NCBI GenBank assembly: GCA_028687545.1 | Contig: JAQTZZ010000021.1 | Coordinates: 1 to 44,140, forward strand | Reading direction: 5' to 3' | DNA length: 44,140 nucleotides | Source of the DNA: Candidatus Wallbacteria bacterium | Lineage (GTDB): Bacteria; Muiribacteriota; JAQTZZ01 | In this document: positions 1-44,140 of the stretch, in pieces | How the letters are laid out: each line of letters opens with the position of its first letter | How positions within the stretch are numbered: the stretch's first letter is position 1 | The notes under the pieces: generated by a model | What the model was told of the DNA's origin: nothing | Seen by the model: the letters and a program-made list of their open reading frames with translations, nothing else | The model's database searches: none | Made by a program: the position numbers and the translations under genes

Positions 1-1692
1 GAAATTCACCAGCGCTCTTTTAAAGACGCGGAAGTGATTTTAGAGACAGTAGAAAGATTCCCATTCTTTACTCCCTCACTGATCGAACTGGCAACCCGTT
101 TGTCAATGACTCATTTCACTTCCCTGGGGATGGTATTTGCAGTGATGGCCCTGGGAATTAAATTTCCGCCAAAGAGGAAATCCGCTGTCAATCAGAAACT
201 GCAACAAGCAGAAATGGGTTTCTGCGACAGCGGAATCGTAGACAGACTGTGTTCTGCCGATGAACTGCTTTTCATAGATGAAACCCGTAAACCCGGAAAT
301 TATCTGCGGGCTACAGAAAAATTTCTGGAGAGAGGCCTGTCCGTGGTTGTGCTTCTTCCTCATCTGTCTCAGATCGATTTCTGGGTGAAAAGGCTCTCTG
401 CAGTCCAGGCCGGGCTTGCGGTGCTGCACAGTGAGTTGCCTCCAGGCAGAAAGTACCTGGAATGGGAAAAAATCCTGGCTGGGTCAGCCAGAGTGATTAT
501 CGGCACAAGGCAGGCTGTCTTCGCGCCTGTCAAGACCGGAAGCGTATTCCTGGTCTTTGACGAAGAGTCTGCCCAGCATCGGGAAGAAAGCAGGCTCTGC
601 TACAGAACCTCGGAAGTGACCAGACTGCGCAGGGAAATCGAGGGAGCGAAGGTGATAATTTCATCCTGCAGCCCATCAGCTGCCACGTTCCAGACAGTTA
701 CACACAAATTAATCACAGGTTATCCACAACCTGTGGATAAAATAGCGGAAGATTTCAGATTGTCGTTGTCTCCCAATGTTATTAACAATATAGTTTTCGA
801 AGAGCTTATCCACAGGATCAAATCAGCTCCTGAAGGGACGCATTCTCAAATACTTTTTCCCGGAAGCGGATACATCAGGTCTGTTATCTGTGGAAAATGT
901 GGATTACTGATGCGCTGCGGGAAATGCGGAATTCCGCTGCATTTCGACCGTTCCATCATATTCTGTCCTGACTGCAGAGGCGAACTTAATTCCTGTCCTG
1001 GCTGCGGTGCTTCGTCATTCAGATTCGGTTCAGGGGGCAGGGAAAAAATCGCGGATCTCCTTAAAAAAAAACTGGGCGGAGAATATCCGATTCAGATCAT
1101 TGATTCCTCAGATCTGGCGGTAGACAGTAAAAGCAGGGTACTGATCACACCTCTTAATATTTACTTTCCTCAGAGGAGCAACTGTGAAATTCTGGCACTC
1201 CTGCACCCGGACATTCTGCTGCTGCAGAATAATTATCAGAACAGCGAAAAGTTTTTCCAGACCATGCGCCGCTGTTTTCTTCTCCTGCAGCAGAAAAAAA
1301 TCCGCTCAATCTATGTTTTCTTCAAACTCCTCGATGCGGAGAATCTGCTTTATAAATGCTGGGAAGGGCAATTTTCAGGTAATCCGACCAGATTTTATAA
1401 ACAGGAACTGTCCTCCAGGAAGAGAATCAACTACCCGCCGTTTGGCTATCTGCTGAAAGTCATCACTAAGGCCGGAAAATCTGCCTCTGTTTCAGAACTT
1501 AAAATCAGACTTGATCAACTGACAAGTGGGAAAGCCTTTTTCCTACCCGAATACCCAGGCCCAAAAAGCGGTAACGAATTTCAATGCCTGCTTTCGATCC
1601 CAGAGGATCATTATCAGAAAATCAGCGCAGAGCTGAATGGATTTCTGGATGACCTGCCTGGAAACGTGAAAATACAAATAGAACCGCAGTGA
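1..1692 (+). CDS. priA: Primosomal protein N' (PriA-like), 5'-truncated, helicase motifs degenerate
   Basis: The reading frame is open to the first base, so the true start lies outside the window; a GTG at 34 is internal. PriA reloads the replicative helicase at stalled forks. The family signature seen is a zinc module with eight cysteines (C286, C289, C295, C298, C311, C314, C321, C324, numbered from GTG 34), the block VIIGTRQAVFAP, and a C-terminal element ending NYPPFG. The ATPase motifs are eroded: the expected GxTGSGKT after the LL is replaced by DETRKPGNY, DEEH reads DEES, and the Q..GRAGR motif VI is unrecognisable (MRRCFLLLQQ). This therefore looks like a helicase-dead PriA kept for DNA or protein binding, as described for Deinococcus PriA. 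Position upstream of def-fmt matches the common priA-def-fmt order. Confidence 0.85.
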   Translation, partial: EIHQRSFKDAEVILETVERFPFFTPSLIELATRLSMTHFTSLGMVFAVMALGIKFPPKRKSAVNQKLQQAEMGFCDSGIVDRLCSADELLFIDETRKPGNYLRATEKFLERGLSVVVLLPHLSQIDFWVKRLSAVQAGLAVLHSELPPGRKYLEWEKILAGSARVIIGTRQAVFAPVKTGSVFLVFDEESAQHREESRLCYRTSEVTRLRREIEGAKVIISSCSPSAATFQTVTHKLITGYPQPVDKIAEDFRLSLSPNVINNIVFEELIHRIKSAPEGTHSQILFPGSGYIRSVICGKCGLLMRCGKCGIPLHFDRSIIFCPDCRGELNSCPGCGASSFRFGSGGREKIADLLKKKLGGEYPIQIIDSSDLAVDSKSRVLITPLNIYFPQRSNCEILALLHPDILLLQNNYQNSEKFFQTMRRCFLLLQQKKIRSIYVFFKLLDAENLLYKCWEGQFSGNPTRFYKQELSSRKRINYPPFGYLLKVITKAGKSASVSELKIRLDQLTSGKAFFLPEYPGPKSGNEFQCLLSIPEDHYQKISAELNGFLDDLPGNVKIQIEPQ

Positions 1693-1703
1693 TTCGACCT
1701 GTT

Positions 1704-1770
1704 GAGGCTTAGAGCCTCTTATAAAATTTTTTCTACGCTGTAGCTGGGGTAAACATTTTTTAGAGGCTCT
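1704..1770. repeat. Two mutually exclusive hairpins between priA and def
   Basis: GAGGCT (1704-1709) can pair with AGCCTC (1713-1718) across three bases. The segment AGAGCCTCT (1711-1719) can instead pair with AGAGGCTCT (1762-1770). The middle segment is shared, so only one structure can form at a time. No T-run follows the distal arm, so it is not a textbook intrinsic terminator, although it sits where priA should end. Confidence 0.5.
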
Positions 1771-1787
1771 TAGTCTACTCTGTGCGT

Positions 1788-1816
1788 TTGCAAAATTGAT
1801 GATTCCGCTCTAAAAT
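1788..1816 (+). promoter_or_regulatory. Predicted sigma-70 promoter of the def operon
   Basis: TTGCAA, a 17-base spacer, then TAAAAT. Transcription would begin near 1823, leaving a leader of about 25 bases containing AAGGA at 1836-1840, before the def ATG at 1848. Confidence 0.55.
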
Positions 1817-1847
1817 ATTCCCGTAAATCCATTCCAAGGACAATGCC

Positions 1848-2351
1848 ATGGAAATAAAAGTATACGGCAACCCGTCGCTGCGGCAGAAATCCGAGCCAGC
1901 GAAGATCACCAAAGAGGAAATCAACCTGGCCAGGGAGATGATTCTTGCTCTGCACGAAGCCAAGGGAGTCGGACTGGCAGCCCCTCAAATCGGAAAGAAT
2001 CTGCGGATTATAGTGATGGATTTGAAGGAAGGGGGCGGAGAACCGGAGATGCTCTTCAACCCTGAAATCTACTGGACATCAGATGAAAGCAACGTGTATG
2101 AGGAAGGATGCCTCTCCTTTCCCGAGATCACAGCCGAGATCGAACGACCCACAATGATCAAATACACATATTGCAACTGTCAGGAGCAGATGGTGGACAG
2201 ATATGCAGAGGGACTGGAAGCCCGCGTGGTCCAGCACGAAGTGGATCACCTCAACGCAGTTCTGATCATAGATCATGTCGGGACTACCAAATTCAATCTC
2301 TTGAAAAAGAGACTCAGGGAACTCAAACAGACAGGAGCATCCCAGAAATGA
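1848..2351 (+). CDS. def: Peptide deformylase
   Basis: Removes the formyl group from the N-terminal methionine of new proteins; a cytosolic metalloenzyme. All three family motifs are present: GVGLAAPQIG (residues 40-49), EEGCLSFP with metal ligand C88, and HEVDH with ligands H130 and H134 and catalytic E131. At 167 residues it has normal length. AAGGA precedes the ATG. The stop overlaps the fmt start as ATGA, implying translational coupling with the enzyme that adds the formyl group it removes. Confidence 0.97.
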   Translation: MEIKVYGNPSLRQKSEPAKITKEEINLAREMILALHEAKGVGLAAPQIGKNLRIIVMDLKEGGGEPEMLFNPEIYWTSDESNVYEEGCLSFPEITAEIERPTMIKYTYCNCQEQMVDRYAEGLEARVVQHEVDHLNAVLIIDHVGTTKFNLLKKRLRELKQTGASQK

Positions 2352-3265
2352 AGGTTGCCTTTCTCGGTAACCCTGAATTTTCAATCCCATCCCTGGAAGC
2401 GCTGCATCAAAACCATCAGATTACCTTCATTGCCACGTCGCCTGACCGCCCTGCCTGCCGCGGCATGAAACTGCAGCAGCCTGCGGTGAAAATCTGGGGA
2501 GAATCCCATGGAATACCGGTTCATCAGGTGGAAAAACTGGATCGTTCCATGGAGTCAATGTTCCGGAACCTGGACGCAGGTATAGTGGTGGCCAGCTGCT
2601 TTTTTGTCCCGGGCTGGCTGCTCAAGCGGCCTGGATTCGGATTTCTCAACCTTCACCCATCGCTCCTGCCAAAATACCGAGGCCCTTCCCCGGTCGCCTA
2701 TGCACTGCTCAACAGCGATAAAACGACAGGAGTGAGTATCATAAAGCTTAGTTCAAAGCTGGATGCCGGTCCGATCCTGCTTCAGCGGGAAGTGGAGATC
2801 TCTCCGATCGAATACAGGCCTGTGCTGGAAGAGCGTCTGAGCCGCATGGGAGCAAAGATGCTGCTGGAAACCCTGGATCTTTTTGAAACCGGGAAGATTC
2901 AACCGCGTGAACAGGATGAGAGCCTGGCCACTCATGCGCCGCTTCTGATTAAAGAAGACGGGATCATCGATTTTTTCCGCTCTGCCCAGCAGATCAATGA
3001 CCAGATCAGGGCGCTCACCCCATGGCCCGGCTGCTTCACGAACTATCTCGGCTGCCCGCTCAAGATTACGGCGGCCCGCGTGCATTCCAGCGAAAAATCA
3101 CCACATCAGCCCGGCCTTGTTTTCAGCGCTCAGAAAGAAAACCTGCTGGTAGCCTGTGGAAGCGGAGTGCTGGAAATACTGAAGCTGCAGATGCCGAGTA
3201 AAAAGGAAACCGAAGCCTGGGCTTTTGTCTGCGGCTATAAAATCGAGGGGACTGTGCTGGGATGA
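2348..3265 (+). CDS. fmt: Methionyl-tRNA formyltransferase
   Basis: Formylates initiator Met-tRNA using 10-formyl-tetrahydrofolate. The 305-residue chain has the family's usual length. The catalytic set Asn-His-Asp is visible as N101 and H103 in LNLHPSLLPKYRG and D139 in KLDAGP. The C-terminal OB-like domain follows from about residue 205. The frame is open further upstream, but ATG 2348 fits the conserved N-terminus (MKVAFLGNPEF) and overlaps the def stop by four bases. It in turn overlaps the next gene as ATGA. Confidence 0.97.
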   Translation: MKVAFLGNPEFSIPSLEALHQNHQITFIATSPDRPACRGMKLQQPAVKIWGESHGIPVHQVEKLDRSMESMFRNLDAGIVVASCFFVPGWLLKRPGFGFLNLHPSLLPKYRGPSPVAYALLNSDKTTGVSIIKLSSKLDAGPILLQREVEISPIEYRPVLEERLSRMGAKMLLETLDLFETGKIQPREQDESLATHAPLLIKEDGIIDFFRSAQQINDQIRALTPWPGCFTNYLGCPLKITAARVHSSEKSPHQPGLVFSAQKENLLVACGSGVLEILKLQMPSKKETEAWAFVCGYKIEGTVLG

Positions 3266-3795
3266 AGATTTCCGGAGTATTCAAATTACTGTTGCCTCTG
3301 TCACTCTCAGCTGCAAGAGTTCTGTCCATAGATGAATTCACAGTCAGGCGGGGATTCGTGAAGCTCAATAATCTGCTGATATCAAGGAAATTTCAGAACA
3401 GGCTGCCTGTAAACAGGCTTCTGGTCCTGCTGCCAAGCTGCCTTCAGGACTCGGAATGTCCGCACCGCCTGCTCTTCAGATTGAAATGCTGCACAAACTG
3501 TGGAAACTGCGATCTCGGCAGGATCATAGTACTGAAAAAACAGCTTGGTTTCATGCTGGCAATCGCTTCAGGAGGCAGGTTTGCCAGAAAAATCACGGCA
3601 GAGCTCAAACCGGATCTGATCATAGCCGCAGCCTGCGAATATGACCTGAGCCAGGGTCTCTGCGAACTTGATACCCCGCTGTTCGGAATTTTCATCCGTC
3701 AGCCGGAAGGTCCCTGCATTGACACCAGGATCAGCCTGAAAAAACTGAAGCAGGCGCTGCAAGTTTTCAGGTTAAAAGAAACGGGGTGTCTGTGA
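3262..3795 (+). CDS. DUF116 family cysteine-rich protein
   Basis: Recognised as DUF116 from the block LVLLPSCLQ followed by cysteines C60, C66, C76, C77, C80 and C83, and the later signature IAAACEYDLSQG with C125. The function of the family is not established; the cysteine spacing suggests metal or iron-sulfur binding. A hydrophobic N-terminus (residues 5-20) may be a membrane association segment. DUF116 genes are often seen between fmt and rsmB in anaerobes, and here the gene overlaps fmt by four bases, so it is very likely translated with it. Length 177 residues. Confidence 0.85.
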   Translation: MKISGVFKLLLPLSLSAARVLSIDEFTVRRGFVKLNNLLISRKFQNRLPVNRLLVLLPSCLQDSECPHRLLFRLKCCTNCGNCDLGRIIVLKKQLGFMLAIASGGRFARKITAELKPDLIIAAACEYDLSQGLCELDTPLFGIFIRQPEGPCIDTRISLKKLKQALQVFRLKETGCL

Positions 3796-4421
3796 TGCGG
3801 ATTCTTGGGATTGTAGGGTCGATGAGAAGGGACAAGTATACGAATCTGCTGGTAAATCAGGTGATCAGCGAGATCAGGGAAATCGAACCATCCACTTTTG
3901 AAATCATCCAGGTGTCTGATCTTGACGTCAGCCCCTGCAGGGTAGTATGTTCAAGCTTCTGTGCTGGTCATCCATATGAATGCAGCATCAAAGACGACGT
4001 AGCCGGAGTTCTGCAGAAGATCGAACTGGCGGATGCGCTGGTGATCGGCGCGCCCCTGTATTTCAGAGGTCCTCCGACTAAATTCCAGGCCCTGATCGAG
4101 CGGATCATCGCCCTGTTTTTCTCTCTTGAATCAGCCGGGACCCGCGGCATTGAAGCCGGTTTTAAGAATAAACCGTGCGGCCTGGTCGGCGTGGCTGAGT
4201 ATACGAATCCTCTTCAGGTGCTGGAGTATCTGCACGATTTCGCGAATCTGCTGGGAATGAAGACCGTGAAGGTGCCCAGACTTCCCTATCTGGGTGTAGG
4301 CGGCCAGGGAGATGTCAGGAGCGATAAGATCTTCAACCCATTCGAGAGGTCAAAGGAACTGGCGGAAGCGCTGGTGAGGGAATTTAAAACATCACAGACT
4401 GCACCAGAATCCGAGTTGTAA
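3795..4421 (+). CDS. NAD(P)H-dependent FMN reductase / iron-sulfur flavoprotein-like
   Basis: A flavodoxin-fold protein of 208 residues. The phosphate-binding loop GSMRRDKYTNLL (8-19) and the motif VIGAPLYFRGPP, which lines the flavin site, are typical of the NADPH-dependent FMN reductase family. Four cysteines (C48, C52, C56, C63) precede IKDD, as in iron-sulfur flavoproteins, so a cluster is possible; the spacing C-x3-C-x3-C-x6-C is not the classical one. ATG 3795 overlaps the DUF116 stop as TGATG and is preferred to GTG 3786. Its substrate is unknown. It is the last gene of the overlapping def-fmt group. Confidence 0.8.
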   Translation: MRILGIVGSMRRDKYTNLLVNQVISEIREIEPSTFEIIQVSDLDVSPCRVVCSSFCAGHPYECSIKDDVAGVLQKIELADALVIGAPLYFRGPPTKFQALIERIIALFFSLESAGTRGIEAGFKNKPCGLVGVAEYTNPLQVLEYLHDFANLLGMKTVKVPRLPYLGVGGQGDVRSDKIFNPFERSKELAEALVREFKTSQTAPESEL

Positions 4422-4476
4422 CCATCTCTGTTTAGTAATATCATTGAACCAATAATTACAGCTTTAAGGGGGATCG

Positions 4477-5739
4477 ATGAGCAAAAAACTCAAAATCGAT
4501 AAGTCGCTTAAGATGTTCGAGGCTGCCAAGGAATATTGCCCTGGCGGAGTCGTTGGCATCAGGAAACCTGAGAATTTCATTCCGGGAGAATACCCGGTTT
4601 TCATCAAAAGCGGCAAAGGCGGACGGATCACTGACGTTGACGGCAACGAGTACGTGGATCTGCTAGCCTCCTATGGCCCGATCATCATTGGCCACAGGGA
4701 AGAGGAAATCGACAATGCAGTGATCAATAAAATCAAGGCAGACGGTTTCTGCTTCAACCTGGCCCAGCCGCATCAGACCGAACTGCTCGCCCTGCTGAGG
4801 AAGCACATTCCCTGCGCTGAAATGAGTTTTCCGGTCAAGACAGGATCAGACGCTGCCACTGCCGCAGTACGCGTGGCCCGAGCCCATGCAGGTAAAGACA
4901 TGATCCTGCGCTGCGGTTATCACGGCTGGCACGACTGGGCGATTGCAGTCAAGAACGGCATTCCAGGCAACTGTTACAAGGATGTGGATTCCTTCCATTA
5001 CAATGACATTGACTCGCTCAAGGCCAAGATCGAACTCTACAAAGGCAATGTGGGAGTAGTGATCATGACTCCCATAGACCATGAGCTCAATGAGCCGATC
5101 CAGGAGCCGAAGAACGACTTTCTGAACAAGGTGCGCGAACTCACGAAACAGAACGGGATTGTCCTGATCTTTGACGAGATCCGCACCGGCTTCCGCTTCA
5201 GCCTGGGCGGTGCCCAGAAATATTACGGGGTAACCCCGGACATGGCGATATTCGGCAAAGCCATGGCCAACGGCTACCCGATCTCAGTGGTTGTCGGCAA
5301 ACGCGAAATCATGCAGAGCTTCGAGGACAAGCATGTCTTCGTCTCTTCCACCTTTTTCCCCAACAGCATGGAAATGGTGGCTGCCATCGCCACGATCAAC
5401 TTTTTGGAGAGGGAGAAGGCCCTGGACCTTGTGCATGCCAATGGCCGGAAAATCCGCGACGCGGCACTTGCCTCCATTGACAAGACCGGTGTTAAGGCCA
5501 TCTATTCCGGACTTGATCCGATGCCTTTCTTCACCTTCTTCAAGGATTCGGATAAGAAAGAGGATAAACGTTACCGCGACAGGCGCAACCTGTTCTACAC
5601 CGAGCTGGTGCGGGCCGGAGTATTCATGCAGCCGTTCCATCACGGCTATGTCTGCTACAGGCATACTGACAAGGATATTAACCAGGTCTGCTCCGCAGTC
5701 GCGAATGCCTTTGAAGTGGTGGCCAAGGCGATTCCCTGA
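4477..5739 (+). CDS. Class III (glutamate-1-semialdehyde aminomutase-like) PLP aminotransferase
   Basis: A 420-residue fold-type I PLP enzyme. PLP-binding landmarks are D233 in IFDEIRTGFR and the Schiff-base lysine K261 in IFGKAMANGYP; TGSDAA (122-127) is the cofactor-phosphate region. The motif GYHGWHDW is shared with HemL relatives used in sugar or secondary pathways, and the usual HemL NSGTEA is replaced by KTGSDAA. No other haem gene is nearby, so I do not call hemL. The substrate cannot be read from sequence. AAGGGGG at 4466-4472 is a strong ribosome site. A 55-base gap separates it from the flavoprotein. Confidence 0.8.
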   Translation: MSKKLKIDKSLKMFEAAKEYCPGGVVGIRKPENFIPGEYPVFIKSGKGGRITDVDGNEYVDLLASYGPIIIGHREEEIDNAVINKIKADGFCFNLAQPHQTELLALLRKHIPCAEMSFPVKTGSDAATAAVRVARAHAGKDMILRCGYHGWHDWAIAVKNGIPGNCYKDVDSFHYNDIDSLKAKIELYKGNVGVVIMTPIDHELNEPIQEPKNDFLNKVRELTKQNGIVLIFDEIRTGFRFSLGGAQKYYGVTPDMAIFGKAMANGYPISVVVGKREIMQSFEDKHVFVSSTFFPNSMEMVAAIATINFLEREKALDLVHANGRKIRDAALASIDKTGVKAIYSGLDPMPFFTFFKDSDKKEDKRYRDRRNLFYTELVRAGVFMQPFHHGYVCYRHTDKDINQVCSAVANAFEVVAKAIP

Positions 5740-5778
5740 AACACAGTTTTAAAAATTTAAGGTTCCAAGGAGATAGCT

Positions 5779-5988
5779 ATGGACAATCTGAATTACAAAT
5801 GCCCCAAATGCGGAAATACTGCTTATAAAGTCGGGGAAATCCGCGCTTCCGGAAGCTACTGGGGAAAGCTCTTTGAAGTGGAAGGCCGGCGCTTTTCCAC
5901 AGTGACCTGCGAGAACTGCCATTACACGGAATTCTACGAAGCAGATACCAGCATGCTGGGCAATATTTTCGACTTGTTCGTGCACTGA
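5779..5988 (+). CDS. Small zinc-ribbon protein (COG3478/DUF2082-like)
   Basis: A 69-residue protein with two cysteine pairs, CPKCGN near residue 8 and CENCHYTEF near residue 44, making one zinc ribbon. The middle (VGEIRASG) and tail (LGNIFD) match the small family annotated as predicted nucleic-acid-binding Zn ribbons. AAGGAG at 5767-5772 is an excellent ribosome site. The gene ends eight bases before rsmB, so the two are probably cotranscribed. Molecular role is unknown. Confidence 0.8.
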   Translation: MDNLNYKCPKCGNTAYKVGEIRASGSYWGKLFEVEGRRFSTVTCENCHYTEFYEADTSMLGNIFDLFVH

Positions 5989-5996
5989 CGGCTGTT

Positions 5997-7163
5997 ATGA
6001 TCTCCAATTCAAGAGTTGCCATCGAAGCCGTCCGCCGCAGAAACACCCTGGAATTCCTGGTAGGTAAAATTTCCGGGCAGAAGTATGCCAATATCCAACC
6101 TGAGATCAGAGAAATCATGCTTTCAGCTCTGGCCGAGCATTTTTTCACCACAGGTTCGCATCCAGGTGCGGTCGTTTCTTCGGCAGTGGAGAAAGCCAAG
6201 AAAAAATCCAGAAAAAGCGCGGGATTCGTGAATGCGGTTTTGCGTAAAGCTGTACTCAGGCCGGATTACCGGGATTCGCTGCCAGGACCTAAAGAATCCA
6301 ACTACAACTCCCTTTTATATTCATTCCCTGAGTGGATCATCAGGGCTACGCAGAGCGCCTTCCCTGACTGGGAGAAAGTGCTGGACACCTTGAACCAGCC
6401 GCCTCCAAACACTTTGAGGCTCGATCCAGGTTCAACAGGTGAAACAGCCAGAACCTTGGAACTGGAAGGATACAGGCTCGCACCGGCTCATCTGCCCTAT
6501 GCTTACTACTACAATGAACCTAAAAATCTGCTTGACTCAAAAGCCTGGTCACAAGGCAAATTCTATTTTCAGGATGAAGGCTCGCAGCTGATCGCTGAAA
6601 TCGCCTCCACTTTTTCCGCGGATAAAGTGCTGGACCTATGTGCTGCTCCCGGTGGAAAGGTCACACTTCTCGCTCAGAAATGTCCTGAGAAAGTTTATAC
6701 TGCCACAGATCTCCCTGACAGAATTCCGCTGATCAGGGAGAATCTGCAGCGGATGAAACTCAGCAATGTAAATATCATCGGACTTGATCAACTGAAACCC
6801 GGATATGATCTGATTCTGGTGGATGCACCCTGCTCCTCTCTGGGTGTGATCAGAAGGCATCCGGAAATCAAGTGGGAAAAACAGCAGAAAGACCTGTCGA
6901 ATTTTCAGAAGACCCAGGAAAAGCTGCTTGATCAGGCTTTCAATCTACTGAAACCGGGTGGAGCGATTTTCTACAGCGTCTGTACTTATACGAAAGAGGA
7001 GACCGGCGACCTGCTGAATCTATTCCTGAATTCCCAGATCGATGCCAGGATCGAAACTCTGGAATACAGATTGGACCGTCTGAATCTGAAATTTCCCTGC
7101 TTCATCAAGCCTGGATTTCTGGAAATGGACGGATTTTTTCTGGCACTATTAAAAAAATGCTGA
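5997..7163 (+). CDS. rsmB: 16S rRNA (cytosine-5) methyltransferase RsmB
   Basis: Methylates cytosine 967 (E. coli numbering) of 16S rRNA with S-adenosylmethionine. The N-terminal NusB-like helical domain spans roughly 1-125, and the catalytic domain follows. SAM binding is seen in VLDLCAAPGGK (211-221), the release cysteine C279 in VDAPCSSLG, and the nucleophile C329 in YSVCTYTKEE. Length 388 residues is slightly short for the family. It lies in the classical def-fmt-rsmB order, but four genes intervene. It converges on the next gene with only four bases between the stops. Confidence 0.93.
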   Translation: MISNSRVAIEAVRRRNTLEFLVGKISGQKYANIQPEIREIMLSALAEHFFTTGSHPGAVVSSAVEKAKKKSRKSAGFVNAVLRKAVLRPDYRDSLPGPKESNYNSLLYSFPEWIIRATQSAFPDWEKVLDTLNQPPPNTLRLDPGSTGETARTLELEGYRLAPAHLPYAYYYNEPKNLLDSKAWSQGKFYFQDEGSQLIAEIASTFSADKVLDLCAAPGGKVTLLAQKCPEKVYTATDLPDRIPLIRENLQRMKLSNVNIIGLDQLKPGYDLILVDAPCSSLGVIRRHPEIKWEKQQKDLSNFQKTQEKLLDQAFNLLKPGGAIFYSVCTYTKEETGDLLNLFLNSQIDARIETLEYRLDRLNLKFPCFIKPGFLEMDGFFLALLKKC

Positions 7164-7167
7164 TTCT

Positions 7168-8400
7168 CTAGAATCCCCAGAAAAAGTTGACCCCGACAGC
7201 CCTGCGGTTTTTGTTGCGGTCATTTTCCAAGGTCAGATCTGTATTAAGATGCTTTCTCTTATAACGAATTCCTGTATTGATGACGTTGTAATTCCCGCTT
7301 TGGAAGTCCTGATTGGCTTCACCCAGAAAATACAGCGGGTAATGGAAGATTTTCGCTTCAATCCCGAATGAAGTCAGAAATTTATTCTGCCCCCCCCATG
7401 TGACATAACGGATATTGTTGAGAAGCTGTGTCCCTTTCCAGGCCGGAGCATAGTAAGCGGAAGCCATGTACAAATCGACCCTGGTACCGTTCCAGCCCTG
7501 GCTGAAGAATTTGCCTTCGCATCCGAGTGAGAATTTGAAGAAATTCCGCGCAAAACGGTTCGAAAGAATCTTCATCCCAGCTTCAGTGGAGTAATGACGC
7601 CGATAGATGCCGGATTTTTCTTTTTCCAGCAGATCTGCACCCAGATAGTAGCTCACAATCTCATTTGGAGAATAGATCAGTTCAGAGCAATTGAATCCTG
7701 AATCTATCGAATCCGCTTTGGAATTGTTATCTTTATAAACCAGATAGCTGAAAGTGTTCACCCAGCGCTCAGCTGGGATATCAGTACCCTGCATCTCTAT
7801 CAGTCTGAAACTCCCGGTGGGAGAATAATCCTTTTTTGGAACTGGTACATCTTCTGCTTTGATACCTGTCAGTTTTTCCTTGATCTCCCTGGCAGTTTCC
7901 TCTCTCACCTGTTCGCGGTCGGAATTTACTTCAGCCTGGGTTTCCGTTTCGGAAGTACCTTGATCGAGTGTCACTACTTCCATTTTTGAAACACTCGCAA
8001 GCTCGGGATCTTCGGCCACCCAGCGCGAGAGTCTGTCGTATTCCGAAACCAGAAAATCATAGTCAATGCTGAAATCTTTCAATTCCAGCTTGAGAAATTC
8101 GGTCAGTTCCCTCAATTCCGGCAATTTACTGCGCATTTTGAAGAAAAGAGGTCTGCGCTCTGATTCTCGTGTATCGAGTTCCAGATAGGATTGGTTGATC
8201 AGTATGGAAGCCAGTGCCTGAGCCATCTCAGCACTGGTCAGCCCGCTGTCTGCATCCATGTATTTGCTGAGTTCCGGGATGCCGGAGAGTTTGACCAGTT
8301 CATGAAGCTGTTTGTAGGACGGATGATATGCCGGAACTTCCTCTGAAAAAACAGCTGTACAGAAAATCAATAAAAAAAATAAATAAAATTTGTTCTTCAT
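7168..8400 (-). CDS. Predicted outer-membrane beta-barrel protein, unknown function
   Basis: I do not recognise the family. The 410-residue product starts with a signal peptide (charged MKNK, hydrophobic core, cleavage probable after VFS). Residues 25-120 are helical, with an LSKYMDADSGLTSAEMAQAL segment that resembles a helical adhesion or SLH-like element. Residues 135-190 are acidic and low in complexity, likely a linker. From about 195 onward there are alternating aromatic strands (YYLGADL, FKFSLGCEG, VDLYMASAYYAP, ITGI-like turns) ending VGVNFFWGF; a terminal phenylalanine is the usual mark for BAM-assembled barrels. No ribosome site is visible before ATG. Confidence 0.65.
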   Translation of the reverse strand: MKNKFYLFFLLIFCTAVFSEEVPAYHPSYKQLHELVKLSGIPELSKYMDADSGLTSAEMAQALASILINQSYLELDTRESERRPLFFKMRSKLPELRELTEFLKLELKDFSIDYDFLVSEYDRLSRWVAEDPELASVSKMEVVTLDQGTSETETQAEVNSDREQVREETAREIKEKLTGIKAEDVPVPKKDYSPTGSFRLIEMQGTDIPAERWVNTFSYLVYKDNNSKADSIDSGFNCSELIYSPNEIVSYYLGADLLEKEKSGIYRRHYSTEAGMKILSNRFARNFFKFSLGCEGKFFSQGWNGTRVDLYMASAYYAPAWKGTQLLNNIRYVTWGGQNKFLTSFGIEAKIFHYPLYFLGEANQDFQSGNYNVINTGIRYKRKHLNTDLTLENDRNKNRRAVGVNFFWGF

Positions 8401-8510
8401 CAGTATGAATATCGGAATTATCAGCTTGAATCTTGAGACCTAGTTTCAGTGATTTTGGTTGGCGGTTACATTTTCTCCGAAAAACCGATAATCAACGCTC
8501 CCCGCATGGC

Positions 8511-8539
8511 TTGACAGTTCTGCTCCAAATCAGGATAAT
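8511..8539 (+). promoter_or_regulatory. Predicted strong sigma-70 promoter for the small OMP gene
   Basis: Consensus TTGACA, 17-base spacer, GATAAT. Transcription would start near 8546; CGGAGG sits about six bases upstream of ATG 8568. This is one of the best-matched promoters in the window. Confidence 0.7.
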
Positions 8540-8567
8540 ACTGTTAACCAAAAATCGGAGGTTACGG

Positions 8568-9170
8568 ATGAAGAAGACTCTCACGATTCTCCTCGTACTG
8601 GTCTCCCTCGTTGCCCTGGAGGCCAGGCAGAACTATCTCGACTACAATTTCAAGCACAATTATTCCCTGTTCCTGAATTTCAATGGTTACCAGCCCGACG
8701 ATATCATGACTGCAGCGGGAAGCAGTATGCGCGGTACATTGGTGTGCGGCGGCTTCGGCTGGTATCCCTCCAAGGACTGCCTGCTCGATCTTTCTTACGG
8801 TACTTACAGTGAAACTAAAGACAGCCACAAGGGAGAAGTCAATCCCCTGCTGATCGAAGCAACCTGGTTCCACAATCTCGCCGACAACTGGCAGTTTCTC
8901 TATGGCATCGGTACCGGGTCCTTTAATGTCCATTACCAGCCAGTAGCCAGTGGCACCATTTACTCAGACAGCGTCTGGGGTTTCTCTACCCGTCTCGGAT
9001 TTGCTTATCTGGTCTCAGAATCATTCAATATCTCTCTTGAGGGTAAATACCTCACTGCAGACGTGAATGACCTGATTCCCTCCACCGCAGCAGTTGCACC
9101 CTGCGGTTCAAGAGACATCTCTGTTTCTGACTGGACATACGGCATCGGCCTCAACTTTACTTGGAAATAG
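8568..9170 (+). CDS. Small outer-membrane beta-barrel protein (OmpA/OmpW-like porin fold)
   Basis: A 200-residue protein with an N-terminal signal peptide (MKKT, hydrophobic core, cleavage probably after LEA). The mature part alternates aromatic and polar residues in about eight strands (YSLFLNFNGY, GTLVCGGFGWYP, LLDLSYGTY, WQFLYGIGTG, FSTRLGFAYLV, FNISLEGKYL, WTYGIGLNFTWK), as in eight-stranded barrels. The frame is open upstream to 8433, but ATG 8568 has CGGAGG and begins the signal peptide, so it is the start. It is transcribed divergently from the larger barrel gene and ends in a terminator. Ligand or role is unknown. Confidence 0.75.
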   Translation: MKKTLTILLVLVSLVALEARQNYLDYNFKHNYSLFLNFNGYQPDDIMTAAGSSMRGTLVCGGFGWYPSKDCLLDLSYGTYSETKDSHKGEVNPLLIEATWFHNLADNWQFLYGIGTGSFNVHYQPVASGTIYSDSVWGFSTRLGFAYLVSESFNISLEGKYLTADVNDLIPSTAAVAPCGSRDISVSDWTYGIGLNFTWK

Positions 9171-9188
9171 AAGTTAAAAATTGAGTCT

Positions 9189-9216
9189 AAAAAAGGGGCT
9201 GACTGCCCCTTTTTTA
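9189..9216 (+). terminator. Intrinsic terminator of the small OMP gene
   Basis: AAAAAAGGGGC and GCCCCTTTTTT flank a five-base loop 18 bases after the stop codon. The symmetric A and T runs allow it to work on both strands. Confidence 0.9.
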
Positions 9217-9305
9217 AAAAACCATTTCATCTCCATAACTTAAGTCTCCCGATTTTTTTTCCGATAGGCAGTCACTATCAAATTTAGTAATCCGGTTAAG
9301 TCTTT

Positions 9306-9334
9306 AAAGTCCTGCAAGTGCAGGACTTTTTTTT
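9306..9334 (+). terminator. Second, orphan intrinsic terminator
   Basis: AAAGTCCTGC and GCAGGACTTT flank the four-base loop AAGT, followed by a run of T. It lies 90 bases beyond the OMP terminator with no coding region between the two, so either it is a backup or it ends a small RNA. Confidence 0.8.
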
Positions 9335-9390
9335 GAGGATACTGTCTCCTCCCCTTTGCCTTGCCACATCCAGCCTGTTAAACTATTCTG

Positions 9391-9777
9391 ATGTCCGCTA
9401 ACCAGTATTTCCAGATTTTTCTCTCCCCTGGCGGCCGGGAAGTCCTGGTAGCCCGCAGTTCCGCGTCCAGCGAATTTCTGACATTCGGCGAAGCGGCACC
9501 GCATGATTACTTTATCCATGTCGAACATACCCCGGGCGCTCACACGATCCTGCGCCGCGAATCGGGTTCTGACGAAGTATCCAAGGAAGACCTGGAATTC
9601 GCAGCCAGGCTTGCTGCCCTGCACTCCAAGCAGAAAAAAGCCAGCCGCGTCAGCGTGACCTACACTGAAGTTAAAAACGTCAAAAGAGCGCCAGGTCCAT
9701 ATAAAGGCACAGTGCTGGTTTCCCGCACACGCAAGATCGTGATCAATATCAGTGCGGATGAGCGCAAAAAAGTCTGA
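9391..9777 (+). CDS. Stand-alone NFACT-R (DUF814) domain protein
   Basis: The 128-residue chain matches the C-terminal RNA-binding NFACT-R domain of RqcH/NEMF: FLSPGGREVLVARSS, FLTFGEAAPHDYFIHVEHTPGAHTIL, the helix with AARLAALHSK, and VSVTYTEVKNVKRAPG. In RqcH this module is fused to NFACT-N, coiled coils and HhH, and the whole protein binds stalled 60S/50S subunits to add C-terminal tails; here the domain stands alone. Role is thus inferred as ribosome or tRNA-related. The start is ATG 9391; no Shine-Dalgarno is obvious. Confidence 0.82.
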   Translation: MSANQYFQIFLSPGGREVLVARSSASSEFLTFGEAAPHDYFIHVEHTPGAHTILRRESGSDEVSKEDLEFAARLAALHSKQKKASRVSVTYTEVKNVKRAPGPYKGTVLVSRTRKIVINISADERKKV

Positions 9778-9821
9778 ACCTTCTGAAAGCCACTAAAACA
9801 GCACTTTGTGACAGATTTCAC

Positions 9822-9850
9822 TTGATTATTTAAGGCAGTCGCTGTAAAAT
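9822..9850 (+). promoter_or_regulatory. Predicted sigma-70 promoter of the PFOR gene
   Basis: TTGATT, 17-base spacer, TAAAAT; start near 9857, giving a leader of about 49 bases with AAGGAG at 9893-9898 before ATG 9906. Confidence 0.65.
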
Positions 9851-9905
9851 TCAGGCGAATGGAGTTGGAGATTCGGTACCAATCTTTATTATAAGGAGAG
9901 AACAC

Positions 9906-12900
9906 ATGGGAAAAGATTTCAAGACCATCGATGGCAATCACGCGGCATCCTACATTGCTTACGCGCTGTCAGAAGTTGCGGCCATCTACCCCATCACCCC
10001 GTCCTCCACAATGGGTGAAAACGCCGACGAATGGGCTGCCCACGGGCAGAAAAACATTTTCGGCGAGATTGTGGATGTGATTGAAATGCAGTCCGAAGGC
10101 GGAGCTGCCGGAGCGGTTCACGGCTCGCTCACAGCCGGAGCATTGACCACTACCTTCACCGCCTCCCAGGGTCTGATGCTGATGCTTCCCAATATGCATA
10201 AGATCGCCGGCGAGCTTCTGCCGTGCGTGATCCATGTTTCCGCCCGTTCCCTGGCCTGCCAGGCTCTTTCCATATTCGGCGACCACTCTGATGTAATGTC
10301 GGCACGCAATACGGGTTTTGCGATGCTCGCCTCCAACTCGGTTCAGGAAGCCATGGATATGGCCCTGGTGGCTCACCTTTCCACCATGGAATCCAGGATC
10401 CCGTTCCTGCATTACTTTGATGGCTTCCGCACTTCCAATGAAATCCAGAAAGTCGAAATGATCGATTACGATACCATCAAATCCCTGGTGGATATGAAGT
10501 ATATCGAAGACTTCCGCAATACGGCACTCAGGCCTGACAAACCCAGAATCAAAGTCGGAGCCCAGAATCCGGACGTTTATTTCCAGGGCCGGGAAACGGT
10601 CAACAGTTTTTACGATGCATTGCCCAGCGTTGTGAAAAAGTACCTGAAAAAAGTCGGCGAAAAGACCGGCAGAAAATACAACCTGTTTGATTATTACGGA
10701 GCCAAGGACGCAGAAGACCTGATCGTGATCATGGGCTCAGGCGCTGAAATCGTACAGGAAACCATCGATTATCTGTCTGCACAGGGGCAGAAAGTCGGAG
10801 CAGTGATCGTGAGGCTCTACAGACCCTTCTCGGTCAAGGATTTCACCGACTGCATCCCGGCAACCGCCAAGAGGATCGCTGTGCTGGACAGAACCAAGGA
10901 ACCCGGCTCACTCGGCGAACCGCTGTTCCTGGATGTCACGGCTGCACTGTTTGGCCGCAACCTGAAGATCATTGGCGGCCGTTTCGGACTTTCCTCCAAG
11001 GAATTCACCCCCACCATGGTCAACGCAGTTTATCAGCATCTCAAGAAAGACGGTTTCCACAATTTCACAGTCGGAATCAATGACGATGTGACACATCGCT
11101 CTGTGAAAATCACCGAAGAGATCGATGCTGAACAGAAGAGCGTGCGCCGCTGCAAATTCTGGGGCCTGGGGTCTGACGGCACGGTCGGTGCCAATAAGAA
11201 CTCCATCAAGATCATCGGCGACCACACGGACATGTATGCCCAGGGTTATTTCCAATACGACTCCAAGAAATCGGGCGGCATCACAATTTCCCACCTGCGT
11301 TTCGGAAAAGAAAAGATCCGTTCCTCATATTACGTCACCAGGCCCAATTTCGTGGCCCTGCACAATCCGGCTTACATTGGCCGCTATGACATCCTGGAAG
11401 GGATCCAGGAAAACGGCACATTCCTGCTCAACTCCACCTGGACCGGCGAAGAAGCCTTCAACAACCTGACCCGCGAAATGCAGGAAACGATCATCAACAA
11501 AAAGATCAGATTCTACAACATCGATGCCCGGAAAATTTCAGAGCAGCAGGGACTTGGCGGCAGGATCAACACAGTCATGCAGACTTCCTTTTTCCAGATC
11601 TCCGAAATCCTTCCTGAAAAAGAAGCCATCAGCCTGATCAAGAAAGCGGTAGAAAAGGAATTCAGCAAAAAAGGCAAGGACATCGTGGAAATGAACTGGA
11701 AATGCATTGATGCCGCTGTCAGCGCCCTGGAAAAAGTCAAGATCCCGGCCACTGTCAAAGACATCAAAAAAAGCGCTCCCAACATTAAGCTGCTGCCTGA
11801 CAAGCCCACGGATTTCATGAAAAAAGTGATTGAGCCCGTGATGCGTCTTAAAGGCGATGCTATCCCGGTTTCAGCCATGCCCATCGACGGCGGCGTGGAA
11901 TCCGGCACTGCAGCGATTGAAAAGCGCGGAGTTTCACCTTATGTCCCGCACTGGATTCCGGAAAACTGCATCCAGTGCAACCGCTGCAGCTTTGTCTGCC
12001 CGCACGCTTCCATCCGCACCAAGCTCGTCAAACAGGCAGACCTGGCCAAGGCTCCCAAAACATTTAATGTGGTCGAAACCAAACCTGCCAGCAAGACAGG
12101 CCTCAAATTCCGGCTGCAGGTATACACCGAAGACTGCCAGGGATGCGAGTCCTGCGTAAACGTCTGCCCTGCCCCCAAAAAAGCCATTGCCATGGCTGAC
12201 GTGGAGAAAGAAAGAACAGACGGCCAGCTCGAAAACGCCGAATTTTTCGGAAATCTTCCTGACAACACCCTGGAGGGTACAACCCGCGAAAGCCTGAAGG
12301 GCAGCCAGTTCTGCCTGCCTTACATGGAATTTTCCGGAGCCTGCGGCGGATGCGGCGAAACACCGTACGTGAAGCTCGTGACTCAGTTATATGGTGAACG
12401 GATGATGGTCGCCAATGCCACCGGATGCTCTTCGATCTGGGGCGGAACTTTCCCCACCATGCCCTACACCAAGGATAAGAACGGACATGGTCCCTCCTGG
12501 GCCAATTCACTGTTCGAAGACAATGCCGAATACGGTTTCGGCATGAAGCTCGCAGTCAATTCCAACCGCAAGCAGCTGCGCACCAATCTCGAAACTCTCA
12601 GACAGTACGAGATTCCCGAAACCACCAAAACCCTGATTGCTAAAGCGCTGGACAAGTGGACTGTGATCGACACCGAGTCCCTTGAAAATGCCGCGAAATT
12701 CAAGACCGAAGTGCTGAAGCTGAAAGGCAAGCTCAACGGAGACCAGGCTAAGACACTTGCCAAGGTGCTGGAACTGATGGACTACATCACGGACAAATCA
12801 GTCTGGATCTTCGGCGGCGACGGCTGGGCCTATGACATCGGCTACGGCGGTCTGGACCATGTGCTGGCCATGGGCAGAAACGTGAATGTGCTTGTGATGG

Positions 12901-13505
12901 ACACTGAAGTATATTCCAATACAGGCGGGCAGTCCTCAAAATCCACCAATCTGGGCGCGATCGCCAAGTTCGCGGCTTCCGGAAAACGCACTGTGAAGAA
13001 AAACCTGGGCATGATGGCCATGAGCTATGGCTATGTCTATGTCGCCTCCATAGCCATGGGCGCAAATCCGAATCAGACTGTGAAAGCGCTCGTGGAAGCC
13101 GAATCCTACCCCGGACCCTCGATCGTGATCGCCTATGCCCCCTGCATCGCCCACGGCATCAAGGCCGGACTCGGCAAGAGCCAGGACGAGGAAAAGAGGG
13201 CTGTGGACTCGGGCTACTGGACATTGTACCGCTATAACCCGCTGCTGGCACTGGAAGGCAAGAATCCGTTCCAACTGGACAGCAAGGAACCGACCATGTC
13301 CTATCAGGAATTCCTGGAAGGCGAAGTCAGGTTCTCGGCCCTGAAGAAGACCCACCCGGACGACGCCAAGCGCCTCTTCGCCGAAGCCGAGCTGGCTGCC
13401 AAACAGCGCTATGCCTACTACAAGAAGCTCGCCGAGATGGAGCAGTACAAAGTCGACGCCACGAAGACCGAGACTGCGAAGAAGGAGAAAACTGCTGAGG
13501 CTTAG
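9906..13505 (+). CDS. nifJ: Pyruvate:ferredoxin (flavodoxin) oxidoreductase, single-chain
   Basis: Oxidatively decarboxylates pyruvate to acetyl-CoA with electrons passed to ferredoxin or flavodoxin; cytosolic and oxygen-sensitive. Domain order is that of full-length homodimeric PFOR: alpha domain from YPITPSSTMGE (about 20-240), beta/gamma part (GLGSDGTVGANKNSIKIIG near 418), two ferredoxin-type 4Fe-4S motifs starting at C688 (CIQCNRCSFVCP) and C744 (CQGCESCVNVCP), then the TPP domain with the third cluster ligands in GACGGCGE, and TPP/Mg binding in GGDGWAYDIGYGGLDH and NTGGQSSKST. Length 1199 is normal. Monocistronic: own promoter upstream, terminator downstream. Confidence 0.97.
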   Translation: MGKDFKTIDGNHAASYIAYALSEVAAIYPITPSSTMGENADEWAAHGQKNIFGEIVDVIEMQSEGGAAGAVHGSLTAGALTTTFTASQGLMLMLPNMHKIAGELLPCVIHVSARSLACQALSIFGDHSDVMSARNTGFAMLASNSVQEAMDMALVAHLSTMESRIPFLHYFDGFRTSNEIQKVEMIDYDTIKSLVDMKYIEDFRNTALRPDKPRIKVGAQNPDVYFQGRETVNSFYDALPSVVKKYLKKVGEKTGRKYNLFDYYGAKDAEDLIVIMGSGAEIVQETIDYLSAQGQKVGAVIVRLYRPFSVKDFTDCIPATAKRIAVLDRTKEPGSLGEPLFLDVTAALFGRNLKIIGGRFGLSSKEFTPTMVNAVYQHLKKDGFHNFTVGINDDVTHRSVKITEEIDAEQKSVRRCKFWGLGSDGTVGANKNSIKIIGDHTDMYAQGYFQYDSKKSGGITISHLRFGKEKIRSSYYVTRPNFVALHNPAYIGRYDILEGIQENGTFLLNSTWTGEEAFNNLTREMQETIINKKIRFYNIDARKISEQQGLGGRINTVMQTSFFQISEILPEKEAISLIKKAVEKEFSKKGKDIVEMNWKCIDAAVSALEKVKIPATVKDIKKSAPNIKLLPDKPTDFMKKVIEPVMRLKGDAIPVSAMPIDGGVESGTAAIEKRGVSPYVPHWIPENCIQCNRCSFVCPHASIRTKLVKQADLAKAPKTFNVVETKPASKTGLKFRLQVYTEDCQGCESCVNVCPAPKKAIAMADVEKERTDGQLENAEFFGNLPDNTLEGTTRESLKGSQFCLPYMEFSGACGGCGETPYVKLVTQLYGERMMVANATGCSSIWGGTFPTMPYTKDKNGHGPSWANSLFEDNAEYGFGMKLAVNSNRKQLRTNLETLRQYEIPETTKTLIAKALDKWTVIDTESLENAAKFKTEVLKLKGKLNGDQAKTLAKVLELMDYITDKSVWIFGGDGWAYDIGYGGLDHVLAMGRNVNVLVMDTEVYSNTGGQSSKSTNLGAIAKFAASGKRTVKKNLGMMAMSYGYVYVASIAMGANPNQTVKALVEAESYPGPSIVIAYAPCIAHGIKAGLGKSQDEEKRAVDSGYWTLYRYNPLLALEGKNPFQLDSKEPTMSYQEFLEGEVRFSALKKTHPDDAKRLFAEAELAAKQRYAYYKKLAEMEQYKVDATKTETAKKEKTAEA

Positions 13506-13592
13506 AAGCCGTTAAATCTGAGCGCAGCGAAGATTTTACGGCTTCTTAGTCCCCGTAACACAGTTGTTACTGCTACTGTGTGGAGTGGGACT
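13504..13592 (+). repeat. Two adjacent long hairpins directly after PFOR
   Basis: A 16-base arm at 13504-13519 pairs with 13531-13546 with one mismatch, overlapping the PFOR stop codon. A second nested stem uses AGTCCC (13548-13553) with GGGACT (13587-13592), and CACAGT (13559-13564) with ACTGTG (13575-13580). Neither has a T-run. They could stabilise the mRNA 3' end or be part of a small structured RNA. Confidence 0.65.
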
Positions 13593-13627
13593 TAGAAGAC
13601 CGGATTAATCTTGAAATTAGTGTACTG

Positions 13628-13658
13628 AAAAAAGCCCCTGAAACATGGGGCTTTTTTT
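13628..13658 (+). terminator. Intrinsic terminator after PFOR
   Basis: AAAAAAGCCCC and GGGGCTTTTTTT around an eight-base loop. It is the first T-tailed hairpin downstream of PFOR. The stretch from here to 13794 shows no coding region or further clear signal. Confidence 0.9.
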
Positions 13659-13794
13659 CACGAGCAGAAAAAACGGCTTTCAAGGTTGTGTTTAGTTTTT
13701 TAACCACATAGGACTTAATCCAGTGCACTGAGAATCACACTGTCCAGGTGACAGGCTTCGAAAAAAAATCAATACACAGTAACCAGAGCTTCGC

Positions 13795-13823
13795 TTTTCG
13801 TCTATCGCTATTAATGTTATACT
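13795..13823 (+). promoter_or_regulatory. Candidate extended -10 promoter for the repeat-protein cassette
   Basis: TGTTATACT at 13815-13823 is a good extended -10; the -35 position (TTTTCG) is poor, as extended -10 promoters allow. Start near 13830, giving a leader of about 40 bases that contains the short inverted repeat GCGTC/GACGC. Confidence 0.45.
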
Positions 13824-13871
13824 CCATATAAAAAGGCGGCGCATGGCGTCAATTAGATTCGACGCAGAGTC

Positions 13872-16800
13872 ATGACTGAAAATACACTACAGAATGATGT
13901 GAAAGCTGAACCAACTGGTTTAGGTCTGAGGCTTTTAGCCTATTTTATCGATCTACCATTGATTTGGCTTATTGTGCTACTGATTCCAGAATGGTGGTTA
14001 AAGTTACTCTTTGGAGAGTCATGGTACCTGTTCGATCTCTTGATGATTTTCTTCTATTTCACTGCAATGGAATGTACCGGAGCTCGTGCTACTCTTGGCA
14101 AACGGCTACTAAGGCTGCAAGTTTTAAGTGCAGACCGTAACTTCCCTGGAATAATTCGGTCTGCGGCCAGGGCTTTCGCACCTTTCGTTTTCAGCTGTTT
14201 CTTGATCTTTCCCAGGAAGCTGCTATTAAAATCATTGGCTTTTCCTCAATTCTGGAGCTGGTTTTTAATGCAAATTTCCCTACTGTTCGTTTTTTGCATG
14301 CTGGTTTCATTTCTGACTGTTTTACTTACAAAACGAAAACAAGCAATTCACGATATTTTTACGCGTACTATGGTATCAAAAACACAGACGGTTTCAGTTA
14401 TTAGAGTTGCAGGCAGTGTTATGCTTTCGATGTTGTTTCTGATTCTATCCTTTCTCTTTCAGATCTATTTACTGTCCGCAGCTCAGAATAGAAGTTCCAG
14501 ACTGGTGTACAGCCTGAGTGTGAACAATCTGCATGGAAAGATAAAGGGATATGAGTTCAGTTCCAAAAACTCTGTCCAATCCCTGGAAGTAGTTTTGAAT
14601 TCCATCAGTGACCTACAGATTGATGAGAATGTAAAGGATGAACTCAATACGGCTTTTCATAATCTGGATCAGGATAGGGTCTGTGGAATTTTGGCTGAAA
14701 TCAAAAGTCTGAACAACTCGGGAAAATTATTCCTTCTGCAGCAGGCTTTGCAACGCAGTTTCGGGAAAGCCGCAGAATTGATTATTGACAGTGGTCTGGA
14801 CGTTACCCATGATACTGACTTTTTGAACAGGATATTGGACGAATTGATGTTCCGTAAACTTCCAAATTGTTTGACCCTGGTTGAAAAACTTATCTCAAAA
14901 GGAATGGACCCCAATCTCAAGCTGCGAATCGGGCAGACAATGCTGGATTGTGCATGTGAAAATGATCAGCCGGAAATTGCGGAGTTGCTTCTTTCGAAAG
15001 GAGCCGATCCTAACTGCAGAGCCCGCAATTTGGATACACCTCTTGCAAAAGCAGCACAAAACGGGAAATCTGCTCTTGCCTCTTTGCTTATCAAACATGG
15101 CGCTGATGTAAATCTGTATGGACATGGTGGTGTTACGCCATTAATAACAGCAATTGAACAAGGGCATGCCGACCTTGCCAAGCTGCTGCTGGATAACGGA
15201 GCTGATCCAGAAAAGCCTAGTAAACTTTCAAAACTCACTCCATTGGAAACGATAAATAAAAAGCTGAAGGACGGATCAATTTCTAAGGACTCTTCAGACT
15301 GGTCATATGTAGCGACTTTTCTTGAAAGTCATCAGAGCCTAGTGAAGTGGGATAGTCCCACACTTGTTTCAGATCTCATTACAGCAATCGAATTAGGTAA
15401 GACTGAAGAAGCCAAGACCAAGATCATGGAGTTAAAGAATCCTGATGAGACTGACTGGTATGGTTATACTCCGCTGCATGTTGCCTGCTGCCATGGTGAT
15501 ATCTCATTGGTCAAGCTTCTGGTAGAAAAAGGGGCTGATGTCGGCAAACCTGATGAAACTGTGTATGCCAAGTGTCCGCCGATCATTTTGGCATTGATGC
15601 CTTCCCTATACTCCAAAAGCCGGGAGAACGAAAACCGTCTGCACAGACCTGATCCTGAAATCGTAAACTACCTGATCGAAAAGGGCGCAGATTTGAATGT
15701 TGCATCCGAAGATGGCTGGACGCCGCTTGCTTGTAGTGTTAATAACCTTACTATGTTATCTCTTTTGCTGGAGAAGGGAGCTGATGTTAATTTCAAAGGA
15801 AGGAATGACAGGTCAATTTCAGCTCTGGAGTGGGCCATCAGTGGTAACCTCATTAGCACTGTAAAATTTCTGGTGAATAAAGGAGCTGCGCTGAAATTCA
15901 GTGGAAGGAACGTCAACGCCCTGTGGATGGCATGCGAAAAACTTACTGACAGTGACCTGATTGATAAAGATGCCAGTAGAGCAATTTTGTATCTCTCGAC
16001 TAAATCCAAGTATCTCAAATTTATTGACAGCGAAGCAATTGCATATTCACTGGCGTTGAATTTTTCTCCATACTCCAGACCAGATATGGAGGAGATGACA
16101 GAGTGTTTTCTTGATACATCAGTAGAAGTAAATGCCATTGATGTAAATGGTACAACTGCATTGATGCTGGCTTCACTGGCAGGCCACTCCAAAATAGTCG
16201 AAAAACTGATCGCTAAAGGAGCTGTTGTATCGGACAGAAACAATTATGGAATGGATGCCTTCACTTTTGCCTTGCTTTCAGGAGACATTGGTACAGTAAA
16301 ACTGCTGTTGAAAAACAACGCTCTGGCGGCATACGGGGACAGCGGCAGGAAAAAAAGACTGTATAGAGTGCTGTACTACGACATGTGCGGCTGGCCTCTG
16401 AGCAGGTCTTCCATCTACATGAAAGTTCAAAACCTCGCGCCATTCCTGAACAAGGTGTATTTTCCTGATAATGGAAATCCATATGCAATGATCAAACTCT
16501 TGCAGGAGTTGAAGCTTTTAAACAGCAATGAACTGCTGGCTCTAGCCGTAGTCAATCAGGAGTATTCATTGATGAAAAAGTTGATCCTGGAAGGCGCGGA
16601 TGTCAATGCCAAAACGCCTGATAAAAAAACTATCCTGGCTTTGGCACAGGACAGAAGCGACTTTGAAGCAGTGGAAATCTTGAAGAAATATGGTGATGTG
16701 CGAAAGGCCAAGACGGATGCTGGAGTTATAAAGAATTCATCAGGCGCTTCAACCAGCAACAGTCGTTCGGAATTCAATTCTCAGAATTATCTCGATCTGA

Positions 16801-17750
16801 TGGGACCGTTCAAAAGAGTCGAGGAAAATGTTTCAGAGAGCATGAAAAGTCAGTCATTAGTCCTTGGATTTCGAAACAGGCTCTGGATTTTCGGGGGCAA
16901 AAATGATGGCGAAGCTGTAAATGAAGTCTGCGTTCTGGAAGACGTTGAAGACAAGAGCAACTGGAAACATGTGTGGATACCACCGGAAAACTTGTTCTCA
17001 CCGCGTTATGGTCATGGCGGAGTTAGCTTCAAAAACGAACTGTTCATAATAGGTGGGGAAGACGGTAAGGGAAATGTTCTCAACGATGTGTGGAACTCTA
17101 AATATGGACAGAAATGGGAGCTCATTCTGGAGCATGCGCCTTTCAGTCCCCGTTACGGATTCGGTCTTTGCGAAATTCATGGTGAGATATTCCTGATCGG
17201 TGGAAGGGACAAGGAGAGGGTTTTCAATGATGTCTGGCGCTCCAGCGATGGGGTGAAATGGGAGCAGGTGAACCAGGAAAAGCCTTTTCCCGAACTGGAA
17301 GCTTTTGGCTGCGTAGCTGCGTTTGGCAAGATCTGGATCATAGGCGGAAAATCCAAGGACGGGCTGACAAACCAGATCTGGACCTCCCAGTTTGGAACGT
17401 CCTGGGAGCTATCAGCAGTTGACCCGCCGTTCTCAAAAAGATACCGCGCTGATCTTAAGTTCATGGCCAACCGGCTCTGGCTAACCTGCGGGGCCGGTGA
17501 AAGTGAAGATGAAGGCGGTCAGATTGTAGCTCTGGGCGATGTCTGGTATACAGCAGACGGAGTTGAATGGAAAAAGATGGGAAATGATGAAGTCACTCCC
17601 AGATTTTTCCATATGACAGGTCACTGTTTCAAAGGGCTGTACATTTTCGGTGGTGAGAACGAAGAACATCAGGCGCATTCTGATGTCTGGAATCTGTTCC
17701 TGGGCAAGTCCCGCTGCCCGATTGGCCTGGATAAACTGGAAGATTTCTAA
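13872..17750 (+). CDS. RDD membrane domain - ankyrin array - Kelch propeller fusion protein
   Basis: A 1292-residue fusion I do not know as a named family. Residues 15-205 are an RDD domain (GLGLRLLAYFID, then GKRLLRLQV and KQAIHDIFTRT) with about five membrane helices, the last near 178-198. Residues 340-945 carry around ten ankyrin repeats in at least three blocks (repeated GADPN, GADVN, GHADLAKLLL, TPLHVACCHGD). Residues 990-1280 hold six Kelch blades (FIIGGED, FLIGGRD, IIGGKSK, each followed by DVW-type turns), enough for a closed propeller. Positive charges after helix 4 imply the repeat part is outside the cytoplasmic membrane. The ribosome site is weak. First gene of a three-gene run. 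Confidence 0.75.
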   Translation: MTENTLQNDVKAEPTGLGLRLLAYFIDLPLIWLIVLLIPEWWLKLLFGESWYLFDLLMIFFYFTAMECTGARATLGKRLLRLQVLSADRNFPGIIRSAARAFAPFVFSCFLIFPRKLLLKSLAFPQFWSWFLMQISLLFVFCMLVSFLTVLLTKRKQAIHDIFTRTMVSKTQTVSVIRVAGSVMLSMLFLILSFLFQIYLLSAAQNRSSRLVYSLSVNNLHGKIKGYEFSSKNSVQSLEVVLNSISDLQIDENVKDELNTAFHNLDQDRVCGILAEIKSLNNSGKLFLLQQALQRSFGKAAELIIDSGLDVTHDTDFLNRILDELMFRKLPNCLTLVEKLISKGMDPNLKLRIGQTMLDCACENDQPEIAELLLSKGADPNCRARNLDTPLAKAAQNGKSALASLLIKHGADVNLYGHGGVTPLITAIEQGHADLAKLLLDNGADPEKPSKLSKLTPLETINKKLKDGSISKDSSDWSYVATFLESHQSLVKWDSPTLVSDLITAIELGKTEEAKTKIMELKNPDETDWYGYTPLHVACCHGDISLVKLLVEKGADVGKPDETVYAKCPPIILALMPSLYSKSRENENRLHRPDPEIVNYLIEKGADLNVASEDGWTPLACSVNNLTMLSLLLEKGADVNFKGRNDRSISALEWAISGNLISTVKFLVNKGAALKFSGRNVNALWMACEKLTDSDLIDKDASRAILYLSTKSKYLKFIDSEAIAYSLALNFSPYSRPDMEEMTECFLDTSVEVNAIDVNGTTALMLASLAGHSKIVEKLIAKGAVVSDRNNYGMDAFTFALLSGDIGTVKLLLKNNALAAYGDSGRKKRLYRVLYYDMCGWPLSRSSIYMKVQNLAPFLNKVYFPDNGNPYAMIKLLQELKLLNSNELLALAVVNQEYSLMKKLILEGADVNAKTPDKKTILALAQDRSDFEAVEILKKYGDVRKAKTDAGVIKNSSGASTSNSRSEFNSQNYLDLMGPFKRVEENVSESMKSQSLVLGFRNRLWIFGGKNDGEAVNEVCVLEDVEDKSNWKHVWIPPENLFSPRYGHGGVSFKNELFIIGGEDGKGNVLNDVWNSKYGQKWELILEHAPFSPRYGFGLCEIHGEIFLIGGRDKERVFNDVWRSSDGVKWEQVNQEKPFPELEAFGCVAAFGKIWIIGGKSKDGLTNQIWTSQFGTSWELSAVDPPFSKRYRADLKFMANRLWLTCGAGESEDEGGQIVALGDVWYTADGVEWKKMGNDEVTPRFFHMTGHCFKGLYIFGGENEEHQAHSDVWNLFLGKSRCPIGLDKLEDF

Positions 17751-17766
17751 TGAAAGTATCTGCAAA

Positions 17767-20700
17767 ATGAAGAAGAAAGTTTTAATCCTAATTATGCTTC
17801 CAATTCTCTTTTTCTTCTCCTTCAAGCTTAAAAGCATTGTTCTTGTATTGCTTAATTTGGGAGAATCGATCTTCCACGGCTGCTCCTCTTATGAAACTGC
17901 AAGTATGTGCTATGAGCTTGAAAAAAAAATTGACCCAAAACATTTTCGCGGATACAAGCTGTGCCTGCTAGGCAATTGCTATTTCAACTTGCATGATTAT
18001 AAAAAAGCCAGCTTAGCATTCCGTGAAGCATTGAATTATCCGGATTATAGGTACTATGGAGTTGACACTGCAAAATGGTTTCTTGGAGAGTCATACTACC
18101 GGATGGGCAGCTATGAATGTGCTGTTGAGGTGTTGTCAAGTGTAGCAAAAGGGAACACACAAGTAGACTTAGCATATTGCATTTATAAAACCGGGCAAAT
18201 TGAAAAAGGGATAGATGGGCTGAAAACTTATGTTCAAAAAACTCCTTACGATCCTCACCCTCATGAACTGCTGATAAAAATTTATCTGGAGACAGGGCAG
18301 CATGGAAAAGCAAAAGAGGAGTATGAGTTTTACAAAGCAAACTATAACAAAGATCAGTACGAACGAAAGGTAATCGAAGAGTACGAAAAATACTTCTCTG
18401 CCACACATGAAATTTTTCAGGCGAAAACCAATGAGGCACTTGCCATACAGCCACCGGCATTGAAAGCAATCGCACAATCATCAGAGAGCATATCAGTAAA
18501 AAACTCGTATTTCCCAGAGGCATACCTGTCTTATCTTGAAATAAATGATCCCATACTCGGGAAAAGCCACGCTTCAATGATTGGATATAACAGAAAGCTC
18601 TGGATACTTGGAGGAATGGAAAACATTGACCAAGGGAATACTGTCAACTTTTTTGAGTTTGATAGTAAGTATAAGATATGGTGGAAAGGAGTTGTCCCGG
18701 ACGAATTCACATTCCCCCGGCGTTATGATCACTGCTCTGTGATTTTTCAAGGCAGGTTAGTGGTTATCGGCGGTTGTAATGAAAACGGGAACCAACTCGA
18801 CGATGTCTGGTCTTCTGCCGATGGATTTCACTGGAATTGTCTGACAAGACACAGCACTTTTGGCCCACGAAGTGATTTTGGTGTATGTGTCCATAATGAC
18901 GCCCTTTTTCTAATCGGCGGAACTGACGGAAAAATCCTGTTCAACGATATCTGGAGATCAACAGACGGGATAAACTGGGTTTCCATCTGCAGTAATGCTC
19001 CTTTCGAGCCATTCCGCTCATTCGGGTGCACCACGAAGGCAGGTAGAATTATAGTAGCTGGTGGTATTAATGATGAAGGAAATCCAATTAGTAAAGTCTG
19101 GAGTTCAGCTGACGGTGTTTCATGGGAACAGGCCTGTTCAGATGCATCGTTCGGCGAAAGATTTTCCCCATATTTAGCTACCTTCAATGATGTAATTTAT
19201 CTGATTGGTGGATATGGTGGGCATTTCGAAAAGGGCACCACTGGCGAACTTTGCAGCGATATTTGGAAAAGTGCTGATAGTATCCGCTGGGAAAAAGTAA
19301 CTGGTGAAGTTGTTGCAGGCAATTCAAGGACATGCGCATCCCTTAACAACAAAATTCAGATTTTAGGCCCAACTCGACATTCCCTAAACTCCAACTTTTG
19401 GTCATTTTCGCCTGACACAGGAGCATTGAATCCTGCCAACTTGGAACTGCCTGGGTTTGCGAGTGCAGATTATAGTGAACAAGATACAGAGTTCGTTTTT
19501 TCCATGCCAACAACATGTGAGGTTCTATTGCATGAAGCCGAGAAGGGCAGCGTGGAAGCAATGACCGACTTAGGAGTTGTTTACTATCAACAGGGGGAGA
19601 ATAACAGGAAGTATTACAAGGACTCTTTCTATTGGTTGAAAAAGGCTGCTGATAAGAACCAGGCAGATGCCCAGTACTATCTGGGCGAATTGTACTATTC
19701 AGGCAGCGGAACTTCACAGAATACTAAAGAAGCATTTGTCTGGTTTCAGAGGAGTGCAGAGCAGGGAAATGTCAGGGCTCAGTGCAAAATGGGTCTATTC
19801 TGTGAGAATGGCTATGTTCAGCCCAGAGACATAAAAAAGGCTGTCGGATGGTATGAAAAAGCAGTTACACAGAATGATCCGGAAGCTCTGTATCTGCTGG
19901 CTACAGTTTACACATACAGTAATGAGGTCATGTATGACAGTAAAAAAGCTATTGAGTTATGCACCAGAGCAGCTGAAAAGGGTTTTCCTAAAGCACAGTC
20001 TGTTCTTGCAAATCTTTTTTACTATTCCAAGACTCCTCAGCATTATGAAAACGCCCTGAAATGGTATCTGAAGCTGGCAAAAGGGGGGAATGCATTTGCA
20101 GAGCACATGTTGAGTGTTATGTACTACTCCGGGCAGGGAGCGCCTGAAAACCCCGAGGCAGCTGTTAAATGGGCTGCCCTGGCTGCCAGGCACGGGAATG
20201 TTATGGCTCAAGGCAATTTAGGAATCATGTATGAGTATGGAACTGGTGTGCCAAAAGATCTGAAGAAAGCAGAGGATCTGTATCGACTGGCTGCAGAACA
20301 AGGAAATGAACTTTCCCAGTTTCACCTGGGCTCGCTATATGCAGATGGAAAGGGCTTAAAACAAGATTTCTGTAAAGCTTACGCCTGGACCAGCCTTGCA
20401 GTTGCACACGGATGCGAGGACGCAGTGAAGGTAAAAAACGAAACTGCTTCTAAGATCACCAGAATGCAGACAACTAGAATCGATAAGCAGGCAGTAGAGT
20501 GGAAACCCAAAGTGAAAGTTGCTGAGTCATCTGTAAATACTAATGACAACTTGAGTTATTTTTCGGATAACGAAAGTGACCATAGGTACTTTACTTTGAA
20601 AGTGAAATTCTTCAGTGAGCTGACCGATACGGATGAGATATCAGGAACTCTTGAGAGTTACAAATGGAAAACTAAAGGTATCTCTGATGACATGATTTCA

Positions 20701-21117
20701 TGGGAAATGCTGACTTTGCCGGATGGCTCTTCCTTTGAAATCGAGTTTGAACGCGACAACAATTGTTGGCAACAGGCTCCAGTGATCAGAGGAAAAATCT
20801 CTGGGAGCAATCAGACTCTTCTTGTAAAAGTTTATCCAAAGAAGTATGTCTTTTCAGCTGTAATCCTACCATTGGAAGCCTATGATGACGGCGTTCGCTG
20901 GAAGTTGAAAAACGAACAGCGCTGGAGAGATAATAGCGAAACAGTTGAAATCTTTGGAGCGAGAGAGCTGACAGTGGAATTTAATTTGGTAAATGACTGG
21001 AAGCTCAGTACTAGTAAAGGCATGGAAAACGTTGATGGAAATAAGGCTCGCAAACTTGACTATTGGCAGTATAGCAATTGTAAGGAACAGGAATTCTATT
21101 TTTATCGTGGAAAATGA
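17767..21117 (+). CDS. Membrane-anchored TPR - Kelch propeller - Sel1 repeat protein
   Basis: The 1116-residue product starts at ATG 17767, 16 bases after the previous stop; the longer frame from 17650 overlaps the previous gene and was not used. MKKK plus a hydrophobic stretch to about residue 32 forms a signal anchor. Residues 45-215 contain TPR-like helices, 261-545 six Kelch blades (VIGGCNENG, FLIGGTDG, VAGGINDEG, YLIGGYGG) matching those of the gene before, and 588-898 about eight Sel1 repeats (KAADKNQADAQYYLGELYY, WKAALAARHGN-type units). The final 200 residues are beta-rich and unrecognised. A periplasmic scaffold is the likely role. Confidence 0.75.
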   Translation: MKKKVLILIMLPILFFFSFKLKSIVLVLLNLGESIFHGCSSYETASMCYELEKKIDPKHFRGYKLCLLGNCYFNLHDYKKASLAFREALNYPDYRYYGVDTAKWFLGESYYRMGSYECAVEVLSSVAKGNTQVDLAYCIYKTGQIEKGIDGLKTYVQKTPYDPHPHELLIKIYLETGQHGKAKEEYEFYKANYNKDQYERKVIEEYEKYFSATHEIFQAKTNEALAIQPPALKAIAQSSESISVKNSYFPEAYLSYLEINDPILGKSHASMIGYNRKLWILGGMENIDQGNTVNFFEFDSKYKIWWKGVVPDEFTFPRRYDHCSVIFQGRLVVIGGCNENGNQLDDVWSSADGFHWNCLTRHSTFGPRSDFGVCVHNDALFLIGGTDGKILFNDIWRSTDGINWVSICSNAPFEPFRSFGCTTKAGRIIVAGGINDEGNPISKVWSSADGVSWEQACSDASFGERFSPYLATFNDVIYLIGGYGGHFEKGTTGELCSDIWKSADSIRWEKVTGEVVAGNSRTCASLNNKIQILGPTRHSLNSNFWSFSPDTGALNPANLELPGFASADYSEQDTEFVFSMPTTCEVLLHEAEKGSVEAMTDLGVVYYQQGENNRKYYKDSFYWLKKAADKNQADAQYYLGELYYSGSGTSQNTKEAFVWFQRSAEQGNVRAQCKMGLFCENGYVQPRDIKKAVGWYEKAVTQNDPEALYLLATVYTYSNEVMYDSKKAIELCTRAAEKGFPKAQSVLANLFYYSKTPQHYENALKWYLKLAKGGNAFAEHMLSVMYYSGQGAPENPEAAVKWAALAARHGNVMAQGNLGIMYEYGTGVPKDLKKAEDLYRLAAEQGNELSQFHLGSLYADGKGLKQDFCKAYAWTSLAVAHGCEDAVKVKNETASKITRMQTTRIDKQAVEWKPKVKVAESSVNTNDNLSYFSDNESDHRYFTLKVKFFSELTDTDEISGTLESYKWKTKGISDDMISWEMLTLPDGSSFEIEFERDNNCWQQAPVIRGKISGSNQTLLVKVYPKKYVFSAVILPLEAYDDGVRWKLKNEQRWRDNSETVEIFGARELTVEFNLVNDWKLSTSKGMENVDGNKARKLDYWQYSNCKEQEFYFYRGK

Positions 21118-21149
21118 GTTGTTTAATACTACATCAGTGGAGCTACTGA

Positions 21150-22466
21150 ATGAAATTGAAAGCTGAATTAGCACCGTCAGTTTTAATTCTCTTCTTTTTG
21201 TGCACCTCTTTCACATTTGCCGCAAATGATAACGCTGGTGACAAGAATCATCAAGATTTGTACCCTGCCGAATTCTGGACAGCGTTGAAAATCGGTGATA
21301 TCGATACACTGAACAAATTATATCCAGAAGAATCTGACATTCCCTCCTTTAGAAAAAAAGGGACGAACTCTTATTCTACCTGGCGGGGTCCACCCATTGA
21401 AACAACCGCTACCTACAATCAGATTGAAGCCGCTGAATGGCTTAAGCAAAGAGGGGCTATTGTCACAGGCAAAACCTGGTACAATGCTATAAAGAGTTCC
21501 AACACTGATTTTGTAAAATGGCTGATCTCTCAAAATGAAGAACTCAATATTTTGTGTCTTGTCGAATATCGCTATGGATACATTACTCCACTGAGCATTG
21601 CTGCCCTGTATAACAGGTCAGAGATTACCTCACTTCTCCTAGATGCTGGAGCATCAGTTTCATTAAGAGGACAGCAGAACTCACCCGGTCAGTTTTTGGA
21701 GTCTTCTTTGTCATTTGCCTCCAGTCCAGAGGTAGCGATACTTCTTATTAACCACGGAGCTGATGTGAATGAAATTGCTGAGGGTGGATTTTCACAACAG
21801 GAGTATCCGAAAGAAGCTTCCGACTTATTTAGCGAGCTCAAGGACGACAGATACAGCACTTACCGGGGTGGGACACCGCTAAACTGGGCTTGTCGCAGTG
21901 GCAGGCTGGATGTGGTCCAGACTCTAATCAACTATGGAGCTGTAGTCAATCAGAAAAATGGCTATGGTGTGACTCCGCTGATGGCAGCAAGCTTCTGCGG
22001 GCAGGAGAAAATTGTGGAATATCTTATTGAAAAAGGAGCTCTGATTAATGAGCGTGATTACATCCATTGCAGCACTGCTATGATGCAGGCAGCATATCAA
22101 GGACATCTGGGAATTGTAAAAATACTTTTAGCTAAAGGAGCTGATCCTGCTCTTCTTTACTATGCTCAAAGGAAAGCAGACCGCCCGCCGGGATCTTCAA
22201 AATACCTCGATGCATACAGCAAACCTACTGATGAAGTTCATGTTTACAATGCGCTTGACCTAGCCAAAATCCAGGGATACCAGGAAGTTGTTTCAGTATT
22301 GTCTCAATGTTCCCGGGCCCATTTCAGGCCGACTGAGGATGTGAACCTAAGCAACGATAATTCGACAATTGAGCACGGAAGATTAACTAGGATTTACCTT
22401 TCCATTCCACTGATACTTCTTTTGCTCCTCATGTTGGCAAAAGTAAGGATGCGGAGAAAGGGTTGA
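21150..22466 (+). CDS. Exported ankyrin-repeat protein with C-terminal membrane anchor
   Basis: The 438-residue protein has a signal peptide (hydrophobic to about residue 24, cleavage near TFA), five or six ankyrin repeats (TPLSIAALYNRSEITSLLLDAGA, TPLNWACRSGRLDVVQTLI, TPLMAASFCGQEKIVEYLI, a later AYQGHLGIVKILLAKGADP) and a C-terminal helix IYLSIPLILLLLLML followed by KVRMRRKG, whose charge fixes the tail in the cytoplasm. Ankyrins would therefore lie outside the membrane. TGGAG precedes ATG 21150 at a good distance; it follows the second gene by 32 bases and is probably its cotranscript. Confidence 0.78.
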   Translation: MKLKAELAPSVLILFFLCTSFTFAANDNAGDKNHQDLYPAEFWTALKIGDIDTLNKLYPEESDIPSFRKKGTNSYSTWRGPPIETTATYNQIEAAEWLKQRGAIVTGKTWYNAIKSSNTDFVKWLISQNEELNILCLVEYRYGYITPLSIAALYNRSEITSLLLDAGASVSLRGQQNSPGQFLESSLSFASSPEVAILLINHGADVNEIAEGGFSQQEYPKEASDLFSELKDDRYSTYRGGTPLNWACRSGRLDVVQTLINYGAVVNQKNGYGVTPLMAASFCGQEKIVEYLIEKGALINERDYIHCSTAMMQAAYQGHLGIVKILLAKGADPALLYYAQRKADRPPGSSKYLDAYSKPTDEVHVYNALDLAKIQGYQEVVSVLSQCSRAHFRPTEDVNLSNDNSTIEHGRLTRIYLSIPLILLLLLMLAKVRMRRKG

Positions 22467-22593
22467 AGAACATGGCGAGTAAGTCTCAAACTCAGCAGCA
22501 AACAACCAAGCTTTCAATTGACTGATATTCAGAAATGATTTCCAACTAGTGGCGACAACATTGCACATGCGCTGTGTAATTTAGCTTTTTAAC

Positions 22594-22622
22594 TTGCGAT
22601 TTGCACAGAGAATGTGTATTAT
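22594..22622 (+). promoter_or_regulatory. Predicted promoter for the first AAA_14 gene, placed for a leaderless mRNA
   Basis: TTGCGA, 17-base spacer, TATTAT. The expected start, seven bases after the -10, is at or next to ATG 22629, and no Shine-Dalgarno precedes that ATG. Confidence 0.5.
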
Positions 22623-22628
22623 TACAAT

Positions 22629-23825
22629 ATGATTACTCGAAACATTACTGAAGAGCTGATCAGATCGGCAAAAGAGTATCCGGTTGTAACAATCCTTGGA
22701 CCTCGGCAATCCGGTAAAACGACTCTGGCTCAAATGACTTTTCCTGATCAACCGTATTTCTCCCTGGAAGACCCGGACGTAAGAAGCGCGGCCGAAGCAG
22801 ATCCCCGGGGATTTCTCGGTCAGATGAAGACAGGCGGGATACTTGATGAGATACAGCGTTTCCCCTTATTACTCTCATATATCCAGGGCATTGTCGATAA
22901 AGCAGGGAAAAAAGTTCATTTCATACTGACCGGCAGCCATCAGCCATTGCTTCATGAAGCGATCAGCCAGTCATTGGCTGGAAGGACAGCTGTTCTGACA
23001 TTGTGGCCTTTTTCCATTTCTGAACTCCGTAATTACAAACCTGACTGGTCTCCATCCGAATTGATAGTCAAGGGCTGTTTTCCAAGGCTTCACCAGGATG
23101 ACCTTGACCCGAGAAGGTTTTACAACAGTTACCTGCAGACGTACATCGAACGTGATGTGCGCGCATTGATAAATCTGCGCGACCTCTCTCAGTTCCAGAA
23201 ATTTCTTACTCTGCTTGCCGGCCGCGTGGGACAGATCGTCAACTTTTCTTCTCTCTCAAACGATACCGGAGTTTCGCATACGACCATCAGAAACTGGCTC
23301 AGCGTCCTGAAAGCCTCAAACGTAATTTACGAACTTCCCCCGTTTTTTGAAAATATCAGTAAGAGGGTAATCAAATCTCCCAAGATTTATTTCTCTGATA
23401 CAGGTCTGGTTGCATTTCTATTGGGCATTCACACAAAAGAACAGGCTGCCCATGATCCATTGCGCGGCAATCTGTATGAGAACCTTATAATCGGAGACAT
23501 TATAAAAGGGGCTTTTAACAAGGGGATAAAACCGGAACTCTATTTTTTCCGCGACTCGCACGGGAATGAAGTCGACCTTCTGATCAGGGAAAATGGCAGG
23601 TTGATTCCTGTTGAAATCAAGTCGGCAGAAACGTTTTCCATTGATTTTGTGAAGAGTGTGAAGCGTCTTGAGGAGTTTGAACTCAAGCGTGTGGCTAAAG
23701 GAGTAATCCTTTACAATGGAAATCAGCAGTTCAATATCCAGGGTATCAGAATTTTCAACCCTATTCTGATTAGTAACATTTGGGAAACCTTGACTCTACC
23801 TATAGAGCAAAACGAAGTTGAGTAA
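22629..23825 (+). CDS. AAA_14 ATPase with C-terminal DUF4143
   Basis: A 398-residue protein of the AAA_14/DUF4143 family, whose biological role is not settled. Walker A GPRQSGKTT lies at 24-32 (K30), Walker B GGILDEIQ at 69-76 (D73, E74), and sensor-like LTGSHQPLL follows. Residues 205-245 form a winged helix (SSLSNDTGVSHTTIRNWLS). The C-terminus has EVDLLI followed by PVEIKSA, the D-(E-x-K) pattern of a PD-(D/E)xK nuclease-like fold. ATG 22629 is chosen over GTG 22614 because relatives begin MI-R. A second copy of the family is at 41610. Confidence 0.88.
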   Translation: MITRNITEELIRSAKEYPVVTILGPRQSGKTTLAQMTFPDQPYFSLEDPDVRSAAEADPRGFLGQMKTGGILDEIQRFPLLLSYIQGIVDKAGKKVHFILTGSHQPLLHEAISQSLAGRTAVLTLWPFSISELRNYKPDWSPSELIVKGCFPRLHQDDLDPRRFYNSYLQTYIERDVRALINLRDLSQFQKFLTLLAGRVGQIVNFSSLSNDTGVSHTTIRNWLSVLKASNVIYELPPFFENISKRVIKSPKIYFSDTGLVAFLLGIHTKEQAAHDPLRGNLYENLIIGDIIKGAFNKGIKPELYFFRDSHGNEVDLLIRENGRLIPVEIKSAETFSIDFVKSVKRLEEFELKRVAKGVILYNGNQQFNIQGIRIFNPILISNIWETLTLPIEQNEVE

Positions 23826-23904
23826 TCTGAAAATGAGTACCCGCTAATCGCATTTTTCTTCCCCCAATTGCGCTGTTTTAAGGTATCATTAAACTGAAAG
23901 GCTT

Positions 23905-26900
23905 TTGAATTTCAGTAAATTCAAAGGTGATTTTATTATTAAAAAGAAATATGCAATTCTTGCTCTGATACTGTCGACGATCTGGGGAATTTGTTTTTTC
24001 TGCAGCCCTAAAGTTGAGCAGGAAAACCCTCTTCCAGTTACCAGCCAGGAATCCGCCAACTTATCAATTGACCATACTTTCTGGATAAAAGGCCAAAAAG
24101 AAAATCACACCTTACAGGATTTTAATCTGACATCAGTTTTTTACAACAAATCACTTGATGCACTGCTTGTCAGGAGCATCCAACCTGCTGATCAGATTAT
24201 CCCTCTGCTTGCAGCTTCAGGGAGCAAGATGGAAAAGGATTTCCCGGTCAAGGCAGCCGGGAGAGCTGTTGCCGGAAATGCCTGGATCTATCAATTGTGC
24301 AATCTTTCAACCTGTGAAGCGAAGAATGAGGTCATCGTCGCAGTGCTGGATACCGGTTACACCGGACAGAATGAAGTCATCAACGGATATAATTACCTGG
24401 AAATGTCCAGCGACTTTTCAGATCATAACGGGCATGGCAGTGAAGTCGCCAACCTGGCGTTATCGTTTACCAGTCAAGCCAAACTGATGCCTCTGAAAGT
24501 ACTGAATGACGATGGCATAGGCTCAATGTCTGCAGTGATCAACGCAATTGTGCATGCTGCAGACCATGGAGCAAAATTGATCAACATCTCTCTTGGCGGC
24601 TATCATGACAGCGATCTGCTGGAAGCTGCGGTCAATTATGCCAGATCAAAAAACTGCGCAGTGATTGCCGCCTGCGGCAATGATTCAAGCAGCAGGCCTT
24701 TCTATCCTGCAGCCTGCAGCGGAGCTTTGGCAATTTCAGCGGTCAATCCTGATCTCAGCAGAGCCGGTTATTCCAATTTCGGTGAATACATCGATTTCTG
24801 TGCTCCAGGCTCTTACATCATGACAGTCGATCACAACCGGCAGATCATAAGAGCCACAGGCACTTCCTACGCAGCTCCGGTATTTGCAGGAATTCTGGCT
24901 GCCGGGCTTGAACAGGGGAAGATAGCAGGCATTACTGAAATTGAGCTGGCAGGATTGTGCCTGGATCTTGGCGAAGCCGGCAAAGACAGCTATTTCGGAC
25001 ATGGACTGCTCAAACTGCCTGCTGAGGATAAAAGCTCTGCTGTTGAAGACATTCAAGCATCTGGTGAAGTGAACAACAATTCCGGCAATCAACCTTCGAT
25101 TCTTCCGCCGCCAGCAAGTAATTATTTAACTGTCAGCAGATCATACGAGCTTACAGTACCACAACCAACAGTGGCACAAATCAACGGCCAGGAGATAGTT
25201 GAAATTGCGGAATTCGGCAGCCTGCTGGAAGTTAACCATCCGCAACTCCCTTATCGGGTGTTTTTTTATGAAGTGCCTGCAGCAGCCGGCTCCATCGAAG
25301 TAACTGTAGAATCCGAGAGTTCTTATGTATTTGAGAGAATTGAGAATATCAGGATTACTCCTAAACCGATATCTGGCGATCAACAAGCAAGCACACCGGT
25401 CATGGACCCTTTACTTCCTCCAGTTTATCCGGAAACTCCTTATAAATTCATAGGAATCCAGAATATCGGATGGCATAAAATAGCTGCCGTAGCCCTGATG
25501 CCTGTTCAGTATGAAAAAGAAACAAAAAATCTGATTTTCCACCCCGGTTTCAGGATCAAGATCAGTTACTCAGATGCAGCTGCTGCTATGCAGTCCAGTT
25601 CCAGACCCTTTAATCAGAATCTTGAAGATACTGCTTCAGAACTGATCCAGAATTATGGAGAAATAAAATTTGATTACCAGAAGCAAGGCATCTCAGGCTA
25701 TAAGTATCTGATCATCACAACCAATGCCCTGAAATCATACCTGCAGCCCCTGGCAGACTGGAAAACCAAGAAAGGCCAGAAAGCGATTATTAAAACCATC
25801 GAAGAAATCGGCGCTGGTACTCCGGATGAGATTCGAACCTGCATTTCAGACTATTACAATGGAGGCAATGGCATCAGCTGGGTACTCCTGGCAGGCGATT
25901 ACAACGTAGTACCTATGAAAACAATCGTCGCAGCCTGTGACAGCGACACAGTACCCACAGACTATTTCTATGCCAAGGTGACAGGCACCTGGGATGCCAA
26001 TGGCAATAACAGCCTGGGCTGGGTGCCTGAGGTATATGTCGGACGGCTGTCTGCTTCCTCCACTTCAGACATGCAGACCTTAGTCAACAATATCTTGAAC
26101 TATGAAAAATCCCCGCCAGCAGGTACCTGGACCTCCAGGGTAGTTCTGGCAGCAGCGTTTTCCAACCATAATCAGGATACTACAGGCAGCAATACCCAGG
26201 GCATGCCTAAGACCGACGAAGGCACCATGATGGAGCGGATGATCGCAGACGGATTTTTCAGCGGGCTGACTTATGTCAGGCTTTATCAGCATGGCGACGA
26301 TGCAGGTCTTGTACCCAGCACATTGACCCACGAAATAGATTTAACTGAAACCAACTTTGTCAGTGCAGTCTCCACAGGGGAAGTCTTCATAGGCTGGGCA
26401 GGTCATGGAGGCAATAATTGTGTGGTCTATCGGAAATGGGTCAGCGACACAGATGGCGACAATCTGGAAGAAGCCTCAGGCAATGGCGACATCTATGAAT
26501 CTGAGGATCACTTTTTTTACACCACTACTGACAATCCCTCAAATGGCAGCAAAAAACCGCTGGTTTATGCTGACTCCTGTAATACTGGGGCCTTTGACTG
26601 GTCCAGCGGGGACTGCCTTGGCGAAGCTGTGATCAAAAAGCTGGGGATCGGCTTTGTGGGAGCCAGCCGGATTTCCTATTATTCTCCCGGCTGGTCTCAG
26701 CCGTCCAATGGTTATAACCAGACCCATGAATACTATTTTACCAGGGAATTTCTCAACCAGGGAAAATATCAGCCAGGCAAAATGCTTTATGATTCAAAGG
26801 TATACTATTCAACCAACATTACAGTTGATAATTATTCAAAGAAAAACTTCCACGTTTACAATCTGCTCGGGGATCCTGAGATCCCGATCTGGACAGCAGC

Positions 26901-35831: not shown

Positions 35832-37571
35832 ATGGGCAGCATCCGCCAGGAAAGAAAGCTTCTGATCAATGCTCTCAGGAATGCCAATGTCCTTACAGAA
35901 GAAGATCTTCAGGTGATCAACGAAGAGCAGAAAAGAACGGGCGAGAGCATCGGGATCGTGCTGCTCAGGCTCGAACTGATCGATGAAAAGGACCTGATCG
36001 AATTCTACGACGTACACCTGCATATACCTTACGCCAATCTGGATAACTATGTGATCGATCCCCTGTTTGTAAAAACAATCCCTGAAAACATTGCCCGCCA
36101 GTATCACCTGATCGCCCTGATCAAAGTCAAAAACAATTTGACGGTCGCAATGGCGGACCCGCTTGACAGTTTCGTCATCGACAATCTCAGGGACACAACG
36201 AGCTGTGAGATCAAGCCGCTTGTGTCTAAAATGTCCGAAATCGACGAGGCAATCGAAAAATACTACAACATGCCGGTTGAAGTTAAAAAAACAGAAGAAG
36301 AGCTGGCCCTGGGTGAACTCAAGAAGCTTAATGACAGTATCACAGGCTTTAAATTCGAAGGCAAGAACCTGGACGTTTTTTCCACTGAAGAGGGTTCAGC
36401 CCCGATCGTCAAGCTCGTGAACCTGATCATCATGAATGCAATCGCAGAAAAGGCGTCGGATATTCATATCGAACCAAATGAAAAAGTGGTGCGCGTGCGC
36501 TACCGTGTGGACGGTATGCTGCAGGAAGTGATGTCTCTGGCCACTGAACTGGAAAATTCAGTCGTTTCCCGCGTCAAGGTCATGGCAGCCATGGACATCG
36601 CTGAAAAGAGGGTGCCGCAGGACGGACGTGTTGCCATCAAGAGCCAGAACAAGGAGTATGACCTGCGCGTTTCCACCTTTCCCACGATCAACGGCGAAAA
36701 AGCAGTGCTCAGAATTCTGGACAAGAGCAACAAGCTGATCAAGATGGAAGAACTGGGTTTCGCCCCTGATCTTATGAAGAAATACGATGTGATCATCCAC
36801 AAACCCAACGGGATAGTGCTGCTCACAGGACCCACCGGTTCAGGCAAATCAACTACCTTGTATGCTTCGGTAGACCGGATCAACGCCCTGGACAAGAATA
36901 TCGTCACGATTGAGGATCCTGTGGAATACAAAATCCCGATCGTCAACCAGTCCCAGGTCAATGTCAAGGCAGGTTACACTTTTGCCGCTGGCCTGCGCTC
37001 AATTCTGCGCCAGGACCCAAACGTGATCCTGGTCGGCGAAATCCGCGACTATGAAACCGCCGAAATCTCGGTGCGCGCTTCGCTCACCGGCCATTTGGTC
37101 TTTTCTACATTACATACAAATGACGCCTCCAGCGCGGTCACCCGTCTGATCGATATGGGCGTGGAACCGTTCCTGGTAGCCTCTTCGGTAATCTGCATGA
37201 TGGCCCAGCGCTTGGTCCGACTGATCTGCCCCGACTGCAAGGAAGAACATAGCGTAAGCCCAAAGATCATTAAAAAACTTGGAGAACTGGTGGGCAAAGA
37301 ACTGCCTTCCAACACCAAATTATACCGTGGCAGGGGCTGCAAAGCTTGCAAATTCTCCGGTTACCGGGGACGCAATGCCATCGATGAACTCCTGATCCCT
37401 GATGAAAAAATCAGAGAACTGGTCGTCTATAAATCGCCTGCCTCCACGATCAAGATCGAAGCCAGAAAAAAAGGCATGCGCACTCTGCGCGAGGACGGTC
37501 TTTTAAAAGTCCTGGACGGCCGGACCACGATCGAGGAAGTGATGCGTGTTACTGCCATGGATGAGAACTGA
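35832..37571 (+). CDS. Type II secretion / type IV pilus assembly ATPase (GspE/PilB family)
   Basis: A 579-residue hexameric ATPase that drives pilin or pseudopilin assembly at the inner membrane. N-terminal GspE/MshE-type domain about 10-150; then SDIHIEPNE and RVRYRVDG of the N2 domain, Walker A GPTGSGKSTT from residue 333, Asp box IVTIEDPVEY, Walker B VILVGEIRD, His box GHLVFSTLHTNDA, and a zinc knuckle formed by CPDC (466-469) and CKAC. All key residues are present, so an active enzyme is expected. AGGAGAGG precedes ATG. No other secretion genes are in the window; GspE versus PilB cannot be decided. Confidence 0.93.
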   Translation: MGSIRQERKLLINALRNANVLTEEDLQVINEEQKRTGESIGIVLLRLELIDEKDLIEFYDVHLHIPYANLDNYVIDPLFVKTIPENIARQYHLIALIKVKNNLTVAMADPLDSFVIDNLRDTTSCEIKPLVSKMSEIDEAIEKYYNMPVEVKKTEEELALGELKKLNDSITGFKFEGKNLDVFSTEEGSAPIVKLVNLIIMNAIAEKASDIHIEPNEKVVRVRYRVDGMLQEVMSLATELENSVVSRVKVMAAMDIAEKRVPQDGRVAIKSQNKEYDLRVSTFPTINGEKAVLRILDKSNKLIKMEELGFAPDLMKKYDVIIHKPNGIVLLTGPTGSGKSTTLYASVDRINALDKNIVTIEDPVEYKIPIVNQSQVNVKAGYTFAAGLRSILRQDPNVILVGEIRDYETAEISVRASLTGHLVFSTLHTNDASSAVTRLIDMGVEPFLVASSVICMMAQRLVRLICPDCKEEHSVSPKIIKKLGELVGKELPSNTKLYRGRGCKACKFSGYRGRNAIDELLIPDEKIRELVVYKSPASTIKIEARKKGMRTLREDGLLKVLDGRTTIEEVMRVTAMDEN

Positions 37572-37583
37572 CAGTTGCCTATC

Positions 37584-38006
37584 ATGCAAAACATTTCCGA
37601 AATCACTACCCGGATCCGTTACGCCGAAGTCGATCGGATGGGATTCGTGTATTACGCGAACTACCTGGTTTTCCTGGAGATGGGACGCACAGAATGGCTT
37701 CGTTCAAAGGGACTTACCTATCTTCAGATGGAAGAGCAGGGAATTTTCCTGCCTGTACTTGATCTCTCCGCCACATACAGAAAATCAGCCAAATATGACG
37801 ATCTGATCAGGATCCTGACAGATGTCTCTGAGTTCACACACCGCAAGATCAGATTCCAGTATCGGATTTTCAGATCTGATGAGCTGCTGATGGAGGCTTC
37901 CACACTTCATCTGTTCATGAATGCATCCGGGCGTGCGGTTGTTTTACCGGATAAAATGATCCGTCTTTTCAATCCAGCTGACGAAAAGAAAAGGATTGTT
38001 CAGTGA
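37584..38006 (+). CDS. YbgC/FadM-type acyl-CoA thioesterase (hotdog fold)
   Basis: A 140-residue single hotdog domain. The 4HBT signature RYAEVDRMGFVYYANYLVFLE includes the aspartate that acts as catalytic base, followed by the GRTEWLR helix. Substrate range in this family is broad (short or aromatic acyl-CoAs), so none is assigned. ATG 37584 is preferred, with a TTG alternative at 37575; neither has a strong ribosome site. It follows the secretion ATPase by 12 bases and overlaps the next gene by GTGA. Confidence 0.88.
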   Translation: MQNISEITTRIRYAEVDRMGFVYYANYLVFLEMGRTEWLRSKGLTYLQMEEQGIFLPVLDLSATYRKSAKYDDLIRILTDVSEFTHRKIRFQYRIFRSDELLMEASTLHLFMNASGRAVVLPDKMIRLFNPADEKKRIVQ

Positions 38007-39187
38007 AAATTATCATCCGGATCTGTGTAATGTTTTTCTCGGCTGCAGTCTTTGCAGTTCTTGCAGGATGCGGTGGTGGAGGCAGCAGCGGTGGAGCCGC
38101 AGACATCTCGCATCTCAACCAGATGAGCAGCAATTTCACCCAGGCCTCACTGAGTATCGGGGGAGTGGTTTCAGGCAAATCCGGTCCCTTTTCAGCCCCG
38201 TCAAAAGTGTTTTCCGAACCAGGGCTGAGAGTAACCCTGGTCTCAGCGGAAAAGGAACAGACGTTCCCGCTGATGTCAGACAACACATTCCTGCTGTCAG
38301 GAATTCCGAGAAGCAGCGATCATTATATCATCAGAATCTACAACCAGAGCGGAATGATCGCCGATTATCCGATCGATCTGGAGGGTTTCACCGGCAACAA
38401 TGACCTGGTGATGCTGGATAAGGTCACACTCGACAAAGAGGATACCAGGATTGTGGTCGCCAGGATGGTGAAGACAAATCTCGGCTCAAATCCGAGCTTT
38501 ATGCGCCAGCTGTTCGAGCGAGGCACAGCCGGCAAAGTAACCACCCTGGATTTCTCGAATCTCAATCTCGGCAGCTATCCAGAGCTTTTATACAACGGAG
38601 TGATCGATTACTACGAGGAAACCGACCCCATCCTCTATACCCTGCCTGATGATTTTTTTCAAGAAATGATCCTGCACCGCAACCTTGACGGAGAGCAGCA
38701 TACCCTTGCCATGGACGATACAGTTGGCAGCGACGATCCGTTTTATGACCCAAGCGGAACAATCCTATCGAATCTTACAATCGGAGACGCCAATACCAGC
38801 GCTCAAACGCTCAAAGTGATGATGGGAACCGCAAAAAATCAGAATTCCGCGCAGATATCTCTCAGCTCTGAGTTCTATGCTACACTGGTTTTTTATGATG
38901 TGGATGACAATCATGTCACTCCTGACTGCTTCTTCCTCAAAATCAAAGCCGAATCCACCAACAGCTGGATCGAGAAATCCGCTTATTTTGTGCGGGGCAC
39001 TGCCTACAGGGAAGACGGGACTTCAATCGGAAGCATCACGAACGGGGAGGGAAATTACTACCTTTACTACGGAAGCCTCAGTCAGTTTGGCATGACAACA
39101 GCCCAGAAAGTCACTTTCACGATCGACTGCACACTGCCGGATGCTAACATGATCAGGACAGTTCTTTCCAGAGACTTCATTCCCTGA
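38003..39187 (+). CDS. Predicted lipoprotein of unknown function
   Basis: A 394-residue protein with a clear lipoprotein signal: charged N-terminus, hydrophobic core and lipobox VLAGC with C23, followed by a glycine/serine-rich spacer. The remainder is mostly beta-strand and matches no family I know; residues 45-135 resemble a carboxypeptidase-regulatory or Ig-like fold (VSGKSGPFSAP, LLSGIPRSSDHYIIRIYN). The GTG start overlaps the thioesterase stop, with AAAGGA placed well upstream. It is probably on the outer membrane or periplasmic face. Confidence 0.75.
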   Translation: MKIIIRICVMFFSAAVFAVLAGCGGGGSSGGAADISHLNQMSSNFTQASLSIGGVVSGKSGPFSAPSKVFSEPGLRVTLVSAEKEQTFPLMSDNTFLLSGIPRSSDHYIIRIYNQSGMIADYPIDLEGFTGNNDLVMLDKVTLDKEDTRIVVARMVKTNLGSNPSFMRQLFERGTAGKVTTLDFSNLNLGSYPELLYNGVIDYYEETDPILYTLPDDFFQEMILHRNLDGEQHTLAMDDTVGSDDPFYDPSGTILSNLTIGDANTSAQTLKVMMGTAKNQNSAQISLSSEFYATLVFYDVDDNHVTPDCFFLKIKAESTNSWIEKSAYFVRGTAYREDGTSIGSITNGEGNYYLYYGSLSQFGMTTAQKVTFTIDCTLPDANMIRTVLSRDFIP

Positions 39188-39197
39188 AGGAGGAAAA

Positions 39198-40568
39198 TTG
39201 AGCCAAGGTAAAAAAAGCATTGCTGTATACTCTGTAATTGTCGGTGCGCTGCTGACTACTACAAAACTCCTGGTAGGCTTTTTTACGGGAAGCCTTGGCA
39301 TTCTCGCCGAAGCCTTGCATTCTTTTTTTGATCTAAGTGCAGCCATAATGACCTTTTTTTCGGTCAAGATCTCGTCGCAGCCGCCTGATGCTGATCATAA
39401 TTACGGGCACGGCAAGGTGGAGAACCTCTCAGCTCTGGCCCAGGGGATTTTACTGCTGGTGACATGCATCTGGATCATCTGGGAGGCAGGGCACAAGCTT
39501 TTAAGTGGAAAGATCATTGTGGAAGCCAGCCTCTGGGCTTTTGCAGTAATGCTGTTTTCCCTGACTCTGGATATCATCATTTCCAGACTGCTCTACTGGG
39601 GTGCAAAAGAATACACTTCTCAAGCTCTGGAGGCGGACGGCCTGCATTATGCATCGGATATTCTCTCTTCCTTAGTCGTGCTGGCAGGTTTGATCGGCGT
39701 GAAGATCGGTTATCCCATCCTGGACCCGATAGCTGCTTTGGGAGTTTCCGTACTGGTACTCTATGCATGCTATAAACTGATGAAAGATTCAATAGAAGAC
39801 CTCATGGACAAAGCCCCTGCAGGCCTCAGGGAAAAAATTCTGAAATCTGTGGAGAAAATGGCAGGGATCGAAAAAGTAGATTCCATCAAAATAAGACGCG
39901 GAGGTGGAGTCGTTTTTGTTGACATCATCGTACTGGCAAAGCGGGGAATTTCCCTGGAGAAAAGCCATGAATTGTCGCTGGAGATTGAAAATGAAATCCA
40001 CCACTTGTATAAAAACTCGGAAACCATCGTTCATTTTCATCCCAGCACCTTTGGGGAGAACCTTTTTGACACAGTGAATACAGTGGCAGCCCGGCATCTG
40101 GAAATCCGTGAAGTGCATGACATCCAGAGTTACAGAAACAGGCAGACCGGGAAATTTTTCCTGAGCCTGCACGCCAAATTTTCTTCTGATACTACTCTGG
40201 GGCAGGCCCACCAGGTGATTGACCAGTTCGAAGCCGGATTGAGAAAAGAAATTCCAGATCTGGACAGAGTTGAAGTTCATATTGAAACACTCTACACTAC
40301 TGAACTTGGTTTCCAGCAATCGCTTTCAGACACTGATCGGGAGAGCATTACCAGGGAAATTCTCGCAGATAAGAACATCAAGGGAATCCACGATATCCGA
40401 CTGCATAAAAAATCAACAGGCAGTTTTCTCTCCTGCCACATCCTGACGGAAAAGAATCTGAATCTGAAGGAAGTGCATCAGATCGCCACTTCGGCAGAGG
40501 ATAAGATCAAGAAAATTCTCCCCCAGATTTTGGAAGCTGTAGTGCACGTAGAACCCTACAACTATTGA
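39198..40568 (+). CDS. Cation diffusion facilitator transporter with three C-terminal domains
   Basis: A proton-coupled divalent metal exporter of the CDF family, 456 residues against about 300 usually. Six membrane helices occupy 8-200. Transport-site pairs are H41/D45 (ALHSFFD) and H150/D154 (GLHYASD), the HD-HD type usual for zinc. The extra length comes from three ferredoxin-like cytoplasmic domains, each of the plan 'I..V..I......G.F...I.......L..AH......E..I', at about 210-285, 290-370 and 380-455. TTG 39198 with GAAGGAGG immediately upstream is the start. Metal identity is inferred. Confidence 0.9.
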   Translation: MSQGKKSIAVYSVIVGALLTTTKLLVGFFTGSLGILAEALHSFFDLSAAIMTFFSVKISSQPPDADHNYGHGKVENLSALAQGILLLVTCIWIIWEAGHKLLSGKIIVEASLWAFAVMLFSLTLDIIISRLLYWGAKEYTSQALEADGLHYASDILSSLVVLAGLIGVKIGYPILDPIAALGVSVLVLYACYKLMKDSIEDLMDKAPAGLREKILKSVEKMAGIEKVDSIKIRRGGGVVFVDIIVLAKRGISLEKSHELSLEIENEIHHLYKNSETIVHFHPSTFGENLFDTVNTVAARHLEIREVHDIQSYRNRQTGKFFLSLHAKFSSDTTLGQAHQVIDQFEAGLRKEIPDLDRVEVHIETLYTTELGFQQSLSDTDRESITREILADKNIKGIHDIRLHKKSTGSFLSCHILTEKNLNLKEVHQIATSAEDKIKKILPQILEAVVHVEPYNY

Positions 40569-40607
40569 AATCATTCAAATTCCAGGAAAATATTTTCCAG
40601 TTTGAGC

Positions 40608-40636
40608 TTGACAGGGGTGGATTGGGTCATTAGAAT
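40608..40636 (+). promoter_or_regulatory. Predicted promoter of the tRNA cluster
   Basis: TTGACA, 17-base spacer, TAGAAT, with a start near 40643, three bases ahead of the first tRNA. Strong, as expected for stable RNA. Confidence 0.75.
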
Positions 40637-40645
40637 TAGGTGCAG

Positions 40646-40724
40646 CGGGGCATAGCGCAGCCTGGTTTAGCGTGCCTGCCTTGGGAGCAGGAGGTCGAGA
40701 GTTCAAATCTCTCTGCCCCGACCA
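40646..40724 (+). tRNA. tRNA-Pro (anticodon TGG)
   Basis: Acceptor CGGGGCA pairs with TGCCCCG; anticodon loop CTTGGGA in stem CCTGC/GCAGG; T-loop GTTCAAATC; encoded CCA. The C1 start is typical of proline tRNAs. Confidence 0.95.
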
Positions 40725-40735
40725 GGAAAAACCAA

Positions 40736-40811
<76 letters not shown>

Positions 40812-40819
40812 TATTTTTT

Positions 40820-40896
<77 letters not shown>

Positions 40897-40902
40897 TATT
40901 GT

Positions 40903-40980
40903 GGTGGGTGTAGCTCAACTGGTTAGAGTACCAGACTGTGGCTCTGGGTGTTGGGGGTTCAAGTCCCCTCACTCACCCCA
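40903..40980 (+). tRNA. tRNA-His (anticodon GTG)
   Basis: Anticodon loop CTGTGGC. An extra G at 40903 faces discriminator C, the identity element of histidine tRNA. Acceptor GTGGGTG/CACTCAC with one G-U; encoded CCA. Confidence 0.93.
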
Positions 40981-40991
40981 AATAAAAAAAC

Positions 40992-41021
40992 TTGACAAGC
41001 TTCGGAAGAGACTGATAGAGT
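40992..41021 (+). promoter_or_regulatory. Candidate internal promoter before the second half of the tRNA cluster
   Basis: Consensus TTGACA, 18-base spacer, TAGAGT, start near 41028 and five bases before tRNA-Arg(TCG). It would let the last five tRNAs be transcribed separately. Confidence 0.5.
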
Positions 41022-41032
41022 TTTTACCTGCG

Positions 41033-41109
41033 GCGCCCGTAGTTCAAATGGATAGAGCAACGGACTTCGGATCCGTGGGTTGAAGGTTCGAGTCCTTCCG
41101 GGCGCGCCA
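41033..41109 (+). tRNA. tRNA-Arg (anticodon TCG)
   Basis: Acceptor GCGCCCG/CGGGCGC, anticodon loop CTTCGGA, T-loop GTTCGAGTC, discriminator G, encoded CCA. Confidence 0.95.
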
Positions 41110-41121
41110 GGTGACAATATC

Positions 41122-41197
41122 GGGCTGCTAGCTCATCAGGTAGAGCACATCCCTTTTAAGGATGGGGTAACTGGTTCAAGTCCAGTGCAGCCCACCA
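41122..41197 (+). tRNA. tRNA-Lys (anticodon TTT)
   Basis: Acceptor GGGCTGC/GCAGCCC, anticodon loop CTTTTAA, T-loop GTTCAAGTC, encoded CCA. Confidence 0.95.
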
Positions 41198-41206
41198 CCC
41201 TTACGC

Positions 41207-41289
41207 GGGCGAGTGGCGGAACTGGTAGACGCGCAGGGCTTAGGACCCTGTGAGAAATCGTGGGAGTTCGAGTCTCCCCTCGCCTACCA
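41207..41289 (+). tRNA. tRNA-Leu (anticodon TAG)
   Basis: A class II tRNA with a variable arm after anticodon stem CAGGG/CCCTG; loop CTTAGGA; acceptor GGGCGAG/CTCGCCT with one G-U; T-loop GTTCGAGTC; encoded CCA. Confidence 0.94.
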
Positions 41290-41381
41290 GATGTTGAGCT
41301 CTTGGGGTCCATGGAACCGGCAGATGCTCAAAGCGCCAAAGGAAAGATGAAGTCTCTGGACCGCTAGAGATCATCACATAA
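41290..41381 (+). other. Structured spacer between tRNA-Leu and tRNA-Gly
   Basis: At 92 bases this gap is much longer than the others inside the cluster (8-53 bases). It has two co-axial stems, CTCT (41299-41302) with AGAG (41366-41369) and GGTCCA (41306-41311) with TGGACC (41357-41362), separated by a symmetric three-base internal loop. A possible 18-residue peptide starts at ATG 41311 behind GGGG and ends at 41367. It has no T-loop and is not a tRNA. Either it is processed spacer or a small RNA. Confidence 0.35.
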
Positions 41382-41456
41382 GCGGGAGTAGCTCAGTGGT
41401 AGAGCTTCTGCTTGCCAAGCAGAAGGCCGAGGGTTCGAAACCCTTCTCCCGCTCCA
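41382..41456 (+). tRNA. tRNA-Gly (anticodon GCC)
   Basis: Acceptor GCGGGAG/CTCCCGC, anticodon loop TTGCCAA, T-loop GTTCGAAAC, encoded CCA. It shares the acceptor with the TCC isoacceptor at 40736. Confidence 0.95.
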
Positions 41457-41463
41457 GCAACAC

Positions 41464-41490
41464 AATCCCCCTGACTTCAGGGGGATTTTT
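41464..41490 (+). terminator. Intrinsic terminator of the tRNA cluster
   Basis: AATCCCCCTGA and TCAGGGGGATT form a tight GC-rich hairpin followed by T's, eight bases after the last CCA. Confidence 0.92.
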
Positions 41491-41548
41491 CATTCAAAGA
41501 GACAAGCCATACCCCTAATTTGATTCTCACTTTTATTATATACAAATC

Positions 41549-41577
41549 TTGACGCGCTGAATATTACCGTCTATAAT
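41549..41577 (+). promoter_or_regulatory. Predicted strong promoter of the second AAA_14 gene
   Basis: TTGACG, 17-base spacer, perfect TATAAT. Start near 41584; GGAGGCGG at 41600-41607 precedes ATG 41610. Confidence 0.75.
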
Positions 41578-41609
41578 GCAATGAGATTGCAAAGTAGCCG
41601 GAGGCGGTT

Positions 41610-42833
41610 ATGTATATTACTCGAACTCTTGAAAAATATATTATCCAAGCCGGGGCACAATTCCCTGTGCTGCTGGTCACCGGAGCCCGCCAGGTGGGCA
41701 AGACGACTTTTCTCAGGCACTTGTGCAAAAAAGATCGTGCTTACATCACACTTGACGACCCAATGGCTCTCACACTGGCTAAAGAAGATCCTGCCCTTTT
41801 TTTTCAGAGATTTCGTCCGCCACTGCTGATCGATGAAATTCAATATGCCCCGGAGCTTCTTCCCCATATCAAGATGATGGTCGATCAGGACCATCGATCA
41901 GGAGCGTTCTGGCTAACCGGCTCACAGCAGTTTCATCTGATGAAAGGTGTTTCGGAATCATTGGCTGGGCGGGTCGGTGTAGTCCAGCTGCTCGGGCTTT
42001 CCAGAAGAGAGCTGATCGGGCTGGCCGGCATGGGATTGCCTTTTTTGCCGACACCTGCTAGGATCGCGGAACGAATGGCTACAGCCGTTAAACTGCCTCT
42101 CAAGGATCTTTACAGCTTGATCTGGAAAGGATCTTTCCCGGTTGCGGCACTGGATCAGCATATGAATCGCGATTTTTTTTACGCATCTTATGTCCAGACT
42201 TATCTTCAGCGGGATGTGCGCGATCTGGCCAGAGTAGGAGACGAGATGGCATTCCTGCGTTTTCTCCGGACCGCTGCCGCCCGCACCGGACAGTTGCTGA
42301 ACCTTTCGGAACTGGCCAAAGATGCTGATATCTCGCCGAATACGGCCAAGAGCTGGCTTTCCATCCTGATCTCATCAGGCCTCGTGTATCTGCTCGAACC
42401 ATGGCACAGCAATTTAACCAAGCGTCTGGTGAAGACGCCGAAACTTTTTTTCCTGGATACAGGATTGTGTGCCTATCTTACCGAATGGTCGAGCCCTGAA
42501 AACCTTGAGGCAGGTGCAATGTCCGGCGCGATCCTGGAAACATGGATAATAGGAGAACTGCTTAAGAGTTACTGGAACAATGGCATCAGAGCGCCGTTTT
42601 ATTATTATCGGAACAAGGACAAGGTTGAGATAGATCTTCTGATCATGCAGGACGGAACAGTCTATCCGCTGGAGTTCAAGAAGACAGCTTCCCCTTCTAA
42701 AGACGATGTCAGGCATTTTTCAGCTCTAACCAAACTGAATCTGCCTGTCGGGCAGGGTGGAATCATCTGTCTAACCGAGCAGAAACTGCCCCTGATAAAG
42801 ACCGTCGACGTCATACCCGTCGGCCTGTTGTAG
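41610..42833 (+). CDS. AAA_14 ATPase with C-terminal DUF4143 (second copy)
   Basis: The 407-residue protein has Walker A GARQVGKTT (25-33, K31), Walker B LLIDEIQ (D75, E76), LTGSQQFHLM, a winged helix (SELAKDADISPNTAKSWLS), and the nuclease-like EIDLLI ... PLEFKKT at the C-terminus. It is a diverged paralogue of the 22629 product, clearly alignable but not recently duplicated. Unlike that gene it has a leader and a strong ribosome site. It sits directly behind the tRNA terminator, a frequent insertion site. The function of the family is unsettled. Confidence 0.9.
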   Translation: MYITRTLEKYIIQAGAQFPVLLVTGARQVGKTTFLRHLCKKDRAYITLDDPMALTLAKEDPALFFQRFRPPLLIDEIQYAPELLPHIKMMVDQDHRSGAFWLTGSQQFHLMKGVSESLAGRVGVVQLLGLSRRELIGLAGMGLPFLPTPARIAERMATAVKLPLKDLYSLIWKGSFPVAALDQHMNRDFFYASYVQTYLQRDVRDLARVGDEMAFLRFLRTAAARTGQLLNLSELAKDADISPNTAKSWLSILISSGLVYLLEPWHSNLTKRLVKTPKLFFLDTGLCAYLTEWSSPENLEAGAMSGAILETWIIGELLKSYWNNGIRAPFYYYRNKDKVEIDLLIMQDGTVYPLEFKKTASPSKDDVRHFSALTKLNLPVGQGGIICLTEQKLPLIKTVDVIPVGLL

Positions 42834-42900
42834 ACTTTGCTTTCCAAAAAGTTCATTAGCTTTATCGAAATCAGCGTATAGATCTACATGCACTTTTCTG

Positions 42901-44140: not shown

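Follow-up and report, generated by a model that had tools for sequence, protein, structure and literature searches.

A three-gene cassette encoding membrane-anchored ankyrin, Kelch, TPR and Sel1 repeat proteins, probably facing outward, in a Candidatus Wallbacteria genome

The window analyzed here, 44,140 nt in length, is contig C21 of a 4.54 Mb Candidatus Wallbacteria genome (108 contigs, 97% complete). It contains three tightly spaced genes on the plus strand at 13872–17750, 17767–21117 and 21150–22466, hereafter genes 1, 2 and 3. The longest open reading frame of gene 2 begins with a GTG at 17650, within gene 1; translation more plausibly starts at the ATG at 17767, 16 nt past the gene 1 stop. 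A gap of 32 nt separates gene 2 from gene 3. Upstream, 366 nt lie between gene 1 and the preceding gene (9906–13505), which would be ended by a terminator-like hairpin at 13636–13650 (+) identified as a consensus match only. Downstream, 147 nt lie between gene 3 and a gene encoding an AAA_14-DUF4143 ATPase.

The first-pass annotation had assigned ankyrin, Kelch, TPR and Sel1 modules to three consecutive genes, and the open reading frames and Pfam matches bear this out. Gene 1 encodes 1292 aa, in which an RDD membrane anchor is followed by an ankyrin array and a six-blade Kelch stretch. Its RDD domain (13914–14363) scored 49.9 bits against the Pfam cut-off of 24.1 for PF06271 and has the three residues named for that family, namely R20 and the first Asp, D27, at the first helix, and, late in the domain, the second Asp, D161, within the residues IHD. 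An extra transmembrane segment (aa 179–203, 14406–14480), predicted from hydrophobicity and from a low-confidence helix in the model, lies between the RDD domain and the arrays. The ankyrin array spans aa 336–912 (14877–16607; Ank_2, 1.8e-59) and the Kelch stretch aa 1003–1274 (16878–17693; Kelch, 5e-25), both of them detected by Pfam and HMM searches. No solved structure was found to match the RDD part of gene 1.

Gene 2 encodes 1116 aa with an N-terminal anchor, TPR repeats (TPR_14, 5.7e-7), a Kelch domain at 18532–19317 whose sixth blade extends beyond these limits (Kelch_1, 1.2e-19), a Sel1 array at aa 591–916 (19537–20514; Sel1, 1.2e-48) and a C-terminal beta module of about 190 aa (20539–21114) that is recognized by no Pfam model. 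Gene 3 encodes 438 aa, with a signal peptide, an ankyrin array at aa 146–333 (21585–22148; Ank, 2.8e-33; also detected by HMM), and a C-terminal anchor with a basic tail. Genes 1 and 3 each have several ankyrin repeats above the cut-off. Six Kelch motifs were counted in gene 1 by HMM and six in gene 2 by eye, so that a six-blade propeller is predicted for each from sequence; the single-sequence structure models, with pLDDT values of 51 and 38, were too poor to use for assessing propeller closure or otherwise. Domain scans recognized no catalytic site in the modules of the cassette.

Hydrophobic segments were found in all three products. Gene 2 has one, at aa 1–32, which is predicted to be a signal-anchor in which MKKK precedes a hydrophobic stretch (17767–17874). 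Gene 3 has two, at aa 3–26 and at aa 410–435 (22377–22454), the latter being the putative C-terminal transmembrane segment. Gene 1 has four, at aa 16–48, 101–119, 126–155 and 173–205, and a weaker one near 51–69. These segments, together with the RDD domain, support the earlier proposal that all three products are membrane-anchored, and the gene 2 and gene 3 products are very probably exported.

The side on which the gene 1 arrays lie hinges on two stretches, at about 101–119 and 131–153. If both or neither of them cross the membrane, the arrays would be outside, and if only one crosses, the extra helix would bring the chain back inside. The K+R difference was 6 for the five-helix model in which both cross, 12 for the model in which neither crosses, and 10 for the four-helix, array-inside model in which only the second crosses, and therefore charge by itself leaves the side unsettled. 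An inside location, in which gene 1 would connect an ankyrin-Kelch scaffold in the cytoplasm with partners on the outside, is favored by the difference of 10 versus 6 over the five-helix model, as well as by one characterized RDD protein for which the available text reports three predicted segments (PMC5996927), since three RDD segments plus one extra helix would place the arrays inside. However, the neither-crosses model, which is likewise array-out, scores 12, and this genome generally places its ankyrin and Kelch arrays behind predicted export signals, as described below. Furthermore, other RDD proteins of the phylum have domains of cytoplasmic type ahead of RDD and, after RDD and one more helix, domains that are normally extracytoplasmic. 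These are a protein with a pilin-like domain (L104) and four with PsbP-like domains (L099–L101 and L103, all five assigned by eye from translations). A further protein, in another genome of the phylum (L102, 3301–7431), combines a serine/threonine protein kinase, an RDD-like domain, a helix and ankyrins, although its RDD match is marginal (22.9 bits versus the cut-off of 24.1). Based on these analogues and on the exported pool that holds its Kelch domain, we consider it probable that the gene 1 arrays lie outside the cytoplasmic membrane, and the array-inside arrangement unlikely. The first-pass annotation had placed all the arrays outside by signal peptides and positive-inside reasoning; this stands as very probable for genes 2 and 3 and as probable for gene 1, but positive-inside counting (6 versus 10) does not settle the latter.

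Other RDD fusions were noticed by eye in the same searches. The pilin-like protein (L104, 1721–3658) has, in one open reading frame, a HEAT-like and zinc-ribbon-like start, followed by the RDD domain and by a helix and domain that resemble type IV pilin. A class III cyclase-like domain is fused to RDD at three loci (L107, L108 and L109), two of them in the genome under study and one in a genome of the same family.

We then compared the cassette with the other repeat proteins of the genome. Repeat ORFs were gathered from stretches around repeat matches and classified with small HMMs derived from the repeats of the window, and an 11-mer of strong hydrophobicity within the first 60 residues of 5'-complete ORFs was used as the export proxy. 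The survey yielded 64 repeat ORFs of at least 150 aa, including 37 ankyrin ORFs, 35 of which were 5'-complete. A hydrophobic start was present in 32 of these 35 (34 at a softer threshold), a count that includes gene 3, gene 1 being classed apart. By comparison, it was present in 150 of 313 other ORFs from the same stretches, a baseline that also counts genuine membrane proteins as well as some ORFs that are spurious. The proportions were 11/15 for Kelch ORFs and 3/4 for Sel1 ORFs. By this proxy, outward ankyrins are the rule in this genome, and outward ankyrin and Kelch arrays are a genome-wide habit rather than a special feature of the cassette. Of the 39 genomes of the phylum, 36 have ankyrin matches; however, only 12 of 25 5'-complete ankyrin ORFs in a best-match sample from the phylum, one locus of which (L263) belongs to the genome under study, had a hydrophobic start. 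Ankyrin export is thus no general rule across the phylum by this count, which indicates that the export bias is a trait of this genome and not of the phylum.

The modules of the cassette also share a history. The Kelch domains of genes 1 and 2 are reciprocal best matches within the genome, and formed an exclusive pair with a support of 100/98 in a maximum-likelihood tree of the 44 propellers of this genome. Both branches are long (2.08 and 1.43), and the letter composition of gene 1 is unusual. The pair was retained, with a support of 0.996, when propellers of other genomes of the phylum were added (FastTree, 53 rows). The exclusive pairing among 44 propellers therefore indicates that the two genes share a history, and the shared modules noted in the first-pass annotation thus include two Kelch domains that are mutual nearest relatives. 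The beta module of gene 2 matches repeated stretches in giant Kelch ORFs of this genome (best E 1.2e-10), many of which carry N-terminal signal segments. It was found at 30 places in this genome, including that in gene 2 itself (e.g., L219, L227 and L230), and at 8 places in the sole other genome of the same family, and was absent from the 37 other phylum genomes searched.

The cassette might alternatively consist of three independent exported repeat proteins brought together by duplication and rearrangement in a repeat-rich genome, with no joint complex. With 66 repeat genes dealt over 3,500–4,500 genes (the survey count being 64), the probability of a same-strand run of three by chance is about 0.002–0.005. 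The genome has a further run on contig C31, where three exported ankyrin genes stand in tandem (L202, 852–7816; gaps 8 and 11), and unlike repeat genes are neighbors no more often than expected by chance: one such pair was found, or three with the cassette added by hand, against a random mean of 2.7. The neighbor statistics thus cut both ways, as a run of three is improbable while unlike neighbors are not enriched. The abundance of repeat ORFs, the run on C31 and the lack of enrichment favor independent genes, as does the failure, described below, to find a counterpart. The operon-like spacing, the ancestry that the two Kelch domains share only with each other and the low probability of the run argue against them, and we regard independence as possible but the less likely explanation.

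A search for the cassette elsewhere revealed no second copy. The first 330 aa of gene 1 had no full-length relative in 380 other genomes, with 6 weak partial matches, and a pattern scan of named genome contigs with this part and with the whole gene likewise revealed none. Among the matches listed in the 38 other phylum genomes, gene 2 was represented by Sel1 or Kelch pieces only and gene 3 by ankyrin stretches only, and no counterpart of the cassette appeared. In G001, which belongs to the same family, and in G006, no contig joined ankyrin, Kelch and Sel1 matches; both assemblies are fragmented. The three genes were therefore not found together in the genomes searched, among which there was only one other genome of the same family; the first-pass annotation had named such an outcome as one that would speak against its own proposal. 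One contig of G001 (L284) encodes an exported protein with ankyrins and the beta module, a membrane protein, and then a protein in which a zinc-ribbon-like start and three helices accompany an ankyrin array. Judged by its predicted modules, this locus is a loose analogue that differs from the cassette. Phage and plasmid searches gave partial matches only, all of them covering less than 80% of the query; the top plasmid match, from Bradyrhizobium, covered 52% of gene 2 and has no Kelch domain, and no viral contig matched gene 2.

Discussion of bacterial ankyrin repeats mostly concerns cytoplasmic or injected proteins. The cassette does match ankyrin models of T4SS effectors and of MzaA, which would fit effectors injected or secreted to act on a host, or a system against phages. 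However, all NCBIfam matches fall far under the curated cut-offs (e.g., 115.5 versus 600), the PADLOC matches are confined to the repeats, and the products would retain membrane anchors, which makes such a role highly improbable. At the level of individual families, the equivalog cut-off of the Dot/Icm Ank effectors was not reached, and for MZA and other PADLOC systems gene 1 and gene 3 matched in their repeats only, not at full length, and gene 2 not at all.

Export of ankyrin proteins in bulk is already known in principle, as proteomics of Brachyspira found dozens of them in exoproteome and surfaceome fractions, and those assigned by LipoP have signal peptides, lipoprotein sites or transmembrane segments (PMC4955376). 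The available text of that study mentions no RDD, Kelch or Sel1 fusion and no three-gene unit. In Pseudomonas and Campylobacter catalase depends on ankyrin proteins, and Leptospira has an ank-katE operon (PMC7567364), which resembles the cassette in that an ankyrin protein shares an operon with a presumed extracytoplasmic partner. However, the cassette adds Kelch and Sel1 modules, and no catalase was found in the 17 further window proteins scanned.

AlgK, ExoR and MotX are periplasmic Sel1/TPR scaffolds. Gene 2 resembles them in its Sel1 solenoid, predicted to lie outside the cytoplasmic membrane, and their NCBIfam models match this array. The scores (AlgK, 71.6 versus a cut-off of 700; ExoR, 32.4 versus 450; MotX, 53.1 versus 330) are all under the curated cut-offs, and gene 2 differs from them in adding TPR repeats, a Kelch domain and the beta module and in having no such pathway genes alongside. 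The studied RDD member is reported to be a cation/proton antiporter (PMC5996927), whereas in gene 1 the RDD domain is followed by one more helix and then by about 1,090 aa made up of repeats and linkers. Full-text literature searches revealed no paper joining the RDD family with ankyrin and, as judged by title, no comparable bacterial periplasmic ankyrin/Sel1/Kelch unit.

We propose, with a probability of about 0.55, that the cassette is a lineage-specific operon for membrane-tethered extracytoplasmic scaffolds with all arrays outside. The three genes would form one transcription unit for binding scaffolds tethered to the cytoplasmic membrane: gene 1 by the RDD domain plus the extra helix, gene 2 by its N-terminal signal anchor, and gene 3 by its C-terminal helix once the signal peptide is cleaved. 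The modules would have been drawn from the exported repeat-protein pool expanded in this genome, and the two Kelch propellers would derive from one ancestor and have been kept within this gene pair. Judging by the types of module present, the ankyrin, Kelch, TPR and Sel1 surfaces may serve as docking sites that hold further exported proteins of the lineage, such as repeat or surface proteins, at the membrane; the three products may also form a complex. The spacing of 16 and 32 nt with the flanking gaps, the export bias, the Kelch pair, the beta module, the RDD-helix analogues and the G001 locus support this proposal, whereas the lack of a second copy in the genomes searched, the K+R differences, the three-segment RDD protein and the lack of enrichment of unlike neighbors count against it.

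The cassette is an unusual combination of repeat modules that the lineage already exports in large numbers. The genome appears to keep nearly all its ankyrin proteins behind export signals, to combine them with Kelch, Sel1 and TPR modules and with a beta module specific to the lineage, and to carry some of its repeat proteins on multi-helix anchors. If the three products do form a joint complex, this would be a scaffold in the envelope whose modules are all best known from scaffolding inside eukaryotic cells. The arrangement of RDD, helix and array, which also occurs behind a protein kinase, suggests a possible way in which binding on the outside could be relayed to the membrane. A more speculative and improbable extension is that gene 1 is an RDD ion-exchange unit set by the ligand of its outward ankyrin-Kelch arm, while the products of genes 2 and 3 act as co-receptors that also face outward. 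It would then be a repeat-gated membrane transporter or sensor of an undescribed kind, and the kinase protein L102 a signaling version of the same plan.

Other genes of the window were also noted. The AAA_14-DUF4143 ATPase gene downstream of the cassette (22614–23825, +), which strongly matches the PADLOC candidate PDC-S01, has a paralogue at 41610–42833 (+), about 18 kb apart. The region 23905–35310 (+) encodes a giant protein of 3801 aa that contains a Peptidase_C25 domain of the gingipain type; inspection by eye also picked out an S8-like Asp/His/Ser set close to its N-terminus. Two copies of a GWNLIS...GYWVYM-like module lie at the C-terminus of the protein, and the same module follows the signal peptide in several Kelch ORFs of the genome.
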